Source: Agromyces atrinae
GTDB taxonomy: Bacteria > Actinomycetota > Actinomycetes > Actinomycetales > Microbacteriaceae
Direction: 5' to 3'
NCBI RefSeq assembly: GCF_013407835.1
Contig: NZ_JACCBI010000001.1
Location: 3,038,001-3,102,000 of the forward strand
Length of the DNA: 64,000 nt
Shown here: positions 1 through 64,000 of the stretch, one piece after another
Numbering within the stretch: position 1 is the stretch's first letter
Layout of the letters: every line of letters starts with the position of its first letter
Program-made: the position numbers and the translations under genes
Notes under the pieces: generated by a model
Told to the model about the DNA's origin: nothing
Seen by the model: the letters and a program-made list of their open reading frames with translations, nothing else
The model's database searches: none

Positions 1-671
1 GCACCGCGGCGTTCGTGACGAGCCGGTTGTCTCGGCAGCAGGTCGGGTCGCATCGCGTGTCGCATGACGGGCCCGCGGCCGTGACGCCGATGCGCTCGCG
101 CGGCTTCCCCCTCATCGTCATCGCGATGATCGCGCCCGGCATCATCCTCGGCTGCATTGAGATCGCGGCGCCCGCCATCGCCGCCGGTGCCTCGTCGACC
201 GTGCTCTCCGGAGTGCTGCTCGCGCTCTTCGCGGGAGCCAGCGCGATCGGCGGGCTCGTCTACGGGCGGCTGCGCGTGCGCGCGACGTTCGAGCGTCAGC
301 TGCTCGTGATCGTCGCGGTGCTACTCGTCGTATCGGCTGCGACCGGTCTGATCGGAGGCCCGCTCGCCGCACTCATCGGCTTCGCGCTCGCGGGGCTCTT
401 CCTCGCGCCTGTGCTCATCGTCGGCTACCTCGCCGCCGACGCGCGCACCGACCCGCGTTCGCGCACCGAGGCGAGCAGCTGGATCAACACCGCCGTGAAC
501 TTCGGCGCGGCGATCGGTGCGCTCGTGTTCGGGGCGCTGACGGATGCCACCGGGCCGGGTGTGGCGCTGGTGTGGACGGTTGTCGGGGCTGGGGTTGTGC
601 TGGTGGGGTGTGGGCCGTGGTTGGTTCGGGGGCGTGGGCGGGGGCGGAATGTGGGTGATGTCGGGCGCTGA
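1..671 (+). CDS. MFS transporter, C-terminal half (partial at left edge)
   Basis: This is the C-terminal part of a major facilitator superfamily transporter; its frame is open from base 3 with no start in the window. About 220 residues are visible, with roughly six hydrophobic segments (such as PLIVIAMIAPGIILGCIEI and TVLSGVLLALFAGASAIGG) and a GGLVYGRLR loop typical of the second half of MFS proteins. WINTAVNFGAAIGALVFGAL resembles the late MFS helices. The protein ends in an Arg/Gly-rich cytoplasmic tail. It acts in the inner membrane. The substrate cannot be told, although the arrangement fits drug-efflux type MFS proteins. Confidence 0.8.
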   Translation, partial: TAAFVTSRLSRQQVGSHRVSHDGPAAVTPMRSRGFPLIVIAMIAPGIILGCIEIAAPAIAAGASSTVLSGVLLALFAGASAIGGLVYGRLRVRATFERQLLVIVAVLLVVSAATGLIGGPLAALIGFALAGLFLAPVLIVGYLAADARTDPRSRTEASSWINTAVNFGAAIGALVFGALTDATGPGVALVWTVVGAGVVLVGCGPWLVRGRGRGRNVGDVGR

Positions 672-805
672 CGCCCGCAGCTTGAACGAGCCGGTTGTGA
701 ATCCTCAACACCAGATAACTGCATCGGGTGTTGGCACGCGGGTCTGTCTTCGATTGGAGCTGAACGAGAACCGCTCAGGTTCACCTACAAATTCTTGCAC
801 TGGAA

Positions 806-2188
806 CTATCGCGGGCCATAGGGGCCGCGGAGGTGCTGTACCAGTCCGCCAATGTCGGGATAGACGGAGGAGTAGGTGAGCCCTTTGAGCTTGAGGTACT
901 CGCGAATATCACGTTTCGCGCGGGCGAGAATCCGGAACGCAAACAGCGGCACGAGGTTCGCGTCGTTTGGCTTCGTCAGGACATCGTGACGCGATGGCAA
1001 TCCAACGATGGATGTTGCTCTGACGATCTCTGAAGCGCGCCAGTCCTGGGAGAGCGCGTTTGAGAATATGGACTCGACATCTTTCGTGAGAATCGGCCCC
1101 GCTTCGAGGAGGAATCCAGCACGTTGAGCGCGCATTCGGTCACTTAAGGCCGGAGGGAACCAAGCCCACGTCTTCGTGCCTGTGCCCCAATCGACACGCC
1201 GTCGTTGCTCATTGTCCGTCCAGGCGTGCCAAAATGGCACGCCATCTCCGTCTGGCACAGAGGCATCGGATTCGGAGATGCCCGATTGTCTGCGCGGTGC
1301 CCGTCCCCAGCCAAGGACTAATCCATCGACTTCATCGAGCGTGGGATGAGCTTCAACTGCGAACCACGTCGCGATCTCTGGGTCGACTGTCGCATCCAGA
1401 AGTCGCGTGGGTGCCCCATGATGTTGAAGCTTTGCGAAGAACTCGACAGGTCGGCGAACGCGTTTCCCCCACTCTCGTCCGGAATCTAACGTGGCGATCT
1501 CAGCGGCAATCAGGCGGTCCTCGTCCACCTTCGCGCTCTGCTCTAATTGCCGGTGTAGGGAACTATGGACGGCCCATGCTGCATCTTGTTGTCCTCGCCA
1601 CACAGGTCGATGCAGATGATGCTTTGTCTGCACCGCGCTGAGAGCCTTCAGTAGTGAGCGGACATCGCAAATTTCAACAACATGCTCGCTAAAGAAGACC
1701 TCCGGTGTGCGCGATGCCCTCGGCTTGGATGTCGGCTCCGATCCGGCGGCAGCTGCCAGTTGCGCGGCCGAATAGAGCGACTCGACGGACGCAGAATCCC
1801 GCAGGAAGCGACTCGTAAGGGTGATCGACTTCCAAAATGAATCGGGACCTTCGAGTGGTGCCAGTCTTAGGGATTCGAGCAGCGCGGGGCTGAGCCACTT
1901 GAACACCTCCTGCGCGGGAGAATTGATGCCCACCTCAAGGCCCCGCATCGGAACCAGAACCTGCTTGAGGATGGCTGGATCTATCTGGAAAGCCTGCTGC
2001 GCACCGAGAGTGGCAAACTTGCGCAGTACATCTTCGGTTCCCGGCAGGTTGCCAATGGCGGCAAGGTCCGTGGGAATGTCATCGGCTTCTGCCGTTAGGT
2101 CTTCTGGCTCTTCGCCGGCGCGCAGGCCCGCCTCGCCCGGGCCGGAGTCCGACGGGCCGGAGATGTCGTTACCCGCTTCGGGACTCAT
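806..2188 (-). CDS. FRG domain-containing protein
   Basis: A 460-residue protein with an FRG domain in its C-terminal 290 residues. Visible hallmarks are VWRGQQD (about 196-202), LQHHGAPTRLLDAT (254-267), RMRAQRAGFLLE (351-362) and the closing segment around YLKLKGLTYSSVYPDIGGLV (431-450). The first 160 residues are acidic and Pro/Gly-rich, then helical, and match no family I recognise. The molecular activity of FRG proteins is not established; they occur often in variable or defence-type regions. The gene has lower GC and more mixed codon use than its neighbours, which suggests horizontal acquisition. It is monocistronic and divergent from the 205-residue gene that follows. Confidence 0.8.
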   Translation of the reverse strand: MSPEAGNDISGPSDSGPGEAGLRAGEEPEDLTAEADDIPTDLAAIGNLPGTEDVLRKFATLGAQQAFQIDPAILKQVLVPMRGLEVGINSPAQEVFKWLSPALLESLRLAPLEGPDSFWKSITLTSRFLRDSASVESLYSAAQLAAAAGSEPTSKPRASRTPEVFFSEHVVEICDVRSLLKALSAVQTKHHLHRPVWRGQQDAAWAVHSSLHRQLEQSAKVDEDRLIAAEIATLDSGREWGKRVRRPVEFFAKLQHHGAPTRLLDATVDPEIATWFAVEAHPTLDEVDGLVLGWGRAPRRQSGISESDASVPDGDGVPFWHAWTDNEQRRRVDWGTGTKTWAWFPPALSDRMRAQRAGFLLEAGPILTKDVESIFSNALSQDWRASEIVRATSIVGLPSRHDVLTKPNDANLVPLFAFRILARAKRDIREYLKLKGLTYSSVYPDIGGLVQHLRGPYGPR

Positions 2189-2426
2189 GGTGGAACGCTA
2201 CCGTGAACCTCGACTCGTTTCTACGTCCCGAACTTACGCACGAGGCCCCAGGGTCTCAATGCGATGACCCTGTTCACGTGTTTGCGAACGCACGACCTAT
2301 TCGCCCGACCGGGAGACGGACGGACTCAGACGTTTGACCGAAGGGCCGTGCCGCGTGCGCTCGCGCAGAGCCCGACGCCCGAAGGTCGGAGGACGCGTGT
2401 CGTAGGCGACCGGTACATTCGTGCGT

Positions 2427-3044
2427 ATGCCAGACCTTCCGTCGCCGTTGCCTCGCTACTACTACCTCAGTTGGATCGAAGGCGAGCACAACCACGACGA
2501 GGGATTGAAGCTCGCGAAATCTCTCGCAGGTCGTCACGAGCGACAACTCACTGTGATTCGAGCGAGCAAGAATCACCTCGAGCCCATTTTCAAAGGCATC
2601 GACGTCGTCACCACCCGGTCCGGTGGCCCACTGCATGGTCGGTTCGTAGCCGCGCTATATCCGGATGTGCGCGATATGACTCGCTTCTTCGCTGACGATC
2701 TGCAGTTCATGGTCATTGACTGGGCGGGCAACCCGTCGCGCGGGTGGGCCGAAATACATGGCGCCTACGACCTGCGGGAGGGTCGGTATCTCGAGGATGA
2801 ACGTCCAGACGAAGTTCGAGAGATTCACGAGCACCTCGACTTCTCCGGCTACAACGGTTACACGAGCCCGCCCGGTAGCTACACGGTCAAGGGTGACCTC
2901 GATGAACTCTACGAGCACGGCTGGCTGGACGAACGCGGCAAGGACTATCTGATGGCGGCCATGCTTGCGAACCACTCCGACGGCTCGCTCGCCGACCTTC
3001 GAAACCTCGCAGACAAGATTAATCCGAAGCCGCCACGCGACTGA
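2427..3044 (+). CDS. hypothetical protein, about 205 aa
   Basis: I do not recognise this protein. It is acidic and soluble-looking, with no signal peptide or membrane segment. It contains aromatic-rich patches (RYYYLSWIEGEHNHDEG near the start, HLDFSGYNGYTSPPGSY in the middle) and a leucine-rich C-terminal helix. Two in-frame starts are possible, GTG at 2421 and ATG at 2427; neither has a strong ribosome binding site, and I chose the ATG. It lies in the same lower-GC stretch as the divergent FRG gene and overlaps the end of a probable decayed gene on the other strand. Context suggests accessory DNA; function is unknown. Confidence 0.6.
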   Translation: MPDLPSPLPRYYYLSWIEGEHNHDEGLKLAKSLAGRHERQLTVIRASKNHLEPIFKGIDVVTTRSGGPLHGRFVAALYPDVRDMTRFFADDLQFMVIDWAGNPSRGWAEIHGAYDLREGRYLEDERPDEVREIHEHLDFSGYNGYTSPPGSYTVKGDLDELYEHGWLDERGKDYLMAAMLANHSDGSLADLRNLADKINPKPPRD

Positions 3045-3545
3045 AACTGGCGATCTCGTTGGCCCACAAGCCGGAAGATGGGGCCAGGCAAGCGCGTGCC
3101 CGGATGCCGATCATCAATTGGAACGCGAAGTAAAGCCCATCGGCTGGGTCAAGCTCGCAAAGGTCGATGTGGTTTCTCGGGTGGCATAAAAGGTTCAGCA
3201 CGCCGCCATCAACCGATCCATCCCGATCCGGCAGATGGAATACAAGTCCGCGACTGCCGTGAGAGGGCCCTCCTAATACGAGTCTCGATGTGATCGTCGA
3301 GGCCGGTTCGAAGCTCCACACTTGGAAGGTCGTTGTGCGTCAGAAGGAGGCCGTTGGTGATTCCGCTGTTCGTAAGCTGCTAGGTCGTCGCCGTTCATCC
3401 CGTCCAGCGAGACTTTCAAGCTGATCGCAGATTCCTTACCGTTGTCCTCCTCCGCAGCACTACGTCCGTCTTGATCTCTTCGACCCGAATCGCTGGGCTG
3501 GCGCCTAGCATTCGGCTCCATCCTGTGCCTGAGATGTGCCATGAG
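3019..3545 (-). pseudogene. probable decayed gene fragment
   Basis: Reading the minus strand, protein-like sequence moves between frames. The end (3321 to 3019) reads sensibly with segments such as HGSRGLVFHLPDRDGSVDGG and LDPADGLYFAFQLMIGIRAR. The part before it (about 3545 to 3330) reads in another frame with ISLKVSLDGMNGDDLAAYEQ, then TNGLLLTHNDLPSVELRTGL in a third. This pattern fits an old coding sequence broken by frameshifts. I cannot name the family. The 3' end overlaps the convergent 205-residue gene by 26 bases. From 3546 to 3692 I see nothing else. The alternative is a short real gene at 3019-3321. Confidence 0.35.
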
Positions 3546-3692
3546 ATCCGGGACAGCCGACTTGGATCTCTTCTAACAGTCGCCGATCAGTCCGATCTCA
3601 CTTCACCAAGGACTGATTGACGACGGCCCAAGCCCACTCAACATCGTGAGCTCGAGCGATCGTCGGAACCGTGCCTCGAGTCCGCGATGACT

Positions 3693-4376
3693 TCAGCCGA
3701 ACAAGGCCGCAACGATGTCGTGCGTGTATCCGTCGGGGCCAGTGTTGACCCAATGAGTTGCGATCCAGATGTTTTCCCGGAAGAAGTGGGATTCACCAGC
3801 ATTGCCGTCATCCGTCTTCGGCGTCTCGAACACGCAACGGATGCCGTCCAACTCGTCGTAACAGGTTTGCCCCAGCTCCTGCAGTCGAGCGGGTAGGTCG
3901 GTCATCTGATCCGATTCAATGTTCACGACGTTCGTCAACAGGCCGCGGTCAGATCCTCCGCCCGTCGCGCCCCACTTGCAAGTGAGAGCAGTTTGCGATG
4001 TGGCCACGCCAGTGATGTCGTCGTCGAAGTACCGGCCTGTCCCTTTCTCAGGATCGTTCGTCCACTCGGGGTTTAGAACGAGCCCGTCGAACTCTGGGGT
4101 GAGGTCGCGCGTGTAGATCTCGTCACAACTGCTCGGGATATCGACCCGGGATGCCGTCGGCTCGGCGCTGTCTGTGGCGGTCGGTTCGGCAGGCGCGGGG
4201 GATGCGGGACTCGTAGCTTGATCGGAGATCGGCGCCTCCGCGCTCGCACCGCCGCCCGACGTCACCGATAATGTCACCGCAACCGACGCGATCGCTACGA
4301 GTACGATCGCCGCGACAAGAGCGACCCAGAAGACGGGGCGTTTCGAGAGCGGTGTGCGACCTGCTATGTCTGCCAT
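3693..4376 (-). CDS. membrane-anchored exported protein of unknown function
   Basis: A 227-residue protein with one N-terminal membrane segment (FWVALVAAIVLVAIASVAV, about 16-34). A Ser/Thr/Pro/Ala-rich linker follows, then an extracytoplasmic domain from about residue 80. The domain has three cysteines (SSCDEIY, LTCKWG, TCYDEL) plus IRCVFE, enough for two disulfides. There is no lipobox cysteine at the helix end, so it is probably a type II membrane protein rather than a lipoprotein. Small exported proteins with this helix-linker-Cys-domain layout are common in Actinobacteria and poorly characterised. It is transcribed alone, divergently from hutG. Confidence 0.65.
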   Translation of the reverse strand: MADIAGRTPLSKRPVFWVALVAAIVLVAIASVAVTLSVTSGGGASAEAPISDQATSPASPAPAEPTATDSAEPTASRVDIPSSCDEIYTRDLTPEFDGLVLNPEWTNDPEKGTGRYFDDDITGVATSQTALTCKWGATGGGSDRGLLTNVVNIESDQMTDLPARLQELGQTCYDELDGIRCVFETPKTDDGNAGESHFFRENIWIATHWVNTGPDGYTHDIVAALFG

Positions 4377-4548
4377 CGAGTTCCTCTCGGGATAGCGGCA
4401 GCATAGCGAGAGGCGCTGCTCGGAGTAACGATGAGCTCGGGTATCCCGTGACCCTCACTGATCGTGCGCCGACCTGATCCGGCATCCCAGACACCCGCAC
4501 CTTCCCCACCCACTGCGCCCACCCTGCCCGCCGTCATACCCTCGACGC

Positions 4549-5454
4549 ATGACCACGTTGTCGCAGGATCCCCTCTGGCCGCGCGCCGGCGACTGGCCCG
4601 ACACCGCGCGATCAGGCCACGCCGCCCTCGCCCTCCTCGGCGTACCTGCCTTCCGCACCTCGCTCTCGCCGACGCGCGCGGACGAGACGCCGGCCGCCGT
4701 GCGCGAGGCGCTGCGCCGTTACAGCCCGGCGCTGATCGACCCGATCGCCGAGATCGGCGAGAGCATCATCGATCTCGGCGACATCCGCGACCCTGACGGC
4801 GAGGAAGGCGAGGCGCGCACCCGAGCCGCCGTCAATGAAGCGTTGCAGAGCGCGACCGCCCTCCTCGCCCTCGGCGGCGACAATTCCGTCACGGTCGCGA
4901 CGGCGCTCGGCGCGTGGGGCGACGACCTTTCGACGGCCGGCCTGATCACGCTCGATGCGCACTACGACCTGCGCGACGGCATCTCGAACGGGTCGCCCGT
5001 GCGGCGCCTCATCGAGGCCGGGCTCGACCCGACGCGCATCGTGCAGATCGGCATCGCCGACTTCGCGAACTCCGCGGCCTACGCCCGTCGCGCCGCCGTC
5101 CTCGGCATCACCGTCATCCACCGCGATGAATTGCACGATCGGCGCCCCGCCGAGGTGATGGCCGACGCGCTCGCGATCGCGGGAGCGGCGGGCGGCCCCA
5201 TCCACCTCGATGTCGACGTCGACGTGTGCGACCGCTCGATCGCGCCCGCTTGCCCGGCCTCGGTGCCCGGCGGCATCGCGGCGTGGGAGCTGCGCGCGTT
5301 CGTGCGCGCCGCCGCCCGCGACCCGCGGGTGCGCTCGGCCGACATCGTCGAGATCGATGCGACGACGGATGCCGCCGACGGCCGCACCGTCCGCCTCGCC
5401 GCCCTCACCGTGCTCGAGTTCGCGGCGGGCCTGGCCCTCAGGGATGACGCATGA
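4549..5454 (+). CDS. hutG: arginase-family ureohydrolase, probable formimidoylglutamase
   Basis: A 301-residue ureohydrolase. The metal-site motifs are GGDN (109-112), DAHYD (136-140) and DVDVDVCD (221-228). These are the usual dimanganese ligands of the arginase/agmatinase fold, except that the His of the common GGDH is Asn here. Formimidoylglutamase (N-formimidoyl-L-glutamate to glutamate plus formamide) is inferred because hutI, hutU and hutH lie 6-12 kb away; agmatinase or arginase remain possible. The start is the ATG at 4549. The stop overlaps the start of the next gene by four bases (ATGA), so the two are probably translationally coupled. The enzyme should be cytoplasmic. Confidence 0.7.
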   Translation: MTTLSQDPLWPRAGDWPDTARSGHAALALLGVPAFRTSLSPTRADETPAAVREALRRYSPALIDPIAEIGESIIDLGDIRDPDGEEGEARTRAAVNEALQSATALLALGGDNSVTVATALGAWGDDLSTAGLITLDAHYDLRDGISNGSPVRRLIEAGLDPTRIVQIGIADFANSAAYARRAAVLGITVIHRDELHDRRPAEVMADALAIAGAAGGPIHLDVDVDVCDRSIAPACPASVPGGIAAWELRAFVRAAARDPRVRSADIVEIDATTDAADGRTVRLAALTVLEFAAGLALRDDA

Positions 5455-6077
5455 AAACCGACCTGAAGCGAGAACTCCCGAGCTACACCGCCCCGCGCGG
5501 CCGCTTCGAGGTCATCACGGTGCCGCCGCGCACCTACCTCATGGTCGACGGCGCGGGCGACCCGAACACCTCGGTCGAGTACGCCGATGCCCTCGCGACG
5601 CTGTACCCCGTCGCCTACGCGCTCAAGTTCTTCAGCAAGCGCGAGCTCGACCGCGACTACGTCGTGCCGCCGCTCGAGGCGCTGTGGTGGTCGGACGACT
5701 ACGCCGACTTCACGAGCGCCCGCGACAAATCGCGCTGGCGGTGGACGGCCATGCTGCTCGTCCCCGAGTGGTTGAGCGCCGAGCAGGTGGATGACGCGCG
5801 CGACGGTGTCGCACGGGCGGGCAAGGCTCCGGCGATCGAGCGGCTGCGCGTCGACACGCTCGACGAAGGGCTCTGCGTGCAGACCCTGCACATCGGGTCG
5901 TACGACGACGAGGCCCCCGTGCTCGCGGCGATGCACGACGAGTTCATCCCGTCGGAGGGCCTCGCGATGGCCGGCATCCACCACGAGATCTATCTGAGCG
6001 ATCCGCGCCGCACGGCGCCCGAGAAGCTCACGACGATCCTCAGGCAGCCGGTCGAGCGCGTCACCACGGGCGGCTGA
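5451..6077 (+). CDS. GyrI-like small-molecule-binding domain protein
   Basis: A 208-residue protein covered by a GyrI-like (SRPBCC-like ligand-binding) domain of the stand-alone type. It begins MKTDLKRELPSY and shows YLMVDGAGDPNTSVEYADAL, LYPVAYALKFFSKRELDRDY, PPLEALWWSDD and KSRWRWTAMLLVPEW, the conserved core of this family. There is no DNA-binding domain, so it is not a complete BmrR/MerR regulator. Its role may be binding or hydrolysing hydrophobic small molecules; some homologues have been reported to act on cyclopropanoid compounds. It overlaps hutG by four bases, but the link to histidine catabolism is positional only. Confidence 0.8.
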   Translation: MKTDLKRELPSYTAPRGRFEVITVPPRTYLMVDGAGDPNTSVEYADALATLYPVAYALKFFSKRELDRDYVVPPLEALWWSDDYADFTSARDKSRWRWTAMLLVPEWLSAEQVDDARDGVARAGKAPAIERLRVDTLDEGLCVQTLHIGSYDDEAPVLAAMHDEFIPSEGLAMAGIHHEIYLSDPRRTAPEKLTTILRQPVERVTTGG

Positions 6078-6157
6078 ACCCCCGGCCATTGCCCGTGTCG
6101 GACGCCCGGCGTAGCGTTGCGCGAGGAGCGGCAGTCGCCGCGCGAAGGGAGCTTCAC

Positions 6158-6928
6158 ATGATCTCGATGGACGACCGCGTCGTCGGTGCCCCGTGCTGGG
6201 CCGACCTCATGACGCCTGACATCGATCAGGCGATCGACTTCTACACCTCGGTCTTCGACTGGACGGCCGAGCGCGGCGACGAAGCGACCTACGGCGGCTA
6301 CACGACGTTCTTCCGCGACGGCGAGAAGGTCGCGGGTGTCATGCAGCGACAGCCCGACGACGTCACCCCCTCCGCATGGACGACGTACCTGCTGACCCTC
6401 AACGCGGCGGCGACGACGGCCGCGATCGCCGAGGCGGGCGGCACGGTCGTGTTCGAGCCGATGGATGTTCCGTCGATGGGCGTCATGGGCTTCGCGATCG
6501 ACCCGAGCGGCGCGGCGATCGGATACTGGCAGCCTGGCGGGCACGAGGGGTGGGATGCCTATGCGGTACCCAACGCGGTCGCCTGGAACGAACTCCACAC
6601 GACCGACTTCCGCGCGGCGACCGACTTCTACCAGCGCGCGTTCGATTGGACCTTCACGGTCGCGGGCGACACCGACGAGTTCCGCTACAGCAACTTCCAG
6701 CACGGCGAACAGCTCCTCGCCGGAGTCATGGACGGCTCTGCGTGGCTGACCGAGTCGACGCCCTCGGCGTGGCAGCTCTACATCGGTTCGAGCGATGTCG
6801 ATGCGACCGTCGCGCGTGCGCTCGAGAAGGGGGCGACGGTCGTCGAGGCTCCCGAGGTCACGCCGTACGGCACGCTCGCGGGCATCACCGACCCGGGCGG
6901 TGCCTACCTCAAGCTCCGGTCGATCTAG
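6158..6928 (+). CDS. VOC family protein with two glyoxalase-like domains
   Basis: A roughly 256-residue protein with two tandem vicinal-oxygen-chelate half-domains, each opening with the same pattern (CWADLMTPDIDQAIDFYTSV, then WNELHTTDFRAATDFYQRAF). This matches the two-domain VOC type seen in the mycobacterial 27-30 kDa antigen (Cfp30B) family. I chose the ATG at 6158 because GAAGGGA lies just upstream and the conserved domain starts about ten residues in; an upstream in-frame start at 6089 adds only low-complexity sequence. The last 20 bases overlap the convergent ROK regulator. Substrate unknown; function in detoxification or stress is inference from the family. Confidence 0.85.
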   Translation: MISMDDRVVGAPCWADLMTPDIDQAIDFYTSVFDWTAERGDEATYGGYTTFFRDGEKVAGVMQRQPDDVTPSAWTTYLLTLNAAATTAAIAEAGGTVVFEPMDVPSMGVMGFAIDPSGAAIGYWQPGGHEGWDAYAVPNAVAWNELHTTDFRAATDFYQRAFDWTFTVAGDTDEFRYSNFQHGEQLLAGVMDGSAWLTESTPSAWQLYIGSSDVDATVARALEKGATVVEAPEVTPYGTLAGITDPGGAYLKLRSI

Positions 6929-8168
6929 CCGCATCGAGGTCGAGGGCGCTCTCGCGCACGGCTGCGAGGGCGTGATGGACCGCGCCCGTCGTCACGACAT
7001 CGGCTCCGAGCGTCGAGGCGAGGATGACGGGTGCCGTCGGGTCGTCATAGGCGGCGATCGCCGCGCGCGTCAAGTCGACGAGGCGAGCGGATGACGCGGC
7101 GAGAGCTCCCGCGATGATCACGCGATCGACGTCGAGCAGGTCGCCGAGCACGATGCAGATGCGTGCGAGACGCGCGGCGAGACGCTCGACGAGTACCGCT
7201 GCCGCGGGGTCGGTCGCCGGGTCGGCGAGCAGCACGTCGGAGGCGTCGAGGTCGACGCGGTGCAGCACGCTCGACGGCGCGACGGTGTCGCCGGGTACCC
7301 CGGCCGCGACGGGCGACGTCGGTTGAGCGGCACCAGCCACCGCCTCCCGAGCCCACTCGCGGATGAGCGCCGCGAAGCCCGCGGTCGACCCGACGCCCTC
7401 GACGTGTTCGAGCGCGCGCAGCTCGCCCGCACCGCCGCGCACGCCGCGCAGCAGCCGCCCGTCGATGACGAGGCCGGCTCCGAGCCGTTCGCCCGAGAGC
7501 AGGGTGATCGACGACGCGGCATCCGCCCCGCTGCCGCCGGGCTCGGAACCCTCGGCGATCGCCGCGAGGTTCGCGTCGTTGTCGACGACGACGAGCCGGC
7601 CGGGCGCAGCGAGATCGTCGACGAAGCCGGGGTTCGATGTCGCCCAGAATCCATGGTCGGCGAGAGGGGAATGTCCGTGGGCATCTGTCGGAGCGGGCAC
7701 GCCGATGCAGAGAGCGCGCACGGTCGACGGGTCGACGCCCGCTGCCGCGACGACGTCGTCGATGACGGCGCGTACTGTGCGGCGGCGCTCGTCGCCCGAG
7801 TCATCCCCGTCGGTGAGGCGTTCGACGCGCGCGACGACGGTGCCGCGCAGATCGGCGAGGGCTGCGCTGACGCGGTGACGTCCGGCGTCGACGCCGACCA
7901 CTGCGGCCGCTTCGGCACGCACGGCGTAGCGACGAGCAGGGCGGCCGCGACGGGGTTCGTCGGCGCCCGCGTCATCCGTCTCGGCCAACCAGCCGCGGCG
8001 CACGAGCTCATCGCACACCCCGATGACGGTCGAGCGGGTGAGGCCCGTGTGGGCGATGAGGTCGTTGGCCGTGATCGTGCCCGTCGTCGACCAGGCGAAG
8101 CGCAGCACGAGCTCGGCGTTGAGCCGCCGCAGCACGTGGGGCGACGTTGCCGCAGAGTTCTCTGACAC
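6909..8168 (-). CDS. ROK family transcriptional regulator
   Basis: An approximately 419-residue repressor of the ROK family. The N-terminus has a winged helix-turn-helix (ANDLIAHTGLTRSTVIGVCD then a GRPARRY wing). The ROK sugar-kinase-like domain follows, with VVGVDAGRHRVSAALADLRG, DNDANLAA and a glycine-rich SGERLGAGLVIDGRLLRG loop. The canonical zinc cysteine cluster of ROK proteins is not obvious. I chose the GTG at 8168 because GAAAGG sits eight bases upstream; GTG at 8198 is an alternative. It is divergent from a GH13 alpha-glucosidase gene, so it probably represses that gene in response to a sugar. Its 3' end overlaps the VOC gene by 20 bases. Confidence 0.85.
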   Translation of the reverse strand: MSENSAATSPHVLRRLNAELVLRFAWSTTGTITANDLIAHTGLTRSTVIGVCDELVRRGWLAETDDAGADEPRRGRPARRYAVRAEAAAVVGVDAGRHRVSAALADLRGTVVARVERLTDGDDSGDERRRTVRAVIDDVVAAAGVDPSTVRALCIGVPAPTDAHGHSPLADHGFWATSNPGFVDDLAAPGRLVVVDNDANLAAIAEGSEPGGSGADAASSITLLSGERLGAGLVIDGRLLRGVRGGAGELRALEHVEGVGSTAGFAALIREWAREAVAGAAQPTSPVAAGVPGDTVAPSSVLHRVDLDASDVLLADPATDPAAAVLVERLAARLARICIVLGDLLDVDRVIIAGALAASSARLVDLTRAAIAAYDDPTAPVILASTLGADVVTTGAVHHALAAVRESALDLDAARSTGA

Positions 8169-8218
8169 GGTCTTGACCTTTCGCGCTCGGTGCTCCACGA
8201 TCGTGGGGACAGAATAGA

Positions 8219-8235
8219 TTTATACCCTAGATAAA
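8219..8235. promoter_or_regulatory. candidate ROK operator between divergent genes
   Basis: The intergenic gap holds an AT-rich inverted repeat, TTTAT-ACCCTAG-ATAAA (5-bp arms, 7-bp spacer), in otherwise very GC-rich DNA. TATACC next to it could serve as a -10 element for the glucosidase gene. A position between a ROK gene and its likely sugar-enzyme target is where an autoregulatory operator is expected. Binding by this regulator is inference. Confidence 0.4.
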
Positions 8236-8277
8236 GTGTGCGCGGGAGTATCTCGGCACAGAAAGGAATGGCGACTC

Positions 8278-9963
8278 GTGACCGATCTGCAGGGCAGGAC
8301 GACTGGCACCGACGAGCGGGCGGAGGTGCTCGGCGTCGATCCGACGTGGTGGCGACAGGCCGCCGTCTATCAGATCTATCCGCGCAGCTTCGCCGACGCC
8401 AACGGTGACGGACTCGGCGATCTGCCCGGCATCACCTCGCGTGTTCCCTACCTCCGCGAGCTCGGCATCGACGCCGTCTGGCTCAGCCCGTTCTACCCCT
8501 CCGCGCTCGCCGACGGCGGCTACGACGTCGACGACTACCGCAACGTCGACCCGCGCCTCGGCACGCTCGAGGACTTCGACGAGATGGCCGCCGCGCTGCA
8601 CGCCGCCGGCATCCGGATCATCGTCGACATCGTTCCGAACCACAGCTCCGACCGCCACGAGTGGTTCGTCGAGGCGCTCGCCTCGCCGAAGGGCTCGGCG
8701 GCGCGCAACCGCTACATCTTCCGCGACGGACTCGGCGAGAACGGCGAGATCGCACCCGCCGACTGGACGAGCGCGTTCGGCGGCCCCGCGTGGCAGGCCG
8801 TCGGCGACGGCCAGTGGTACATGCACTACTTCGCGACCGAGCAGCCCGACTTCAACTGGGACAACCCCGAGGTGCGCGCCGACTTCGTGAAGACGCTGCG
8901 CTTCTGGTCCGACCGGGGCGTCGACGGCTTCCGCATCGATGTCGCGCACGGCCTCGCCAAGAAGTTCGGCGACACGCTGCCGAGCCAGGCCGAGCTCGAC
9001 GCGCTGCCGAAGGACGGCGGTCACCCGCTGTGGGACCGCGACGAGGTGCACGACATCTACGCCGAGTGGCGTGCCGTGTTCAACAGCTACGACCCGCCGC
9101 GCACGGCCGTCGCCGAGGCCTGGGTCGACGCCGCCCGCCGCCCGCGTTACGCGAGCCCCGAGGGTCTCGGTCAGGCGTTCAACTTCGACCTCCTCGAGGC
9201 CGAGTTCGACGCCGACGAGTTCCGCACGATCGTCGCCGACAACCTCGCGCTCGCCGAGGCCTCGGGATCGTCGACGACGTGGGTGCTCTCGAACCACGAC
9301 GTCGTGCGTCATCCCTCGCGCTACGGACTGCCGCGTCGCTCGTCGAAGACGATCAAGCACGGCGCCGAGTGGCTTCTCTCGGGCGGCACCGAGCCCGAGC
9401 TCGACCGCGAGCTGGGCCTCCGCCGCGCACGCGCCGCGTCGCTCTTCATGCTCGGTCTGCCGGGCTCGGCGTACATCTACCAGGGCGAAGAACTCGGCCT
9501 GCACGAGGTCGCCGACATCCCCGACTCCGAGCGCCAGGACCCGTCGTTCTTCCGCAACCCCGGCGTCGACATCGGTCGTGACGGATGCCGCGTGCCGATC
9601 CCCTGGACGCGAGCCGGCTCGTCGTTCGGGTTCGGTGCGGGCGACGCCCACCTGCCGCAGCCGTCGTGGTTCGGCGCCTCATCGGTCGAGGCCGAGGAGG
9701 GCGACCCCGACTCGACGCTCTCGCTCTACCGCCGTGCGTTCGCACTGCGCCGCGAGCTGCAGGGCGCCGAGACGCTCGAGTGGGTCGAGACCGGCCGCGC
9801 CGACGTGCTGCACTACGTGCGCCCGAACGGATGGCACGTGCTGCTGAACTTCGGCGCCGAGCCGTTCGAGCTCCCTACGGGAGACGTGCTCGTCTCGAGT
9901 GTGGCGCAGGGCGCCGGCATCCTCGCGCCTGAATCGGCCGCCTGGGTGCGCGCCGCCGCGTAG
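8278..9963 (+). CDS. GH13 alpha-glucosidase / oligo-1,6-glucosidase type enzyme
   Basis: A 561-residue glycoside hydrolase family 13 enzyme that probably hydrolyses alpha-glucosidic bonds in short oligosaccharides in the cytoplasm. It shows the family core: AVYQIYPRSFADANGDGLGD, DIVPNHSS, DGFRIDVAH with the nucleophile Asp at about 221, AEAW with the acid/base Glu at about 280, and SNHDVVRHP with the third catalytic Asp at about 341. A C-terminal beta domain follows. No signal peptide is present. The GTG at 8278 has AGAAAGGA about ten bases upstream; in-frame sequence before it is not conserved. Divergent from the ROK regulator, which likely controls it. Exact linkage specificity cannot be read from sequence. 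Confidence 0.88.
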   Translation: MTDLQGRTTGTDERAEVLGVDPTWWRQAAVYQIYPRSFADANGDGLGDLPGITSRVPYLRELGIDAVWLSPFYPSALADGGYDVDDYRNVDPRLGTLEDFDEMAAALHAAGIRIIVDIVPNHSSDRHEWFVEALASPKGSAARNRYIFRDGLGENGEIAPADWTSAFGGPAWQAVGDGQWYMHYFATEQPDFNWDNPEVRADFVKTLRFWSDRGVDGFRIDVAHGLAKKFGDTLPSQAELDALPKDGGHPLWDRDEVHDIYAEWRAVFNSYDPPRTAVAEAWVDAARRPRYASPEGLGQAFNFDLLEAEFDADEFRTIVADNLALAEASGSSTTWVLSNHDVVRHPSRYGLPRRSSKTIKHGAEWLLSGGTEPELDRELGLRRARAASLFMLGLPGSAYIYQGEELGLHEVADIPDSERQDPSFFRNPGVDIGRDGCRVPIPWTRAGSSFGFGAGDAHLPQPSWFGASSVEAEEGDPDSTLSLYRRAFALRRELQGAETLEWVETGRADVLHYVRPNGWHVLLNFGAEPFELPTGDVLVSSVAQGAGILAPESAAWVRAAA

Positions 9964-9990
9964 GCGTCGCGGGGCCCGTCGTGCGCCCCA

Positions 9991-10044
9991 TGTTGCCACT
10001 TTCGGCCGGTCGGGTGCCCTCCGCACCGGCCGAAAGTGGCAACA
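9991..10044. repeat. hairpin repeat A1 (TTGCC family, subtype 1)
   Basis: A perfect inverted repeat: TGTTGCCACTTTCGGCCGGT pairs over 20 bp with its complement around a 14-base loop. It shares its arms with repeat A7 at 18125-18180. It lies between the convergent glucosidase and hutI genes and is followed nine bases later by repeat A2. No T-tract follows, so a simple intrinsic terminator is not clear. Confidence 0.85.
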
Positions 10045-10053
10045 CAACGACGT

Positions 10054-10109
10054 GAGTTGCCGCGAATGCCCCGTCTGAGGCGACTCGGACGGGGCATTCG
10101 CGGCAACTC
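10054..10109. repeat. hairpin repeat A2 (TTGCC family, subtype 2)
   Basis: A perfect 22-bp inverted repeat beginning GAGTTGCCGCGAATGCCCCG, with a 12-base loop. Its arms match those of A4 at 16988-17047. It shares only the TTGCC/GGCAA tips with the adjacent A1 element, while the inner stem sequence differs. Intergenic, downstream of hutI. Confidence 0.85.
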
Positions 10110-10124
10110 GCAGAGGCGGGCCGG

Positions 10125-11447
10125 TCAGGCTCGGCGCGTGCCGTCCTTCCAGACGCCCGCGATGAGCGGAACTCCGGGGCGGTAGGCGAGGTGCGTGACG
10201 CTCGGGGCGTCGAGCAGCACGAGATCGGCGCGCGCTCCGGGGCGGATGACGCCGACATCCGTTCTCCGCAGGGCCGCCGCGCCACCCGCGGTCGCCGCCC
10301 ACACGGCCTCGTCGACCGTCATGCCCATGTCGCGCACGGCGACCGCGATGCATAACGGCAGCGAACTCGTGAAGCTCGAGCCCGGGTTGCAGTCGCTCGC
10401 GAGGGCGACGGTGACTCCCGCATCGAGCAGTCGCCGCGCGTCGGGGTAGGGCTCGCGCGTCGAGAACTCGACCCCGGGGAGCAGGGTCGCGACGGTCGAC
10501 GAGCCTGCGAGGGCGGCGACGTCGGCGTCGTCGAGGTGGGTGCAGTGGTCGACGGATGCCGCATCGAGAGCCACCGCGAGGCGCACACCGCCACCCGGCC
10601 CGAGCTGGTTGCCGTGCACGCGGACGCCGAGACCTCGGGCCGCGCCCGCCTCGAGCACGCGGCGCGACTGCTCGGGAGTGAAGGCGCCCGTCTCGCAGAA
10701 CACGTCGATCCAGCGCGCGTGCGGCGCGCACGCCTCGAGCATCGGTCCGACGACGAGGTCGACGTAGGCATCGGGATCCTCGGCGTACTCCGCGGGCACG
10801 ACGTGCGCTCCGAGGAACGTCACCTCGGGCGTCACCTCGCGCGCGAGCCGCACGGCGCGCTCCTCGTCGGCGACGGTCAGCCCGTACCCGCTCTTCACCT
10901 CGAACGTCGTCGTGCCCTGCGCGAGCAACTCGTCGACGAAGCCCGCGAGGCGTGCGCGCAACTCGTCATCGCTCGCGGCACGCGTCGCAGCGACTGTCGA
11001 GCGGATGCCCCCGGCCTCGTAGCGGCGCCCGGCCATGCGCGCCTCGAACTCCGCCGAACGATCGCCCGCGAAGACGAGATGCGTGTGCGAGTCGACGAAT
11101 CCGGGGAGGACGGCCCGGCCGGCGGCATCCACGACGGTGATGGCCTCGCTGCTGTCATCCGTCGCCGCACCGCCGCCCGACCCCGCCCCGCCGCCGGTGT
11201 GTTGCCACTTCTGGTGGGTGTCGAGGCCTCCGGACCCGCCAGAGTCGGCAACATGCGGGCGGGTCGGCGCGGTCGCCGCGGCGAGCAGGTCGGCCGGGAG
11301 CTCGGCGCTCGACCCGACCCACGCGATACGGCCGTCCTCGACGAGCACGGCAGCCGAGCGGATGACGCCGAGGGCGCCGCGCTCGCGGCCGGGCGCGCGG
11401 TCGTTCGTGACGAGCTCGCCGATGTTCGTGAGGAGGGTGCGGGTCAC
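10125..11447 (-). CDS. hutI: imidazolonepropionase
   Basis: A 440-residue amidohydrolase that opens the imidazolone ring of 4-imidazolone-5-propionate to N-formimidoyl-glutamate, the third step of histidine breakdown. Visible are the zinc motif DSHTH (119-123), [35 protein letters not shown] and ASDCNPGSS, all standard for HutI. Typical family members are about 390-410 residues. The excess is a low-complexity insertion at about 60-103, between the N-terminal beta strands and [11 protein letters not shown], part of which is encoded by hairpin repeat A3. The start overlaps the hutU stop by four bases, giving a hutU-hutI operon. Confidence 0.92.
11200..11253. repeat. hairpin repeat A3 (TTGCC family, subtype 3) inside hutI
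   Basis: A degenerate member of the TTGCC family: TGTTGCCACTTCTGGTGGGT pairs with a 16-of-20 complementary arm ending in CGGCAACA. It matches A5 and A6. On the minus strand it is read through in frame as HutI residues about 65-83, giving sequence such as [20 protein letters not shown]. The mismatches suggest an older copy. Confidence 0.75.
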
Positions 11448-13102
11448 GGCGCCTCATGCATGGGTACGCGGAGGCCGCGCTCGGCGGCGACGTCGATCGC
11501 GCGTTCGTAGCCGGCGTCGACGTGGCGCATGACTCCCGTGCCGGGGTCGTTGACGAGCACGCGCGCGATCTTCTCGGCCGCGAGCGGAGTGCCGTCGGCG
11601 ACGATGACCTGCCCGGCGTGGATCGAGCGCCCGATTCCGACGCCGCCGCCGTGGTGGATCGACACCCAGGTCGCGCCCGACGCCGTGTTGAGCAGTGCGT
11701 TCAGCAGGGGCCAGTCGGCGATCGCGTCGGAGCCGTCCTTCATCGATTCGGTCTCGCGGTAGGGGCTCGCGACCGACCCCGAGTCGAGGTGGTCGCGTCC
11801 GATCACGATCGGTGCCGAGAGTTCGCCCGAGGCGACCATCTCGTTGAACTTCAGGCCGGCGAGGTGACGTTCCTGGTAGCCGAGCCAGCAGATGCGTGCG
11901 GGCAGACCCTCGAAGTGCACCTTCTCGCCGGCCTGCTCGATCCACCGGCGCAGGTGCGCGTCGTGCGGGAACAGCTCGACGATCGCCCGGTCGGTCGCCA
12001 CGATGTCGGCCGGATCGCCCGAGAGCGCCGCCCACCGGAACGGACCCTTGCCCTCGGCGAAGAGCGGCCGGATGTACGCCGGCACGAACCCCGGAAAGGC
12101 GAAGGCGTTCTCGAATCCGCCGAGCTCGGCCTCGCGACGGATCGAGTTTCCGTAGTCGAAGACCTCCGCACCGACATCCTGGAACCCCACCATCGCCCGC
12201 ACCTGCTTCGCCATGCTCGCCCGGGCGCGCTCAGTGAACGCGTCGGGGTCGGATGCCGCGAGCTCGCGCCATTCGTCGACGGAGACGCCTTCGGGCAAGT
12301 ACGAGAGCGGATCGTGGGCGCTCGTCTGATCGGTGACGATGTCGATCGCGATGCCGCGCTCGAGCAGGTCGGCGAAGACCGTCGCGGCGTTGCCGACGAT
12401 GCCGATGCTGCGAGCCTCGCCGGCGTCCTTCGCGGCGAGGGCGCGGGCGACGGCGGCGTCGAGGTCGGTCGTGTACTCGTCGAGGTAGCCGTGGTCGACG
12501 CGTCGTGCGAGGCGGGTTTCGTCGACGTCGACGACGAGTGCAGCGCCGCCGTTCATCGTGACTGCGAGGGGCTGCGCGCCGCCCATGCCGCCGCATCCGC
12601 CGGTGAGGGTGAGTGTTCCCGCGAGCGAGTCGCGGCCGAGCGCGGTGGCGACGGCGGCGAAGGTCTCGTAGGTTCCCTGCAGGATGCCCTGCGTGCCGAT
12701 GTAGATCCACGAACCGGCGGTCATCTGGCCGTACATCGTGAGGCCGAGCGCTTCGAGGCGGCGGAACTCCGGCCACGTCGCCCAGTCGCCGACGAGGTTC
12801 GAGTTGGCGATGAGCACGCGCGGCGCCCACTCGTGCGTGCGGAAGACGCCGACCGGCTTGCCCGACTGCACGAGCAGGGTCTCGTCGGATTCGAGGTCGT
12901 TGAGGGTGCGCACGATCGCGTCGAAAGCCTCCCAGCTGCGGGCCGCGCGGCCGGTTCCGCCGTAGACGACGAGCTCATCGGGGCGCTCGGCGACCTCGGC
13001 ATCGAGGTTGTTCATGAGCATGCGCACGGCCGCTTCGGTCTGCCAGTTCTTCGCGGTGAGGGTCGTGCCGCGGGCGGCACGCACGGGTCGGGGTCCGGTC
13101 AT
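11444..13102 (-). CDS. hutU: urocanate hydratase
   Basis: A 552-residue urocanase, which converts urocanate to 4-imidazolone-5-propionate with a tightly bound NAD. Conserved segments include [59 protein letters not shown] (NAD-binding glycine cluster) and the closing [13 protein letters not shown]. The length is normal for the family when starting at ATG 13102 ([11 protein letters not shown]). The frame stays open upstream to 13561, but that stretch is repeat DNA and not part of the enzyme. The stop overlaps the hutI start by four bases, so hutU-hutI are co-transcribed. The promoter should lie in or near the upstream repeat cluster. Confidence 0.93.
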
Positions 13103-13184
13103 GAGTCGATGCTCGCGGAGCGCCCGCGCCCCGACAACGGATGCCGGTCGCACGCCGTCCGGTATCCCAGACCGGGGTGTGGGC

Positions 13185-13667
13185 CGAGTGAGCGATTTGT
13201 CGGGGTGGTGGGTGGCCCGCACCGTGAGCGATTGACCTCTCGAGAAGCGGAGTGGGAAGTCGGGGTGCGGGATGAGGCATTGGGCGAGCGGATGACGCGG
13301 GCGTGTGTCATCCGTCGTTCGGTCCTCGCCGAGTGGGCGATTTGTCGGGGTGGTGAGGGCCTTGCACCCCGAGCGATTGACCTTTCGGCGGGAGCGTTGG
13401 CGCGCGCGATGACCGAGTGGGCGATTTGTGGGGATGGTGGGTGGCCCGCACCGTGAGCGATTGACCTTTCGGGAAAGGGCGTCGGAGACCGAGGGGCGGG
13501 GTGCGGGGGGGCCTTGGGCGAGCGGATGACTCGTGCGTGTCATCCGTCGTTGAGTGAGCATTGGGCGAGCGGATGACGTGGGCGTGTGTCATCCGTCGTT
13601 GAGTCCTGGCCGAGTGGGAGATTTGTCGGGGTGGTGAGGGCCTTGCACCCCGAGCGATTGACCTTTC
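13185..13667. repeat. cluster of four family B hairpin repeats plus three small GGATGAC hairpins
   Basis: Four related elements of about 58 bp (13185-13242, 13330-13387, 13414-13471, 13611-13667) each run from CGAGTGRGMGATTTGT to GCGATTGACCTYTCG around a CGGGGTGGTG/GCACC core. They belong with the array at 44.2-44.7 kb through the ATTGACCTTTCG end and CACCCC core. Between them are three small inverted repeats GGATGAC...GTCATCC (13290-13313, 13524-13545, 13571-13594). The whole 13103-13726 gap holds no gene; it separates hutU from the M23 peptidase gene. Confidence 0.75.
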
Positions 13668-13726
13668 GGCGGGAGCGTTGGCGCGCGCGAGAGCGGCGCG
13701 GGCGGGCGCGCGGCGCGGGCGCGGGG

Positions 13727-15202
13727 TCAGCCGAGGGTGACGCCGCGGGCGGCGAAGAAGGGGAGGGCGTCGATCGCGATGCCGTCGAGGCGGAGTTCGA
13801 GGTGCAGGTGGCATCCGGTCGAGGCGCCCGTGTTGCCGACGACGGCGATGGTCTGCCCCGCGGCGACGCGGTCGCCCACGCTCACGAGGGTTCCGCCGTC
13901 GAGGATGTGCGCGTACCCCGTCGAGACGCCTGCGCCGTGGTCGATGAGCACCCAGTTGCCGTAGGTTCCGAAGCTGCGGGCCTCGACGACGGTGCCGCCG
14001 GTCGCCGCGAAGATCGGGGTGCCGCAGGGGGCGGCGATGTCGGTGCCCGCGTGGAAGTCGTTGACGTTCGCGAGCGGCTTGTCGAGGCGCCAGCCGAATC
14101 CGTCGGTGACGCGACCGACGACAGGGGCCGTCCAGCCGAGTTCGCTCAGCTGACCCGAATCGAGGGGCAGGTCGATGAGAGCGGAGACCTCGACCGCTGC
14201 CGTCGACGCGGCTTGCGCGAGGCTCGATCGCGCGGCTTCGACGGCCTTCTCGGCGGCATCGACGGCCCGGGTCGCTGCAGCGAGGCCGGCCTCGTCGACC
14301 GTGCGTTGTGCGGCCGCCGCGCGGTCGTCGAGTTCGTCGGCTCGCGCGGCCGTGCGCTCGGCGCGTTCCGCGAGAACGTCGATGTCTTCGGCGAGACCTG
14401 TCAGGCGATCGAGTGAACCGAGGCCGCCGAGCAGGTCGCCGCCCGTGCGGAACACGACGTCGATGTCGCTGAGCCCGGCGAGCTGAGATCCGCCGCGCAG
14501 AGCGGTGATGTAGACCGCGGCGGCGTCATCGGCGTCGGCTCGTGCGCGGGCGCGCTGGCCTTCGAGCGTGTCGAGGAGCTGCTGCGCGCGGCTCGACGTG
14601 ACGACGGCGATCTCGTACTCGCGCTTCGCGGTGTCGAGAGACGCGAGGGCCGTCGTGAGTCGGGTGCGCGCGGCGACCGCTGCGGCGTTCACCGTCGACG
14701 GTCGCGTCGGGCGGATCGTCTGCGGCACGGCGGCGGGCGGTGCGACCTGGGCCGGGGGCGCGGGCGGGGCCGTCGGCGTGGGCGTGGGCGTCGGCGTGGG
14801 TGTCTCCGGGACGGCGCACGGGTCGGGTGTCGCATCCTCGGCGGGTACGGTCGGTGGGGGAGTCGCGGCATCCGTCGTCGCATCGCTCGCGGCATCCGTC
14901 GGCTCGGGGCACTCGACGGGCGGCTCGGGGGTCGGCGTGGGCGTCGGAGTCTCGGGCGAGGGCGAGGGCGAGGGTGATGGCGAAGGCGCCGGCTCGCTGG
15001 GCGACGGCGTCACCGGGTCGGGCGTCGGCGTGCTCGTCATCGGGGACGAGGTCGGCGTCGGCTCGACCTCGTCGGCGTGCGCGGGGGCTCCGAGTCCGGT
15101 CGACAGGAGCGCCGCGAGAGTGAGGGCGGTCAGGGCGGAGGGCATCCGCCGAGCACTCGGGGCTCGGCCTCGTCGAGTGTCGCTACCGTCGTTGGGCGTC
15201 AT
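13727..15202 (-). CDS. secreted M23 family peptidase with Pro-rich N-terminus and coiled coil
   Basis: A 491-residue exported protein. A signal peptide (SALTALTLAALLSTGLGAPA then HADE, ending near 43) leads into a long Pro/Thr/Ser/Glu-rich region with four cysteines. An Ala-rich coiled coil (about 190-350) follows, and then a C-terminal M23 (LytM/lysostaphin-type) domain with zinc motifs HAGTDIAAPCGT and HLHLELR. This layout fits the envelope-associated NlpD/EnvC/RipC-like class that cleaves peptidoglycan or activates amidases. Both zinc-binding motifs are intact, so it should be catalytic. It sits between hutU and hutH on the same strand but has no metabolic link to them. Confidence 0.85.
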   Translation of the reverse strand: MTPNDGSDTRRGRAPSARRMPSALTALTLAALLSTGLGAPAHADEVEPTPTSSPMTSTPTPDPVTPSPSEPAPSPSPSPSPSPETPTPTPTPEPPVECPEPTDAASDATTDAATPPPTVPAEDATPDPCAVPETPTPTPTPTPTAPPAPPAQVAPPAAVPQTIRPTRPSTVNAAAVAARTRLTTALASLDTAKREYEIAVVTSSRAQQLLDTLEGQRARARADADDAAAVYITALRGGSQLAGLSDIDVVFRTGGDLLGGLGSLDRLTGLAEDIDVLAERAERTAARADELDDRAAAAQRTVDEAGLAAATRAVDAAEKAVEAARSSLAQAASTAAVEVSALIDLPLDSGQLSELGWTAPVVGRVTDGFGWRLDKPLANVNDFHAGTDIAAPCGTPIFAATGGTVVEARSFGTYGNWVLIDHGAGVSTGYAHILDGGTLVSVGDRVAAGQTIAVVGNTGASTGCHLHLELRLDGIAIDALPFFAARGVTLG

Positions 15203-15268
15203 CTGTGACCGTTCCGTCGGCCAGGGCCGACCCGTTTAGTCTGCCATCCGGCCTCGGGGTGCACAACG

Positions 15269-15328
15269 GTTGCCGGCTGACGATCCGCGCAGGTCTCGGC
15301 ACGAATCCGACGCCTTTCGGCCGGCAAC
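15269..15328. repeat. short inverted repeat near the hutH 3' end
   Basis: GTTGCCGGC at 15269-15277 pairs with GCCGGCAAC at 15320-15328 across a 42-base loop. The tips resemble the TTGCC family, but the stem is only 9 bp. It lies downstream of hutH and upstream of the M23 gene and could be a relic or a weak terminator. Confidence 0.4.
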
Positions 15329-15345
15329 GGACGGTTCCGGCGACG

Positions 15346-16899
15346 TCACCCCAGCGCGCCCGCGGCCTGCTCCGCGACATCCCGCACCGCGCGCGAGCGC
15401 ACGAGACCCGTCACGGCCTCGATCTCGGGCGCAAGGAACCGGTCGGGCCCGGGCACCGCGCCCGTCTCCGCGACGAGCGCGACGACCGCACCCGTCGCCG
15501 CGGCCGGCGCGAGCGGAGCGCGCAGCTGCAACCCGCGCGCCGCGGTCATGACCTCGATCGCGAGCACGCGCGTGAGGCCGTCGATCGCGCGGCGGAGCTT
15601 CCGTGCCGCGGCCCAGCCCATCGACACGTGGTCCTCCTGCATGGCCGACGACGGGATCGAGTCGACGGACGCGGGAGCCGCGAGGCGCTTCAGCTCCGAC
15701 ACGATGCCCGCGGCCGTGTACTGCGCGATCATGAGGCCCGAGTCGACGCCGACCTCGTGCGCGAGGAACGGCGGCAGCCCCTGGTTGCGCGCGCGGTCGA
15801 GGAACCGGTCGGTGCGTCGCTCCGACATGCTCGCGACGTCGGCGACGGCGATCGCGAGGAAGTCGAGCACGTAGCCGACGGGCGCTCCGTGGAAGTTGCC
15901 GTTCGATTCGACGCGCCCGTCGAGGGTCAGCACGGGGTTGTCGACGGCGCTCGCGAGCTCGGCATCGGCGACGGATGACGCGTGCGCGAGCGTGTCGCGG
16001 GCAGCACCGTGCACCTGCGGTGCGCACCGCAGCGAGTAGGCGTCCTGCACGCGGGTGCACTCCGGGCCGCGGTGGCTCGCGACGACGGGCGAACCGGCGA
16101 GCAGGGCGCGGAGGTTCGCGGCCGACACGGCCTGACCCGCCTGAGGTCGCAGTCGGTGCAGGTCTGCGGCGAAGACGGCATCCGTTCCGAGCAGCCCTTC
16201 GACGCTCATCGCGGCCGCGATGTCGGCCGTCGTGAGCAGCGCGTGCAGGTCGTCGATCGCGAGGGCGAGCATGCCGAGCATGCCGTCGGTGCCGTTGATG
16301 AGCGCGAGGCCCTCCTTCTCGGCGAGCACGAGGGGCGCGATGCCGGCGTCGTCGAGGGCCGCGGATGCCGGTGTCAGCGACCCGCCGACGCGCACCTCTC
16401 CCTCACCCATCGCCGCGAGGGCGACGTGCGCGAGCGGGGCGAGATCGCCCGAGCAGCCGAGCGATCCGTACTCGAAGACGCGCGGCGTGATGTCGGCGTT
16501 GAGCATGGCGGCGTACGTCTCGGCGACCTCGCGGCGCGCGCCCGTGCGTGCCGTCATGAGCGTAGAGAGGCGCAGCAGCTGCAGGGCCCGGATCACCTCG
16601 CGCTCGACCTCGTCGCCCGAGCCCGCGGCGTGCGACCGCACGAGGCTCGCCTGCAGCTGGGTGCGCCGGGTCGGATCGATGAACGTCGTCGCGAGGGCGC
16701 CGAAGCCCGTCGAGATCCCGTAGTGCGGCTCGGGATCGGCCGCGAGGCCCTCGACGACGAGGCGGCTCGCGGCGACGGAGTCGAGTGCCGCGGGATCGAG
16801 CTCGACGCGCGCGTCGTGCCGCGCGACGGCGACGACCTCGGCGATCGACAGGGCTCCGCTGCCGACGATGACGGATGACGCGTGCTGATCTTCTCGCAT
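15346..16899 (-). CDS. hutH: histidine ammonia-lyase
   Basis: A 517-residue lyase that removes ammonia from L-histidine to give urocanate, the first step of the pathway. The catalytic Tyr is in HYGISTGFG (Tyr about 60). The MIO prosthetic group should form from Cys149-Ser150-Gly151 in GSLGCSGDLAPLAH. Most HutH enzymes have Ala-Ser-Gly, so the Cys variant is notable but should still cyclise. Other conserved stretches are INGTDGMLG, QDAYSLRCAPQVHG and NGNFHG. The start is ATG 16899. It is on the same strand as hutU-hutI but separated from them by the M23 gene and a repeat cluster. Confidence 0.93.
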   Translation of the reverse strand: MREDQHASSVIVGSGALSIAEVVAVARHDARVELDPAALDSVAASRLVVEGLAADPEPHYGISTGFGALATTFIDPTRRTQLQASLVRSHAAGSGDEVEREVIRALQLLRLSTLMTARTGARREVAETYAAMLNADITPRVFEYGSLGCSGDLAPLAHVALAAMGEGEVRVGGSLTPASAALDDAGIAPLVLAEKEGLALINGTDGMLGMLALAIDDLHALLTTADIAAAMSVEGLLGTDAVFAADLHRLRPQAGQAVSAANLRALLAGSPVVASHRGPECTRVQDAYSLRCAPQVHGAARDTLAHASSVADAELASAVDNPVLTLDGRVESNGNFHGAPVGYVLDFLAIAVADVASMSERRTDRFLDRARNQGLPPFLAHEVGVDSGLMIAQYTAAGIVSELKRLAAPASVDSIPSSAMQEDHVSMGWAAARKLRRAIDGLTRVLAIEVMTAARGLQLRAPLAPAAATGAVVALVAETGAVPGPDRFLAPEIEAVTGLVRSRAVRDVAEQAAGALG

Positions 16900-16987
16900 G
16901 CTCCGATTCCACCGCGCGAGTGGCGGCTACGGTGCGCTCTGTGCGCGCCTGCAGTCCGGGATGCCAGACGCCCGGCCTCCCGCCCCC

Positions 16988-17047
16988 GCGAGTTGCCGCA
17001 AACGCCCCGTCCGCAGCGCCCCGCACGGTGCATTCGCGGCAACTCGC
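16988..17047. repeat. hairpin repeat A4 (TTGCC family, subtype 2)
   Basis: Inverted repeat with 20 of 23 pairs, starting GCGAGTTGCCGCAAACGCC and ending GCGGCAACTCGC. It is an imperfect copy of A2. It lies upstream of hutH, seven bases before A5. Confidence 0.8.
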
Positions 17048-17054
17048 AGGGGTG

Positions 17055-17108
17055 TGTTGCCATTCGTGGTGGGTGCGCGGACGCCGCAACCCGCCACGAG
17101 TGGCAACA
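17055..17108. repeat. hairpin repeat A5 (TTGCC family, subtype 3)
   Basis: TGTTGCCATTCGTGGTGGGT pairs with ACCCGCCACGAGTGGCAACA at 18 of 20 positions. The two differences are both T/C and would form G-U pairs in RNA on one strand. Same subtype as A3 and A6. Confidence 0.82.
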
Positions 17109-17125
17109 TGCCCCGGGGCGGGGCC

Positions 17126-17932
17126 CTAGGTCAGGGAGCGCAGCCGTGCGACGAGGGCGACAGTCTCGGGCGCGGGCGTCGAACGCCACGTGGATGACGC
17201 AGGGAAGAGCACACTCGTGTGCGGACCCACCGCATGCTGGAGGTCGGCCGCCAACCGGAAGCCGCTCACGAGATACTCGACCGTGCGTTCGGCGCCGAGC
17301 CAGCGATCGTTCCAGTCGCGGAGGCGCGCGACGAGTGTTTCGTCGAACCGGAGGGTGCCGGCGGCGAGGGGTTCATCGGGGCGATCGACGAGCGGAGTGC
17401 GATCGGCGAGCGGCATCCCGCTCTCGGTGGGTGCGAGAAGCACGCGTTCGGGCCGCCGGCCGGGCGTCCACACGAGCGCATCGAGGTCGACTCCGCGCGT
17501 CATGGCGCAGAACTCGCTCTCGGGCATCGCCTGCATCTGCTCGACGACGGTCGGCCGCCGGGGCGTGAAACGTCTTCCCTCGGGGCCGACCGCCTCGAAG
17601 TGAGCGTCTCCGGTCGGCGTCACGGCATCGCGGTCCTCGTCATCCCCGACGAACACAGTGGTGCCGGTGCCGAGCTCGGCCTGCAGTTCGGCGGCGAGGA
17701 GGAACTCGGCGACGGATGACTCGAGCGATGCCTCCGGAGACGGCCACTCGAAGTCGTCGCCGAGGTACGCCTCGATCGCAGCGTTCCATTCGGAGAGCCG
17801 CTGCTCGAGGTCGGCCGTGATGCCGAGGGCTCCGCGCGCGATCGGCCCCGGTTCGCCGTCGGGAGAGCGATCCCAGAGCGGCAGGTCGACCGAGTGCTCC
17901 CACATGAGACGGATGTGCGTCGGGCGGTTCAT
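17126..17932 (-). CDS. hypothetical protein with an internal duplication
   Basis: A 268-residue soluble protein I cannot assign. It seems to consist of two related halves. The first has LRLSEW-like ADLEQRLSEWNAAIEAYLGD followed by FLLAAELQAELGTGTTVFVG. The second has VARLRDWNDRWLGAERTV followed by FRLAADLQHAVGPHTSVLFP. Both halves open with an acidic segment containing a PL.DR motif (DLPLWDRSPDG and GMPLADRTPLVD). No signal peptide, membrane helix or catalytic motif is visible. It stands alone between two hairpin pairs. The duplicated architecture suggests a small alpha/beta unit of unknown role. Confidence 0.65.
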   Translation of the reverse strand: MNRPTHIRLMWEHSVDLPLWDRSPDGEPGPIARGALGITADLEQRLSEWNAAIEAYLGDDFEWPSPEASLESSVAEFLLAAELQAELGTGTTVFVGDDEDRDAVTPTGDAHFEAVGPEGRRFTPRRPTVVEQMQAMPESEFCAMTRGVDLDALVWTPGRRPERVLLAPTESGMPLADRTPLVDRPDEPLAAGTLRFDETLVARLRDWNDRWLGAERTVEYLVSGFRLAADLQHAVGPHTSVLFPASSTWRSTPAPETVALVARLRSLT

Positions 17933-18022
17933 GCATCCACTCTATGAACGCGCTCCGTCATGCGCCCCGCCGTTCGTGTCGCTCGCGGTGCGTCATCCGC
18001 TCACCTCGCCCATCGCGGGGTG

Positions 18023-18076
18023 TGTTGCCGCTCGTGGTGGGTGCGAGGCGGCCGCAACCCGCCACGAGTGGCAACA
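18023..18076. repeat. hairpin repeat A6 (TTGCC family, subtype 3)
   Basis: TGTTGCCGCTCGTGGTGGGT pairs with ACCCGCCACGAGTGGCAACA at 18 of 20 positions. Near-copy of A5, from which it is separated by one gene. Confidence 0.82.
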
Positions 18077-18124
18077 TGACGCGGCGCCGCGCGGGGAAGC
18101 GCGGCCGCGCCCCGCGGCGGCCGT

Positions 18125-18180
18125 GAGTTGCCACTTTCGGCCCGTGTCGGGCCCTCCGCACGGGCCGAAAGTGGCAACTC
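18125..18180. repeat. hairpin repeat A7 (TTGCC family, subtype 1)
   Basis: A perfect 22-bp inverted repeat opening GAGTTGCCACTTTCGGCCCG with a 12-base loop. It has the same inner stem as A1. It lies 48 bases after A6 and just beyond the end of the SRPBCC gene. Confidence 0.85.
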
Positions 18181-18191
18181 GCCGGCGTGGT

Positions 18192-18650
18192 TCAGGCGCC
18201 GGGGCGCTCGGCGCGGGCGACGAGCACTCGGTTGCGCTCGGCGATGAGGCGGCGGAGGTGACCCCCGAGCGCGAGGCGTTCGGCGAGCGTGCCGAGGGGG
18301 CCGAGCGGGGCGGATGCCTCGATGCGATCGATCATCGTCGAGCCGGTGCCGCGCTCGATGAAGAGATGTTCGTGGCGGAAGCTCCGGAACGGTCCGCGGG
18401 TCTGCTCGTCGACGAAGCGCGACGGGCGGTCGAGTGCGGTCACGGACGACGTCATGTTCCAGACGATGCCGAAGTGGCGTGCGCGCCACGTCACCGACTC
18501 GCCGAGTCCGATCGCGCCCGAGGTGACTCCGGCGACGGCGCGTTCGTTCGTGCCGTGCATCGAGGCGACGTGGGCGTCGACGTCGAGGGAGAGATCGAAG
18601 AGGGCCTCGCGCGGTGCCGTGGAGTGCGTCGTGAGTTCGAAGCGGAACAC
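18192..18650 (-). CDS. SRPBCC family protein
   Basis: A 152-residue protein covered by one START/SRPBCC-like fold. It begins with the usual strand-helix (MFRFELTTHSTAPREALFDL), has VTWRARHFGIVWNMTSSVTA and FRHEHLFIERGTGSTMIDRI strands, and ends with the long C-terminal helix (LGPLGTLAERLALGGHLRRL) that closes the hydrophobic cavity. Proteins of this type bind hydrophobic ligands or act on polyketide-like substrates; the ligand cannot be predicted. It is monocistronic and divergent from the IclR regulator, separated by a duplicated hairpin element. Confidence 0.8.
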   Translation of the reverse strand: MFRFELTTHSTAPREALFDLSLDVDAHVASMHGTNERAVAGVTSGAIGLGESVTWRARHFGIVWNMTSSVTALDRPSRFVDEQTRGPFRSFRHEHLFIERGTGSTMIDRIEASAPLGPLGTLAERLALGGHLRRLIAERNRVLVARAERPGA

Positions 18651-18690
18651 GGGCCTCCTGACGATCGTCGCCTCATTGTCGCAGTCGGTC

Positions 18691-18953
18691 GGATGACGGT
18701 GTGGTGTGTAGGGGAGACGCGCGTGTGTAGGCCCGGGCGCCTCGCGTCCGCCTACGAAGGGCGCGAAAGCCTACAAACCGAGGGGCGGTGGCGGCACGGC
18801 GGCACGGCGCCTACGGCGTTGCGGCACGGCGGTCCTACGGCGTGGCGGCACGGCGGCTGGCCGGGATGACGGTGCGGTGCGTAGGGGAAACGCGCGTGTG
18901 TAGGCCCGGGCGCCTCGCGTCCGCCTACGAAGGGCGCGAAAGCCTACAATCCG
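18691..18953. repeat. family D nested hairpins D1 and D2, a 90-bp direct duplication
   Basis: Two direct copies, 18691-18780 and 18864-18953, differ at only a few positions. Each contains an outer GTAGG/CCTAC pair and an inner GTAGGC...GCCTAC pair, so it can fold as two nested hairpins. The 83 bases between the copies carry short GCGGCACGG repeats. The gap 18651-19089 lies between the divergent SRPBCC and IclR genes and holds no other gene. Confidence 0.8.
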
Positions 18954-19089
18954 ATGTGGCGGGCGGCCGGTGTCGCGGTGGCGGTCGTGGCGGTGATGTT
19001 GGCGGCAGGCGGCCGCGGTGGCGGTACCGGTCGCGATCGCGGACGGGATCAGCCGAACCCCGAACCCTAGACTGGCGCCGGAGGTGCAC

Positions 19090-19848
19090 GTGGTCGAACC
19101 GAAGGTTCCGGCGGCCGATCAGGCCCTGCGCATCCTGTCGCACCTCGCCGCGCAGCGCGGTCCGCAGCCCGCGACGGCGATCGCGACGGCCCTCGACCTG
19201 CCCCGCTCGACCGTCTACCACCTGCTCGCGACGCTGCAGCATCGTGGGTTCGTCGTGCACCTTCCCGAAGAGCGTCGCTACGGACTCGGCGTCGCCGCGT
19301 TCGAGCTCTCGAGCGGATTCTCGCGGCAGCAACCCCTCGCGCGCCTCGGCCGCCCCCTCGTCGCGAGCCTCGTCGACCGGCTCGGCGAGAGCGGTCACCT
19401 CGCCGTGCTGCACGGGCGCGACGTGCTCTATCTCGTCGAGGAGCGCGCCCCCCGCCGCCCCTCGCTCATCACCGATGTCGGCGTGCGCCTTCCCGCTCAC
19501 CTCACCGCGACGGGTCGCGCGATGCTCGCGGCACTGCCTCCCGCGCAGCTTCGTGCGCTCTACCCCGACGCCGCGGCGTTCGCGGGCGACGACGGCTGGA
19601 CTTACGGCCGCCTCAAGCGCCTGCTCGCCGACGTGCGCGCCGACGGCTTCGCGCGCGAGCACGGCGAGGTCTCGACGGGGCTCTCCTCGGTCGGCGTCGC
19701 CGCCCTCGACCACCTCGGATGGCCCGCCGCCGCGATCGCCGTGACCTTCGCGAACGACATCGACGACGAGCGTCTCGCCGCCCTCACCTCATCGACGACG
19801 GATGCCGCGAGCGAGCTCTCTCGTCGAATCCGAGGCATCGGCCGCTGA
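19090..19848 (+). CDS. IclR family transcriptional regulator
   Basis: A 252-residue regulator with an N-terminal winged helix-turn-helix (ATAIATALDLPRSTVYHLLA) and a C-terminal IclR effector-binding domain (HLAVLHGRDVLYLVEE, LPAHLTATGRAMLAALP, REHGEVSTGLSSVGVAALDH). I chose GTG 19090 because GGAG lies six bases upstream and this gives the usual family length; an upstream in-frame ATG at 19018 adds only repeat-derived sequence. IclR proteins often control catabolic genes for aromatic or amino acids. Position beside the hut genes suggests, but does not prove, control of histidine utilisation. Confidence 0.85.
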   Translation: MVEPKVPAADQALRILSHLAAQRGPQPATAIATALDLPRSTVYHLLATLQHRGFVVHLPEERRYGLGVAAFELSSGFSRQQPLARLGRPLVASLVDRLGESGHLAVLHGRDVLYLVEERAPRRPSLITDVGVRLPAHLTATGRAMLAALPPAQLRALYPDAAAFAGDDGWTYGRLKRLLADVRADGFAREHGEVSTGLSSVGVAALDHLGWPAAAIAVTFANDIDDERLAALTSSTTDAASELSRRIRGIGR

Positions 19849-19934
19849 GGCCCGCCCGCCCGGAACCGCGGCCCGCGTCATCCGGCCGCCGCGCGCCCCC
19901 GAACGAAACATCCGCCCGCGTCATCCGCCCACCG

Positions 19935-20008
19935 TCCGCCGGAACTCCGCCGATGCGCCGGAGCGATTCGGCCGCGACCCTCCGGCACAGCGCCAGAACT
20001 CCGGCGAA
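19935..20008. repeat. family H nested hairpin H1
   Basis: CGCCGGA at the left end pairs with TCCGGCG at the right, with an inner GCGCCGGAG/CTCCGGCAC pair. Read on the minus strand, GCATCGGCGGAGTTCCGGCG matches the element at 46675-46750 almost exactly. It lies between the convergent IclR and ABM-domain genes. Confidence 0.6.
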
Positions 20009-20010
20009 AC

Positions 20011-20571
20011 CTACCGCGCCCGATGCAACCAGGGCGCGAGCAGGCGTGTGATGAACGGCAGCCCCCAGTACGTCATGATCGGCGTGAGGATGACGGTGCT
20101 GACGAGCAGCCGCAGGGCGAGATGCGTCTCGTTCCAGAACGGCAGCAGCCCGAGCAGCGCGCTCACGACGAGGTTCGCGGGGAAGAAGATGAGCCAGATG
20201 CTGATCGCCTGCTTCCATCGCGGGGGCGACGTGACGACCTCGATGCCGCGCGTCGGTGTGGGGTCGTCGAACCACCCCTCGATGCCGGTGCGGCGTTGCA
20301 CGCGCGATTCGCGCACGAAGTCGCTCGCCTGCGCGAGCCACGAGGTGCGGTCGTCGGAGTGCTCCCACTCGATGAGTCGCTCCTCGTCCTCGAAGCGGTA
20401 GAGCATGTGCCACGTCGTCGAGGTGGCGCCGTCGCGCACCCACCCCGAACCGAGGAAGCCCGGATAGGTGTTCGCGAGGTTCACTCCCGCTTGCACCCAA
20501 CGTGTCGCTTCACCGATGCGCCGGGGATCGACCTGGCGTTCGATGGCGACCGTCACGGTCTGATCTGTCAT
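20011..20571 (-). CDS. antibiotic biosynthesis monooxygenase-like membrane protein
   Basis: A 186-residue protein with an N-terminal ABM (dimeric ferredoxin-like) domain. IERQVDPRRIGEATRWVQAG, YPGFLGSGWVRDG and WHMLYRFEDEERLIEWEHSD are the expected beta-alpha elements. Two membrane helices follow in the last 70 residues (about 123-145 and 152-175). Fusions of an ABM domain to two C-terminal helices are common in bacteria, and their function is not known. ATG 20571 is preferred because the conserved domain begins at once after it; an upstream start at 20595 would add eight residues. It is followed on the same strand by GNAT-to-esterase genes but with its own spacing. Confidence 0.78.
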   Translation of the reverse strand: MTDQTVTVAIERQVDPRRIGEATRWVQAGVNLANTYPGFLGSGWVRDGATSTTWHMLYRFEDEERLIEWEHSDDRTSWLAQASDFVRESRVQRRTGIEGWFDDPTPTRGIEVVTSPPRWKQAISIWLIFFPANLVVSALLGLLPFWNETHLALRLLVSTVILTPIMTYWGLPFITRLLAPWLHRAR

Positions 20572-20607
20572 GCATCCAGCGTCGCACCCGCGCATGGCGG
20601 GCAGGTT

Positions 20608-21615
20608 TCAGGAGGCCGCGAGGTGCGTGTGCAGGAACGCCGAGACGCGCGTGCGGAGGGCGTCGTCGAGGATGCCGATCGAGTGGTCGTCACCCGGAAC
20701 GATCGCGAGGTCGAGCGGCACCCCGGCGGTCAGCAGGGCTGCGGCGAAGCGCTCGGCCTGGCCCACGGGCACGACCTCGGCCTCGGCGTGACCGACGAAG
20801 AACGGCGGATCGCTCGCGTCGAGGTGGCTGATCGCCGAGGCCTCGGATGCCGCGGGGCACTCGCCGCCGTCGCAGCCGAGGTAGGCGCCGACGATTCCGT
20901 GGAGCCACATGCTGCTCGCGTCGGCCTCGAGGGCCTCGGTCGTGAGCTCGATGGGACCCGAGAGCTCGACGACGGCCGCGACGCGCGACCCGGTGTCGAG
21001 CGGGCCTTCGCCGCGTGCGCCGAGGAGCGCCGCGAGGTTGCCGCCGGCCGAGCCGCCGAACGCGCCGATGCGGGCCGGGTCGATGCCGTAGTCGGCGGCG
21101 TTCGTGCGGAGGAAGTCGACCGCGAGCGACACGTCGTCGATCGCGGCGGGGAACGTCGCGTCGGGAACGAGCCGGTAGTTGACGGATGCCGCGACGAAGC
21201 CTTCGCTCGCGAGCCAGAGGCACACGCGTCGCCAGTCGTCGTTCGCCTTGTCGCCGCGCGCCCAGCTTCCGCCGTGGATCGAGACGACCGCGGGCAGGGC
21301 GGTCGGATCGGCTCCGTCGACCGCGGCGGGCGAGCAGACATCCAGCGTCAGGAGGGTGCCGTCGTCACGCGTTCCGTAGGGGATGTCGGCCTCGACGTCG
21401 ATCGTCGACGGCGGGATGAACGTGCGGATTCCGATGATCTCGGGCGACACGACCTCGCTCTCGGCGAGGGCCGGTTCGGGGTCGATCTCGTTCACCGGAA
21501 CGTGGAACGCCGACAGCGCGAACACGCCAAGGGCCGCGGTGAGTGCGGCGGCGGCGATTCCCGCCGCTCGCAGTCTGCGGGCGCCGTGGCCGCCCCGGTG
21601 TCGGGTCGGGGTCAC
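20608..21615 (-). CDS. exported alpha/beta hydrolase (esterase/lipase type)
   Basis: A 335-residue hydrolase with an N-terminal hydrophobic segment (AGIAAAALTAALGVFALSAF, about 18-37), so it is probably membrane-anchored or secreted. The catalytic domain has the oxyanion-hole motif SIHGGSW, the nucleophile elbow FGGSAGGN, an Asp in the AEAEVVPVGQAERF region and the His in PGDDHSIG. This pattern places it in the HSL/BD-FAE-like carboxylesterase group. The catalytic triad is complete. Natural substrate unknown. A gap of 36 bases separates it from the ABM-domain gene on the same strand, and they may be co-transcribed. Confidence 0.83.
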   Translation of the reverse strand: MTPTRHRGGHGARRLRAAGIAAAALTAALGVFALSAFHVPVNEIDPEPALAESEVVSPEIIGIRTFIPPSTIDVEADIPYGTRDDGTLLTLDVCSPAAVDGADPTALPAVVSIHGGSWARGDKANDDWRRVCLWLASEGFVAASVNYRLVPDATFPAAIDDVSLAVDFLRTNAADYGIDPARIGAFGGSAGGNLAALLGARGEGPLDTGSRVAAVVELSGPIELTTEALEADASSMWLHGIVGAYLGCDGGECPAASEASAISHLDASDPPFFVGHAEAEVVPVGQAERFAAALLTAGVPLDLAIVPGDDHSIGILDDALRTRVSAFLHTHLAAS

Positions 21616-21700
21616 GTGCGCTCCGGATTCAGGGGTGCAGTGATGCTAACCCGCCGAATGACAGGGAGCAAGCGCTCTCACGAGGTCGCGTCTCTGCGCG

Positions 21701-22090
21701 TCATCCCGCGGCGAGCGGAGCCGCGATCGAGACGACGAGCGAGACCGCTCCGACGCTCAAAAGGATGACGGTCAGGAGTTTCAGGACCCGCGTCGACGGG
21801 CGCCCCGGTTCGAGGATCATGCGCGACGCGTCGCGGTCGCTGTAGTACACGCGCTGGTCGTCGGGGTCGGTGACCTCGGCGCGTTCGTGGTGCGACAGGG
21901 TGCGTTCGTGGAAGTCGCCGCCCACGAACCAGCGGGCGACGCCGTCGACGATGACGGCCTGCGTCGGAAGCCAGCGTCCGTCGACCGTGCGCATGGACGC
22001 CCAGATCACGAGGCAGACGAGTCCGGTGCCGAGGCCGAGCCACGACAACGACTCGGCGATGATCGCCACGAGGTCGAGGGGGCTCTGCAC
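21701..22090 (-). CDS. small membrane protein of unknown function
   Basis: A 129-residue protein with an N-terminal membrane helix (SLSWLGLGTGLVCLVIWASM) and a C-terminal one (LLTVILLSVGAVSLVVSIAA). Between them is a polar domain of about 70 residues containing DGRWLPTQAVIVDGVARWFV and ERAEVTDPDDQRVYYSDRD. The middle domain could be a small beta barrel like those in DUF3592-type proteins, but the match is only suggestive. It lies four bases downstream of the GNAT gene on the same strand, so the two are probably one transcript. Confidence 0.65.
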   Translation of the reverse strand: MQSPLDLVAIIAESLSWLGLGTGLVCLVIWASMRTVDGRWLPTQAVIVDGVARWFVGGDFHERTLSHHERAEVTDPDDQRVYYSDRDASRMILEPGRPSTRVLKLLTVILLSVGAVSLVVSIAAPLAAG

Positions 22091-22094
22091 AGAA

Positions 22095-22568
22095 TCAGGC
22101 TAGCGCGGAGGCGGCGAGAGATTTCGCGAAACAGACCGAATGCGCCTCACCGACGTACTGACCGAACTGCGGGATCTCGACGTAGCCGTGCCGGCGGTAG
22201 AGCGCTTGGGCGGCATCGTGCAGATCACCGGTCTCGAGCACGATGCGACGGATGCCTCGGATCGCGGCATCCGATTCGATGGTCTCGAGGAGGAGCGAGG
22301 CGACGCCGAGACCGCGCGAGGCGGGGTCGACGAACATGCGCTTGAGTTCGCCCTCGCCGGCATCCTTCACCAATGCGGCGATGCCGACGGCGCGACCCTC
22401 GTCGCGCACGACGTAGAACGAGACGGCGGGCGCCTCGAGCGTCGCGATGTCGAGCAGGAAGTTCGACTCGGGCGGATAGAGGCTCTCGGCGTACGCGGTG
22501 CTGCCGTCGAGGAGGCGTTCGATCTCCGCCTGACGAGGCGGTTCGATGGCGATGGTGAGGGGTGGCAC
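22095..22568 (-). CDS. GNAT family N-acetyltransferase
   Basis: A 157-residue acetyltransferase with the GNAT fold. The acetyl-CoA pyrophosphate loop is SRGLGVASLLLETI, preceded by the strand GELKRMFVDP. RIVLETGDLHDAAQALYRRH is the typical late strand-helix, and GYVEIPQFGQYVG closes the fold. Its overall pattern resembles small PhnO/YpfP-like GNATs that act on unknown amines. It heads a short operon with the small membrane protein gene. Substrate not predictable. Confidence 0.85.
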   Translation of the reverse strand: MPPLTIAIEPPRQAEIERLLDGSTAYAESLYPPESNFLLDIATLEAPAVSFYVVRDEGRAVGIAALVKDAGEGELKRMFVDPASRGLGVASLLLETIESDAAIRGIRRIVLETGDLHDAAQALYRRHGYVEIPQFGQYVGEAHSVCFAKSLAASALA

Positions 22569-22669
22569 GGCGCGAGTTTACGGTGCGCGTGTTTCGCCGA
22601 CATTGCTTGTCGGGGGTGAGCGGATGACGCGTGCGAGCCGATCAGCGGGCGATTCTCAGGGTCGACGTG

Positions 22670-22877
22670 TACAGTAGCCGAGTCGGTCTTAGGCACCGCG
22701 CAGTTGTGCGCGGATGGGTTTGTGAGTCTGAGGGCCGGTTTCGTCGCAGTCAGCGACGGATAGTCACCGTATGTGAACGGCCCCGGTCGATGAGTGCCCG
22801 GGTTCTCAGAGAGAGCTGCGCGAATACGCGCGAGTTTCGTCTGCCATGTGCACGAATGAACCCAGGAAGACACTGTT
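22670..22877 (+). promoter_or_regulatory. putative promoter and long 5' leader of the DEAD-box helicase gene
   Basis: TACAGT at 22670-22675 is a plausible -10 box; a clear -35 is not visible. Transcription from there would give a leader of about 195 bases with several GC-rich complementary stretches. Long leaders on DEAD-box helicase genes often mediate cold or growth-phase control. CCCAGGAAG supplies the ribosome binding site 10 bases before ATG 22878. The rest of the gap from 22569 has no gene. Confidence 0.35.
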
Positions 22878-25010
22878 ATGCCCAAGAACACCTCGAGCGA
22901 CAACCGCCCGAACTTCGACCCGTCCTACGCGAAGGGCAGCCGTAAGTTCGCCCCGAAGAAGGCTGCGCCCAAGTCGGGCTCGCGGAGCCCCGGCCACCGC
23001 GGCTACAAGGAAGAGACCGAAGCGCCCCGCAAGGAGCGCTGGAGCCGCGACGAGCGCGTCGCCCAGGGCCGTTCGCCGCACCGTGCCGAGCGCCCGGGCC
23101 GCGAAGAGCGTTCCGGCGAGCGCCCCCGCTACGACCGTGACGACCGCGCACCGCGTCGCGATGACCGTGGCGGCGACCGCGCCCCGCGTTCATTCGACCG
23201 TGATGACCGCGCACCGCGCCGCGACGACCGGAGCGACCGTGCCCCGCGTCGTGACGACCGTGCACCGCGCTCGTTCGACCGCAACGATCGCGCGCCTCGT
23301 CGTGATGACCGTGGCGGCGACCGTGCCCCGCGTTCGTTCGACCGTGACGACCGTGCGCCCCGTCGCGATGACCGTGCGCCCCGTTCGTTCGATCGCAACG
23401 ATCGCGCCCCGCGTCGTGACGACCGTGGGAGCGACCGTGCTCCTCGGTCGTTCGACCGTGACGACCGCGCGCCCCGTCGTGATGACCGTGCGCCCCGTTC
23501 GTTCGATCGCAACGATCGCGCCCCGCGTCGCGACGACCGTGGGAGCGACCGTGCTCCTCGCTCGTTCGACCGCGATGACCGCGCGCCCCGCCGTGACGAC
23601 CGCGCCGAGCGCCCGCGCTTCGACCGTGCGCCCCGCCGCGACGACCGCAGCGACCGCCCCCGTTTCGACCGCGACGACCGCGGCCCCCGTCGCGACGAGC
23701 GTGCACCCCGTGCCGCTCACGGCGGCGCCCCCGCCCGTGGCGAGTCGAAGTTCTACCCGACGCGCGAAGAGAAGAACTTCACCCCGCAGGATGACGTCGT
23801 GCTCGAGCGTCTCGAAGCGCAGGCCATCCAGGCGCAGGACGTCGACGGTGTGACCTTCGGCGACCTCGGCCTCGGTGGCAACATCGTGCGCACGCTCGGC
23901 GAACTCGGCGCGGCATCCCCCTTCCCCATCCAGGCCGCGACGATCCCCGTCGTGCTCGAGGGCCGCGACGTGCTCGGCCGTGGACGCACGGGCTCCGGTA
24001 AGACGATCGCCTTCGGTGCTCCGACGGTCGAGCGGCTCATGGAGAACAACGGCGGCAAGAACCGCAAGATGGGCCGGAAGCCCCGCGCTCTCATCCTCGC
24101 GCCGACGCGTGAGCTCGCCCTGCAGATCGACCGCACGGTGCAGCCCATCGCTCGCTCGGTGGGACTCTTCACGACGCAGATCTACGGCGGTGTTCCCCAG
24201 TTCCGTCAGGTGAGCGCGCTGCAGCGCGGCGTCGACATCATCATCGGCACGCCGGGTCGCATCGAAGACCTCATCGACCAGGGCAAGCTCGACCTCAGCG
24301 AGGTCGTCATCACCGTGCTCGACGAGGCCGACCACATGTGCGACCTCGGCTTCCTCGAGCCCGTGCAGCGCATCCTGCGCCACACCGCCGACCAGGGCCA
24401 GAAGCTGCTCTTCTCGGCGACCCTCGACAAGGGCGTCGCGACGCTCGTCGACGAGTTCCTCGTGAACCCGGCCGTGCACGAGGTCGCCGGCGAAGACCAG
24501 GCGTCGTCGACGATCGAGCACCGCGTGCTCCTCATCGAGAACTCCGACAAGCGCCAGATCGTCGCCCAGCTCTCCGACCGCGAGGGCAAGACCCTCGTGT
24601 TCTCGCGTACCCGTGCCTTCGCCGAAGACCTCACGGACTTCCTCGAAGACCGCGGCATCCGCGCTGTCTCGCTGCACGGCGACCTCAACCAGGCCCGCCG
24701 CACGCGCAACCTCCACCAGCTCACGAGCGGCAAGGTCAACGTGCTCGTCGCGACCGACGTCGCGGCTCGCGGAATCCACGTGGATGACATCGACCTCGTC
24801 ATCCAGGCCGATGCGCCCGACGAATACAAGACGTACCTGCACCGCGCCGGCCGCACGGGCCGCGCGGGCAAGCTCGGTACCGTCGTGACGCTCATCCCGC
24901 GCAACCGTCAGCGCCGCATGGACGAGCTGCTCGAGCGCGCCGAGATCGAGGCCGAGTTCGAGCGCGTCACCCCCGGTGACGAGGTTCTGCAGAAGCTCCA
25001 GAACGCCTAG
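22878..25010 (+). CDS. DEAD-box RNA helicase with repetitive RDDR-rich N-terminus
   Basis: A 710-residue ATP-dependent RNA helicase. The core spans about 310-690 with motif I GRTGSGKT (369-376), PTRELA, motif II DEAD (482-485), motif III SAT, and motif VI HRAGRTGRAG. Residues about 83-280 are a disordered, highly charged block built from repeats such as RAPRRDDRAPRSFDRD. Most family members carry such basic tails at the C-terminus, so the N-terminal position is unusual. It likely unwinds structured RNA in ribosome assembly or decay. A terminator-like hairpin follows. Start ATG 22878 has AGGAAG upstream. Confidence 0.92.
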   Translation: MPKNTSSDNRPNFDPSYAKGSRKFAPKKAAPKSGSRSPGHRGYKEETEAPRKERWSRDERVAQGRSPHRAERPGREERSGERPRYDRDDRAPRRDDRGGDRAPRSFDRDDRAPRRDDRSDRAPRRDDRAPRSFDRNDRAPRRDDRGGDRAPRSFDRDDRAPRRDDRAPRSFDRNDRAPRRDDRGSDRAPRSFDRDDRAPRRDDRAPRSFDRNDRAPRRDDRGSDRAPRSFDRDDRAPRRDDRAERPRFDRAPRRDDRSDRPRFDRDDRGPRRDERAPRAAHGGAPARGESKFYPTREEKNFTPQDDVVLERLEAQAIQAQDVDGVTFGDLGLGGNIVRTLGELGAASPFPIQAATIPVVLEGRDVLGRGRTGSGKTIAFGAPTVERLMENNGGKNRKMGRKPRALILAPTRELALQIDRTVQPIARSVGLFTTQIYGGVPQFRQVSALQRGVDIIIGTPGRIEDLIDQGKLDLSEVVITVLDEADHMCDLGFLEPVQRILRHTADQGQKLLFSATLDKGVATLVDEFLVNPAVHEVAGEDQASSTIEHRVLLIENSDKRQIVAQLSDREGKTLVFSRTRAFAEDLTDFLEDRGIRAVSLHGDLNQARRTRNLHQLTSGKVNVLVATDVAARGIHVDDIDLVIQADAPDEYKTYLHRAGRTGRAGKLGTVVTLIPRNRQRRMDELLERAEIEAEFERVTPGDEVLQKLQNA

Positions 25011-25026
25011 TCACACCCTGTGTCGC

Positions 25027-25084
25027 CGAGAGGGCGATTCGCATCGGTAGCCGCCCGTCGGCACCCCTGCGGATCGCCCTCTCG
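25027..25084 (+). terminator. hairpin after the helicase gene
   Basis: CGAGAGGGCGATTCGCA pairs with TGCGGATCGCCCTCTCG at 16 of 17 positions with a 24-base loop, beginning 17 bases after the helicase stop. There is no strong T-run, but the position and stability fit a transcription terminator. Confidence 0.6.
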
Positions 25085-25108
25085 CCATTCCCTCCCCCCA
25101 CCACCCCG

Positions 25109-25167
25109 GTTTGTGACTCGTTGATGTCGTTCTGAGCGGCCGATAGCGGCATGAACGAGTCACAAAC
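25109..25167. repeat. long intergenic hairpin E
   Basis: GTTTGTGACTCGTT pairs perfectly with AACGAGTCACAAAC; the flanks CACCCCG and GGGTGGGG extend the stem imperfectly. It is the same design as the repeated families but I see only one copy in the window. It lies between the helicase terminator and the paa-type operator. Confidence 0.7.
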
Positions 25168-25227
25168 GGGTGGGGTGGGAAAGGTCTGCGTGCGCGGCGT
25201 TGCCGCAGAGTCATCCGTTTGCCATAC

Positions 25228-25249
25228 TTACTGAACGATCGTTCACTAA
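25228..25249. promoter_or_regulatory. TetR-type operator upstream of the paaJ operon
   Basis: A 22-bp near-perfect palindrome with core TGAACGATCGTTCA. The adjoining CATACT could be the -10 element, so a bound repressor would block the promoter. The same site, with small changes, lies before paaA at 39652-39673. A TetR-family gene is divergent from paaA, so the natural reading is a shared phenylacetate regulon. Confidence 0.7.
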
Positions 25250-25312
25250 TTCCGATCGGGGTGCGGCGGATGACTCGTGCGCACCCACCAGACGACGACG
25301 TCGGGAGGCGGC

Positions 25313-26497
25313 ATGGCCGAGGCGTACCTCGTCGGCGGTGTGCGCACCCCGATCGGGCGATACGGCGGGTCGCTCTCGCGCGTGCGCCCTGACGACCTCG
25401 CGGCACTCGTCGTCGGCGAGGCCGTGCGGCGGTCCGGAGTGCCGCCCGAAGCGATCGACGAGGTCGTGCTCGGCGCCGCGAACCAGGCAGGCGAGGACAA
25501 CCGCAACGTCGCGCGCCTCGCCGTGCTGCTCGCGGGACTGCCCGACACGGTGCCCGGCATCACCGTCAACAGGCTCTGCGCGTCGGGCCTCTCGGCGATC
25601 GCGATCGCCGCTCAGATGATCCGTGCGGGCGACGCCGACGTCGTCGTCGCGGGTGGCGTCGAATCGATGAGCCGAGCCCCGTGGGTGCAGGGCAAACCCG
25701 TGAAGGCCTTCGCGAAGCCCGCGCCGCAGTTCGACTCGACGATCGGCTGGCGCTTCACGAACCCGCGCCTCGCCGCGCGTGAGAAGACCACGTACTCGAT
25801 GCCCGAGACCGCCGAGGAGGTCGCGCGCATCGACGGCATCACCCGCGCCGACGCCGATGCCTTCGCCCTCGAGAGTCACCGCCGCGCGATCGCTGCGATC
25901 GACGCGGGGCGCTTCGACGACGAGATCATCGCCGTCGCGACCGACCGCGGCGACGTCTCGGCAGACGAGGCTCCCCGACGCGACACGTCGCTCGCGTCGC
26001 TCCGCGACCTGCGGCCCGTCGTGCCGGGCGGTTCCGTCGTCACGGCGGGCAACTCGAGCGGGCTGAACGACGGGGCCGCGGCGGTCGTCGTCGCGAGTGG
26101 AGCGGCGATCGAGCGGTACGGCCTCTCTGCACGTGCGCGCGTCATCGGCGGTGCGACCGCGGCTCTCGCCCCCGAGATCATGGGGCTCGGCCCCGTGCCC
26201 GCGACCGAGAAGGCACTCGCTCGTGCGGGCCTCAGGGTCGCCGACCTCGACGCCGTCGAGCTCAACGAGGCCTTCGCGACGCAGTCGCTCGCGAGCATCC
26301 GCCGACTGGGGCTCGACCCGGCACGGGTGAACGCCGACGGCGGAGCGATCGCGCTCGGTCACCCGCTCGGATCGAGCGGAGCCCGCATCGTCGTCACGCT
26401 GCTCGGCCGCCTCGAGCGTGAGGGCGGCTCGATCGGCCTCGCGACGATGTGCGTCGGCGTCGGCCAGGGCGTCGCCCTGATCGTGGAGCGTGTGTGA
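25313..26497 (+). CDS. paaJ: acetyl-CoA acyltransferase, 3-oxoadipyl-CoA thiolase type
   Basis: A 394-residue thiolase. The acyl-accepting Cys is about residue 89 in TVNRLCASGLSAI, the catalytic His about 350 in GHPLGSSGA, and the second Cys about 380 in ATMCVGVGQG. GEDNRNVARLAVLLAGLPDT and the DSTIGWRFTNP stretch are typical of 3-oxoadipyl-CoA thiolases of the phenylacetate and beta-ketoadipate routes. ATG 25313 has GGGAGG just upstream and begins at the conserved core; the upstream ATG 25277 is less likely. Stop overlaps the next start by one base. It is the first gene of a four-gene operon under the TetR-type operator. Confidence 0.85.
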   Translation: MAEAYLVGGVRTPIGRYGGSLSRVRPDDLAALVVGEAVRRSGVPPEAIDEVVLGAANQAGEDNRNVARLAVLLAGLPDTVPGITVNRLCASGLSAIAIAAQMIRAGDADVVVAGGVESMSRAPWVQGKPVKAFAKPAPQFDSTIGWRFTNPRLAAREKTTYSMPETAEEVARIDGITRADADAFALESHRRAIAAIDAGRFDDEIIAVATDRGDVSADEAPRRDTSLASLRDLRPVVPGGSVVTAGNSSGLNDGAAAVVVASGAAIERYGLSARARVIGGATAALAPEIMGLGPVPATEKALARAGLRVADLDAVELNEAFATQSLASIRRLGLDPARVNADGGAIALGHPLGSSGARIVVTLLGRLEREGGSIGLATMCVGVGQGVALIVERV

Positions 26498-27234
26498 TGA
26501 CCGAGGCCCTGCGTATCGAACGGCTCCCTGATCGGGTCGTCGCGACCCTCGATCGCCCGGCGTCACGCAATGCGATCGACCGAGCCACGATCGATGCGCT
26601 GCACGCGCTCTGCGCCGAGCTCGAAGCCGAGCCGCGGCCCCTCATCATCACGGGTGCGGGCGGAGTCTTCGCGGCCGGCGCCGACATCGGAGAGCTCCGC
26701 GACCGACGCGCGGTCGACGCCGAGGAGGGCATCAACGTGTATGCCTTCGAGCGCATGAGTGCGCTTCCGCAGCCGGTCATCGCGGCGATCGACGGTGTCG
26801 CGCTCGGCGGCGGAGCCGAGTTGGCGTACGCCGCCGACATCCGTCTCGCATCGACGACCGCCCGCTTCGGCAACCCCGAACCGGCGCTCGGCATCATCGC
26901 GGGGGCGGGCGCTTCGTGGAGACTCGGCGAGATCGTCGGGCGGGGGCGAGCCTCCGAACTGCTCCTCACCGGCCGCATCATCGAGGCCGATGAGGCGCTC
27001 GCCATCGGTCTCGTCACGTCGCTCCACCCGGTCGGCGAACTGATGGCCGCGGCCCACCAGATCGTCGATTCGATCGTGCGGAACGACTCTGCCGCGACGG
27101 CGGCCACGAAGCGCGTGCTGCGCGCGCCGCGGCAGGAACACCCGGCGATCGACATCCGCGAGCAGGCGGTGCTCTTCGAGAGCGCCGAGAAGCACCGACG
27201 CATGACGGCCTTCCTCGAGAGGAGATCACGATGA
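26497..27234 (+). CDS. paaF: enoyl-CoA hydratase/isomerase (PaaF-like)
   Basis: A 245-residue crotonase-family enzyme that in this context should hydrate 2,3-dehydroadipyl-CoA. It shows TLDRPASRNAIDRATIDALH, the oxyanion-hole loops GVFAAGADIGELRD and GVALGGGAELAYAADIRLAS, and the catalytic Glu region FGNPEPALGIIAGAGASWRL. The start ATG overlaps the thiolase stop (TGATG) and the stop overlaps the next start by four bases. A second crotonase gene sits at the end of the paaABCDE operon, so which one is PaaF and which PaaG is inferred from context only. Confidence 0.8.
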   Translation: MTEALRIERLPDRVVATLDRPASRNAIDRATIDALHALCAELEAEPRPLIITGAGGVFAAGADIGELRDRRAVDAEEGINVYAFERMSALPQPVIAAIDGVALGGGAELAYAADIRLASTTARFGNPEPALGIIAGAGASWRLGEIVGRGRASELLLTGRIIEADEALAIGLVTSLHPVGELMAAAHQIVDSIVRNDSAATAATKRVLRAPRQEHPAIDIREQAVLFESAEKHRRMTAFLERRSR

Positions 27235-28142
27235 CCGAGAAGGTTCCCGACGAGGTCGGCGTGGTCGGCGGCGGTCGCATGGGCGCGGGCATCGCCCACG
27301 CGTTCCTCACCGCCGGCGCGCGCGTCACGATCGTCGAGCAGAGCGCGCGGGCGGCGGATGTCGCGAGCGAGCGTCTCCGCCGGATCGTCGACGAGTCGGC
27401 GCGGCGGGCGGCCGGTGGCGCAGCGCCACGGTTCGGGTCGGCGCTCGACCCGGCGGCCGGAGCGAACGGATCGTCCGATGTGTTCGAGCGCGTGAGCGTC
27501 GTCGTCGGGGTGGACGCGCTCGCGGGATGCTCGCTCGTCATCGAAGCGGTGCCCGAGATCTCCGAGCTGAAGCGCGAGACGCTGAGCCGCGTCGAGAGCG
27601 TCGTCGCCCGCGACGCGACGATCGCGACCAACACGTCGTCGATCTCGGTCGCCGAGCTCGCGGATGCGCTCGAGCACCCCGACCGCTTCCTCGGCATGCA
27701 TTTCTTCAACCCGGTGCCCGTGTCGCAACTCGTCGAGATCGTGTCGGGCGCGGCGACGGGGTCGTTCGTGTCGGCAGCCGCCGCCGGGTGGGTGCGCGCG
27801 CTCGGCAAGGTGCCGATCCTCGTGCGCGATTCGCCCGGGTTCGCCTCGTCGCGGCTCGGGGTCGCCCTCGGGCTCGAGGCGATCCGGCTGCTCGAGGACG
27901 GCGTCGCGAGCGCGGCCGACATCGACGCGGCGATGACGCTCGGCTACCGCCATCCCGTCGGGCCTCTGCGCCTCACCGATCTCATCGGTCTCGACGTGCG
28001 CCTCGACATCGCCGAGTACCTCGCCGAACGGCTGGGGCCGCGGTTCGAGCCGCCGGCGCTGTTGCGCCAGCTCGTCGCGGAGGGACGGCTGGGCCGCAAG
28101 AGCGGCGCCGGCTTCTACGACTGGACCGAGGAGAACGCATGA
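27231..28142 (+). CDS. paaH: 3-hydroxyacyl-CoA dehydrogenase
   Basis: A 303-residue NAD-dependent dehydrogenase that oxidises 3-hydroxyadipyl-CoA to 3-oxoadipyl-CoA in phenylacetate breakdown. The N-terminal Rossmann fold has VGVVGGGRMGAGIAHAFL (about 6-23). Catalytic-region motifs are IATNTSSISVAELAD, the His-containing RFLGMHFFNPVPVSQLVEIV, and DSPGFASSRLGVALGLEAIR. The C-terminal helical domain has YRHPVGPLRLTDLIGLDVRL. Both ends overlap neighbouring genes by four bases, so it is tightly coupled within the operon. Confidence 0.87.
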   Translation: MTEKVPDEVGVVGGGRMGAGIAHAFLTAGARVTIVEQSARAADVASERLRRIVDESARRAAGGAAPRFGSALDPAAGANGSSDVFERVSVVVGVDALAGCSLVIEAVPEISELKRETLSRVESVVARDATIATNTSSISVAELADALEHPDRFLGMHFFNPVPVSQLVEIVSGAATGSFVSAAAAGWVRALGKVPILVRDSPGFASSRLGVALGLEAIRLLEDGVASAADIDAAMTLGYRHPVGPLRLTDLIGLDVRLDIAEYLAERLGPRFEPPALLRQLVAEGRLGRKSGAGFYDWTEENA

Positions 28143-30208
28143 CCGGGGTGCTGCCGAGCTACGTCGTGGGCGCATGGTGGGAACCGGAGTCCGACGCCGG
28201 AGCGACCGACGTGCGCGACGCGTCGACGGGCGAGATCGTCGCGCGGGTCTCGACGGACGGGCTCGATCTGGGCGCGGCGCTCGAGTACGCGCGCACGACG
28301 GGGCAGGCGAGTCTCGGGGGGCTGACATTCCATGAGCGCGCCGTGCTGCTCAAGCGATTCGCGCTCACCCTGACCGAGCGGAAGAGCGAGCTGTACGAGA
28401 TCTCGGCGCAGACGGGTGCGACGCAGCGCGACTCGTGGGTCGACATCGACGGCGGCATCGGCGTGCTCTTCTCGTACTCGTCGAAGGGTCGGCGTGAGCT
28501 GCCGAACGCCCGCGTCTACGTCGACGGCCCCGTCGAGCTGCTCTCGAAGGACGGCACATTCCTCGGCCGGCATGTGTTCACTCGACTGCCGGGCGTCGCC
28601 GTTCAGATCAACGCCTTCAACTTCCCCGTCTGGGGCGCGCTCGAGAAGTTCGCGCCTGCCTTTCTCGCAGGCGTGCCGACTCTCGTGAAGCCCGCGACGC
28701 CGACGGGTTACCTCGCCGAAGCCTTCGTGCGCATGCTCGTCGAGTCGGGCGACCTGCCCGAGGGCTCCCTGCAGCTCGTCTCCGGGTCGGTGCCCGGCCT
28801 GCTCGACGGGCTTCGCCTGGGTGACCTCGTCGCGTTCACCGGATCGGCGTCGACGGCCGAGACGCTGCGAGCGCACGCCGCCGTGCAGACGGGCGGAGTG
28901 CGCTTCACGAGCGAGACCGACTCGATCAACGCGTCGATCCTCGGCCCCGATGCCGCAGAGGGCACGCCCGAGTTCGACGCCTACGTGCGCCAGCTCGTCG
29001 TCGAGATGACGTCGAAGGCGGGTCAGAAGTGCACGGCCATCCGCCGTGCGATCGTGCCGAGCGCGGCGGTCGATGCCGTCATCCGTGCCGTGCAGGATCG
29101 GGTCGAACGCGTCGTCCTCGGCGACCCGCGTGCCGACGGAGTGACGATGGGGCCGCTCGCCTCGCTCGCGCAGCGTGACGAGGTGCGTCGACGTTGCGCC
29201 GAGCTCGCGGCGGGCGGCGGCGACCTCGTCGTCGGTTCGCTCGCCGACCCCGAGGTCGTACTCGCCGACGGCTCGCGCGGGGTCGTGCCCGACGGCGCCT
29301 TCATCGAGCCGCTGCTCTTCTCCTTCGCGGATGCCGCGAGCGACGCCCTCCACGACATCGAGGCCTTCGGACCCGTGTCGAGCATCGTCGGATACGACTC
29401 GCTGCAGGACGCAGTCGACCTCGTCGCGCGCGGCGGTGGCTCGCTCGTGACGAGCATCGCGACGCACGACCCGGTCGTCGCGGTCGAGCTCATGACGGGC
29501 ATCTCGGCGTTCAACGGCCGCGTGCTGCTCCTCGATCGCGACGATGCGCGCTCGTCGACGGGCCACGGCTCGCCGTTGCCGAACCTCGTGCACGGCGGCC
29601 CGGGGCGCGCGGGCGGAGGCGAAGAGCTCGGCGGCATCCGCGCCGTGCTGCACCACATGCAGCGGACCGCCGTGCAGGGCTCGCCCGAGATGCTCACGGC
29701 GATCACGGGCATCTGGCACGCGGGTGCGGAGTCGCGGCCCGGCGGCACGCACCCGTTCCGGAAGAGCCTCGACGAACTGCGCATCGGCGATCAGGTGCTC
29801 TCGCCGCCCCGCACCGTCGGCCTCGACGACATCGAGACGTTCGCCGCGTTCACGGGCGACACGTTCTACGCGCACATGGACGAGGCCGCAGCCGAGGCCA
29901 ACCCGTTCTTCCCCGGTCGCGTCGCGCACGGGTACCTGCTCGTGTCGTGGGCCGCCGGGCTCTTCGTCGATCCCGCGCCGGGCCCCGTGCTCGCGAACTC
30001 GGGTCTCGAGAACCTGCGCTTCGTGACGCCCGTGTCGCCGGGCGACGCGGTGCGCGTCGAGCTCACGGCGAAGCAGATCACCCCGCGCGAGACGGACGAC
30101 TACGGCGAGGTGCGCTGGGATGCTGTCATCCGCAACCAGCACGACGACCTCGTCGCGAGCTACGACGTGCTCACCCTCGTGGCGAAGCACGCGTCATCCG
30201 CCCCCTGA
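28139..30208 (+). CDS. paaZ: oxepin-CoA hydrolase / 3-oxo-5,6-dehydrosuberyl-CoA semialdehyde dehydrogenase
   Basis: A 689-residue bifunctional enzyme that opens the oxepin ring and oxidises the resulting semialdehyde. The N-terminal aldehyde dehydrogenase domain (about 1-520) has the general-base Glu at about 259 in FTSETDSIN and nucleophile Cys at about 298 in SKAGQKCTAIRRA. The C-terminal MaoC-like (R)-hydratase domain (about 545-689) has Asp about 574 in FTGDTFYAHMDEAAAEANPF and His about 597 in GRVAHGYL. Both sites are intact, so it is the full-length two-domain type. The start overlaps the paaH stop by four bases. It ends the operon. Confidence 0.93.
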   Translation: MTGVLPSYVVGAWWEPESDAGATDVRDASTGEIVARVSTDGLDLGAALEYARTTGQASLGGLTFHERAVLLKRFALTLTERKSELYEISAQTGATQRDSWVDIDGGIGVLFSYSSKGRRELPNARVYVDGPVELLSKDGTFLGRHVFTRLPGVAVQINAFNFPVWGALEKFAPAFLAGVPTLVKPATPTGYLAEAFVRMLVESGDLPEGSLQLVSGSVPGLLDGLRLGDLVAFTGSASTAETLRAHAAVQTGGVRFTSETDSINASILGPDAAEGTPEFDAYVRQLVVEMTSKAGQKCTAIRRAIVPSAAVDAVIRAVQDRVERVVLGDPRADGVTMGPLASLAQRDEVRRRCAELAAGGGDLVVGSLADPEVVLADGSRGVVPDGAFIEPLLFSFADAASDALHDIEAFGPVSSIVGYDSLQDAVDLVARGGGSLVTSIATHDPVVAVELMTGISAFNGRVLLLDRDDARSSTGHGSPLPNLVHGGPGRAGGGEELGGIRAVLHHMQRTAVQGSPEMLTAITGIWHAGAESRPGGTHPFRKSLDELRIGDQVLSPPRTVGLDDIETFAAFTGDTFYAHMDEAAAEANPFFPGRVAHGYLLVSWAAGLFVDPAPGPVLANSGLENLRFVTPVSPGDAVRVELTAKQITPRETDDYGEVRWDAVIRNQHDDLVASYDVLTLVAKHASSAP

Positions 30209-30233
30209 CCCGCGCGCCCCTCTCGCCGCCCTT

Positions 30234-30298
30234 CCGTCTCGGCGTCACGAATGTGCTGTTCAGGACGTCTTAAGAGCACATTTGTGACGCCGAGACGG
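30234..30298. repeat. hairpin repeat C1 (CGGCGTCACGA family)
   Basis: A 24-bp stem (one G-U-type position) from CCGTCTCGGCGTCACGAATG to its complement ending CGCCGAGACGG, with a 17-base loop. It shares the outer CGGCGTCACGA/TGTGACGCCG part with C2 and C3, while the inner stem differs. It lies 26 bases after paaZ. Confidence 0.82.
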
Positions 30299-30319
30299 GT
30301 GGCGGGGGAGGATGGAGGG

Positions 30320-30955
30320 GTGACTTCTTACGTGCGACCGGTGATCGATGCGCCCGTCTTTCGCGACGCCGACGGTCAGGTCATCGACTACGGAAACCGC
30401 TGGCCGGGCTCGCCGCCCGACGACACGTACTCGGTCGACACGCACCCCGAGCGGTTCGCTCCGCTGCACACCGTCGCCGACGCGATCGTCGCGCACCTGC
30501 GCGAGACCTACGACGTCGAGATCGATGAGGGGGCGGATGTCGCGAGCGACGTCATCCGGCAGGCGGGAGACGTCGCTCGGGCGGTGCGCATCCGCCCGAA
30601 CGATCCGACCTCTGCCGCGCTCACCGTCGTCTTCACGGCCTACCCCGGCATCGTCATCCACGCGGGCGAGCTGCACGAGTTCTTCTTCCCCACGTGCGGC
30701 TGCGACGCGTGCGACTCGCACTGGGAGGCCGAAGCCGGCGACCTCGAAATGCACGTGTTCGCGGTGGTGAACGGGTACTACAGCGAGAGCATCGAGAGCG
30801 GACCCGACCCGTGGATGGAGTACGCCATCGCTCTGCCCGACGGCAGCGGCAGGTCGGGTCGAGGTCGGCCCGACGGAGTCAGCGCCGAGCGTCTCGAGTC
30901 GGCGCGGGCGCTCCTCCCCGCGGGGCGCTGGGCGGCCTGGCCGCGCCTCCCGTGA
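30320..30955 (+). CDS. DUF6226-like protein
   Basis: A 211-residue soluble protein that I believe belongs to the actinobacterial DUF6226 family. It opens TSYVRPVIDAPVFRDADGQV and has IDYGNRWPGSPPDDTYSVDT, an IRPNDPTSAALTVVFTAYPG strand region and a CGCDACD cluster (three Cys within seven residues) that might bind a metal. No membrane segment. GTG 30320 has a GGGGGAGGA ribosome site upstream; the frame is open further upstream only through hairpin C1. Function unknown. It is flanked on both sides by family C hairpins. Confidence 0.7.
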   Translation: MTSYVRPVIDAPVFRDADGQVIDYGNRWPGSPPDDTYSVDTHPERFAPLHTVADAIVAHLRETYDVEIDEGADVASDVIRQAGDVARAVRIRPNDPTSAALTVVFTAYPGIVIHAGELHEFFFPTCGCDACDSHWEAEAGDLEMHVFAVVNGYYSESIESGPDPWMEYAIALPDGSGRSGRGRPDGVSAERLESARALLPAGRWAAWPRLP

Positions 30956-31016
30956 GTTTCGGCGTCACGACACGCTGGCCATACCGCCGATGACCAGCGT
31001 GTCGTGACGCCGAGAC
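30956..31016. repeat. hairpin repeat C2
   Basis: A 25-position stem with 23 matches, built from CGGCGTCACGACACGCTGG and its complement, with an 11-base loop. It starts one base after the DUF6226-like stop codon. Its arms are identical to those of C3 over 19 bases. It lies before the ASCH-domain gene on the same strand. Confidence 0.85.
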
Positions 31017-31048
31017 GGGGTTGGTGGGGCTGCTCGTAGGCTGGGGAG

Positions 31049-31510
31049 GTGAGCGCAGAGACGACGATCGACGAGTTCTGGGCTGAGTGTCGAAAGGCCC
31101 TGCCCGACCTGCCCGCGGATGCACCCGAGGCCTGGGCGTTCGGCGCGACACCGGCTCACGCCGACGGTCTCCTCGCCCTCGTGCTCGCCGGAACGAAGAC
31201 GGGAACGTCGTCGTCGCTGTGGGACTTCGAGCACACCGGCGAGGCGATGCCCGAGGTCGGCTGGTTGAACATCATCCTCGACGGGGCCGGCGTGCCCCGG
31301 GCCCTGCTCGAGACGACTCATGTCGAGGTCGTGCCCTTCGACGAGGTCTCCGCCGCTCACGCGTTCGCCGAGGGTGAGGGAGACCAGAGCCTCGCACACT
31401 GGCGCGCGGTGCACGAGCGGTACTGGCGCGAGCACTCCGACAGCCCGAAGGGCTTCGCGCCTGACATGCCCGTCGTCTGCGAACGGCTGAGACTGCTGTA
31501 TCCCGCCTGA
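31049..31510 (+). CDS. ASCH domain-containing protein
   Basis: A 153-residue protein consisting of an ASCH domain, a PUA-like fold proposed to bind RNA or modified nucleotides. The signature is the GTKTGTSSSLWDFEHTGE loop with the nearby PEVGWLNIILDGAGVPRALL strands, followed by TTHVEVVPFDEVSAAHAFAE and an EGDQSLAHWRAVHERYW helix. This is the usual single-domain bacterial type, of normal length. The GTG start at 31049 has GGGGAGG upstream. Role unknown; some ASCH proteins hydrolyse modified cytidines, which cannot be assumed here. Confidence 0.85.
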   Translation: MSAETTIDEFWAECRKALPDLPADAPEAWAFGATPAHADGLLALVLAGTKTGTSSSLWDFEHTGEAMPEVGWLNIILDGAGVPRALLETTHVEVVPFDEVSAAHAFAEGEGDQSLAHWRAVHERYWREHSDSPKGFAPDMPVVCERLRLLYPA

Positions 31511-31549
31511 CGTCACGACGGGATTCGCTCGCCTCCGCGTGGAAGTGGG

Positions 31550-32671
31550 TCAGTTCTCGATCGGCGGAGGCGGCGTCTCGTCGTCGAAGCACGCCAGGTC
31601 GCCGTCGTGAATCGCCTGCGCCTTCGCGTCGGTGCGCTCACTCATCGCGTACTCGCCGCGTGACGAGAGCTCCTCCCGGTCGGCCCCGAGGAACAGTACG
31701 GCGTACGAGTTCGTCGCGCCCTCGCCATACTCCACCGTCCATGCTGCGCCGTTGTAGGGCGAGTTCCACGAGCCCTGGCACTGGGTGTGCATGAGCTTGT
31801 GGGCGATCTCGTGTTTCACCGTCTGGACGAAGCGTGGCTGGTCGACGTACTCCATGGCGGTGTCGATGAAGATCTGCCCCCAGTTCGGTTCCATGGAACA
31901 GAAGTACGCCGCTCCTCGGTCGAGTCCGAAGCACTCCTTCAGCGAGAGATCGGTCGTCAGCTCGGCACCGACGAGATCGGCGATGGCCTGTCCGGCATCC
32001 CAGTACGTGCCATCCGCTCCGGGCTCGATGGGCATCGCGGCGATCTGCTCTTCGATCGCGACGAGTTCAGGCGCAAGAGGGAACGACTGGGTCGCGAGCG
32101 GCGTACCGATGCCGCCCGCGCGGAGCCGAGAGGTGAGATCCATGAACTCCCACGTCGTGTTCTCGTAGGCGTACGTGTCTGCCTCCGACTTCGAGTCGAA
32201 CACCATCTCTTCGGCGCCGTACTCGTCGATGTACTCCTCGATGTACTCCAGGGCGGCAGTCGTGTACGCGACCGATTGACGCCAGGACATGTCGTTCCCC
32301 GGATAGTCGAGCGGGCTCTCGGCGCGGTCGGAGAAGGTGTCGCGCAGGTACTCGACCGACCGCTTGTAGTCGCTCGTCTCGGCGAGCGTGTACTTCGGGA
32401 AGAGCAGAGCCGACACCGGGCCCCACGCGACAGCGGTCACGACGCCGAGAACGACGACGACTCCGACCGAGATCAGGGTCGCGATGAGACCGGTGCGGCG
32501 CGGGCGTTGCGGACCGTCAGGAGCCCCCGCGGGTTCAGGAGCCCCCGCAGGTTCCGGCGTCGGCGCGACACGATGGACGTTCTCGGTCCACTGCGAACCG
32601 TCCCAATAGCGCAACTGACCCGGCGTTGAAGCGTCGGGATACCAACCGGCTCCCGGTGGCGTCGTAGACAT
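31550..32671 (-). CDS. DUF2510 membrane protein with an HEIAH putative metallopeptidase motif
   Basis: A 373-residue protein. The N-terminus has a DUF2510 motif (PPGAGWYPDASTPGQLRYWD, GSQWTENVH) and a Pro/Ala-rich linker. One membrane helix follows (GLIATLISVGVVVVLGVVTA, about 77-96), then a roughly 270-residue extracytoplasmic domain. That domain contains FVQTVKHEIAHKLMHTQC, an HExxH motif of the kind that binds zinc in metallopeptidases, though no family match beyond it is clear. The ATG 32671 is chosen because the DUF2510 domain starts immediately after; an in-frame start at 32740 adds unrelated sequence. Convergent with the ASCH gene. Confidence 0.72.
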   Translation of the reverse strand: MSTTPPGAGWYPDASTPGQLRYWDGSQWTENVHRVAPTPEPAGAPEPAGAPDGPQRPRRTGLIATLISVGVVVVLGVVTAVAWGPVSALLFPKYTLAETSDYKRSVEYLRDTFSDRAESPLDYPGNDMSWRQSVAYTTAALEYIEEYIDEYGAEEMVFDSKSEADTYAYENTTWEFMDLTSRLRAGGIGTPLATQSFPLAPELVAIEEQIAAMPIEPGADGTYWDAGQAIADLVGAELTTDLSLKECFGLDRGAAYFCSMEPNWGQIFIDTAMEYVDQPRFVQTVKHEIAHKLMHTQCQGSWNSPYNGAAWTVEYGEGATNSYAVLFLGADREELSSRGEYAMSERTDAKAQAIHDGDLACFDDETPPPPIEN

Positions 32672-32797
32672 GGTCCCCCCCATGGTGTGACTTCGAGCAG
32701 GCTTCCAATCTACGACAGGTCGAGCGGGGGAGCCGGACACGACGACGCGAAGCCGACTGTCCTTCGGAATCGACCTCGCTCATACCGCGCAGCCCGC

Positions 32798-32856
32798 TTT
32801 CGGCGTCACGACACGCTGGTCATCGGCGTGATGGCCAGCGTGTCGTGACGCCGAGA
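32798..32856. repeat. hairpin repeat C3
   Basis: Near-identical in its arms to C2 (CGGCGTCACGACACGCTGG and complement) with a different 11-base loop. The outer end again runs into GCCGAGACGAG. It lies between the DUF2510 gene and the flavin oxidoreductase gene, both on the minus strand. Confidence 0.85.
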
Positions 32857-32902
32857 CGAGACGAGACGAGCGGCGAGACGAGGCGCGGGGCGGGCTGCCT
32901 GG

Positions 32903-33922
32903 CTAGGAAAGCGCCGGGCGGATGTCGCGCACGATCGTCTCCAGCATGCGCGTGTTGAACGCGACGCCGAGCTGGTTCGGCACGGTGACGAGCACCGTGT
33001 CGGCGGCCTGCACGGCGGCGTCCTGCGCGAGCTCGGCGGCGATCCGGTCGGGTTCGCCGACGTAGCTGCGCCCGAAGCGCGAGCGCGCGCCGTCGAGGAT
33101 GCCGACCTGGTCCTCCTCCGAGCGCTCGCCGAAGTAGCCGCGGTCTTCGTCGGTCGTGATGGGCAGCACGCTGCGGCTGACCGAGACGCGTGGTTCGCGC
33201 TCCCAGCCGGCCTTCGCCCACGCCTCGCGATAGAGCGCGATCTGCTCGGCCTGCAGCTCGTCAAAGGGAACGCCCGTGTCTTCGGTCAGGAGCGTCGAGC
33301 TCATGAGGTTCATGCCCTGCTCGGCAGCCCACACGGCCGTCGCGCGCGTGCCCGCACCCCACCAGATGCGGTCGGCGAGGCCGGGCGCCTGCGGCTGGAT
33401 CGGCAGCAGGCCGCTCGACCCCGTCATCTTCGGGTCGGCGGGCGCCGCTCCCGCTCCCGCGATCGCGTTGCGGAACAGCTGCGTCTTCGCACGGGCCATA
33501 TCGGCGTCGGTGCGACCCTCGGGCGGCACGAACCCGAAGGCGTGCGCGCCGTTCAGCGCCGTCTCGGGTGACCCGCGGCTGAGGCCGAGCTGCAGTCGGC
33601 CTTCACCGCCGGCGTGCGCACTGATGAGGTCGGCAGCCGCGGCATCCTCGGCCATGTACAGGGGGTTCTCGTAGCGCATGTCGATGACGCCCGTGCCGAT
33701 CTCGATGCGACTCGTACGCGCGCCAATCGCCGCGAGCAGCGGGAACGGCGAGGCGAGCTGACGGGCGAAGTGGTGCACGCGGAAGTAGGCGCCGTCGAGC
33801 CCGATCTCCTCGCCGGCGACGGCGAGTTCGATCGACTGCACGAGGGCGTCGCGCCCCGATCTCGTGCCGGATTGCGGCGAGGGATGCCAGTGGCCGAACG
33901 ACAGGAAACCGATCTTCTTCAC
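32903..33922 (-). CDS. LLM class flavin-dependent oxidoreductase
   Basis: A 339-residue luciferase-like monooxygenase with a TIM-barrel fold. The first strand is IGFLSFGHWHPS. The substrate/flavin region contains GLDGAYFRVHHFARQLASPF and the conserved RIEIGTGVIDMRYENPLYMA, and later GLSRGSPETALNGAHAFG. The family uses reduced flavin (F420 or FMN) for diverse oxidations. I chose GTG 33922 because the conserved first strand begins two residues after it; the frame is open to 34012. It is a single gene, and its substrate is not predictable. Confidence 0.82.
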   Translation of the reverse strand: MKKIGFLSFGHWHPSPQSGTRSGRDALVQSIELAVAGEEIGLDGAYFRVHHFARQLASPFPLLAAIGARTSRIEIGTGVIDMRYENPLYMAEDAAAADLISAHAGGEGRLQLGLSRGSPETALNGAHAFGFVPPEGRTDADMARAKTQLFRNAIAGAGAAPADPKMTGSSGLLPIQPQAPGLADRIWWGAGTRATAVWAAEQGMNLMSSTLLTEDTGVPFDELQAEQIALYREAWAKAGWEREPRVSVSRSVLPITTDEDRGYFGERSEEDQVGILDGARSRFGRSYVGEPDRIAAELAQDAAVQAADTVLVTVPNQLGVAFNTRMLETIVRDIRPALS

Positions 33923-34065
33923 GTCGGGTACAGCGCTCCGCGCGACGCGGGCATTCCCGGATGATCGACACGTGTCATCCGACCCAAAGTCAAGCCCCCC
34001 GCGATTGTTCATCGAATGGGGGTTCGCTGAAGCAGTTCGCCCGAACTATCGAATATTCTGACCGG

Positions 34066-34392
34066 GTGGGACGACTTATCTATGGCGCGTCGCCTCGAGA
34101 GATCGAGATCGACGACCGACCGCTCGCGCACCTCAAGGTCGCGATCATCAGCAAACTTCGACGCTCCGAGAGCTTCACCCTGTCGTGGGATCACGGCAAG
34201 GCCCGCGGCGGCGGCCGCTCGACGATCTGGTTGCACCAGTCGATTCCTCTGCGGTTCGACTTCGACGGCAGCCGCCCGCCCGTCCTCAACCGGGCGTGGA
34301 TCGAGCTGCTCATGGTCGCGGCGAACAGCACCGAGGGCCTACAGCTCGTGCCGGAACCCGAGGGTTCGATCAACACGCAGCTCGTCGGCTGA
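34066..34392 (+). CDS. small conserved protein (probably DUF7882 family), copy 1
   Basis: A 108-residue protein with the pattern GRLIYGASPREIEIDDRPLA, HLKVAIISKLRRSESFTLSW, STIWLHQSIPLRFDFDG and LNRAWIELLMVAANSTEG. A second copy on the opposite strand shares the same skeleton. I believe this is a Microbacteriaceae-type family listed as DUF7882, but that name is from memory. GTG 34066 is chosen because it aligns with the MGHLVYG start of the paralogue. No signal peptide or catalytic motif is seen. The two copies are tail to tail with 65 bases between. Confidence 0.72.
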   Translation: MGRLIYGASPREIEIDDRPLAHLKVAIISKLRRSESFTLSWDHGKARGGGRSTIWLHQSIPLRFDFDGSRPPVLNRAWIELLMVAANSTEGLQLVPEPEGSINTQLVG

Positions 34393-34457
34393 GCGGGCCC
34401 GGCGCGGTCCGGCGACGGTGAACGGATGACGCGGAGCGCGCCACCCGCACCGTGATG

Positions 34458-34769
34458 TCAGCTCGCGAGTGCGAGCACCGGTTCGGCGACGATGCGCATG
34501 CCGCTGTTGGTGTTGGCGGCCGCGACGAGGTCTTCGACCCACTGGCGGTTGAGCATGACAGGAGCGTCTTCGTCGCTCACGAAGCGCAGCGGGATCGACT
34601 GGGTGATCCAGATCGTCTCGCGACCACGGCCCGTGACGCTCGAGCCGAGGGTGAGGGTGAAGGTCTCGCCGCGACGCAGCTTCGAGAACACGGCTGCCTT
34701 CAGGTGCGCGATCGTGCGGTCGTCGATCGTGTAGCTGTGTGCATCGGGTCCGTAAACGAGGTGGCCCAT
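34458..34769 (-). CDS. small conserved protein (probably DUF7882 family), copy 2
   Basis: A 103-residue paralogue of the convergent gene, with GHLVYGPDAHSYTIDDRTIA, HLKAAVFSKLRRGETFTLTL, ETIWITQSIPLRFVSDEDAP and MLNRQWVEDLVAAANTNSG. ATG 34769 gives the same first residues as copy 1; a TTG four codons upstream is also possible. It is divergent from the MarR gene, with a palindromic operator between them, so the MarR protein probably controls it. Function unknown. The IDDR..AHLK..SKLRR core suggests a small nucleic-acid- or protein-binding module, which is speculation. Confidence 0.75.
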   Translation of the reverse strand: MGHLVYGPDAHSYTIDDRTIAHLKAAVFSKLRRGETFTLTLGSSVTGRGRETIWITQSIPLRFVSDEDAPVMLNRQWVEDLVAAANTNSGMRIVAEPVLALAS

Positions 34770-34816
34770 GGTGTTGTCCAATCGGTGCTGAGGTGATTGC
34801 TCGATGACTTCGTGAA

Positions 34817-34838
34817 TAACTAGATCATCTACTAGTTA
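34817..34838. promoter_or_regulatory. candidate MarR operator
   Basis: TAACTAG and CTAGTTA form perfect 7-bp arms around ATCATCTA, with a further TAGATAGTCTAG just downstream. The AT-rich palindrome stands out in the GC-rich gap between the MarR gene and the divergent small gene. It is well placed for repression of both. Confidence 0.65.
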
Positions 34839-34857
34839 GATAGTCTAGGCTTATCAC

Positions 34858-35424
34858 ATGACAACTTCTGAACACTCGTCGACGGGATACTGGTACCCCG
34901 ACCGTGTTCAGCGCGGAGTCGAGATCCTGAACGCCCTGCGCGACTATCGCGACGCGGAATCCGACATGCGTCGACGCACTCGGTCGTCGATGAAGATGGG
35001 CGAGACCGACCTCCTCGCCATCCGCTTCCTGCTCCAGGAGCAGAAGCGCGGCAACGACGTCACGCCTAAAGAGCTCGCGGCGCGACTCGACATCTCGAGC
35101 GCATCGACGACGGTCCTCATCGACCGACTCGTCGCTTCGGGCCATGTCGAGCGCCAGCCGAATCCCTCCGATCGCCGCTCGATCATCGTCGTGCCCACAG
35201 GTCACACCGACGGCGAGGTGCGAGCCACGCTCGGATCGATGCACCGCCGCATGATGAGCGTCGTCGAATCGCTCGGCGAGCAGGAGGCCGCGGTCATCCT
35301 CGGCTTCCTCCGCGAGATGCGGAAGGCCGTCGACGCGAGTGAGGCCGAGGTCATGGCCGAGCTCGCCGAGCAGGCGGATGACGCCGGCGATGCCGCGCGT
35401 CATACCGACGCGGTGCGCGCGTGA
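34858..35424 (+). CDS. MarR family transcriptional regulator
   Basis: A 188-residue regulator with the MarR winged helix-turn-helix. KMGETDLLAIRFLLQEQKRG leads into the recognition region VTPKELAARLDISSASTTVL and the wing GHVERQPNPSDRRSIIVVPT. Long terminal helices (RATLGSMHRRMMSVVESLGE and beyond) form the dimer interface. The C-terminal tail is acidic. The stop overlaps the start of a Ser/Thr kinase gene (GTGA), a very unusual partner. It likely autoregulates through the adjacent palindrome. Confidence 0.87.
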   Translation: MTTSEHSSTGYWYPDRVQRGVEILNALRDYRDAESDMRRRTRSSMKMGETDLLAIRFLLQEQKRGNDVTPKELAARLDISSASTTVLIDRLVASGHVERQPNPSDRRSIIVVPTGHTDGEVRATLGSMHRRMMSVVESLGEQEAAVILGFLREMRKAVDASEAEVMAELAEQADDAGDAARHTDAVRA

Positions 35425-36509
35425 GCGCCGGGGCGCCCACCACCTCACCTGTTCCGTTCGTGTCGCTGGCCCATGGCCGGTACGTCCTCGGAGAGCAGAT
35501 CGGAGAGGGTGGCATGGCGCGGGTCTTCTCGGCCCGCGACACCAAGCTCGATCGACCCGTCGCCGTCAAGATCTACCGTGCGCCGACCACTGACGAGATC
35601 GAGGCGGTCCGGCAGGAACGCGAGATCGCGGTGCTCGCCTCGATGAGTCATCCGCATGTCATCGCCGTCCTCGACGCCGGCTGGGTCGAGCGTGGTTCTA
35701 CTCGCTACCGGTTCGTCGTCATGGAACTCGCCCGCGGCACGAACCTCGCCGACCGGATCGAGGTGCGGCGCGGCAAGACGCCGCGCGTGCGCGAGTCGCT
35801 TGTCGTCGCCGCGCACATCGCCTCCGCCCTCGCTTTCGTGCACGAGCGTGGAGTGGTGCACCGCGACATCAAGCCGGAGAACATCGTCGTGAGCGACTCG
35901 ACGGCGCCGAGTCGACCGCTCATCGCGAAGCTCATCGACTTCGGTGTCGCACAGTCGGCCGGCGAGAAGTCGGTCACGCAGACCTCGAGGATCATGGGAA
36001 CCGCCGCGTATATCGCCCCCGAACAGGTCTCGGGCACGGGCGCCGTTGCCGCGAGCGATGTCTACGCGCTCGGACTCGTGCTGCTCGAGACGCTCACCGG
36101 GGTGCGGGAGTTCCGCGGGACCCTCCTCGAATCCGCGCTCGCGCGTCTCTCGCGCGACCCCGAGGTGCCGACGACCCTGCCCGCCGACGTGCGCGAGATC
36201 ATCATCGCGATGACGGCCCGGGATGCCGCTGATCGACCGTCTGCTCGAGAGATCGCGCCGCGGTTGCGAGCGGCGGCCGCCGCCATCCGCGGGCGTCACG
36301 TCGCGCTCGGCGCGTCGGCTGAGGTGACGGCGGATGCTTCTGCCCGCGCGAGCGAGGGCGGCGTCGAACTCGCGCCATCGCGGGAGCTCGGTGCAGGCTC
36401 CGACCCCGACTCGACGAAGCCCGAGAAGGCCGATGCGATCGTGCGCACGTCGAGCTCGTGGAGTGAGCGTCTCCAGCCGTGGCGCCGTACCCTCCGCCAG
36501 GTCGTCTAA
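35421..36509 (+). CDS. cytoplasmic Hanks-type serine/threonine protein kinase
   Basis: A 362-residue PknB-like kinase. The catalytic domain spans about 20-285, with the glycine loop GEGGMARV (28-35), the ATP-anchoring Lys about 50 in PVAVKIY, HRDIKPEN (147-154), DFG (173-175) and an activation segment ending MGTAAYIAPEQ. All key residues are present. The C-terminal 75 residues are Ala/Ser/Glu-rich without a membrane helix or PASTA repeats, so the kinase is probably soluble. It overlaps the MarR gene by four bases, suggesting equal expression and possibly that the regulator is its substrate. Confidence 0.9.
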   Translation: MSAGAPTTSPVPFVSLAHGRYVLGEQIGEGGMARVFSARDTKLDRPVAVKIYRAPTTDEIEAVRQEREIAVLASMSHPHVIAVLDAGWVERGSTRYRFVVMELARGTNLADRIEVRRGKTPRVRESLVVAAHIASALAFVHERGVVHRDIKPENIVVSDSTAPSRPLIAKLIDFGVAQSAGEKSVTQTSRIMGTAAYIAPEQVSGTGAVAASDVYALGLVLLETLTGVREFRGTLLESALARLSRDPEVPTTLPADVREIIIAMTARDAADRPSAREIAPRLRAAAAAIRGRHVALGASAEVTADASARASEGGVELAPSRELGAGSDPDSTKPEKADAIVRTSSSWSERLQPWRRTLRQVV

Positions 36510-36557
36510 CTGGCCTGCGTTCGGGGAAGCTGCGGGCGTTCACCGCGCGCGGGGCGT

Positions 36558-36639
36558 TCACGGATGCTGCGGATGCACCCGACACGCCGCCGCGGGCATG
36601 AGACACGCCAGGGCGAGTGCCGATCGGCAGCATCCGTGA
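36558..36639. repeat. long intergenic hairpin I
   Basis: TCACGGATGCTGC pairs perfectly with GCAGCATCCGTGA across a 56-base loop, which itself contains a GACACGCC direct repeat and a TGCAC/GTGC pair. It lies between the convergent kinase and recQ genes and could act as a bidirectional terminator. Confidence 0.6.
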
Positions 36640-36650
36640 TCGCTGACTGT

Positions 36651-36707
36651 GGGGCCGGGGGCCGGGGGCCGCAAATTGGGGCCGGGGTCGGAAGTTGGGG
36701 CCGGGGG
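36651..36707 (+). other. G-rich tract with quadruplex potential
   Basis: Six or more runs of four to five G occur within 57 bases (GGGGCCGGGGGCCGGGGGCC, then GGGGCCGGGG and GGGGCCGGGGG), with short spacers. This meets the simple pattern for a G-quadruplex on the plus strand. It lies just downstream of the recQ stop. Confidence 0.6.
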
Positions 36708-36725
36708 TCCGGAAGCCGGAACCGC

Positions 36726-38816
36726 TCAGCCGCGCAGGCCGAGCGCGAAGGGCAGCACGGATGTCGCGCCGGCTGACCGCAGCTCGCGTCCGGCGATGGT
36801 CATCGTCCAGCGGCTGTCGATGAGGTCGTCGACGAGCAGCACAGGGCCGCTCGGCACGTCGAGGGATGACGCCGAGAGGCGACCCCACAGACCGGCGAGC
36901 CTGAACGCGCTATTGCCGCCCGGCCCTCCGGTCGGCCCGCCGTCGACGAGGTCGAGAGCACCGATGTAGGGAAGTCGCCCGATCTCGGCGAGCCCGCGTG
37001 CGAGCGAGTCGACGAGCAGCGGGTGCGACCGCGACGGCATCGCGACGACGGCTGCGGGGCGCTCGCTCCAGTTCCACTCGGCGAGCACGCGCACGCACGC
37101 GTCGAGCAACGAGCGCGGGATCGCGGCGTCAGGCGCACCGCCCTCGAGCACGCGGCGCACGGGGCCGCCCCAACCGAGATCGCTCAACCGGGCGAGTGCT
37201 CGGCCTTCGTCGACGCGCGCCTCGACGGGGATGCGGCCCTTCGCGGGAACGCCGAGCCGGTCGGCGCCGGTCGGCCACTGGGCGCGCGGCTCGATCGGCA
37301 CACCGACGCGGTCGAGGGCCTTCGTCGCGGTCGCCCCGGCAGAGCTGTCGAGATCGGTCGGGAACCACACGCCGGCGCACGAGTCGCACCGTCCGCAGGG
37401 CGCAGCCGACGGATCGTCGAGGGTCTGCTGCAGGAACTCCATGCGGCACCCGGTCGTCGTCTCGTAGTCGATCATGTGCTGCTGCTCGGCGACGCGTTCG
37501 GCGGCGATGCGTTCGTAGCGCTCGGCGTCGTAGACCCACGGTTCGCCCGTCGACACCCAGCCACCCTGCACGCGTCGCACCGCGCCGTCGACGTCGAGCA
37601 CCTTGAGCAGGAGTTCGAGGGGAGTGCGGCGGATGTCGACGAGGGCCTCGAGTGCCGGCGTCGACGTCGGCCGCTCGCGTTCGAGCGCATCGATGACGCG
37701 TGCCGCACGCTCGGCGTCGGGCATCGACGCCGTCGCGAAGTACCGCCAGATGTCGCGATCTTCGCTGCCGGGCAGCAGGAGCACGTCGGCGTTGTCGGTC
37801 GCTCGACCCGCGCGGCCGACCTGCTGGTAGTAGGCGACGGGGGATGACGGTGCGCCGAGGTGCAGCACGAAGCCGAGGTCGGGCTTGTCGAAGCCCATGC
37901 CGAGGGCGCTCGTCGCCACGAGGGCCTTCACGCCGTTGGCCTTGAGAAGCGCCTCGGATTCGAGACGTTCGTCGGGGTCGGTCTGCCCCGTGTAGGCGCG
38001 CACCTCGTGGCCCGCCTCGCGGAGGAGTCGCGCCGTGTCGGCGGCCGCCGAGACGGTGAGCGTGTAGATGATGCCCGAGCCCGGGAGCTCGTCGAGGTGC
38101 GAGAGCAACCACGCGAGCCGGTCTTTCGACTCGGGCAGTCGCAGCACGCCGAGGCGGAGCGACGCGCGAGCGAGCGGCCCGCGGATCGTGACGACCTCGG
38201 CGCCCGACCCGGTGAGTTGCTCCTCGACGTCGGCCACGACGCGGCTGTTGGCCGTCGCCGTCGTCGCGAGGATCGGCACACCCTCGGGCATGCGCTCGAT
38301 GAGCTCGCGCAGTCGTCGGTAGTCGGGTCGGAAGTCGTGGCCCCAGTCGCTGATGCAGTGCGCCTCGTCGACGACGAGGAGGCCGATGCGGGCCACGAGC
38401 GACGGCAGCTGGTTCTCGCGGAACGACGGGTTGTTGAGTCGCTCGGGCGACACGAGCAGCACGTCGACCTCGTCGCGGTCGAGGGCGCCGAGAACGTCGC
38501 CCCACTCGTGGGCGTTCGTCGAGTTGATGGCGACGGCGCGCACCCCCGCACGTTCGGCGGCGGCGATCTGGTCGCGCATGAGCGCGAGCAGCGGCGAGAC
38601 GAGCACGGTCGGGCCCGCGCCGCGAGCGCGCAGCAGCAGCGTCGCGACGAAGTAGACGGCCGACTTGCCCCACCCGGTGCGCTGCACGACGAGGGCCCGG
38701 CGGTGGTCGTCGACGAGCGTCTCGATCGCCTCGAACTGCCCGTCGTGGAAGTCGGCGTCGTCGCGGCCGACGAGTCGGCGCAGGATCGTGAGGGCGTCGG
38801 CTCGTGTGGAGGTCAT
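36726..38816 (-). CDS. RecQ-type ATP-dependent DNA helicase fused to a phosphoribosyltransferase-like domain
   Basis: A 696-residue protein. The helicase core has the Walker A-like RTGWGKSA (46-53), DEAH (150-153) followed by CISDWGHDFRPDYRRL, and a helicase C domain with ATSALGMGFDKPDLGFVLHL and YYQQVGRAGR. A zinc-binding cluster follows with PCGRCDSCAG. Instead of an HRDC domain, the C-terminal 150 residues end in VLLVDDLIDSRWTMTIAG (from 659), the PRPP-loop motif of type I phosphoribosyltransferases. PSRSHPLLVDSLARGLAEIG lies before it. The fusion suggests a DNA-repair role tied to nucleotide metabolism, but the PRT domain's activity is unproven. Confidence 0.88.
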   Translation of the reverse strand: MTSTRADALTILRRLVGRDDADFHDGQFEAIETLVDDHRRALVVQRTGWGKSAVYFVATLLLRARGAGPTVLVSPLLALMRDQIAAAERAGVRAVAINSTNAHEWGDVLGALDRDEVDVLLVSPERLNNPSFRENQLPSLVARIGLLVVDEAHCISDWGHDFRPDYRRLRELIERMPEGVPILATTATANSRVVADVEEQLTGSGAEVVTIRGPLARASLRLGVLRLPESKDRLAWLLSHLDELPGSGIIYTLTVSAAADTARLLREAGHEVRAYTGQTDPDERLESEALLKANGVKALVATSALGMGFDKPDLGFVLHLGAPSSPVAYYQQVGRAGRATDNADVLLLPGSEDRDIWRYFATASMPDAERAARVIDALERERPTSTPALEALVDIRRTPLELLLKVLDVDGAVRRVQGGWVSTGEPWVYDAERYERIAAERVAEQQHMIDYETTTGCRMEFLQQTLDDPSAAPCGRCDSCAGVWFPTDLDSSAGATATKALDRVGVPIEPRAQWPTGADRLGVPAKGRIPVEARVDEGRALARLSDLGWGGPVRRVLEGGAPDAAIPRSLLDACVRVLAEWNWSERPAAVVAMPSRSHPLLVDSLARGLAEIGRLPYIGALDLVDGGPTGGPGGNSAFRLAGLWGRLSASSLDVPSGPVLLVDDLIDSRWTMTIAGRELRSAGATSVLPFALGLRG

Positions 38817-38859
38817 TCGACCAGTCTGGTGCGTGCCGCCGACATCCGCTCGGGGTCGC

Positions 38860-39459
38860 CTAGGCGCGGGGTCGCGTACGGAGCCCGTCGAGCGTCAGTC
38901 GGACGACGTCGTCGGCGAGCCGATCGGCGTCTTCGGGGCCGCCCGGGCGGTACCACTCGACGAGGGAGTTGATCATGCCGAACACGAGTCGCTCGGCGAC
39001 CCGCGCCTCGACGTCGGCGCGCAGGGTGCCGGAGGTCTGGGCCTCGGCGACGAGCTCGGTGACGGCGCGATCGAACTCGCGACGCCGGGCGAGCGCGGAC
39101 CGTTCGACCTCGGTGTTGCCGCGCACGCGCAGCAGCAGCGTGACCGAGGGCAGGCGCTCGACGAGCACGTGCACGGCCCCGCGCACGACGAACTCGAGCC
39201 GATCGGCCGCAGGAGCGTCGGGCGCCGTGGCGAGCACGCCCTCGAGGCCGCTGAGGGCGTCGTGGAGCGCGCTCTCGAGGATCTCGGACTTCGACCCGAA
39301 GTGGTGGTAGACCGCCGACTTCGCGAGTCCGAGGCGCTCGGCGATGACCCCCATGGATGTCGCGTCGTAGCCGAACTCGTTGAACGCGGCCACGGCGACA
39401 GCGAGTACGCCGCCCCGGTCGTAGCCCGGTCGGCCGCGTCGTACGTCGCTCTCTGACAT
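38860..39459 (-). CDS. paaR: TetR/AcrR family regulator, probable phenylacetate repressor
   Basis: A 199-residue TetR-family repressor. The N-terminal helix-turn-helix is GVLAVAVAAFNEFGYDATSM, IAERLGLAKSAVYHHFGSKS. The rest is the helical ligand-binding and dimer domain, with GMINSLVEWYRPGGPEDADR near the end. It is divergent from paaABCDE, and the palindrome at 39652-39673 lies before paaA. TetR proteins in this position in Actinobacteria typically sense phenylacetyl-CoA; the name paaR is assigned from that context. A similar site before paaJ suggests it controls both operons. Confidence 0.78.
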   Translation of the reverse strand: MSESDVRRGRPGYDRGGVLAVAVAAFNEFGYDATSMGVIAERLGLAKSAVYHHFGSKSEILESALHDALSGLEGVLATAPDAPAADRLEFVVRGAVHVLVERLPSVTLLLRVRGNTEVERSALARRREFDRAVTELVAEAQTSGTLRADVEARVAERLVFGMINSLVEWYRPGGPEDADRLADDVVRLTLDGLRTRPRA

Positions 39460-39509
39460 CCCTCACATCCTTGCACCCGCGCCGCCCCGCCCCCGCGCCG
39501 TGCCGGGTT

Positions 39510-39578
39510 TGTAGGGGATCGGGCTCTTCGTAGGCGCCGTGCGGCCCGCCCCGCCTACACAGGCGCACATCCCCTACA
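39510..39578. repeat. family D nested hairpin D3
   Basis: Outer TGTAGGGGAT pairs with ATCCCCTACA over 10 bp, and inner GTAGGCG with CGCCTAC. Same design as D1, D2 and D4. It lies between the divergent regulator and paaA, upstream of the operator. Confidence 0.8.
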
Positions 39579-39651
39579 TACCGAACACGTGGGGTCGGCA
39601 CGCCAGCCCGCGCCCCTGCCGGGTTGAGCCCACCCCGCGATCGTCATAGAA

Positions 39652-39673
39652 TAACTGAACGAGCGGTCAGTAA
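39652..39673. promoter_or_regulatory. TetR-type operator upstream of paaA
   Basis: ACTGAACGAGCGGTCAGT with outer TA/AA forms a palindrome closely matching the site at 25228-25249 (shared ACTGAACG...TCA pattern). TAGAAT just before it is a likely -10 box, and the site ends only 15 bases before the paaA start, so a bound repressor would block transcription. Confidence 0.7.
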
Positions 39674-39687
39674 AGAGGAGGCGCAGC

Positions 39688-40641
39688 GTGGCGCACAACG
39701 AGACCACCCCCGACGAGGCCCAGTTCGACGACCTCATCGCCCGCGACGAGCGCATCGAGCCGCGCGACTGGATGCCCGACGCCTACCGCCGCACCCTCGT
39801 GCGCCAGATCTCGCAGCACGCACACTCCGAGATCATCGGCATGCAGCCCGAGGCGAACTGGATCACGCGTGCTCCGAGCCTCAAGCGCAAGGCGATCCTC
39901 ATGGCCAAGGTGCAGGACGAAGCCGGCCACGGCCTCTACCTCTACAGCGCCGCGCAGACCCTCGGCGCGACGCGCGACGACATGACCGAGGCGCTCATCG
40001 CCGGGCGTGCCCGCTACTCGTCGATCTTCAACTACCCGACTCCGACGTGGGCCGACATGGGGGCCATCGGCTGGCTCGTCGACGGCGCCGCGATCTGCAA
40101 CCAGGTGCCGCTCTGCCGCGCCTCGTACGGTCCATACGCCCGCGCGATGGTGCGCATCTGCAAGGAGGAGTCGTTCCACCAGCGCCAGGGCTTCGAGATC
40201 CTGCTCGAGCTCATGCGCGGCACCCCTGCCCAGCAACGGATGGCGCAGGACGCCGTCGACCGCTGGTACTGGCCCGCGCTCCAGATGTTCGGGCCGCCCG
40301 ACGACGAGTCGCCGAACTCGGCGCAGTCGATGGCCTGGAACATCAAGCGCTTCTCGAACGACGAACTCCGACAGCGCTTCGTCGGCATGCTCGTGCCGCA
40401 GGCCGAGGCGCTCGGCGTCACTCTGCCCGACCCCGAGCTCCGATACGACGAGGCGAACGGATGCTACGCGATGAGCCCCATCGACTGGACCGAGTTCCAC
40501 GAGGTGCTCGCCGGCCGCGGCCCGATGAACGCCGAACGGCTGCGTCGACGCCGCGAGGCGCACGAGAACGGCGCGTGGGTGCGGGAGGCTGCCACGGCCT
40601 ACGCCGCGAAGCAGGCGACGGCGACGCGGGAGGCCGCGTGA
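39688..40641 (+). CDS. paaA: 1,2-phenylacetyl-CoA epoxidase, catalytic subunit A
   Basis: A 317-residue di-iron oxygenase subunit. With PaaBCDE it epoxidises phenylacetyl-CoA to ring-1,2-epoxyphenylacetyl-CoA. Iron-ligand motifs are QHAHSE (Glu about 48), QDEAGH (about 77-82) and [12 protein letters not shown], the ferritin-like ExxH pairs. [20 protein letters not shown] and [20 protein letters not shown] are strongly conserved in PaaA. GTG 39688 has AAGAGGAGG six bases upstream. It is the first gene of a six-gene operon controlled by the adjacent TetR-type operator. Confidence 0.95.
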
Positions 40642-40946
40642 TGTCGACGCCCGGAGAGTCCCCGAACGAGACCTGGCCCCTGTGGGAGGTCTTCGTGCGA
40701 GCCGGGCGTGGCCTCAGCCACGTGCACGTCGGCTCGCTGCATGCCCCCGATGCGCCGATGGCCGTCCGCAACGCCCGCGACCTCTACACGCGTCGCGGCG
40801 AAGGCGTCTCGATCTGGGTCGTGCCCGCCGCGGCGATCACGACGAGCGATCCCGACGCCAAGGGCGCCTACTTCGAGAGCCCCGTCGGCAAGAACTACCG
40901 GCACGCCGTCTACTACACGCAATCGGAGGGGGTGAAGCACCTGTGA
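40641..40946 (+). CDS. paaB: 1,2-phenylacetyl-CoA epoxidase subunit B
   Basis: A 101-residue structural subunit that bridges PaaA-PaaC units in the epoxidase. It has the expected WPLWEVFVRAGRGLSHVHVG, SLHAPDAPMAVRNARDLYTR and GEGVSIWVVPAAAIT, ending YFESPVGKNYRHAVYYT. Length is normal for PaaB. The ATG at 40641 overlaps the PaaA stop by one base (TGATG), and the stop overlaps the PaaC start by four bases (GTGA). The frame extends upstream through paaA, but only this part is coding. Confidence 0.93.
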   Translation: MSTPGESPNETWPLWEVFVRAGRGLSHVHVGSLHAPDAPMAVRNARDLYTRRGEGVSIWVVPAAAITTSDPDAKGAYFESPVGKNYRHAVYYTQSEGVKHL

Positions 40947-41761
40947 CCGAGTCGCACGGCAGCGTCAGCGTCGACGAACTGCGTCTCGCCGCCGAACTGA
41001 GCGGGGCGGCCGACGCCGTCGCGACCCCGGATGTCGCGGAGTACGCCCTCGGCCTCGGCGACGACGCGCTCATCCTCGCGCAGCAGCTCGGCTGGTGGAT
41101 CTCCCGCGCCCCCGAACTCGAAGAGGACGTCGCTCTCGGCAACATCGCTCTCGACCTGCTCGGTCACGCCCGCTCGCTGCTGCACTACGCGGGCACGGCG
41201 TCCGGCCGGTCGGAGGACGACCTCGCCTACTTCCGCGACGAATCCGAGTTTCGTTCCGTCTGGCTCGTCGAGCAGCCGAACGGTGACTTCGCGGTCACGA
41301 TCGTGCGTCAGCTGCTGGCATCCGTCTACTTCGCCCACCTCTACGACCGCCTCCGTCAGTCATCCGACCCCACCCTCGCGGCGATCGCGGAGAAGAGCCG
41401 ACGCGAGATCGAGTACCACGTCGACCACGCGACCCAGTGGGTGCTGAGGCTCGCGGGCGGCACCGAGGAGTCGCGGCGGCGTACGGTCACGGCCGTCACG
41501 GACCTCTGGCCGTACCTCGACGAACTGTTCGTCGATCACCCGCTCATCGACCGGCTCGACGGCATCGCCGTGCGGCCGTCGACGCTCTACGCCGCGACGA
41601 TGGCCGAGCTCACGGCGACGCTCGGCGAGGCCGGGCTCGAGGTTCCGAACGGACCGATCGCCGCGGGCGGCGGGCGCCAGGGCCGGCACTTCCCCACCCT
41701 CGGCCCGCTGCTCGCCGAGATGCAGGTGCTCGCCCGCGCGCACCCGGGGGCATCGTGGTGA
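40943..41761 (+). CDS. paaC: 1,2-phenylacetyl-CoA epoxidase subunit C
   Basis: A 272-residue ferritin-like subunit that pairs with PaaA but is not itself the catalytic iron site. Recognisable parts are YALGLGDDALILAQQLGWWI, APELEEDVALGNIALDLLGH, and KSRREIEYHVDHATQWVLRL, the last two being the family's Glu/His helices. It starts at a GTG overlapping paaB by four bases, and its stop overlaps the paaD GTG by four bases. This tight coupling fits the fixed stoichiometry of the complex. Confidence 0.93.
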   Translation: MTESHGSVSVDELRLAAELSGAADAVATPDVAEYALGLGDDALILAQQLGWWISRAPELEEDVALGNIALDLLGHARSLLHYAGTASGRSEDDLAYFRDESEFRSVWLVEQPNGDFAVTIVRQLLASVYFAHLYDRLRQSSDPTLAAIAEKSRREIEYHVDHATQWVLRLAGGTEESRRRTVTAVTDLWPYLDELFVDHPLIDRLDGIAVRPSTLYAATMAELTATLGEAGLEVPNGPIAAGGGRQGRHFPTLGPLLAEMQVLARAHPGASW

Positions 41762-42273
41762 CCGCGACGCTCGCCCGCCCCATGCCGACGGATGCCGCGA
41801 GCCGACGTGCCTGGGATGTCGCGGCGACGGTCGTCGATCCCGAGGTTCCCGTGCTGACGATCGAGGATCTCGGCGTGCTGCGCGGTGTCGCCGCCCTGCC
41901 GGATGGCGGAGTGCGCGTCATCCTCACGCCGACCTACAGCGGATGCCCGGCCGTCGATGCGATCCGCGCCGACGTGACGACCGCGCTCGCCGCAGCGGGG
42001 TATGCGCCCGTCGACGTGCGCGTGACGCTCTCGCCCGCGTGGACGACCGACTGGATGAGCGACGCGGGGCGGGAGAAGCTCGCGGAGTACGGCATCGCAC
42101 CGCCGAGCGGGCGTCGCGCGGCCGGCCCCGTCTCGGTGTCGCTCGGCGTCAAGTGCCCGCGCTGCGACTCGCTCGACACCCGCGAGGTCACGCGCTTCGG
42201 ATCGACGTCGTGCAAGGCCCTCTACGAGTGCCGCGCGTGCCTCGAGCCCTTCGACTACTTCAAGGTGCTGTGA
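41758..42273 (+). CDS. paaD: phenylacetate epoxidase maturation protein PaaD
   Basis: A 171-residue protein with a MIP18/SufT-like (DUF59) domain: VVDPEVPVLTIEDLGVLRGV, LTPTYSGCPAVDAIRADVTT, then SPAWTTDWMSDAGREKL. A C-terminal zinc-ribbon-like segment has CPRCDS and CKALYECRACLEPFDYF, four cysteines in two CxxC-type pairs. PaaD is thought to help assemble the iron-sulfur centre of the reductase PaaE. GTG start overlaps paaC; the stop overlaps the paaE start by one base. Confidence 0.92.
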   Translation: MTATLARPMPTDAASRRAWDVAATVVDPEVPVLTIEDLGVLRGVAALPDGGVRVILTPTYSGCPAVDAIRADVTTALAAAGYAPVDVRVTLSPAWTTDWMSDAGREKLAEYGIAPPSGRRAAGPVSVSLGVKCPRCDSLDTREVTRFGSTSCKALYECRACLEPFDYFKVL

Positions 42274-43379
42274 TGACGGCCCCGGTGCGCACGCGGCGCG
42301 CGCGATTCCACGAGCTCGAGGTGTCGGGCATCCGGCCGCTGACCCCCGAGAGCGTCGAGGTGTCGTTCGCGGTGCCCGACGAGCTCGCGGGCGAGTACGA
42401 CTACGTTCCCGGTCAGCACGTCGCGATGCGGGCGCACCTCGACGGGCGCGAGTACCGCCGCAGCTACTCGCTCTGCCGGGCCCCGCAGCCGGGCAGCATC
42501 AGCGTCGCGATCAAGCGCGACCTCGGCGGGCGGTTCTCGACGTGGGCCCACAGCGACCTGCGCGTCGGCGACCGCATCGACGTCATGGTGCCGCAGGGCT
42601 CGTTCACGAGCGCGCTCGCCGACCTCGATCACGCCCACGTGTGCGCGATCGCCGCGGGCTCGGGCATCACTCCCGTCATGGCGCTCGCGCACTCCGTGCT
42701 GGCGTCGTCGCCGACATCCCGCTTCACCCTGCTCTATACGAACCGGTCGACGACCGACGTGATGTTCCTCGAGGAGCTCGCCGAGCTGAAGGACCGCTAC
42801 CCCGCCCGGCTCGCGCTGCACCACGTGCTCTCGCGCGAACAGCGTGCCGCGCCGCTCTTGTCGGGTCGGCTCGACGCCGAACGCCTCGGTCGCATCTTCG
42901 ACTCGCTCATCGCGCCCGCCGGGGTCGACGAATGGTTCCTCTGCGGACCGTTCGACCTCGTCGAACTGTGCCGCGCGGCGCTCGCCGACGCCGGGGTTCC
43001 GGCCGATCGCGTGCGCTTCGAGCTCTTCACGACGGGCGAGCCGCGGTCGGCGACGGGTGACGCCGGGCGACCGGTCGTCGTGCGCGCGGGCGACGAGGTG
43101 CGACGCATCGAGATCACGCTCGACGGGCAGTCATCCGTCATCGAGAGCCCCGTCACCGCACACGAATCGATCCTCAACGCGGCGCTCCGCGTGCGCCCCG
43201 ACGTGCCGTTCGCGTGCGCGGGCGGCGTGTGCGGAACGTGCCGCGCACGCGTCGTCGCGGGAAGCGTGCAGATGAGCCAGAACTACGCCCTCGAACCCGA
43301 CGAGCTCGAACGCGGCTACGTGCTCACGTGTCAGAGCCGACCGACGAGCGATGTCGTCACGATCGACTACGACGGATGA
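42273..43379 (+). CDS. paaE: phenylacetate epoxidase reductase subunit PaaE
   Basis: A 368-residue reductase that passes electrons from NAD(P)H to the PaaABC oxygenase. The FAD domain has YVPGQHVAMRAHLDGREYRR and SYSLCRAP. The NAD domain has AGSGITPVMALAHSVLASS and WFLCGPFDLVELC. The C-terminal plant-type 2Fe-2S domain has ligands in CAGGVCGTCRARV and, farther on, TCQSRPTS. All four cluster cysteines are present. The ATG at 42273 overlaps the paaD stop. Confidence 0.94.
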   Translation: MTAPVRTRRARFHELEVSGIRPLTPESVEVSFAVPDELAGEYDYVPGQHVAMRAHLDGREYRRSYSLCRAPQPGSISVAIKRDLGGRFSTWAHSDLRVGDRIDVMVPQGSFTSALADLDHAHVCAIAAGSGITPVMALAHSVLASSPTSRFTLLYTNRSTTDVMFLEELAELKDRYPARLALHHVLSREQRAAPLLSGRLDAERLGRIFDSLIAPAGVDEWFLCGPFDLVELCRAALADAGVPADRVRFELFTTGEPRSATGDAGRPVVVRAGDEVRRIEITLDGQSSVIESPVTAHESILNAALRVRPDVPFACAGGVCGTCRARVVAGSVQMSQNYALEPDELERGYVLTCQSRPTSDVVTIDYDG

Positions 43380-43389
43380 CGGAGGAGCG

Positions 43390-44160
43390 ATGATCCAGCT
43401 CGCCATCGACGACGGTCTCGCCGAGATCGTGCTCGACGCCCCCGAGCGGCGGAACGCACTGGGCCTCGCCGACCTCGCCGAACTCGACGCCGCCTATGCA
43501 GAGGCCGAACGTGCCGGGGTGCGTGCGCTGCTGCTGCGCGGCTCGGGACGGGCGTTCTGCGCGGGACGCGACATCTCGGGCGTCGACCCGCGCACCGATG
43601 ACGTGCTCGGGTACCTCGACGGGGGCGTCAGGCCGCTGCTCGAACGCATGAGCGCGTTCCCGGCCCCGACGTTCGCCGTCGCGCACGGCGCGTGCCTCGG
43701 TGTCGGGCTCGGCCTGCTCATCGCGACCGACGTCGTCTACGTCGCCGATGACGCCCGCATCGGATCGCCGTTCGGCGCTCTCGGCGCGACCCTCGACTCG
43801 GGCGGTCACGCGCTCTTCGTCGAGCGACTCGGCGCGCACGCGACCCTCGACCTCATCTACACGGGGCGCATGCTCACGGGAGCCGAGGCCGTGCGTGCGG
43901 GGCTCTTCTCCCGCGCGTTCCCGGCCGACGAGGTGACGGATGCCGCGCGCGACGCCGCCCGGGTCGCAGCGACCGGACCCACGCAGGCGTTCCTCGCGTC
44001 GAAGCGTCTCGTCGCCGAGCTGCGCGACGCCCGCCTCGGGCTCTGGGATTCGATGCAGCACGAGAGCCGCGCGCAGGCCGCGCTCGCCGCGACGGATGAC
44101 TATCGCGACGGTTTCGCCGCATTCCAAGAGAAGCGCCCGCCGCGTTTTGTCGGGCGCTGA
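43390..44160 (+). CDS. paaG: enoyl-CoA hydratase/isomerase (PaaG-like)
   Basis: A 256-residue crotonase-family enzyme, ending the paaABCDE operon. In E. coli PaaG isomerises the ring epoxide to oxepin-CoA, and that role is inferred here from position. Motifs are VLDAPERRNALGLADLAELD, GSGRAFCAGRDISGVD, GACLGVGLGLLIATDVVYVA and IGSPFGALGATLDSGG. ATG 43390 has GGAGGAG five bases upstream. It lies 10 bases after paaE. A second crotonase gene at 26497 serves the lower pathway; the two assignments could be swapped. Confidence 0.8.
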   Translation: MIQLAIDDGLAEIVLDAPERRNALGLADLAELDAAYAEAERAGVRALLLRGSGRAFCAGRDISGVDPRTDDVLGYLDGGVRPLLERMSAFPAPTFAVAHGACLGVGLGLLIATDVVYVADDARIGSPFGALGATLDSGGHALFVERLGAHATLDLIYTGRMLTGAEAVRAGLFSRAFPADEVTDAARDAARVAATGPTQAFLASKRLVAELRDARLGLWDSMQHESRAQAALAATDDYRDGFAAFQEKRPPRFVGR

Positions 44161-44246
44161 GGGTTGCGCACGGCCCGCTTCCCACGGCCCGCTTCCCGCT
44201 TCCCGCGTCCCGCTTCTCACTTTTCGCCCGCACGTCCCGCTTCCCG

Positions 44247-44732
44247 CGAGAGGTCAATCCACCCCGGTGCACGGCACCCCGCACCCCGAGCGATCGACCT
44301 CTCGAGATGCAACCTCACGCCGAAAGGTCAATCCACCCCGGTGTGCGGTGGCCCGTACCCCGGTGTATTGACCTTTCGACCGTCATCCGGCGCGTTGCTC
44401 CGCCCGCGTGCGCGATTCACCCTCCCCGAGAGGTCAATCCACCCCGGTGTTGGATGCCCCACACCCCGATGTATTGACCTTTCGACCGTCATCCGGCGCG
44501 TTGCCCCGCCCGCGCGGGTCGCCCCGCCCGCGCGCGCGATTCCCCCTCCCCGAGAGGTCAATCCACCCCGGTGTGCGGTGGCCCGCACCCCGATGTATTG
44601 ACCTTTCGACCGTCATCCGGTGCGTTGCCCCGCCCGCGCGGGTCGCCCCGCCCACGCGCGAATCAGCCCCTCCCCGAGAGGTCAATCCACCCCGGTGTTG
44701 GATGCCCCACACCCCGATGTATTGACCTTTCG
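44247..44732. repeat. tandem array of five family B hairpins
   Basis: Five elements of 58 bp lie at 44247-44304, 44321-44378, 44427-44484, 44551-44608 and 44675-44732. Each opens CGARAGGTCAATCCACCCCG and closes GTATTGACCTTTCG (the first has GATCGACCTCTCG). From copy 2 on, the spacers also repeat (CGTCATCCGGYGCGTTG and GCCCCGCCC), giving periods of 106, 124 and 124 bases. Loop type alternates between GCGGTGGCCCG (copies 2, 4) and TGGATGCCCC (copies 3, 5). The 44161-44761 gap has no gene. Confidence 0.85.
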
Positions 44733-44761
44733 AGCGGCATCCGGCGGGCCGGCGCGCCCGA

Positions 44762-45328
44762 TCAGTACAACTTCTCGCCGCGCTCGAGCATCTCGATGAA
44801 CTGCGCGATGCGGCGCGCACGGGTCTCGTCGCGCTTCGCTTCGTGGATGCGGAAGTAGATCGCGTACCGGTTCTGACTCGTGAGGGTGTCGTAGAACGCG
44901 CGCGCCCGGTCGTTCGCGGCGAGGGCCGCGAGGAAGTCGGGGTGCGGTTCGGCGTTCTTCGATCCCTCGTAGGCGCGTTCCCAGCGACCGTCGGCCCGAG
45001 CCTTCTCGACCTCGGCGAGTCCGCGCGGCTCCATGCGTCCGGCGGCGATCATCTCTTCGGCGAAGCGCACGTTGCGGGCCGACCACAGGCTCTTCGGGCG
45101 GCGCGGGGTGAACCGCTGCAGGAACGCCTCGTCGTCGAGACGCGACACCTGCCCGTCGATCCAGCCGAACGCGAGCGCGACGTCGAGCGCCTCGGCATAG
45201 GTCAGCCCCGGCGACCCCTTCTTCGCGAGCACGAGGATGAGACCGGGGGAGTCATGCTGGTGCTCGACGAGCCACGTGCGAAACTCCGCCGGCCCCGCGA
45301 ATCGCCGTCGTTCGAGTTCGATCGCCAT
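44762..45328 (-). CDS. YdeI/OmpD-associated family protein
   Basis: A 188-residue soluble protein of the YdeI family (formerly DUF1801-like/OmpD-associated). It has the conserved GLTYAEALDVALAFGWIDGQ, DDEAFLQRFTPRRPKSLWSA and RNVRFAEEMIAAGRMEPRGL, then a C-terminal helical region with the motif FYDTLTSQNRYAIYFRIHEA and KRDETRARRIAQFIEMLERG. Length fits the family. Its function is not established; some YdeI proteins affect peptide resistance. It lies just beyond the family B array. It is divergent from the FKBP lipoprotein gene. Confidence 0.87.
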   Translation of the reverse strand: MAIELERRRFAGPAEFRTWLVEHQHDSPGLILVLAKKGSPGLTYAEALDVALAFGWIDGQVSRLDDEAFLQRFTPRRPKSLWSARNVRFAEEMIAAGRMEPRGLAEVEKARADGRWERAYEGSKNAEPHPDFLAALAANDRARAFYDTLTSQNRYAIYFRIHEAKRDETRARRIAQFIEMLERGEKLY

Positions 45329-45424
45329 GGGTCAACTCTGCCTGACGGTTGACGTTCAGGCGATTGATAGCGATCTGCGGCAGACTGAGACGTCACCGAT
45401 CCGATCGAATCGAGAATCCACACG

Positions 45425-46390
45425 ATGAACCGCTCTTCCTCCGTGCGCCGTTTCGCGCCCGCCGCGCTGCTCGCCGCGAGCGCGCTCCTCCTCGCCGGAT
45501 GCGCCGGCAGCAGCCCCGAGCCCGAAGCAACCGACGCCACCGGAACCTCGGGTGACGCGTGCGTCGCTCTCGAGTCGGGCGCCGCGAGCGACGCCGTGAA
45601 GACCGACGGAACCTTCGGCGAAGCGGTCACCGCGACGTTCGACGCTCCGCTCGCCGACATCGACGGCCCCGAGCGCACCATCGTCGACGAGGGCGATGGC
45701 CGCGAGACCGTCGACGGCGACCAGGTCACCGTCTCCTGGACCCTCTACAACGCCACGACCGGCGAGCAGATCCTCACGCAGCCGAACGAGCTCACCGTCG
45801 GTGACGCCACGCTGCCCGAGGCTCTCGCCGGCGGCTTCTCGTGCGTGCCCGTCGGCTCGCGCGTCGTGACCCTCAGCCCCGCGGGCGAGCTCTTCGGCAC
45901 CGAGGGCAACCCCGACTACAAGGTCGGCGCGGATGACGCGGTCGTCGTCATCACCGACGTCGTCTCGGTCGCCGAGCCCGTCGAGCGCACGGGTGACGCC
46001 CCGGCCGTGACCTTCGAGGGCGACGTGCCCACGATGACGCTCCCCGACGCCGACGCACCGACCGAGTTCGTTCTCGACGTGCTCGAAGAGGGCACCGGCA
46101 CCGCCGTCGCCGAGGGTGACTCGGTCACGCTCAACTACCTCGGCGTCAGCTGGGACTCGGGCCTCGTCTTCGACTCGAGCTTCAAGTCGGGCCAGCCGGC
46201 GACCTTCGCGACCGACCAGGTCATCACGGGCTTCGGCAAGGCGCTCGTCGGCCAGAAGGTCGGCTCGAAGCTCATCGCGACGATGCCGCCCGCTGAGGCC
46301 TACGGCGACGAGGCATCCGGTCACGCCCTCGGCGGCCAGACGCTCGTCTTCTACATCGAGATCCTCGAAACGGCTCCCGCAGCCGGCTGA
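45425..46390 (+). CDS. FKBP-type peptidyl-prolyl isomerase lipoprotein
   Basis: A 321-residue lipoprotein. The signal peptide ends in LLLAGC with Cys 26 as the lipid-anchored residue, so it is tethered outside the membrane. Two FKBP-like units are visible. The first has GDQVTVSWTLYNATTGEQIL and reads as degenerate. The second (about 210-318) is a standard FKBP core with EGDSVTLNYLGVSWDSGLVF, DSSFKSGQPATFATDQVITG, KALVGQKVGSKLIATMPPAE and the GGQTLVFYIEILE close. It probably assists folding of exported proteins. Monocistronic, with a terminator-like hairpin after it. Confidence 0.88.
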   Translation: MNRSSSVRRFAPAALLAASALLLAGCAGSSPEPEATDATGTSGDACVALESGAASDAVKTDGTFGEAVTATFDAPLADIDGPERTIVDEGDGRETVDGDQVTVSWTLYNATTGEQILTQPNELTVGDATLPEALAGGFSCVPVGSRVVTLSPAGELFGTEGNPDYKVGADDAVVVITDVVSVAEPVERTGDAPAVTFEGDVPTMTLPDADAPTEFVLDVLEEGTGTAVAEGDSVTLNYLGVSWDSGLVFDSSFKSGQPATFATDQVITGFGKALVGQKVGSKLIATMPPAEAYGDEASGHALGGQTLVFYIEILETAPAAG

Positions 46391-46397
46391 TCGACCT

Positions 46398-46440
46398 GAA
46401 TCCCGCTCGCGACCGGCTTCGGCTGGCGCGGGCGGGATTC
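46398..46440 (+). terminator. hairpin after the FKBP gene
   Basis: GAATCCCGC pairs with GCGGGATTC, with further inner CGC/GCG and CC/GG pairs, starting eight bases after the FKBP stop. There is no strong T-tract, but the position and strength suggest termination. Confidence 0.55.
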
Positions 46441-46544
46441 GTCGTATCCGGGGTGCGTCGCGCACCGTCATCCTGCAGGCCCCGGCCCCGGCCCCGGCCC
46501 CGGCCCGGGTCCCGGCTCCTGCCGACCCCTTCGCCGCCCGGAAT

Positions 46545-46611
46545 GTAGGGGATCGCGCGGTGTGTAGGTGCGGGCGCGCGATCCGGCCCTACGTTGCGCC
46601 GGATCCCCTAC
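46545..46611. repeat. family D nested hairpin D4
   Basis: Outer GTAGGGGATC pairs with GATCCCCTAC over 10 bp, and inner GTAGG with CCTAC. It is the same design as D3. It lies between the convergent FKBP and ECF S-component genes; a run of GGCCCC repeats precedes it at about 46480-46510. Confidence 0.8.
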
Positions 46612-46674
46612 GAAGCGAGCGGGTGCGGGCGGATGGCGCGGGCGAGCGGATGACGCGGCGAGCGGATCGCGTGT

Positions 46675-46750
46675 GCCGGAGGTTCTGCGATGTGGCGGTG
46701 CAGTTCGCTGGATGGTTCCGGCGCATCCGCGGAGTTCCGGCGAACCGGCA
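46675..46750. repeat. family H nested hairpin H2
   Basis: Homologous to H1 at 19935-20008: GCATCCGCGGAGTTCCGGCG differs from the H1 minus-strand sequence at one base in 20. An upstream GTGCCGGAGGTTCTG segment also corresponds. It lies just beyond the end of the ECF S-component gene. Confidence 0.55.
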
Positions 46751-46757
46751 GCAGCCC

Positions 46758-47339
46758 CTACGCCGCGGGAACCTTCGCGGGCCGAGCGGGTCGAGCCGCC
46801 CGCGGCCGCGCGAGGCCGCGCACGACGCCCGTGCGTTCGACGCGGCGGGCGAGCAGCAGGCCGAGCCACGTCGCGGCGATCTCGCTCGCGATGATGACGA
46901 GCACGAACGTGGCCTGCATCGGCACCGACCACGCGTCGACTCCGAGGGCTGCCATCGCGGTGAACGAGTAGAGCAGTCCGAAGACCGCGGCGCCGACGTA
47001 GAAGACCCACGCGCGCCAGTACCGGTACAGGCTGATCGCAAACGGAATCTCGAGCGCGATCGCGATCATGAGGTTCGTGAGCAGCGAGCTCGCCCCGTAC
47101 ACGGTCGTGAACGACGTGATGACGCTCGCGAAGAGCGCGGCGAGGATCGCGACGCCGGGGCGGCGCAGCAGCGCGAGCACGAACACGAACGGGATGAGCC
47201 AGATGCCGGTCATCGCCGCGTACGCGAGCGGCATGACGACCGAGATCGCCGCGGCGATGTTGTTCGCCGGAATGAGCAGCACGCCACCGGCGGCGCCGAT
47301 CGCGGCGCACGTGAGCAGCATCCGTGTCGTGGTCTTCAT
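46758..47339 (-). CDS. ECF transporter S component (YkoE-like)
   Basis: A 193-residue membrane protein with about five to six helices, such as MLLTCAAIGAAGGVLLIPAN, WLIPFVFVLALLRRPGVAIL and MQATFVLVIIASEIAATWLG. This is the layout of substrate-binding S components, and it resembles the YkoE/PF09819 group. YkoE itself is tied to hydroxymethylpyrimidine/thiamine uptake. Here no thiamine riboswitch is seen, and the operon carries a siderophore-interacting protein and an iron box, so an iron-related substrate is more likely. It is last in the operon; GGAGACGAC precedes ATG 47339. Confidence 0.75.
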   Translation of the reverse strand: MKTTTRMLLTCAAIGAAGGVLLIPANNIAAAISVVMPLAYAAMTGIWLIPFVFVLALLRRPGVAILAALFASVITSFTTVYGASSLLTNLMIAIALEIPFAISLYRYWRAWVFYVGAAVFGLLYSFTAMAALGVDAWSVPMQATFVLVIIASEIAATWLGLLLARRVERTGVVRGLARPRAARPARPAKVPAA

Positions 47340-47420
47340 GTCGTCTCCGAGGGTCGGTCGTGCGAGGTCGTGCAGGGTCGTGCGGGGTCGGTCGTGCGGG
47401 TGCTGCGGCGCGGCGAGAAC

Positions 47421-48284
47421 TCAGGCGCTCGTGAGCGCCGCGTCGATCGCGGGTGCGCCCTTCGGCAGGCGCCAGTATCCGCAGAAGCTGACGGCCGTCT
47501 TCGGCCATCCGTTCTCGGTCACGAGCAGACGACGGATGCCTGTGGCGAGGCCGCTCTCGCCGACGGCGAAGGCGTGCGCGCGCTCGGGGCCGGCCGGCAG
47601 CGCCTCACGCGCCGCGGCGTAGGCGAGCGAGCCGACACGTTCCTCGTGGCCGCGCACGATCCAGCGGATCTCGACTCCGTCGGGTCTCGCGAACTCCTGG
47701 GCGTCCGCGGCATCCGTGATCTCGACGATCGCGAGGCCGCGCGCGTACGAGGGGAGCGAGCCGCAGATGCCCGCGACGGCGGGAAGCCCGGTCTCGTCGG
47801 CGACGAGCAGATGCCAGTCGGTGCCGACGGCGGGGTCGTAGCCGATGCCCTCGTCGAGCACGCCGACACGGTCGCCGGGCGTGCACGAGAGCGACCACTG
47901 CGCCGCGACGCCCTCGAGTTCACCGCTCGCGCCCTCGTGCAGCACGAAGTCGATGTCGAGCTCGGCACCGTGTTCGGCCGTCGCGGGGCGGAACGCGCGC
48001 ACCGTGTAGTTGCGCATCGTCGGGCGCACATCCTTGGGGGTGCGGAGCAGTTGCGCGTATCCGGCCAAGCCATCCGTGCGGGGCAGGCGCACGTCATCCA
48101 CCCCCTCGGGCGGAAGGAAGAGGCGGAACCACTGGTCGAAGCCGCGGTGCGCGAACGCCGCGATCTCTCCGCCGCCGAGCGTCACGCGGGCGAAGCCGGG
48201 GCTCACGCGCTCGGTGCGCAGCACTTCGAGCTCGAGGGGCGCCGTGCGCTCGGCCTTCTTCGCCATGCTGTGGGTCTTCGCCAT
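47421..48284 (-). CDS. siderophore-interacting protein (ferric-siderophore reductase type)
   Basis: A 287-residue ViuB/SIP-type flavoprotein. The FAD domain has FARVTLGGGEIAAFAHRGFD, then the flavin motif MRNYTVRAFRP. The C-terminal NAD(P)H domain has ADETGLPAVAGICGSLPSYA, AVGESGLATGIRRLLV and the closing VSFCGYWRLPKG. Such proteins release iron by reducing imported ferric siderophores, or in related cases heme. It lies between EcfT and the S component in one operon. AAGGAGACGAC precedes ATG 48284. No signal peptide: a cytoplasmic protein. Confidence 0.9.
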   Translation of the reverse strand: MAKTHSMAKKAERTAPLELEVLRTERVSPGFARVTLGGGEIAAFAHRGFDQWFRLFLPPEGVDDVRLPRTDGLAGYAQLLRTPKDVRPTMRNYTVRAFRPATAEHGAELDIDFVLHEGASGELEGVAAQWSLSCTPGDRVGVLDEGIGYDPAVGTDWHLLVADETGLPAVAGICGSLPSYARGLAIVEITDAADAQEFARPDGVEIRWIVRGHEERVGSLAYAAAREALPAGPERAHAFAVGESGLATGIRRLLVTENGWPKTAVSFCGYWRLPKGAPAIDAALTSA

Positions 48285-48314
48285 GTCGTCTCCTTGGTCG
48301 GCCGAGCGCGAGGC

Positions 48315-49199
48315 TCAGGCTCCGATGTCGGTGCGGTCGGGGGTGAGTGCTGTGAGCCCCGCGCTGAGCGCCCACACGTAGAGGCCCGCGCTCGCGGCCC
48401 AGAAGAGCACGACGAACACGGTGTCACGCGTGCGCCACGGCACGAGGTGACGCTCGGTGCGGGTGGCGTGGGCGCCGAACGCGCGGGCATCCATCGCGAG
48501 GGCGACGCGCTCGGCGTGGCGGATGGCGCTCGCGAGCAGCGGGATCGCATACCCCAGGATGCGGCGCACGGCGTTGATCGGCCCGCGCCCGGAGTCGGTG
48601 CCGCGCACGCGGTGCGCCGCGCGGATCACCTCGAGCTCGTGGCCGAAACGCGGCACGAAGCGGTACGCGGCGAGGGCGGTGTAGCCGATGCGATACGGCA
48701 CGCGCAGGTTCTGCACGAGCGCGCGCACGAGGTCGGGGCCGGTCGAGGTCGCGCCGGCGAGCAGCGAGAGCAGCAGCAGGCTCGTGATGCGGAGCGCCGT
48801 CGCGAGGCCCGCGAGGTAGGCCGCGACGGTGAAGCGCCAGTCGCCGATCGCGAGGAGAACCGTGTCCGACCCGGCGGCGGCGTCGAGGCGCGACGGATCG
48901 ATCCAGACGCCGAAGCTCACGCCGAGCACGGCGACCGCGAGGGGCAGCCCGAGGAGCAGGATGGCGAGGGTACGCGGCCGCAGGCGTGCGCCGACGAGCA
49001 GGAGCAGCAGCGAGAACAGCGAGAACGCCAGGGGGATCGGGATGCCGCGTGAGAAGACGAGCAGCACCATGATCGGCACGGGCGCGAGCACCTTGGCGAG
49101 CGGGTTGAGGCCGTAGAGGAACGCGGCGCGACTGCGCGGAGCGGTCGTCGCGTAGGGGTCGAGGGCGGCCGCGGGCGACTGCACGGCGGCGGTCGTCAT
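48315..49199 (-). CDS. ECF transporter transmembrane protein EcfT
   Basis: A 294-residue transmembrane subunit that couples ATP hydrolysis to S-component movement. It has several hydrophobic helices (APVPIMVLLVFSRGIPIPLA, AAYLAGLATALRITSLLLLS). In the coupling region it has LVQNLRVPYRIGYTALAAYR and VIRAAHRVRGTDSG, then RHAERVALAMDARAFG, the Ala-Arg-containing motifs that contact the ATPase. ATG 49199 overlaps the ATPase stop by four bases and is preferred over an upstream start in the ATPase gene. Confidence 0.87.
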   Translation of the reverse strand: MTTAAVQSPAAALDPYATTAPRSRAAFLYGLNPLAKVLAPVPIMVLLVFSRGIPIPLAFSLFSLLLLLVGARLRPRTLAILLLGLPLAVAVLGVSFGVWIDPSRLDAAAGSDTVLLAIGDWRFTVAAYLAGLATALRITSLLLLSLLAGATSTGPDLVRALVQNLRVPYRIGYTALAAYRFVPRFGHELEVIRAAHRVRGTDSGRGPINAVRRILGYAIPLLASAIRHAERVALAMDARAFGAHATRTERHLVPWRTRDTVFVVLFWAASAGLYVWALSAGLTALTPDRTDIGA

Positions 49200-50950
49200 G
49201 CGACGTCCTCGACAGGAGCAGGAGCAGGGACGACCGGCACCGGCACGGGAACGGGCAGGTCCGTGAGTCGCGACAGCGAGTTCCACGACGGATGACGCAC
49301 GAGCGAACGCATCGCGCGAGCGAGGGGCGGTACCCGCAGCCCGGCGGCCTCGATCGCGGGGCCGGCGAGAACCGCCTCGGTCTCGCCCGCGGCGACGACC
49401 CCGCCGTCCTGCATGACGACGATGTGACTCGCGTGCTCGGCGACGAGCTGCAGGTCGTGGGTGACGACGAGCACCGTCGTGCCCGATCGGTTGAGTGTCG
49501 AGAGCATGTCGAGCAGTTCGGCCGCGCGCTCGCGATCCTGACCGAACGTCGGTTCGTCGAGGGCGAGGACGGGCGCCCCGGCGATGAGCGCCGTGCCGAC
49601 CGAGAGTCGTCGCTTCTGCCCGCCCGACAGCAGGAAGGGGTGCTGCTCGCGCAGCTCGTCGAGCCCGAACCGGCGAAGCATCTCGTCGACCCGGTGCGCG
49701 CGCTCGGCGTCATCCACCCCCTGGATGCGGAGTCCGTGCTCGAGCTCGTCGGCGACCGAGTGGGTGATGAACTGGTGCTCAGGGTTCTGGAAGACGAAGC
49801 CGACGTGGCGGGCGAGGGTGCGCGGGTCGGTGCGTGACGGGTCGAGGCCGTCGATCTCGACGGCGCCGACGGGCGGGGGGATGACACCCGCGATCGCCTG
49901 CAGCAGCGTGGTCTTACCCGCGCCGTTCGTGCCGACGATCGCGACGAAGTCACCCGCGGCGATGTCGAGCGAGACGCCGTCGACGACGATCGGCCCGCGC
50001 TTGCCGCCGCGCCGCACGGCGAGGTCGCGGACTCGCACGATCGGGGGGCGGGCCTCGGTCGCTGCAGCGACGCGTGCCGTGGGTTCGGGCAGTTCGGCCA
50101 CGGCGTCGAGGGCGACCGCGAGCTCGTGCGGGGTCAGCGGCAGCGGGTCGAGGTCGATGCCGGCATCCGCCAGTGCGAGGGCCGCGAGCGTCGAGACCGG
50201 GAGCCAGACGCCGAGCGCGAGCAGCTCGCGCGCGTGCCCGCGCATGATCTCGTCGGTCGGGCCGTCGAGCACGAGGCGCCCGTCGGCACCCAGCACGACG
50301 ACGCGGTCGACGATGTCGATCGCCGCATCGAGGTTGTGCTCGACGAGCACGATCGCGTGACCGCCCTCGGCCGCGAGCGAACGCAGCACCGCGTAGACCT
50401 CCTCGATTCCGGCGGGGTCGAGGTTCGCGGTCGGTTCGTCGAGGACGAGCAAGGGGGCGTTCATCGCGAGGGCGCAGGCGATCGCCAGGCGCTGACGCCC
50501 ACCGCCCGAGAGCTTGTCGGGGTTCTCGCTGCGGCGCTCCCAGAGGCCGACGTCGCGGAGGGCCTGCTCGGCGCGCTCGAGCACGACGGCCTTCGGCTGC
50601 AGCTGGTTCTCGGGGGCGAAGCACACCTCGTCGAAGAGGGTTCCGGTGACGATCTGGGCGTCGGGGTCTTGGAAGACCATCGAGGCGTGGGCGCTCAGCT
50701 CGCCGACCCGCGCGTTCGCCGTGTCGAGCCCGGCGAGGATCACCGTTCCGTCGAGCTCGGCGGGCACGTCGTGCGGCACGAGCCCGTTGATCGAGAGGGC
50801 CAGGGTCGACTTGCCGCAGCCGCTCGGCCCGAGGAGCAGCACGACCTCGCCCGCTGCGACGTCGAACGAGACCTCGTTCGGGGTCGCTCGAACAGCGCCG
50901 TCGTGGCGAATGCTCACGCGATCGAGCTGCAGGAGAGAGGGGGAGGTCAT
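49196..50950 (-). CDS. fused ECF transporter ATPase with two ABC domains
   Basis: A 584-residue protein with two ABC ATPase domains in one chain, equal to the EcfA1-EcfA2 pair. Domain 1 has Walker A GPSGCGKST (41-49), signature LSGGGRQRLA and Walker B LLVLDEPTANLD. Domain 2 has Walker A GTNGAGKTT (about 340-348), signature LSGGQKRRLS and Walker B VLALDEPTFGQD. All catalytic motifs look intact. It is the first gene of the operon. ATG 50950 lies 23 bases downstream of the iron box; the frame remains open upstream, but conserved sequence starts here. Confidence 0.9.
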   Translation of the reverse strand: MTSPSLLQLDRVSIRHDGAVRATPNEVSFDVAAGEVVLLLGPSGCGKSTLALSINGLVPHDVPAELDGTVILAGLDTANARVGELSAHASMVFQDPDAQIVTGTLFDEVCFAPENQLQPKAVVLERAEQALRDVGLWERRSENPDKLSGGGRQRLAIACALAMNAPLLVLDEPTANLDPAGIEEVYAVLRSLAAEGGHAIVLVEHNLDAAIDIVDRVVVLGADGRLVLDGPTDEIMRGHARELLALGVWLPVSTLAALALADAGIDLDPLPLTPHELAVALDAVAELPEPTARVAAATEARPPIVRVRDLAVRRGGKRGPIVVDGVSLDIAAGDFVAIVGTNGAGKTTLLQAIAGVIPPPVGAVEIDGLDPSRTDPRTLARHVGFVFQNPEHQFITHSVADELEHGLRIQGVDDAERAHRVDEMLRRFGLDELREQHPFLLSGGQKRRLSVGTALIAGAPVLALDEPTFGQDRERAAELLDMLSTLNRSGTTVLVVTHDLQLVAEHASHIVVMQDGGVVAAGETEAVLAGPAIEAAGLRVPPLARAMRSLVRHPSWNSLSRLTDLPVPVPVPVVPAPAPVEDVA

Positions 50951-50972
50951 GGGTTCGTTTCGACGAAGTGGC

Positions 50973-50991
50973 TTAGGACAGCCTAACCTTG
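50973..50991 (-). promoter_or_regulatory. IdeR/DtxR-type iron box upstream of the ECF operon
   Basis: TTAGGACAGCCTAACCTTG agrees with 15 of 19 positions of the classical actinobacterial iron-box palindrome (TTAGGTTAGSCTAACCTAA). It lies 23 bases before the first gene of the ECF operon, where a repressor would block transcription. By analogy the operon should be repressed by Fe(II)-bound IdeR/DtxR and switched on under iron limitation. Confidence 0.78.
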
Positions 50992-51068
50992 AGCGGGGGA
51001 ATGCGACAGCGGCCCTGTGTGTTGTATCGATGTCGGGGTTTACGAGCCCGACAGAGGAGGACCCAGCC

Positions 51069-51488
51069 ATGGGAGTCAGTTACGTGGAGTTCGAAGACGA
51101 CGCCGGCGTTCTGCAGCGCTATCGTCGCCACGCGAACGGCCGCGGCCTGGTCTCGGCGAAGGCCAAGGCCGATGCGACCGCATTCGTTCACGCTTCGGCG
51201 TACGTCGATCCGGGGGCGGAGGTCGGCCGCGGAGCCCGCATCGAGTCGGGAGCGTGGATCGACCGCGACGCCATCATCGGCGAGGGTGCGATCATCGACG
51301 CCAACGCGCACGTCGGCCGCGGAGCCATCGTCTCGCGCGGCGCACGCATCGGCATCCGCGCCGCGATCGGAGTCGACGCACGCATCGCGCCCGGCGCTCG
51401 CGTCGAACAGGACGTCACGGTGCCGCCCGGCGGAATCGTCGACTCGGGGCTCGGCACGGGCCGACGCGCCCACGACCTCGCCGCGTAG
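51069..51488 (+). CDS. hexapeptide-repeat left-handed beta-helix protein
   Basis: A 139-residue protein. After a short N-terminal segment (GVSYVEFEDDAGVLQRYRRH) nearly the whole chain is hexapeptide repeats, such as ASAYVDPGAEVGRGARIESG and AWIDRDAIIGEGAIIDANAH. These build a left-handed parallel beta-helix. Such proteins are often acyltransferases or carbonic-anhydrase-like, but no catalytic loop is visible and it may be structural. ATG 51069 has a strong GAGGAGG site 10 bases before. It is divergent from the ECF operon; the iron box lies in the shared gap but nearer the ECF side. Confidence 0.8.
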   Translation: MGVSYVEFEDDAGVLQRYRRHANGRGLVSAKAKADATAFVHASAYVDPGAEVGRGARIESGAWIDRDAIIGEGAIIDANAHVGRGAIVSRGARIGIRAAIGVDARIAPGARVEQDVTVPPGGIVDSGLGTGRRAHDLAA

Positions 51489-51538
51489 AACGCAGCGACC
51501 GTCATCCGCCGCGCCGCCGAGCGCCCGCCGATGACGAT

Positions 51539-51594
51539 GAATTGCCACTAATGGCCGGTGTGAAGCGATTCACACCGGCCATTTGCGGCAACTC
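51539..51594. repeat. hairpin repeat A8 (TTGCC family, subtype 4)
   Basis: Inverted repeat with 23 of 26 matches: AATTGCCACTAATGGCCGG at the left, CCATTTGCGGCAACTC at the right, and a four-base loop. It keeps the TTGCC/GGCAA tips but has its own inner stem. It lies between the convergent beta-helix and LLM genes. Confidence 0.82.
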
Positions 51595-51679
51595 GGGGCC
51601 GTGCGCGGCGGGCGCGCGGGGGCGCGGCCGCCGCGCGGGGTGGGGATGACGCGGGCGGGCGGCATCCCCGCGGGGAGCG

Positions 51680-52717
51680 TTACAGCGCGCCGGCCAACAG
51701 CTCGAGCGTCTGGGTGCGACCGGCTCCGGCGGGCTCGGCCGTGCGGGCGCCGGCGATCGGGGAGATCATGACCTCGTCGACGCCGTACTGGCTCGAGAGG
51801 CGGCGCACTGCGTCGATCGCCTGGGCGGCATCGCCGATGATCCAGCGGCCGGCCATGGCGGCGATGACCTCGTCGCTCATCGCGTCGGGCTCGGCCGCGA
51901 GGGCTTCGTCGACCGTTTCGAGAGCGTGCATCGGGCGACCGAGGCGCAGACGTGCCATCGTGCGCAGCTGCGGGAGGGCGCGGTCGTACGCCTCCTCCTT
52001 CGTCGGCGCGACGGAGGCGTTGACCGTGAGGAACGTGCGCGGTTCGGGGTGCGCCTCGCTCGGCTGGTAGCCCGTGCGGTAATGGTGCAGTGCCGCCTCG
52101 ATGCCGTCGCCCGAGAAGTGGTTCGCGAAGACGTAGGGAAGGCCGAGCGATGCCGCGAGCTTCGCCGAGTAGTCGCTCGATCCGAGCAGCCAGAGGGTCG
52201 GCACGGCCGCGGCGGCGGGCGTCGCGCGGATGTCGTACTCGCGTCCGCTCGTGAGGCGCAGCGTCGCGCCGTCGGTGCTGAGGAGCGACAGGATGTCGGC
52301 GATGTTGTCGGGGAACCGGTCGACGTCGCTCGTCGTGCCCGAGAGCCGCAGGAGCTGGGTGATGACGGGGTCGCTTCCCGGCGCGCGCCCGATGCCGAGG
52401 TCGATGCGCCCCGGGGCGATCGCCTCGAGTGCGGCGAACTGCTCGGCGACGACGAGGGGCGAGTGGTTCGGCAGCATGACGCCGCCCGATCCGACCCGGA
52501 TGCGCTCGGTCGTCGCGGCGACGGCGGCGATGAGCACCGGCGGCGTCGTCGATGCGACCGAGGCCATGTTGTGGTGCTCGGCGAACCAGTAGCGCTCGTA
52601 TCCCAGTCGATCGGCGAGCTGCGCGAGCGCGAGAGCACCGGCGACGGCGTCGGCGCTCGACTGGTTCGTGCGCACGGGAATGAGATCGAGGACGGAGAGG
52701 TGCAGTGAGTCGGACAT
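51680..52717 (-). CDS. LLM class flavin-dependent oxidoreductase (MsnO8-like)
   Basis: A 345-residue luciferase-like monooxygenase. It opens with LHLSVLDLIPVRTNQSSADA, then ALAQLADRLGYERYWFAEHH, the conserved NMASVASTTPPVLIAAVAAT and IRVGSGGVMLPNHSPLVVAE, followed by IDLGIGRAPGSDP. This matches the MsnO8 subgroup of alkanal monooxygenase-like enzymes. ATG 52717 is preferred over TTG 52729 because the family's first strand begins soon after it. Substrate unknown. Convergent with the beta-helix gene and separated from it by hairpin A8. Confidence 0.85.
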   Translation of the reverse strand: MSDSLHLSVLDLIPVRTNQSSADAVAGALALAQLADRLGYERYWFAEHHNMASVASTTPPVLIAAVAATTERIRVGSGGVMLPNHSPLVVAEQFAALEAIAPGRIDLGIGRAPGSDPVITQLLRLSGTTSDVDRFPDNIADILSLLSTDGATLRLTSGREYDIRATPAAAAVPTLWLLGSSDYSAKLAASLGLPYVFANHFSGDGIEAALHHYRTGYQPSEAHPEPRTFLTVNASVAPTKEEAYDRALPQLRTMARLRLGRPMHALETVDEALAAEPDAMSDEVIAAMAGRWIIGDAAQAIDAVRRLSSQYGVDEVMISPIAGARTAEPAGAGRTQTLELLAGAL

Positions 52718-52838
52718 CCCTTGCGCCAACGTCGACCGCGATCGGGCTATTCCGCTCGGCGGGCGGCCGTCATCCGTTCCCTGCTAGCGATGCACCCCGC
52801 TCTGGTCGCGCGCGACCGGCCGGGTGCAGAATGTGCTC

Positions 52839-52979
52839 ATGCGCTTCTCCACGACCCTCTTCCAGCAGGGCAACAACACCGGTATCGAGGTGCCCGCCGA
52901 CCTCGCGGAGGCCCTCGCCGCCTCGCCCGCCGCGACCCGAGCCCGACGCGTCGAGGGCATCATCGCGAAGCTGTCGTGA
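52839..52979 (+). pseudogene. DUF1905-type gene remnant with internal deletion
   Basis: A 46-codon open frame that joins the start of a DUF1905/YdeI-like protein (RFSTTLFQQGNNTGIEVPAD) to what looks like the extreme C-terminus of the same family (SPAATRARRVEGIIAKLS). Complete DUF1905 proteins have a beta-barrel domain in between, which is missing. The frame is kept and its stop overlaps the next gene's GTG by four bases. It is best seen as a deletion relic that still couples translation, or as a very short derived gene. Confidence 0.55.
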
Positions 52980-53323
52980 GCGAGCTGCTCTTCTCCTACG
53001 GCACGCTGCGTCTGCCCGACGTGCAGCACGGCACGTTCGGTCGGCGCATCGAGACGACGGATGACGCGCTGCCCGGTTTCCGGCTGACGACCGTGCGCAT
53101 CCTCGACCCGCACGTCATCGCCCTGAGCGGTTCCGACGAGCACCCGATGCTCGAGCGAACGGATGACCCGGCCGACCACGTCGCCGGTGGAGTGCTCGAA
53201 CTCACCGAGGCCGAACTCCTCGCCGCCGACTCGTACGAGGTCGACGACTACGCCCGCGAGCGCGTCATCCGCGCCTCGGGCCGCCTCGCGTGGGCGTACC
53301 TCGCGGCGCCGCCCGCGCCCTGA
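52976..53323 (+). CDS. gamma-glutamylcyclotransferase family protein
   Basis: A 115-residue protein of the gamma-glutamylcyclotransferase (AIG2-like) fold. It starts SELLFSYGTLRLPDVQHGTF with the substrate-binding YGTLR loop. The likely catalytic Glu is in AADSYEVDDYARERV. Length is typical for the stand-alone form. It may cyclise gamma-glutamyl compounds, although many family members have other roles. The GTG start at 52976 overlaps the remnant upstream (GTGA). A long perfect hairpin follows the gene. Confidence 0.85.
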   Translation: MSELLFSYGTLRLPDVQHGTFGRRIETTDDALPGFRLTTVRILDPHVIALSGSDEHPMLERTDDPADHVAGGVLELTEAELLAADSYEVDDYARERVIRASGRLAWAYLAAPPAP

Positions 53324-53399
53324 TCGCCCGCCCGCGTCATCCCCCCCCCCGCACGCACCTCACGCCCTCACCCCGCGTACACACTCACGCTTCACCCCG

Positions 53400-53469
53400 C
53401 GCAGGAGTGCCGTTGCTGCGGGGGAGTACCGATATCGGTGAACTCCAGCGCGGAAACGGCACTCCTGCG
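53400..53469. repeat. long intergenic hairpin F
   Basis: CGCAGGAGTGCCGTT and its exact complement form a 15-bp stem around 40 bases that contain GGAGT/ACTCC and CGATATCG pairs, so the whole element folds into one long hairpin. It sits between two convergent genes and may be a bidirectional terminator. A run of ten C lies upstream at 53341-53350. Confidence 0.75.
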
Positions 53470-53488
53470 AGGTGAGCGAGGTGCGACG

Positions 53489-55246
53489 TCAGCGACCGCC
53501 GCCGGGGCCGCCGCCCATGCCGCCCATTCCGCCGGCCGGCGCTTCGCCCGCCGTCGCCGTCGCGACCGTCGTCGAGCCCGCCGTGCCGCCCGTCGAGAGC
53601 GTTCCTGCGAGCGTCTCGCCGGCGCTCCCGCCCGAGACGAGCGTGTACGTCGACCCGTTCGCGATGTCCGCCGACGAGTAGACGAGCGACGCGAACGCCT
53701 TCTCGGCGGTGAACGACGCGAGCACCGTGCCGTCGGAGGCCACGATCTGCACGCTCTCGCCCGCGGCGACCGAGCCCGAGAAGGCGACGAATCCCTGCGC
53801 CGAGCCGGTCGACGGGGCCACGGCCATGCCCGCGCTGCCCGCGGCGAGCACCACTCCGCCGTCGACGGTGAACTCGCCGTTGACGTCGAGCGCGCCGTTG
53901 CCGTCGTTGGTCGGACCGTTGACGACCATCGTTCCGCCCGTCACGGTCGCCGTTCCGTTCGAGTCGAGGCCGTCGCCGCCGGCATCCATCACGAGGGTTC
54001 CGCCCGACATCGTGAACGTCACGCCGGCCGTCGCGGAATCACCGCCGCCTCCGCCGCCCATCGTCTCGCCCGAGCCGTCCGACGCGTTGACGCCGTCGTC
54101 GCTCGACACGAGAGTCGTCTCGCCGCCCGAGATGTCGATCGCCATCGACTCGAGGCCCTCGTACGACGCCGTGATGTCGACGGTTCCGCCCGAGATCGAG
54201 AGGGCGCTGTCGGCGTGGATGGCGTCGTCTCCCGAGGAGAGCTCGAGTGCACCGGATGCCACGTGCACGACGCCGTTCGAATGCAGGGCGTCATCGCTCG
54301 ACGCGACGTTCGTGTCGCCGCCGTCGACCACGACGATCACTCCGCCCTTGATGCCCTTCGCCGAGGCGTCGGCGCTCGCCGCCTCGGTCGTCACGTCGAG
54401 GGTGCCGCCGAAGACGACGACATCCGTCGCCGCATCGATGCCGTCGCCGCCCGCCTCGATTGTGACGTCGCCGCCCTCGATCGCGACGTAGCCGCGCTCC
54501 GCCTCCTCGGCGTTGTCGGACTTGATGCCGTCGCCGCCCGCGGTCACCGCGACGGCTCCGCCCGCGATCCACACGTAGTCCTTGCCACGAATGCCGTCGT
54601 CGACCGCCGTCACCGAGATGTCGCCCGCGGCGATCACGAGGCCGTCGCTCGACGCGATGCCGTCGTTGCCGTTGCCCGTCACGGTGAGCGAGCCCGAACC
54701 GAGGATCGTGAGGTCGGTGGCGCTGTAGAGCGCGGCGTTCGCCGTCGCGTCATCCGCATATGACGAGGCATCCGAGAGGGCGTTCTCCGAACCGTCGGCG
54801 AGCACGACGGCGGCCGTGTCGGCCTCCGCGATGTCGATCGCCGCACCGTCGGTGTTCGAGATCGTCGCGCCGTCGAGGATGAGCCGCACGAAGCCCGAGC
54901 TCGAGACGACGACGCCGCCGTCGAGCTCGCCGGTCAGGCGGTAGGTGCCCGCCTCGGTGATCGTGACGGTGTCGCCGTCGACCGTGAGCCCCGATGCCGC
55001 GGGGTCGGAGAGGTCGACGTCGATCACGTCGGCGTCGTCCCACGTCGACTCGGTCGTGTGGGGCTCCTGGTTCTCGGCGAGCACCTCGGCGGCGCTCGCA
55101 CTCGGGTCGGCGGCGACCGCGGCGGCCTCGGCGGTCGCGCTCGTGTCGGTCGTGGTGGTGGCCGTGCCGGCGACGGCGGCCGTGGTGCTGCAGCCCGCGA
55201 GGGCGAGCACGAGCGGCAGTAGCCAGAGGGGGCGGGGTGTCTTCAT
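53489..55246 (-). CDS. Cthe_2159-type carbohydrate-binding lipoprotein
   Basis: A 585-residue exported protein with a lipobox (LALAGC, Cys 19). Most of the chain is a right-handed beta-helix-like repeat pattern: VDGDTVTITEAGTYRLTGEL opens the domain and many turns follow (GGAVAVTAGGDGIKSDN, GGDVTIEAGGDGIDAATDV, DDALHSNGVVHV). This is the Cthe_2159 (PF14262) fold, known to bind acidic sugar polymers. The end is Gly/Met-rich. It is the third gene of a DUF4956-VTC operon, 10 bases after the VTC gene. It is likely surface-attached and sugar-binding. Confidence 0.83.
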   Translation of the reverse strand: MKTPRPLWLLPLVLALAGCSTTAAVAGTATTTTDTSATAEAAAVAADPSASAAEVLAENQEPHTTESTWDDADVIDVDLSDPAASGLTVDGDTVTITEAGTYRLTGELDGGVVVSSSGFVRLILDGATISNTDGAAIDIAEADTAAVVLADGSENALSDASSYADDATANAALYSATDLTILGSGSLTVTGNGNDGIASSDGLVIAAGDISVTAVDDGIRGKDYVWIAGGAVAVTAGGDGIKSDNAEEAERGYVAIEGGDVTIEAGGDGIDAATDVVVFGGTLDVTTEAASADASAKGIKGGVIVVVDGGDTNVASSDDALHSNGVVHVASGALELSSGDDAIHADSALSISGGTVDITASYEGLESMAIDISGGETTLVSSDDGVNASDGSGETMGGGGGGDSATAGVTFTMSGGTLVMDAGGDGLDSNGTATVTGGTMVVNGPTNDGNGALDVNGEFTVDGGVVLAAGSAGMAVAPSTGSAQGFVAFSGSVAAGESVQIVASDGTVLASFTAEKAFASLVYSSADIANGSTYTLVSGGSAGETLAGTLSTGGTAGSTTVATATAGEAPAGGMGGMGGGPGGGR

Positions 55247-55256
55247 GGTGGTTCTC

Positions 55257-56099
55257 CTATCGGGTGCTGAAGTGGCGGTCGAGGACACGACGCCATTTGT
55301 TCGAGGGAAGTCCGGGGCGCAGCGCCGCGAGGCCCGTGCCGAACTTCGAGAGGGTGGCCGGTCGGTGACCGTGGCGCCACAGGGCCCGGTCGAGGGCACC
55401 GGCCGAACTGCCCGACTTCGTCTCGACGATGACCGAGCGCGGCAGGTGCAGGTCGCGGGCGAAGTCCTGCGCCCCGACGTCGACCCATTCGAGCCGGTCG
55501 TCGATCGTCGCGCGCGACTCGTCCCGACCCGACTCGGCGGGAAGCAGGAGCGTCGTGCGCCGGTAGCGGGTGATGAGCGTCGGGTACAGCCGTCCGGTCA
55601 CGGCCGGATCGAGCGCCCCGCCGTCTCGCAGCACCCCGCAGTCGCGCAGCAGGTCGTCGGCGTACGCGACGCCCTCGGGCCGGAGCGCCTCGCCCGCGGC
55701 ATCCACCGTGTAAGGGAGGCGATCCTTGACGGTGAGGCTCCGCCCGCCGCGCGTCTTCACCTCGAGGAAGCTCGCTCCCGAGTCGAGGTAATGGCGCGTG
55801 CGGATCTTGAAGCGGCGCCGACGCCCGCGCGCCGCGAGGTGGTAGCTCGCGAGCTCGGGGGTGTCGAAGTACACCGACTCGTAGGGGGTTCCGCGCACAC
55901 CGTCGATCTCGAGCACGAGGGCATCGTCGCCGAGCTCCGCGAGCACCGCCGCGAGATCGCCCGCCGGCAGGATGTACTTCCGGTCGACGCGGGTCTGCAG
56001 TTCGGCGCGGGCGTTCAGCTCGTCGAGCGAGAGACCGTCGAACCGGTCGAGAAGAGCGGCCGGCGCCGTCATCCGCTTCTCCATCGCGGCCGCGCTCAT
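55257..56099 (-). CDS. VTC domain protein (polyphosphate-polymerase-like)
   Basis: A 280-residue protein with a VTC/CYTH-like tunnel fold. RVDRKYILPAGDLAAVLAEL, PYESVYFDTPELASYHLAAR, GRRRRFKIRTRHYLDSGASF, LEVKTRGGRSLTVKDRLPY and VIVETKSGSSAGALDRALWR give the expected Lys/Arg and Glu residues lining the tunnel. In yeast VTC makes polyphosphate; for bacterial homologues in this operon type the product is not settled. No membrane segment. ATG 56099 overlaps the DUF4956 stop by four bases, so the two are coupled. Confidence 0.85.
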   Translation of the reverse strand: MSAAAMEKRMTAPAALLDRFDGLSLDELNARAELQTRVDRKYILPAGDLAAVLAELGDDALVLEIDGVRGTPYESVYFDTPELASYHLAARGRRRRFKIRTRHYLDSGASFLEVKTRGGRSLTVKDRLPYTVDAAGEALRPEGVAYADDLLRDCGVLRDGGALDPAVTGRLYPTLITRYRRTTLLLPAESGRDESRATIDDRLEWVDVGAQDFARDLHLPRSVIVETKSGSSAGALDRALWRHGHRPATLSKFGTGLAALRPGLPSNKWRRVLDRHFSTR

Positions 56100-56713
56100 C
56101 GCGCCGGCTCCAGGGTCACGGGGGCGGTGTGGGCCGAACGGATGCCGGCCGCGCGCGCACCGGGCCGGCCCGGGCGAGTCAGTTCGAAACGTGCATCGAC
56201 CGTCGTAGTGTCGTTGACGAGGTCGAGCGAGACGACGGTGAGGGCGTGCACGCGGGCGCCGAGGAGCCGCTCGACCTGGCCGCGCAGCTCCTCTTCGTCG
56301 AGCACCGCGTGATCGACGACGATCGTCTGCTGGCGGTAGCGGCGGAAGAGCGAGGGGTGGTCGGCGACGAAGAGCACCGCCACGATGAGCGCCATGAGTC
56401 CGGCACCGAGCCAAGTGAAGCCGCCGAGCCCGCCGATGAGCCCGAGCGCGAGGGCCGCGAAGTAGTACGCGACCTCGCCCTGCTCGATCTCGCGCGACCG
56501 GAGACGGATGATCGAGAGCACGCCGAAGAGGCCGAGGCCGAGGCCCGCGCCGACCGCGGTGGAGCCGAGCACGAGGGCCACGGCGAGGACGCCTACGTTG
56601 ACCCCGAGGAACGCGACGACGAGGTCTCGTCGGCGGTGACGGGGAAAGTAGATGCCGAAAACGAGCACGCCGATGGCGAGCAGATCGGCGCCGATGATGA
56701 GCGCGATATCCAT
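56096..56713 (-). CDS. DUF4956 membrane protein
   Basis: A 205-residue protein with about four membrane helices (IALIIGADLLAIGVLVFGIY, AFLGVNVGVLAVALVLGSTA, FAALALGLIGGLGGFTWLGA). It has the family motif LGLFGVLSIIRLRSREIEQG between helices and a cytoplasmic C-terminal domain (RLLGARVHALTVVSLDLVND). It heads the operon with the VTC-domain and carbohydrate-binding genes, the standard partners of DUF4956. The three probably form a surface or polymer system; mechanism unknown. The start at 56713 is followed directly by the first helix. Confidence 0.85.
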   Translation of the reverse strand: MDIALIIGADLLAIGVLVFGIYFPRHRRRDLVVAFLGVNVGVLAVALVLGSTAVGAGLGLGLFGVLSIIRLRSREIEQGEVAYYFAALALGLIGGLGGFTWLGAGLMALIVAVLFVADHPSLFRRYRQQTIVVDHAVLDEEELRGQVERLLGARVHALTVVSLDLVNDTTTVDARFELTRPGRPGARAAGIRSAHTAPVTLEPAR

Positions 56714-56864
56714 GGTGACCTCCTGGCCGAATGATGACGTTCCCCATTCAGCCGAGGCCCGCTATGCGGTCGCTATGCGATTCCTCTGAGGCATCTCGGC
56801 TGAGACTGGGCAACGCCCGCGAGCACTCGGTTAGGCTCGTACAGGGGTCGATGAAGGAGCACGG

Positions 56865-57479
56865 ATGGCATGGTTTCGCCGACGCGCTGCGTCGCGTCCG
56901 CCGCGTATCCCCGCCTTCCTCCGCGCCCTGAAACAGCCGGAGATCGACCCGCTCGAGTCGGCCGCGGAGGGTGTGATGCTCGCCGAGTACGCCGGGGTCA
57001 TGAGGCTCAAGAACCGCATCATCGTCGCGACCCTGGGTGCGGGAGGCGACTTCTCGCCCGATGCCCACCGCGAGGACGCGCGCGAGGTGCTGCGTGCGCT
57101 CGCCGACGAATCACGTCGTGCGTCCGACCGGCTCGTCGCCGAGCGCGAAGCCGCGATGATGCTCCACGGTCGCGGCACGCACCAGCACGACTACCGATCG
57201 GGTGACGCGACGAACCTCGAGCTGCGTGAGGAGATCGGCCGCCTCGTCGCGAGCCGACTCGAAGAGAAGTGCAGCGATGACGAGGCGCTTGACGAACTCA
57301 TCGAGCGCGCTCGCGCGGCGGCGTGGGCCGACGTCGCCGTCGAGATCGAATCGACCCTCGACCGTGAGGTCGCGGCCTCGCGCCGTGACCCCGACTACGA
57401 GGCCGAGCGTGACGAGCGCATGCGTCAGGTGCGCATGGTCGACCTGCTGTGGCTGCAGGTCGATCGCCAGCGCACCTGA
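56865..57479 (+). CDS. hypothetical protein of actinobacterial type
   Basis: A 204-residue cytoplasmic protein without a named domain that I can assign. It begins with a basic WFRRRAASRPPRIPAFLRAL segment, then EIDPLESAAEGVMLAEYAGV and MRLKNRIIVATLGAGGDFSP. The rest is mainly charged helices rich in Arg/Glu/Ala with coiled-coil potential (REVLRALADESRRASDRLVA). Similar proteins occur in Microbacteriaceae as far as I recall. ATG 56865 has AAGGAGC just upstream. Monocistronic, followed by a long hairpin. Confidence 0.65.
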   Translation: MAWFRRRAASRPPRIPAFLRALKQPEIDPLESAAEGVMLAEYAGVMRLKNRIIVATLGAGGDFSPDAHREDAREVLRALADESRRASDRLVAEREAAMMLHGRGTHQHDYRSGDATNLELREEIGRLVASRLEEKCSDDEALDELIERARAAAWADVAVEIESTLDREVAASRRDPDYEAERDERMRQVRMVDLLWLQVDRQRT

Positions 57480-57513
57480 TCTCGACGCTGTCGGGCTGCG
57501 CAGCGACCCTCCA

Positions 57514-57608
57514 CCCTGTTCGCAATTCAGGTCGGCGACCGTGTCGAGGTGCCCCGCGCCCTATGGCGAGAGCGACGCGCCGTGTGCGCACCTGAATTGC
57601 GAACAGGG
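57514..57608. repeat. long intergenic hairpin G
   Basis: CCCTGTTCGCAATTCAGGT pairs perfectly over 19 bp with ACCTGAATTGCGAACAGGG across a 57-base loop that holds further complementary GC stretches. It fills most of the gap between two convergent genes, so it may terminate both transcripts. Confidence 0.75.
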
Positions 57609-57628
57609 AGCGGGCTCGGGGGAAGAGA

Positions 57629-58726
57629 TCAGGGCAGCAGGTCGCCGATGCCGCCGAGCGCGTCGCCGACGACCTCGATGACTCCTCCGCCGACATCCAC
57701 GAGGTCGCCGAGCGCGCCCGCGAGGTCGGCGAGGTTCGACACCGCGGCGGTGAGCACGATCAGATCGCCCGCGATGTCGAGCGCGGCGAGAGGGATGTCG
57801 AGATCGAGCGAGGCGAGCTCGTCGTGGCGCACGCGCAGTTCGGCCATCCACTCGGCGCTCAGCCCGAAGATGAGGGCATAGGGCAGTAAACGCTCGGTGA
57901 GCACGAGGCGTTCGAGGGCGGCATCCCCCGCGGTCGACCCGGTCGACGTGGTCGACGCCGTCGACGGCGCGATCCGTTCGGCTCCGCTCGGGCTCTGCAG
58001 CATCTTCAGACGGTCGGCCTCGGCGAGGGTCATGTACTGACGCAGACCGTCGAGGTGCTCGCGGTGGGGTTTCGCGGCCTCGGTGAACCGCCGCCACGGC
58101 TTCGGATTGACGATGAGCGCCGCGACGACGAGCGCGAGGGATGCCAGCGAGAGGCCGAAAGCCAGCCAGGAGCCCCAACTGATGATGGCGAACACCACGC
58201 ACGCGATGATGCCGAGCACGCCCAAGGTGCCCACGAGTCGCACGGGCCACGCCGTCGGACGCCGCGCCAGGAAACCGTCGTCGACGAGGATGTCGTCGGT
58301 GATGTCGAGCACGTGACGCACGCGACGGCCGAGCGCACGGCGGTCGCTTGAGAAGCGGCGCACCCGGCTCGGAGTGTGATCCGGGCCGAAGAGCGCCTCG
58401 AGCACGGCGAGCTCGGCGGCCGAGAAGGTCGCGCCCGGTTCGACCTCGACGGCGACGGGTGATGACTTCGACGGCTCGGCGAGGATGCGGATGCGGCGCG
58501 ACACCGCGAGCGAGATGATCACCGCGGGGATCGCGGCGGCACGGCGGTCGGCGAGGAGTGCGTCGTGCAGCACGGTCGCTCCGCGCTCGGGCAGGTACTG
58601 CACGACGAGCGAGCGCACGCGCTGGTGCGAGGCCCGGCGGGCGGCGATCGCACCCGCGAGGAGTGCGATCGCGGGCACGACGGCGAACACGATGACGAGC
58701 GTCGTCAGTACGGACGTGACCAGCAT
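57629..58726 (-). CDS. DUF2207-like membrane protein
   Basis: A 365-residue membrane protein resembling the C-terminal part of DUF2207 proteins. An N-terminal helix (VLTTLVIVFAVVPAIALLAG) is followed by a cytoplasmic domain with a winged-helix-like AAAIPAVIISLAVSRRIRIL. Two central helices (VRLVGTLGVLGIIACVVFAI, WLAFGLSLASLALVVAALIV) follow, and then the family's HREHLDGLRQYMTLAEADRL and ERLLPYALIFGLSAEWMAEL. The large N-terminal extracytoplasmic domain of full DUF2207 proteins is missing. The tail is hydrophobic and Gly/Asp-rich. Function unknown. Confidence 0.75.
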   Translation of the reverse strand: MLVTSVLTTLVIVFAVVPAIALLAGAIAARRASHQRVRSLVVQYLPERGATVLHDALLADRRAAAIPAVIISLAVSRRIRILAEPSKSSPVAVEVEPGATFSAAELAVLEALFGPDHTPSRVRRFSSDRRALGRRVRHVLDITDDILVDDGFLARRPTAWPVRLVGTLGVLGIIACVVFAIISWGSWLAFGLSLASLALVVAALIVNPKPWRRFTEAAKPHREHLDGLRQYMTLAEADRLKMLQSPSGAERIAPSTASTTSTGSTAGDAALERLVLTERLLPYALIFGLSAEWMAELRVRHDELASLDLDIPLAALDIAGDLIVLTAAVSNLADLAGALGDLVDVGGGVIEVVGDALGGIGDLLP

Positions 58727-58773
58727 CTGGTCAGCCTAGGCGACGCCGGTCGGCGGGAAGCAGGTGGCGCGGA

Positions 58774-59037
58774 TCAGGCGCCGACGGCGTCGAGCTTCGC
58801 CGTGAGTTCGGCGTTCGAGGGCTCGGTGAAGTGCGTGCCATCGGGGAACACGACGACGGGGATGTTCGTGCGGCCGCTGATCGCCTTGGCACGGTCGGCT
58901 CCGTCTTCGACCTCGATGAGGTCGATGTAGTCGTAGTCGACGCCGCGGGCGTCGAGCAGCGCCTTCGAGCGGCGGCAGTCGCCGCACCAGTCGGCGCCGA
59001 ACATCGTGATGCGGTCGAAGGAGGTCTCAGTGCTCAT
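58774..59037 (-). CDS. glutaredoxin-like protein (mycoredoxin type)
   Basis: An 87-residue thioredoxin-fold protein with the active-site motif ADWCGDCRRSK (Cys 18 and Cys 21). The conserved cis-Pro segment is RTNIPVVVFPDGTHFTEPSN. Length and the WCxxC layout fit actinobacterial mycoredoxins, which reduce mycothiol mixed disulfides; the middle residues here are Gly-Asp rather than the more usual Gly-Tyr. It lies 54 bases before the end of a molybdopterin oxidoreductase gene's stop on the same strand and may form a redox unit with it, but that is inference. Confidence 0.85.
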   Translation of the reverse strand: MSTETSFDRITMFGADWCGDCRRSKALLDARGVDYDYIDLIEVEDGADRAKAISGRTNIPVVVFPDGTHFTEPSNAELTAKLDAVGA

Positions 59038-59091
59038 ACGAATACCCTAGGCGGGTATCGCTGGGTGATGGCCGGATGTCGCGAGCTCGCG

Positions 59092-60738
59092 TCATCCGAC
59101 GGTGATCGAGCGCTCGTCGAGTCCGGTCGCCCCGTCGGGAACGACCGCCGCTCGCTTCGAGGTCTGCACCTCGCCATCGGTGCCCGTCGCCCGCACCCGG
59201 AGGCGATGCTCGCCGGCGTCGGCGGCCCAGTCGAAGCGCCACTGCACCCACGTGTCGGCCGAGATCGGGTTCGCGAGCTCGGCGGGCTGCCACTCGCCGT
59301 CGTCGACCTGTACGTCGACCGCCGCGATGCCGACGTGCTGGTGCCACGCGACGCCCGCGACGGTCACGGTGCCCGCGGTGACGGGTTGACCGCGTCGCGG
59401 CACGTCGATGCGCGACGAGATCTTCACCGGGCCGAGCTCGCCCCAGCCGCGATCGGTCCAGTACGCGGTTGTGTCGCTGAACCGGGTGACCTCGAGGTCG
59501 ACGACCCACTTCGTGGCCGAGACGTAGCCGTAGAGACCGGGAACGACCATCCGCACGGGGAAGCCGTGCTCGGCGGGCAGCGGCTCGCCGTTCATGCCGA
59601 CCGCGAGGATGGAGTTGCGATCGTCGGTGAGGGCTTCGATCGGCGTGCTCGCCGTGAATCCGTCGATGCTCGTCGAGAGCACCATGTCGGCTCCCGCCGT
59701 CGGCGCTGCCCGAGCGAGCAGTTCGCGGATCGGATAGCCGAGCCACACCGCGTTGCCGATGAGACTGCCGCCGACCTCGTTCGACACGCACGTGAGCGTC
59801 GTGATGCTCTCGTCGAGGGGGAGGGCGAGTAGCTCGTCCCACGTGATCGTGACCTCGCGCTCGACGAGTCCGTGGATGCGGAGGCTCCAGTCGGCGGGGT
59901 CGATCGCGGGAACGGCGAGCGCCGTGTCGATGCGGTAGAAGTCGGCGTTCGGTGTGATGACGGGAGCGACACCGTCGATGCCGAAGTCGGCACCGGCGGG
60001 AACGACGGCGCGCGATCGCGGAGCGGGGAGCTTCAGGGCATCGCGCACCGCCGTCGCGGCGCGGGCTCCGGCCTGCATGGCCGACCCGCCGAGCGCGGCG
60101 AGCACGCCGATCGCGGTAGCGGCTCCGGCCCACCCGAGGAAGCGGCGGCGGTCGAGTTGGCCCGCTGCGGCGGGAGAGGTGGGGGCAGGGGCATTCGCTG
60201 CGGGTGCGGGAGCGGCCTGCGCAGGCGCGGACGCGGGCACTGCCGGAAGCGCGGGCTCCTCGACCCGCGCGGGCGCGCTCGGCTCCGGGGCAAGCTCGAC
60301 GGGAAGACGCCGCACGAGCAGCAGGAGCGCCGTGATTCCGGCGATCGCCGCGAGCCCGGAGGGCACGAGCGACAGCGTGCCGGCGTTCGCCCGCGTCATC
60401 GCCGCGGCGACACCCGCGAGACCGATGACGGCGATGACGACGCGGCCGAGGGGAGGGCGACGTACCTCGAGCACACCGGCGAGCCCGGCGATGAGAAGCA
60501 GGACGAGCCCGATTCCGACGAGCAGGGCGATCTTGTCGGCCGTGCCGAACAGGGCGATCGCGGTCTCTTTCGCCCAGGCGGGGGCGAGATCGATGAGCGC
60601 GGAACCGACGACGACGAACGGACTCGACCCCGGTGCGACGATCGCCGCAGCCAGCTCACCGACGCCCGCAGCGAAGGCGACGGCGGCGATGCCGGCGAGC
60701 ATTGCCCACAGGCTGCTGCGTGTTCGGGGGCGGACCAT
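59092..60738 (-). CDS. membrane-anchored molybdopterin oxidoreductase (sulfite oxidase family)
   Basis: A 548-residue protein. The first 170 residues hold about five membrane helices, then an Ala/Pro-rich linker and an RRRFLGWAG segment resembling a twin-arginine motif. The catalytic domain (about 240-430) contains ITTLTCVSNEVGGSLIGNAV with the molybdenum-ligating Cys at about 317, and GFPVRMVVPGLYGYVSATKW. A C-terminal Mo-co oxidoreductase dimerisation domain follows with WHQHVGIAAVDVQVDDGEWQ. The fused membrane anchor is a variant known in Actinobacteria. Substrate unknown: could be sulfite or methionine sulfoxide-like. Start ATG 60738. Confidence 0.88.
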   Translation of the reverse strand: MVRPRTRSSLWAMLAGIAAVAFAAGVGELAAAIVAPGSSPFVVVGSALIDLAPAWAKETAIALFGTADKIALLVGIGLVLLLIAGLAGVLEVRRPPLGRVVIAVIGLAGVAAAMTRANAGTLSLVPSGLAAIAGITALLLLVRRLPVELAPEPSAPARVEEPALPAVPASAPAQAAPAPAANAPAPTSPAAAGQLDRRRFLGWAGAATAIGVLAALGGSAMQAGARAATAVRDALKLPAPRSRAVVPAGADFGIDGVAPVITPNADFYRIDTALAVPAIDPADWSLRIHGLVEREVTITWDELLALPLDESITTLTCVSNEVGGSLIGNAVWLGYPIRELLARAAPTAGADMVLSTSIDGFTASTPIEALTDDRNSILAVGMNGEPLPAEHGFPVRMVVPGLYGYVSATKWVVDLEVTRFSDTTAYWTDRGWGELGPVKISSRIDVPRRGQPVTAGTVTVAGVAWHQHVGIAAVDVQVDDGEWQPAELANPISADTWVQWRFDWAADAGEHRLRVRATGTDGEVQTSKRAAVVPDGATGLDERSITVG

Positions 60739-60773
60739 GCGCACAGCGTACGCGCGCTGACCGTGAGCGGTGC

Positions 60774-61475
60774 TCAGTCGCGGCTGACGATGCTCAGGAT
60801 GAGGTCGCCGAGCTCGGCCGGCCGGGTGAACTGCGGCCAGTGGCCCGTCGGCAGGTCGAGCAACTCGACGTCGCTGATGCGCGCGAGCTCGGCGACGTAC
60901 GGGTGTCCGCCCGCCATCCATTCGGTGAGCAGGGAACTCGGGAACTCGCACGCGATCACCGTGACCGGAACGTCGAATCGTCGCTCGTCGGAGAGGGCCT
61001 GCGCGTCGGAGGCGACGCGGGCAGGCTGCGGGATCGACGCGGCTCGCAGCTCGGCTCGCAGCTCGTCGGTGAGATCGACGAGATCTTCATCGGGGAAGAT
61101 CGACCACTCGGGCAGCGGGATCTCGCCGTCGACGACGGGCAGTTCGTCGTTGATGACTCCGCCATCGGCGAGCGGTCCGCTGTCGACGTAGACGACCCGC
61201 GCGACGCTGTCGGGGCGAGCGTCGACGGCACCGTGCGCGATCGCGCCGCCGCCGCTGTGGCCGACGAGTACGACGGGCTCGTCGAACGTATCGATGAGTG
61301 CGACGACCGCATCGATGTGATCGCGCAGGGTGATGCCCGAGCGATCGGCATCCACCGATTCGAGCCCGGGAAGCGTCAGCGGGTGAACACGGTGACCGGC
61401 GGCGACGAGAGGGGGAGTGACGGCGCTCCACGAGGACGCATCGAGCCAGAAGCCGGGAATGAGGATGATGTCCAT
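60774..61475 (-). CDS. alpha/beta hydrolase
   Basis: A 233-residue alpha/beta hydrolase. It begins IILIPGFWLDASSWSAVTPP with the HG-like oxyanion strand. The nucleophile Ser is in VVLVGHSGGGAIAHGAV, and the catalytic His in LDLPTGHWPQFTRP. The acid is probably Asp in the VELLDLPTG or a nearby loop. Short length suggests a small-molecule esterase or hydroxynitrile-lyase-like enzyme. No signal peptide. ATG 61475 begins exactly at the first strand. It lies 36 bases upstream of the oxidoreductase gene on the same strand; co-transcription is possible. Confidence 0.84.
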   Translation of the reverse strand: MDIILIPGFWLDASSWSAVTPPLVAAGHRVHPLTLPGLESVDADRSGITLRDHIDAVVALIDTFDEPVVLVGHSGGGAIAHGAVDARPDSVARVVYVDSGPLADGGVINDELPVVDGEIPLPEWSIFPDEDLVDLTDELRAELRAASIPQPARVASDAQALSDERRFDVPVTVIACEFPSSLLTEWMAGGHPYVAELARISDVELLDLPTGHWPQFTRPAELGDLILSIVSRD

Positions 61476-61591
61476 GCCGAGAGGGTACGACCGGCCACCG
61501 ACATCCGCCACCACCGCGGAATCGGCCGCTCGACGGTGCGGCACAATGAACCGACGGTGTTGCAGCAGGCGCCGAGATCTCAGGGGGCGTG

Positions 61592-62521
61592 ATGAGCGGG
61601 ATTGCCGCGGGCTGGTACGACGACGGACACGGGGCGGTCCGCTACTGGAACGGGGATGCCTGGACCGAGCACGTCGCTCCCGAGCAGCCTGTCGCGCCCG
61701 AGGTGGCGCCCGACGAGACATCCGTCGGCCCCGCCGAGGCGACCGTGGCCGCCGAGGCGACTGTTGCCGCCGAGACATCCACGACCCCGGCGGAGTCGGG
61801 GTGGGCTCCGATCTCCGAACCCGTCGCGCCCGCTCCCGCGCTCGCGCCCGCCACGCCGGTGTACCCGGCTCCCGACGCCGCAACGAGACTCACCCCGCCC
61901 GCACCGCGTCGTCGACGGGTCTGGCCGTGGGTCGTCGGCGGAGTCGCCGCGGTCCTCGTCATCGGCGGCGGAATGGTGGGCGCGGTCGTCGTCGCCATGA
62001 CCGTGGTCGAGCGCGGCACCGTCGTCGCCGACGGGCTGGGGCTGCCGAGCGACGCTCCGATCTCCAGTGCGACGGCCGATCCGGCGCCGAGCGCGACGGG
62101 CGAGCCGATCACGTCGCCCGGGGATCCCGTCCAGCCCTCCTCCCGCATCGGATACGCGAGCGAGGTCGAGCTCACGGGTGACGCGCTCCTCGTCGCCGAC
62201 GCCTACGACCGCTTCAACTCGGCGCTCTACGGTGCCGAATGCGACGCGCTCTTCGATGCGTCGAGCGATGCGTTCCGCGGCGGCTGGATCGAGACGTGCG
62301 ACGACCTGCTCGAACAGACGGGCGGGGCCATCTCCGACCCCGGGTTCAGGGCGACGATCATCGCCGTCGGCACCGGACCGTGGCCGGAGATCACCGTCGA
62401 AGAGGACTATGAGGGCTTCGGAACCGTGGTCGCCGTCTACGGTGCAGCGGCGGACTACGACGGCATCTGGCGGCTCGACAGCTACTTCGAGAAGTCGAGC
62501 CCCGAGAGCCCGGCCGAGTAG
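61592..62521 (+). CDS. DUF2510 membrane protein
   Basis: A 309-residue protein. The N-terminal DUF2510 motif is AAGWYDDGHGAVRYWNGDAW, with TEHVA after it. A Pro/Ala/Glu-rich linker of about 80 residues follows, then one membrane helix (VWPWVVGGVAAVLVIGGGMV, about 110-129). The extracytoplasmic part has a domain with LVADAYDRFNSALYGAECDA and two Cys (GAECDAL, ETCDDLL), probably paired. This resembles many small actinobacterial proteins of unknown role. ATG 61592 is preferred over the overlapping GTG 61589. Convergent with the TspO-type gene. Confidence 0.78.
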   Translation: MSGIAAGWYDDGHGAVRYWNGDAWTEHVAPEQPVAPEVAPDETSVGPAEATVAAEATVAAETSTTPAESGWAPISEPVAPAPALAPATPVYPAPDAATRLTPPAPRRRRVWPWVVGGVAAVLVIGGGMVGAVVVAMTVVERGTVVADGLGLPSDAPISSATADPAPSATGEPITSPGDPVQPSSRIGYASEVELTGDALLVADAYDRFNSALYGAECDALFDASSDAFRGGWIETCDDLLEQTGGAISDPGFRATIIAVGTGPWPEITVEEDYEGFGTVVAVYGAAADYDGIWRLDSYFEKSSPESPAE

Positions 62522-62525
62522 AGGC

Positions 62526-63320
62526 TCACGCCGAGCGCTTCTCCGCGACGACGCGAGCGGCGATGGTCACGATGACGATCGCGGCGACGGCGACGATGGC
62601 CGCGACGGCGGTCGCGATCGACTCGGGCGCATCGGTCAGTCGGGCGACCGCGACCCAGGCGAGACCCCAGCAGAGCGACAGCGTGGGGGCGATGCGCCCG
62701 CCGAAGCGGATCGCGAGCAGCACGCCCACGAGTCCGGCGACCGCGATGACGATGACCGACCACACCTCGGGAGCGATGCCGAAGCCGTCGAAGCCCGCGG
62801 CGACGAGCACGGCCGTGATGTTGGCGGCGGTCGCGATGGTGACCCACCCGAGGTAGAGGCCGATCGTGCCGTCGGTGATGACCGTGTCGACGATGCCCGA
62901 GGGCGGGTTGGCGCGCGCGATCATGAACGCGCGCACGAGCACGAAGAGCAGCACGGCGATGATGGGCACGCTGAGCCACAGGAGATCGGCCTGGATGCTG
63001 AGGATCCACGCCGCGTTCAGCAGCAGCGAGGCCGCGACCCAGTAGCCGAGCGCCCGGTGTCGCTCCGCGCTCCGCTGCGCGGGGAAGAACTGCCAGACCG
63101 CGTACGCGACGAGCCCCAGGTAGATGACCGACCAGATCGAGAACGCGGGTCCGCCGGGGGCGATGAGTGTGGCATCGGCCGCGAGTGCGCCGTTCGAGGC
63201 GTTCTGCACGGCTTCACCGCCTGCCGCACCGGAACCGATGAACGATCCGATGATCGCGAGGACGGCGCTGACCGCGACCGTGATCTGGCGGGCCGTGTCG
63301 GACCCTCTCGACGTTGCCAT
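62526..63320 (-). CDS. TspO/MBR-related tryptophan-rich membrane protein
   Basis: A 264-residue protein with about seven to eight membrane helices. The conserved TspO/MBR region contains APGGPAFSIWSVIYLGLVAY, AVWQFFPAQRS, GYWVAASLLLNAAWILSIQA and TDGTIGLYLGWVTIATAANI. The length is larger than the 150-160 residues of classical TspO, as in the actinobacterial long form. TspO proteins bind porphyrins and isoprenoid-like molecules. ATG 63320 has GGGGAGCACAG upstream and is chosen over ATG 63392. Divergent from the truncated MFS gene. Confidence 0.8.
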   Translation of the reverse strand: MATSRGSDTARQITVAVSAVLAIIGSFIGSGAAGGEAVQNASNGALAADATLIAPGGPAFSIWSVIYLGLVAYAVWQFFPAQRSAERHRALGYWVAASLLLNAAWILSIQADLLWLSVPIIAVLLFVLVRAFMIARANPPSGIVDTVITDGTIGLYLGWVTIATAANITAVLVAAGFDGFGIAPEVWSVIVIAVAGLVGVLLAIRFGGRIAPTLSLCWGLAWVAVARLTDAPESIATAVAAIVAVAAIVIVTIAARVVAEKRSA

Positions 63321-63392
63321 GCTGTGCTCCCCTCGTCGCGCGCTGCCCGTCCAGCGTAACCCGGACGGGGGTCGGCGTCGGTGTTCGGGCAT

Positions 63393-64000
63393 ATGCTGAC
63401 GTCGATGAGTGACGCGACCACACCGCCCCCGGCGACACGCAGCATTCCCCTCACGTCGCAGAAGAAGTGGCGCGCGTACTGGGTCTGCGTCGCCGTCGCC
63501 TCGCTCACGATCCTCGACCTCTCGAAGGTCAACGTCGCGCTCCCCTCGATCGAGGCCGCGTTCGGCGCGAGTTCGACCGAGCTCCAGCTCATCGTGTCGG
63601 GCTACGTGCTCACCTTCGGGCTCACCCTCGTCCCGGCGGGCCGCCTCGGCGACCAGCGCTCGCGCAAGACGTTCTTCATCGTCGGCCTCAGCCTCTTCAC
63701 CCTCGCGAGCATCGCGTGTGCTCTCGCGCCGAGCGGCACGTTCCTCTTGATCGCCCGCCTCGTGCAGGGCATCGCCGCCGGCATCCAGATGCCGCAGGTC
63801 ATCGGCCTCATCCAGCAGCTGTTCCAGGGTGCCGAGCGCGGCAAGGCGTTCGGTCTCTTCGGCGCGATGATCGGCATCTCGACGGCCTTCGGCCCGACCC
63901 TCGGCGGTCTCCTCATCGCGATCGGCGGGCCGGATGACGGGTGGCGGGGCATCTTCTGGATCAACATCCCGCTCGGGCTCATCGCCCTGGCCCTCGCCAT
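63393..64000 (+). CDS. MFS transporter, DHA2-like, N-terminal part (partial at right edge)
   Basis: The gene runs off the window; about 200 residues are visible. I read it from ATG 63393 (or ATG 63405 in the same frame). Helix 1 contains YWVCVAVASLTILDLSKVNV, followed by ALPSIEAAFG, the typical start of drug-proton antiporters of the 14-helix DHA2/EmrB type. Motif A-like GRLGDQRSRKT and motif C-like FGPTLGGLLIAIGG are present, and GWRGIFWINIPLGLIALALA ends the visible part. It is divergent from the TspO-type gene. Substrate not predictable. Confidence 0.88.
   Translation, partial: MLTSMSDATTPPPATRSIPLTSQKKWRAYWVCVAVASLTILDLSKVNVALPSIEAAFGASSTELQLIVSGYVLTFGLTLVPAGRLGDQRSRKTFFIVGLSLFTLASIACALAPSGTFLLIARLVQGIAAGIQMPQVIGLIQQLFQGAERGKAFGLFGAMIGISTAFGPTLGGLLIAIGGPDDGWRGIFWINIPLGLIALALA

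Follow-up and report, generated by a model that had tools for sequence, protein, structure and literature searches.

The window (the whole stretch analysed, 64,000 nucleotides of the Agromyces atrinae genome) carries on its minus strand, at 50950–46758, an operon of four genes that were delimited from open reading frames and domain searches. The first (49196–50950) encodes a fused EcfA-EcfA' ATPase (AA') of 584 residues that matched both NCBIfam models, TIGR04520 (ECF_ATPase_1) and TIGR04521 (ECF_ATPase_2), above their cut-offs. It overlaps by 4 bases the gene for the transmembrane coupling protein EcfT (T; 48315–49199, 294 residues), which matched CbiQ (PF02361) with 91.2 bits and did not reach the cut-off of TIGR02454, the CbiQ equivalog model. 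After a gap of 30 bases follows the gene for a siderophore-interacting protein (SIP; 47421–48284, 287 residues) of the FAD-dependent ferric-chelate reductase family, and 81 bases further on the gene for an S (substrate-binding) component of 193 residues (46758–47339), which belongs to a lineage here denoted S2. The S component matched PF09819 (the YkoE family) with 59.5 bits against a cut-off of 25.2, and the YkoE structure 5edl with an E-value of 3.8e-4. Two ECF ATPase domains, an EcfT and an S-component family are thus all present, as in an ECF-type ABC transporter. The preliminary description had named a fused ECF ATPase, EcfT, SIP and YkoE-like S component, and all four were found in the places it gave, with the corresponding domains.

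The SIP shares its FAD_binding_9 (PF08021) and SIP (PF04954) domains with ferric-siderophore reductases of known structure (4yhb, 2gpj and ViuB, 8c4l), and its sequence contains RNYTVR, which presumably represents the RxYTxR flavin motif. Genes for reductases of this family normally accompany siderophore genes or ABC importers with a binding protein, whereas this one adjoins an ECF S component. The genes flanking the operon encode an FKBP-type isomerase (PF00254), a luciferase-like monooxygenase (PF00296) and, by eye, a hexapeptide-repeat protein, and do not make up a heme-uptake locus.

In Pfam the S family bears the name 'ABC_cobalt' and the T family is CbiQ, which might suggest an importer of the Cbi/Nik kind for a metal (Fe, Co, Ni or Mn) that is free or only weakly bound by a chelator. 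A chloroplast ECF module, ABCI10/11/12, has been proposed for transition metals and likewise ties ECF A and T proteins to metal homeostasis; its S component and substrate are not known, and the parts of that paper used here describe neither a SIP nor an iron box (PMC6828968). However, the S component in the window matches YkoE, with no CbiM or NikM chain found up to an E-value of 10, the gene list inspected by eye holds no fifth gene as a CbiN/NikN candidate, and a SIP has no clear role for Fe(II), Co or Ni. Cobalt or nickel uptake was set aside on gene content, and we consider a metal importer of this kind very unlikely.

The iron box and its conservation

A predicted IdeR/DtxR-type iron box lies before the operon at 50991–50973 on the minus strand, with the sequence CAAGGTTAGGCTGTCCTAA; the assignment is based on consensus match, matrix score and conservation in the genus. 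The box agrees with TTAGGTTAGSCTAACCTAA at 15 of 19 places, as the preliminary description had reported, but its distance from the first gene, given there as 23 bases, is 22 bases to the ATG at 50950. A −10-like hexamer, TAGGCT, is situated inside the box at 50985–50980; a scan for promoters and terminators found none.

An 18-letter pattern with 16 fixed bases and two N positions, searched at up to three mismatches, had the box as its single match in the window and matched in none of 100 dinucleotide shuffles. Since this pattern was written from the box itself, more weight is placed on the matrix, the relaxed pattern, and the comparisons within the genus and the family. The matrix was built from seven further boxes found in the genome and chosen by similarity to the consensus, not by experiment; six of these belong to iron genes, which encode PF01497 binding proteins, HtaA and SIP. 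By this matrix the window box scored 19.3, higher than any of some 290 segments drawn at random from the same stretch and below all seven training boxes (25.0–32.7). A relaxed pattern, also composed after the window box had been seen, gave three sites without mismatch in the 3.65-Mb genome, the window box among them, and 23 strand-wise matches with up to two mismatches, compared to 3 for the reversed control. Across 25 aligned upstream regions from the genus Agromyces, the core GTTAGGCT was nearly invariant and the second half-site was also mostly retained.

For the wider comparison, a search for related loci kept the best 80 of 389 relatives. We defined an operon as Fe-type if its ATPase was at least 45% identical to that in the window, a limit we set independently of the box, and counted boxes with a matrix score of at least 12. 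After removal of six repeats, 93 distinct Fe-type operons remained, of which 75 had a box in front. Elsewhere in the 1,808,714 bp there were 7 more sites, and three of these (in L122, L146 and L187) also precede Fe-type operons outside the counted regions. The 18 Fe-type operons that were boxless at this threshold include three with a SIP (L085, L154 and L156). Of the 13 operons whose ATPase is distant, 11 are TPP-type, one is L084, and one is an ABC gene in L082 that is unrelated; L084 alone had a box. The genome also encodes an IdeR (L110:3725-4489; match to IdeR 1fx7, E 5.7e-79). The iron-box control proposed earlier is thus supported at the level of sequence across the family as well as in the genus.

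An accidental match before an operon that iron does not regulate is extremely improbable. The site does differ from the consensus at four positions and is weaker than the seven best of the genome, and part of the conservation of GTTAGGCT could be that of a promoter, since the −10-like hexamer lies inside it. However, the frequency of boxes before the related operons, compared with the few further sites in 1.81 Mb, argues that the window box is no accident, and conservation in the genus extends to the second half-site.

The S component and the thiamine question

The member of PF09819 whose structure has been solved, YkoE, binds thiamine, and the YkoEDC thiamine/HMP transporter (group I) has much in common with the operon: a PF09819 S component, a fused EcfA-A', an EcfT and a conserved Trp49. 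The window operon differs in having an iron box rather than a TPP riboswitch, a SIP gene, and an Ile in place of Gln95 (YkoE numbering). A tree was made from 138 S sequences of 150–280 residues scoring above 45 bits, in which the TPP-type S proteins formed a separate group with a support of 100/100. The S2 clade comprised 41 sequences, three of which were among the 13 odd or long-branch sequences excluded from the residue comparison, leaving 38 S2, 76 S1 and 11 TPP-type sequences.

Gln95 was present in 11 of 11 TPP-type proteins and absent from all 38 S2 proteins, most of which have Trp in its place (W 29, I 7, F 2; I92 in the window protein); among the best 120 of 596 homologues the residue was Trp in 119 and Tyr in one. 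A Trp at this position was reported to abolish thiamine binding in YkoE. Trp49 is kept, as W47 in the window protein and in 37 of 38 S2 proteins, and a Glu (E97) is invariant in S2. The Tyr46, Glu77 and Asp131 contacts are missing from the window protein, but were dropped as discriminating residues because the actinobacterial TPP-type proteins also vary there; the alignment column of Asp131 is unsure.

Elsewhere in the genome lies another operon, of ykoE type, preceded by a TPP riboswitch. Among the TPP-type operons, 10 of 11 had the riboswitch and none of the 11 an iron box. No TPP riboswitch was found in the window, nor in 32 distinct non-TPP S loci (from 35 sources, mostly with 1.5-kb flanks that did not always include the operon start). 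It is thus the regulation, by iron box and not riboswitch, together with the lost Gln95, that contradicts a thiamine label; the doubt about that label expressed in the preliminary description was well founded. Thiamine is an unlikely substrate of the window operon, and thiamine/HMP uptake was rejected as its function.

A broader alternative is an importer of some cofactor or vitamin (thiamine/HMP, flavin, cobalamin or another), made in larger amounts to offset the failure of an iron-dependent biosynthesis when iron is scarce, with the SIP as a general flavoreductase. Such a role would agree with the retained Trp49 and the invariant Glu, with the thiamine binding of YkoE, and with the mostly vitamin nature of known ECF substrates, which also include Ni/Co and, lately, heme (PMC7299338). 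The observations on riboswitches and Gln95 count against its thiamine version, and we regard the alternative as a whole as unlikely, if worth keeping in view.

Linkage of SIP and S lineages

When adjacency was defined as same strand and less than 300 bases apart, a SIP gene adjoined the S gene for 30 of 38 distinct S2 proteins, 0 of 71 distinct S1 proteins and 0 of 11 TPP-type proteins, counts that refer to related sequences and not to independent events. One further SIP-adjacent S sequence, in L071, falls outside S2. A neighborhood survey of SIP–ECF linkage, suggested in the preliminary description, showed the link recurring in 35 of 95 distinct Fe-type loci and, as box-AA-T-S-SIP, in another family of the order (L213). 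The other 60 of 95 had no SIP in the stretch examined, some contigs being short. SIP is thus an optional partner of the Fe-type ECF. An initial view that linked SIP exclusively to S2 was relaxed, as nine loci that were checked have a SIP with no S2 and only an S1 upstream.

A SIP–S2 pair without a local ECF or an iron box occurs in L055, and lone S2 genes, each with its own iron box, in L066 and L069; the genomes of all three hold one Fe-type EcfT elsewhere. No match to an S2 profile was found within the stretch for any of 18 Agromyces loci tested that have only AA and T. The conserved neighbors of other S-AA-T operons showed no iron theme by eye, and the ABC neighbors in L080 and L083, by eye ordinary exporters, were left out of the evidence.

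Proposed cargo and mechanism

On balance, we favor the reading that the operon encodes an IdeR-repressed ECF importer, free of a solute-binding protein. Its cargo would be a chelate of ferric iron, most probably a ferric (xeno)siderophore, which the SIP would reduce inside the cell. The gene set, the domain matches, the box and its conservation, the presence of IdeR, the loss of the YkoE Gln95 and the linkage of SIP and S2 were computed, while the toppling of S components, the chemistry of SIPs and the mode of action of IdeR are established knowledge; from these we infer that a ferric siderophore is the cargo and that the SIP acts on it. With sufficient iron, IdeR-Fe(II) would occupy 50991–50973, over the −10 region, and repress the operon, which would be expressed in iron shortage. 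S2 would then bind the ferric chelate at the outer membrane face, dock on EcfT and topple, freeing the cargo inside at the expense of ATP hydrolysis by EcfA-A', and the SIP with its FAD would reduce Fe(III), so that Fe(II) is let go. The same ECF module is probably also able to serve a second S protein, encoded by a solo S1-lineage gene of this genome (G000:C1:173179), before which no iron box was found. Since the genome also holds classical binding-protein importers with iron boxes, the ECF transporter would not be the sole route, and the SIP could act on their cargo.

An alternative is an importer of heme or another metalloporphyrin, with the SIP serving another importer or reducing the released iron. 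It would work like LhaSTA of Staphylococcus lugdunensis, a known iron-repressed heme ECF transporter used in iron acquisition (PMC7299338). In the present genome, a box scoring 14.5 precedes the start of the heme oxygenase gene. By its description, LhaSTA is distinct: it is under Fur, not IdeR, it lies inside the isd heme locus, and no SIP is mentioned in the parts of the report drawn on here (PMC7299338). Furthermore, the partner enzyme in the window operon is a SIP, and a heme oxygenase was not noticed in passing next to the operons of this type. HtaA proteins and a binding protein under iron boxes already handle heme in this genome, and S2 has no invariant or nearly invariant His or Met, although Tyr124 and Cys11, both invariant, could still provide a ligand. 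We therefore consider heme a distinctly unlikely cargo.

The recurrence of the arrangement in relatives points to a so far undescribed uptake route for chelated iron, and full-text literature searches found no description of an iron-controlled ECF importer with a SIP. If the ferric-chelate reading is correct, this clade of iron-repressed ECF transporters, equipped with a ferric-chelate reductase, would extend the known substrates by a further class and provide a route for iron that needs no binding protein, and one S-protein family (PF09819) would have been retooled from thiamine to iron. The labels 'YkoE' and 'cobalt' are likely wrong for this S clade. Few genes similar to those for the desferrioxamine transporters were reported in Microbacterium, and strains that grew only with desferrioxamine B are cited in the same paper (PMC7438953); the operon is a testable candidate for desferrioxamine-type uptake there. 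More tentatively, and with close to even confidence, we propose that the Micrococcales have a dedicated IdeR-controlled ECF module, common to two S lineages, that imports ferric siderophores without a binding protein, with the SIP encoded beside the siderophore-specific S component. This would be the first siderophore ECF transporter and a candidate route for hydroxamate siderophores in siderophore-dependent Microbacterium.

ATP-driven siderophore import without a binding protein is known from IrtAB and YbtPQ, and IrtA carries its own SIP domain. These transporters have an exporter-type fold and are not ECF systems, but a related pair follows an iron-boxed ECF in L084. This divergent S-AA-T operon has a perfect 19/19 box and runs on into a pair of ABC halves. 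Among the PDB matches listed for these, the best to single subunits were the siderophore importers YbtQ/IrtB and IrtA.

Iron box upstream of the operon

The operon lies on the minus strand of the Agromyces atrinae genome (G000, a single contig of 3.65 Mb). Domain matches identified a fused EcfA-A' ATPase (AA'; 50950-49196), EcfT (T; 49199-48315), a siderophore-interacting protein (SIP; 48284-47421) and an S component of family PF09819 (47339-46758). We took the ATG at 50950 as the ATPase start, since the start at 51070 in the ORF list would include the iron box in the reading frame, and a relative from the same genus (L047) also aligns from 50950. A structure-database comparison showed that the solved relatives of the SIP are named siderophore-interacting, iron-chelator or vibriobactin utilization proteins, while the sole credible solved relative of the S component was YkoE (5edl, E = 3.8e-4). 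Downstream of the operon, a direct-repeat-like stretch (44160-44760) was seen by eye as repeating peptides in overlapping ORFs on both strands.

The operon is almost certainly regulated by iron. The IdeR/DtxR-type box CAAGGTTAGGCTGTCCTAA (50973-50991) matches the consensus at 15 of 19 positions, and this element of the preliminary description held up well. When G000 was searched with the 19-base consensus, allowing up to three mismatches, seven sites were found, versus none for a reversed control. Six of these are at iron genes, encoding Peripla_BP_2 binding proteins, HtaA proteins and a SIP-domain protein. The seventh (L108:5242-5260, G000:C1:1893241-1893259; score 27.8) is near divergent genes, one of which (1837 aa) we take to be a glutamate synthase large subunit. 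The small weight matrix built from these seven sites, excluding the window box, gave the latter a score of 19.3, higher than every one of ≈290 random windows from the same stretch and lower than all seven training sites (25.0-32.7). The boxed SIP-domain protein (L107:4642-5079, G000:C1 ≈1821641-1822078; 146 aa) has the SIP domain (PF04954) alone, with no FAD_binding_9 match, and starts 9 bases 3' of a strong box (31.2). Two HtaA-domain proteins with strong boxes, of 1543 aa (L106, G000:C1 near 2985400) and 1038 aa (L105, near 2585050; also with Ig domains), are likely involved in surface heme capture. G000 encodes IdeR (1fx7 match, E = 5.7e-79) and another DtxR-family protein that appeared MntR-like by eye.

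Among relatives, a site scoring at least 12 was present at 75 of 93 distinct operons with an ATPase at least 45% identical to that of the window (Fe-type; 138 mapped loci), counted when it fell between -250 and +10 relative to the ATPase start, or to that of an S gene directly upstream; these counts, like the others given below, represent related sequences, not independent events. Seven other sites were found in 1,808,714 bases, three of which (L122, L146, L187) are also upstream of ECF operons. Another is in the window itself (34840-34858; score 15.5); it is flanked by a minus-strand ORF whose end is at 34781 and by a plus-strand ORF that begins at 34858. Eight loci from other families of the order were examined (L209-L216; best scores 14.8-22.7), and all had a box near the first gene. 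Across 25 upstream sequences from the genus, GTTAGGCT formed a nearly invariant core, and the box averaged 1.45 bits per column, compared to 0.76 upstream and 1.09 downstream; the best-kept columns are downstream, in the leader and first ATPase codons. The core includes a -10-like hexamer, so part of its conservation may reflect the promoter.

S lineages, SIP linkage and a probable shared module

When 138 S proteins were placed in a tree, those outside the TPP-type (ykoE-type operons, nearly all with a TPP riboswitch) fell mostly into two lineages, S1 and S2, a grouping that is moderate, with supports of 90/92 and 84/93. S1 is mostly encoded upstream of the ATPase and S2 mostly adjoining SIP. 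The window S belongs to S2, and a second, solo S gene of G000 (L102, G000:C1:173179) to S1. SIP adjoined S in 30 of 38 distinct S2 cases, in none of 71 S1 and in none of 11 TPP-type cases; a strict rule is contradicted by the other eight S2 genes and by nine checked loci with SIP but without S2. The neighborhood survey proposed earlier revealed a recurrent SIP-ECF linkage, with SIP in 35 of 95 distinct Fe-type loci and also in a locus from another family (L213, ordered box-AA'-T-S-SIP), and in none of 13 loci with a distant ATPase (11 TPP-type, L084, and L082, an unrelated ABC gene). A frequent order in Microbacterium is S1-box-AA'-T-SIP-S2. In L048:6827-8392, three S-component genes flank one iron box, and a radical-SAM-like neighbor in L051:10086-11663 (cluster c5) has an apparent intein insertion (by eye).

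The full gene set of the operon recurs in L047. Of 24 Agromyces loci among the best 80 of 389 relatives, two had SIP and S 3' of EcfT (L118, L121), two had S alone (L119, L122), and 20, including the incomplete L149, had neither; a search of 18 of these (all but L149 and L128) with an S2 profile gave no match. Seven genomes in which S genes, or in one case a SIP-S2 pair, stand alone (G133, G056, G093, G140, G077, G079 and G070) each encode one Fe-type EcfT (E = 8e-116 to 9e-75), with an additional weak, distant match in G077. The iron-controlled module thus appears to work in trans with S proteins encoded elsewhere. Lone S2 genes L066 and L069 each have their own box; none was found at the lone SIP-S2 pair L055 or at the solo S1 of G000. 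At an E cut-off of 1e-8, a search with the window S picked up relatives, TPP-type included, in 45 of the 150 family genomes; at 1e-10, an S2 query from Microbacterium flavescens did so, S1 included, in 21 of the 198 genomes from the order.

Thiamine as a candidate substrate

A thiamine transporter, the usual label for a YkoE-like S component, was doubted in the preliminary description and is rejected here. G000 has three TPP riboswitches: one upstream of a separate S-AA'-T operon (L117), whose S matches YkoE at 5.6e-26, and, as read by eye, one upstream of thiM-thiE-thiD and one upstream of an MFS-type transporter. The L117 S and its relatives form one group in the tree (support 100/100). TPP riboswitches were found at 10 of 11 TPP-type loci (L117 and nine of its ten relatives, L090 being the exception) and iron boxes at none of the 11. 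No TPP riboswitch was found at the gathering score, either in the window or around other S genes in 32 distinct loci (35 sources, of which L047, L048 and L071 duplicate L006, L007 and L029), most scanned with 1.5-kb flanks, so that the operon start sometimes fell outside.

Thiamine contacts reported for YkoE are Tyr46, Trp49, Glu77, Gln95 and Asp131, and Q95W abolished binding (PMC5037267). The Gln95 position is Ile92 in the window S, Trp (29), Ile (7) or Phe (2) in the 38 S2 proteins, Trp (119) or Tyr (1) in the best 120 of 596 database relatives, and Gln in all 11 TPP-type proteins. Trp49 is kept in S2 and is hence a poor discriminator; Tyr46, Glu77 and Asp131 discriminate less well, since they vary among TPP-type proteins too or are uncertainly aligned.

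Iron compounds as probable cargo

The operon probably imports an iron compound. That the cargo is a ferric chelate of any kind is slightly favored, and a ferric siderophore in particular, suggested by the regulation and the SIP neighbor, is close to an even call. A siderophore-linked cousin, L084:1115-7599, has a perfect 19/19 box upstream of S-AA'-T, and two ABC half transporters come next. Among the matches listed, YbtQ (8vsi, 2.4e-81) and IrtB (1.6e-75) are among the best solved single-subunit relatives for the first, and IrtA (6.6e-104) for the second; double-domain eukaryotic exporters outscore them because both halves match. Since the ATPase of L084 shares only 38% identity with that of the window, L084 backs an iron-siderophore theme rather than the window's substrate. 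In L216:7082-14442, the genes after a boxed S-AA'-T encode, as read by eye, an AMP-ligase fragment, an exporter of the ABC-2 type and a methyltransferase, perhaps a small siderophore-like cluster.

Heme is an improbable cargo. LhaSTA of S. lugdunensis is described as an ECF importer of heme in PMC7299338, which cites a second heme ECF system with little S sequence similarity (Verplaetse 2019). However, heme has another likely route in G000, where a box (score 14.5) accompanies a heme oxygenase gene and further boxes are found at HtaA and binding-protein genes.

A chloroplast ECF module has been proposed for transition metals, with its S component unknown (PMC6828968), and a text search of a paper on the S-component fold (PMC11109136) found no mention of siderophore, heme or YkoE. 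In the titles and abstract openings listed, from literature mostly outside subscription journals, we found no description of a SIP-linked or DtxR/IdeR-controlled ECF system. Relevant terms do co-occur in the text of some papers, among them PMC7190382 (SIP and energy-coupling factor, one mention each), PMC7181669 (YkoE, iron and siderophore) and PMC6814731 (energy-coupling factor, DtxR and iron). According to PMC7438953, desABCD is present in Microbacterium, where genes resembling the transporters are few; strains of M. flavescens and M. phyllosphaerae grew solely with desferrioxamine B (Eto et al. 2013, cited therein). An M. flavescens of another strain (L160) carries the S1-box-AA'-T-SIP-S2 set.
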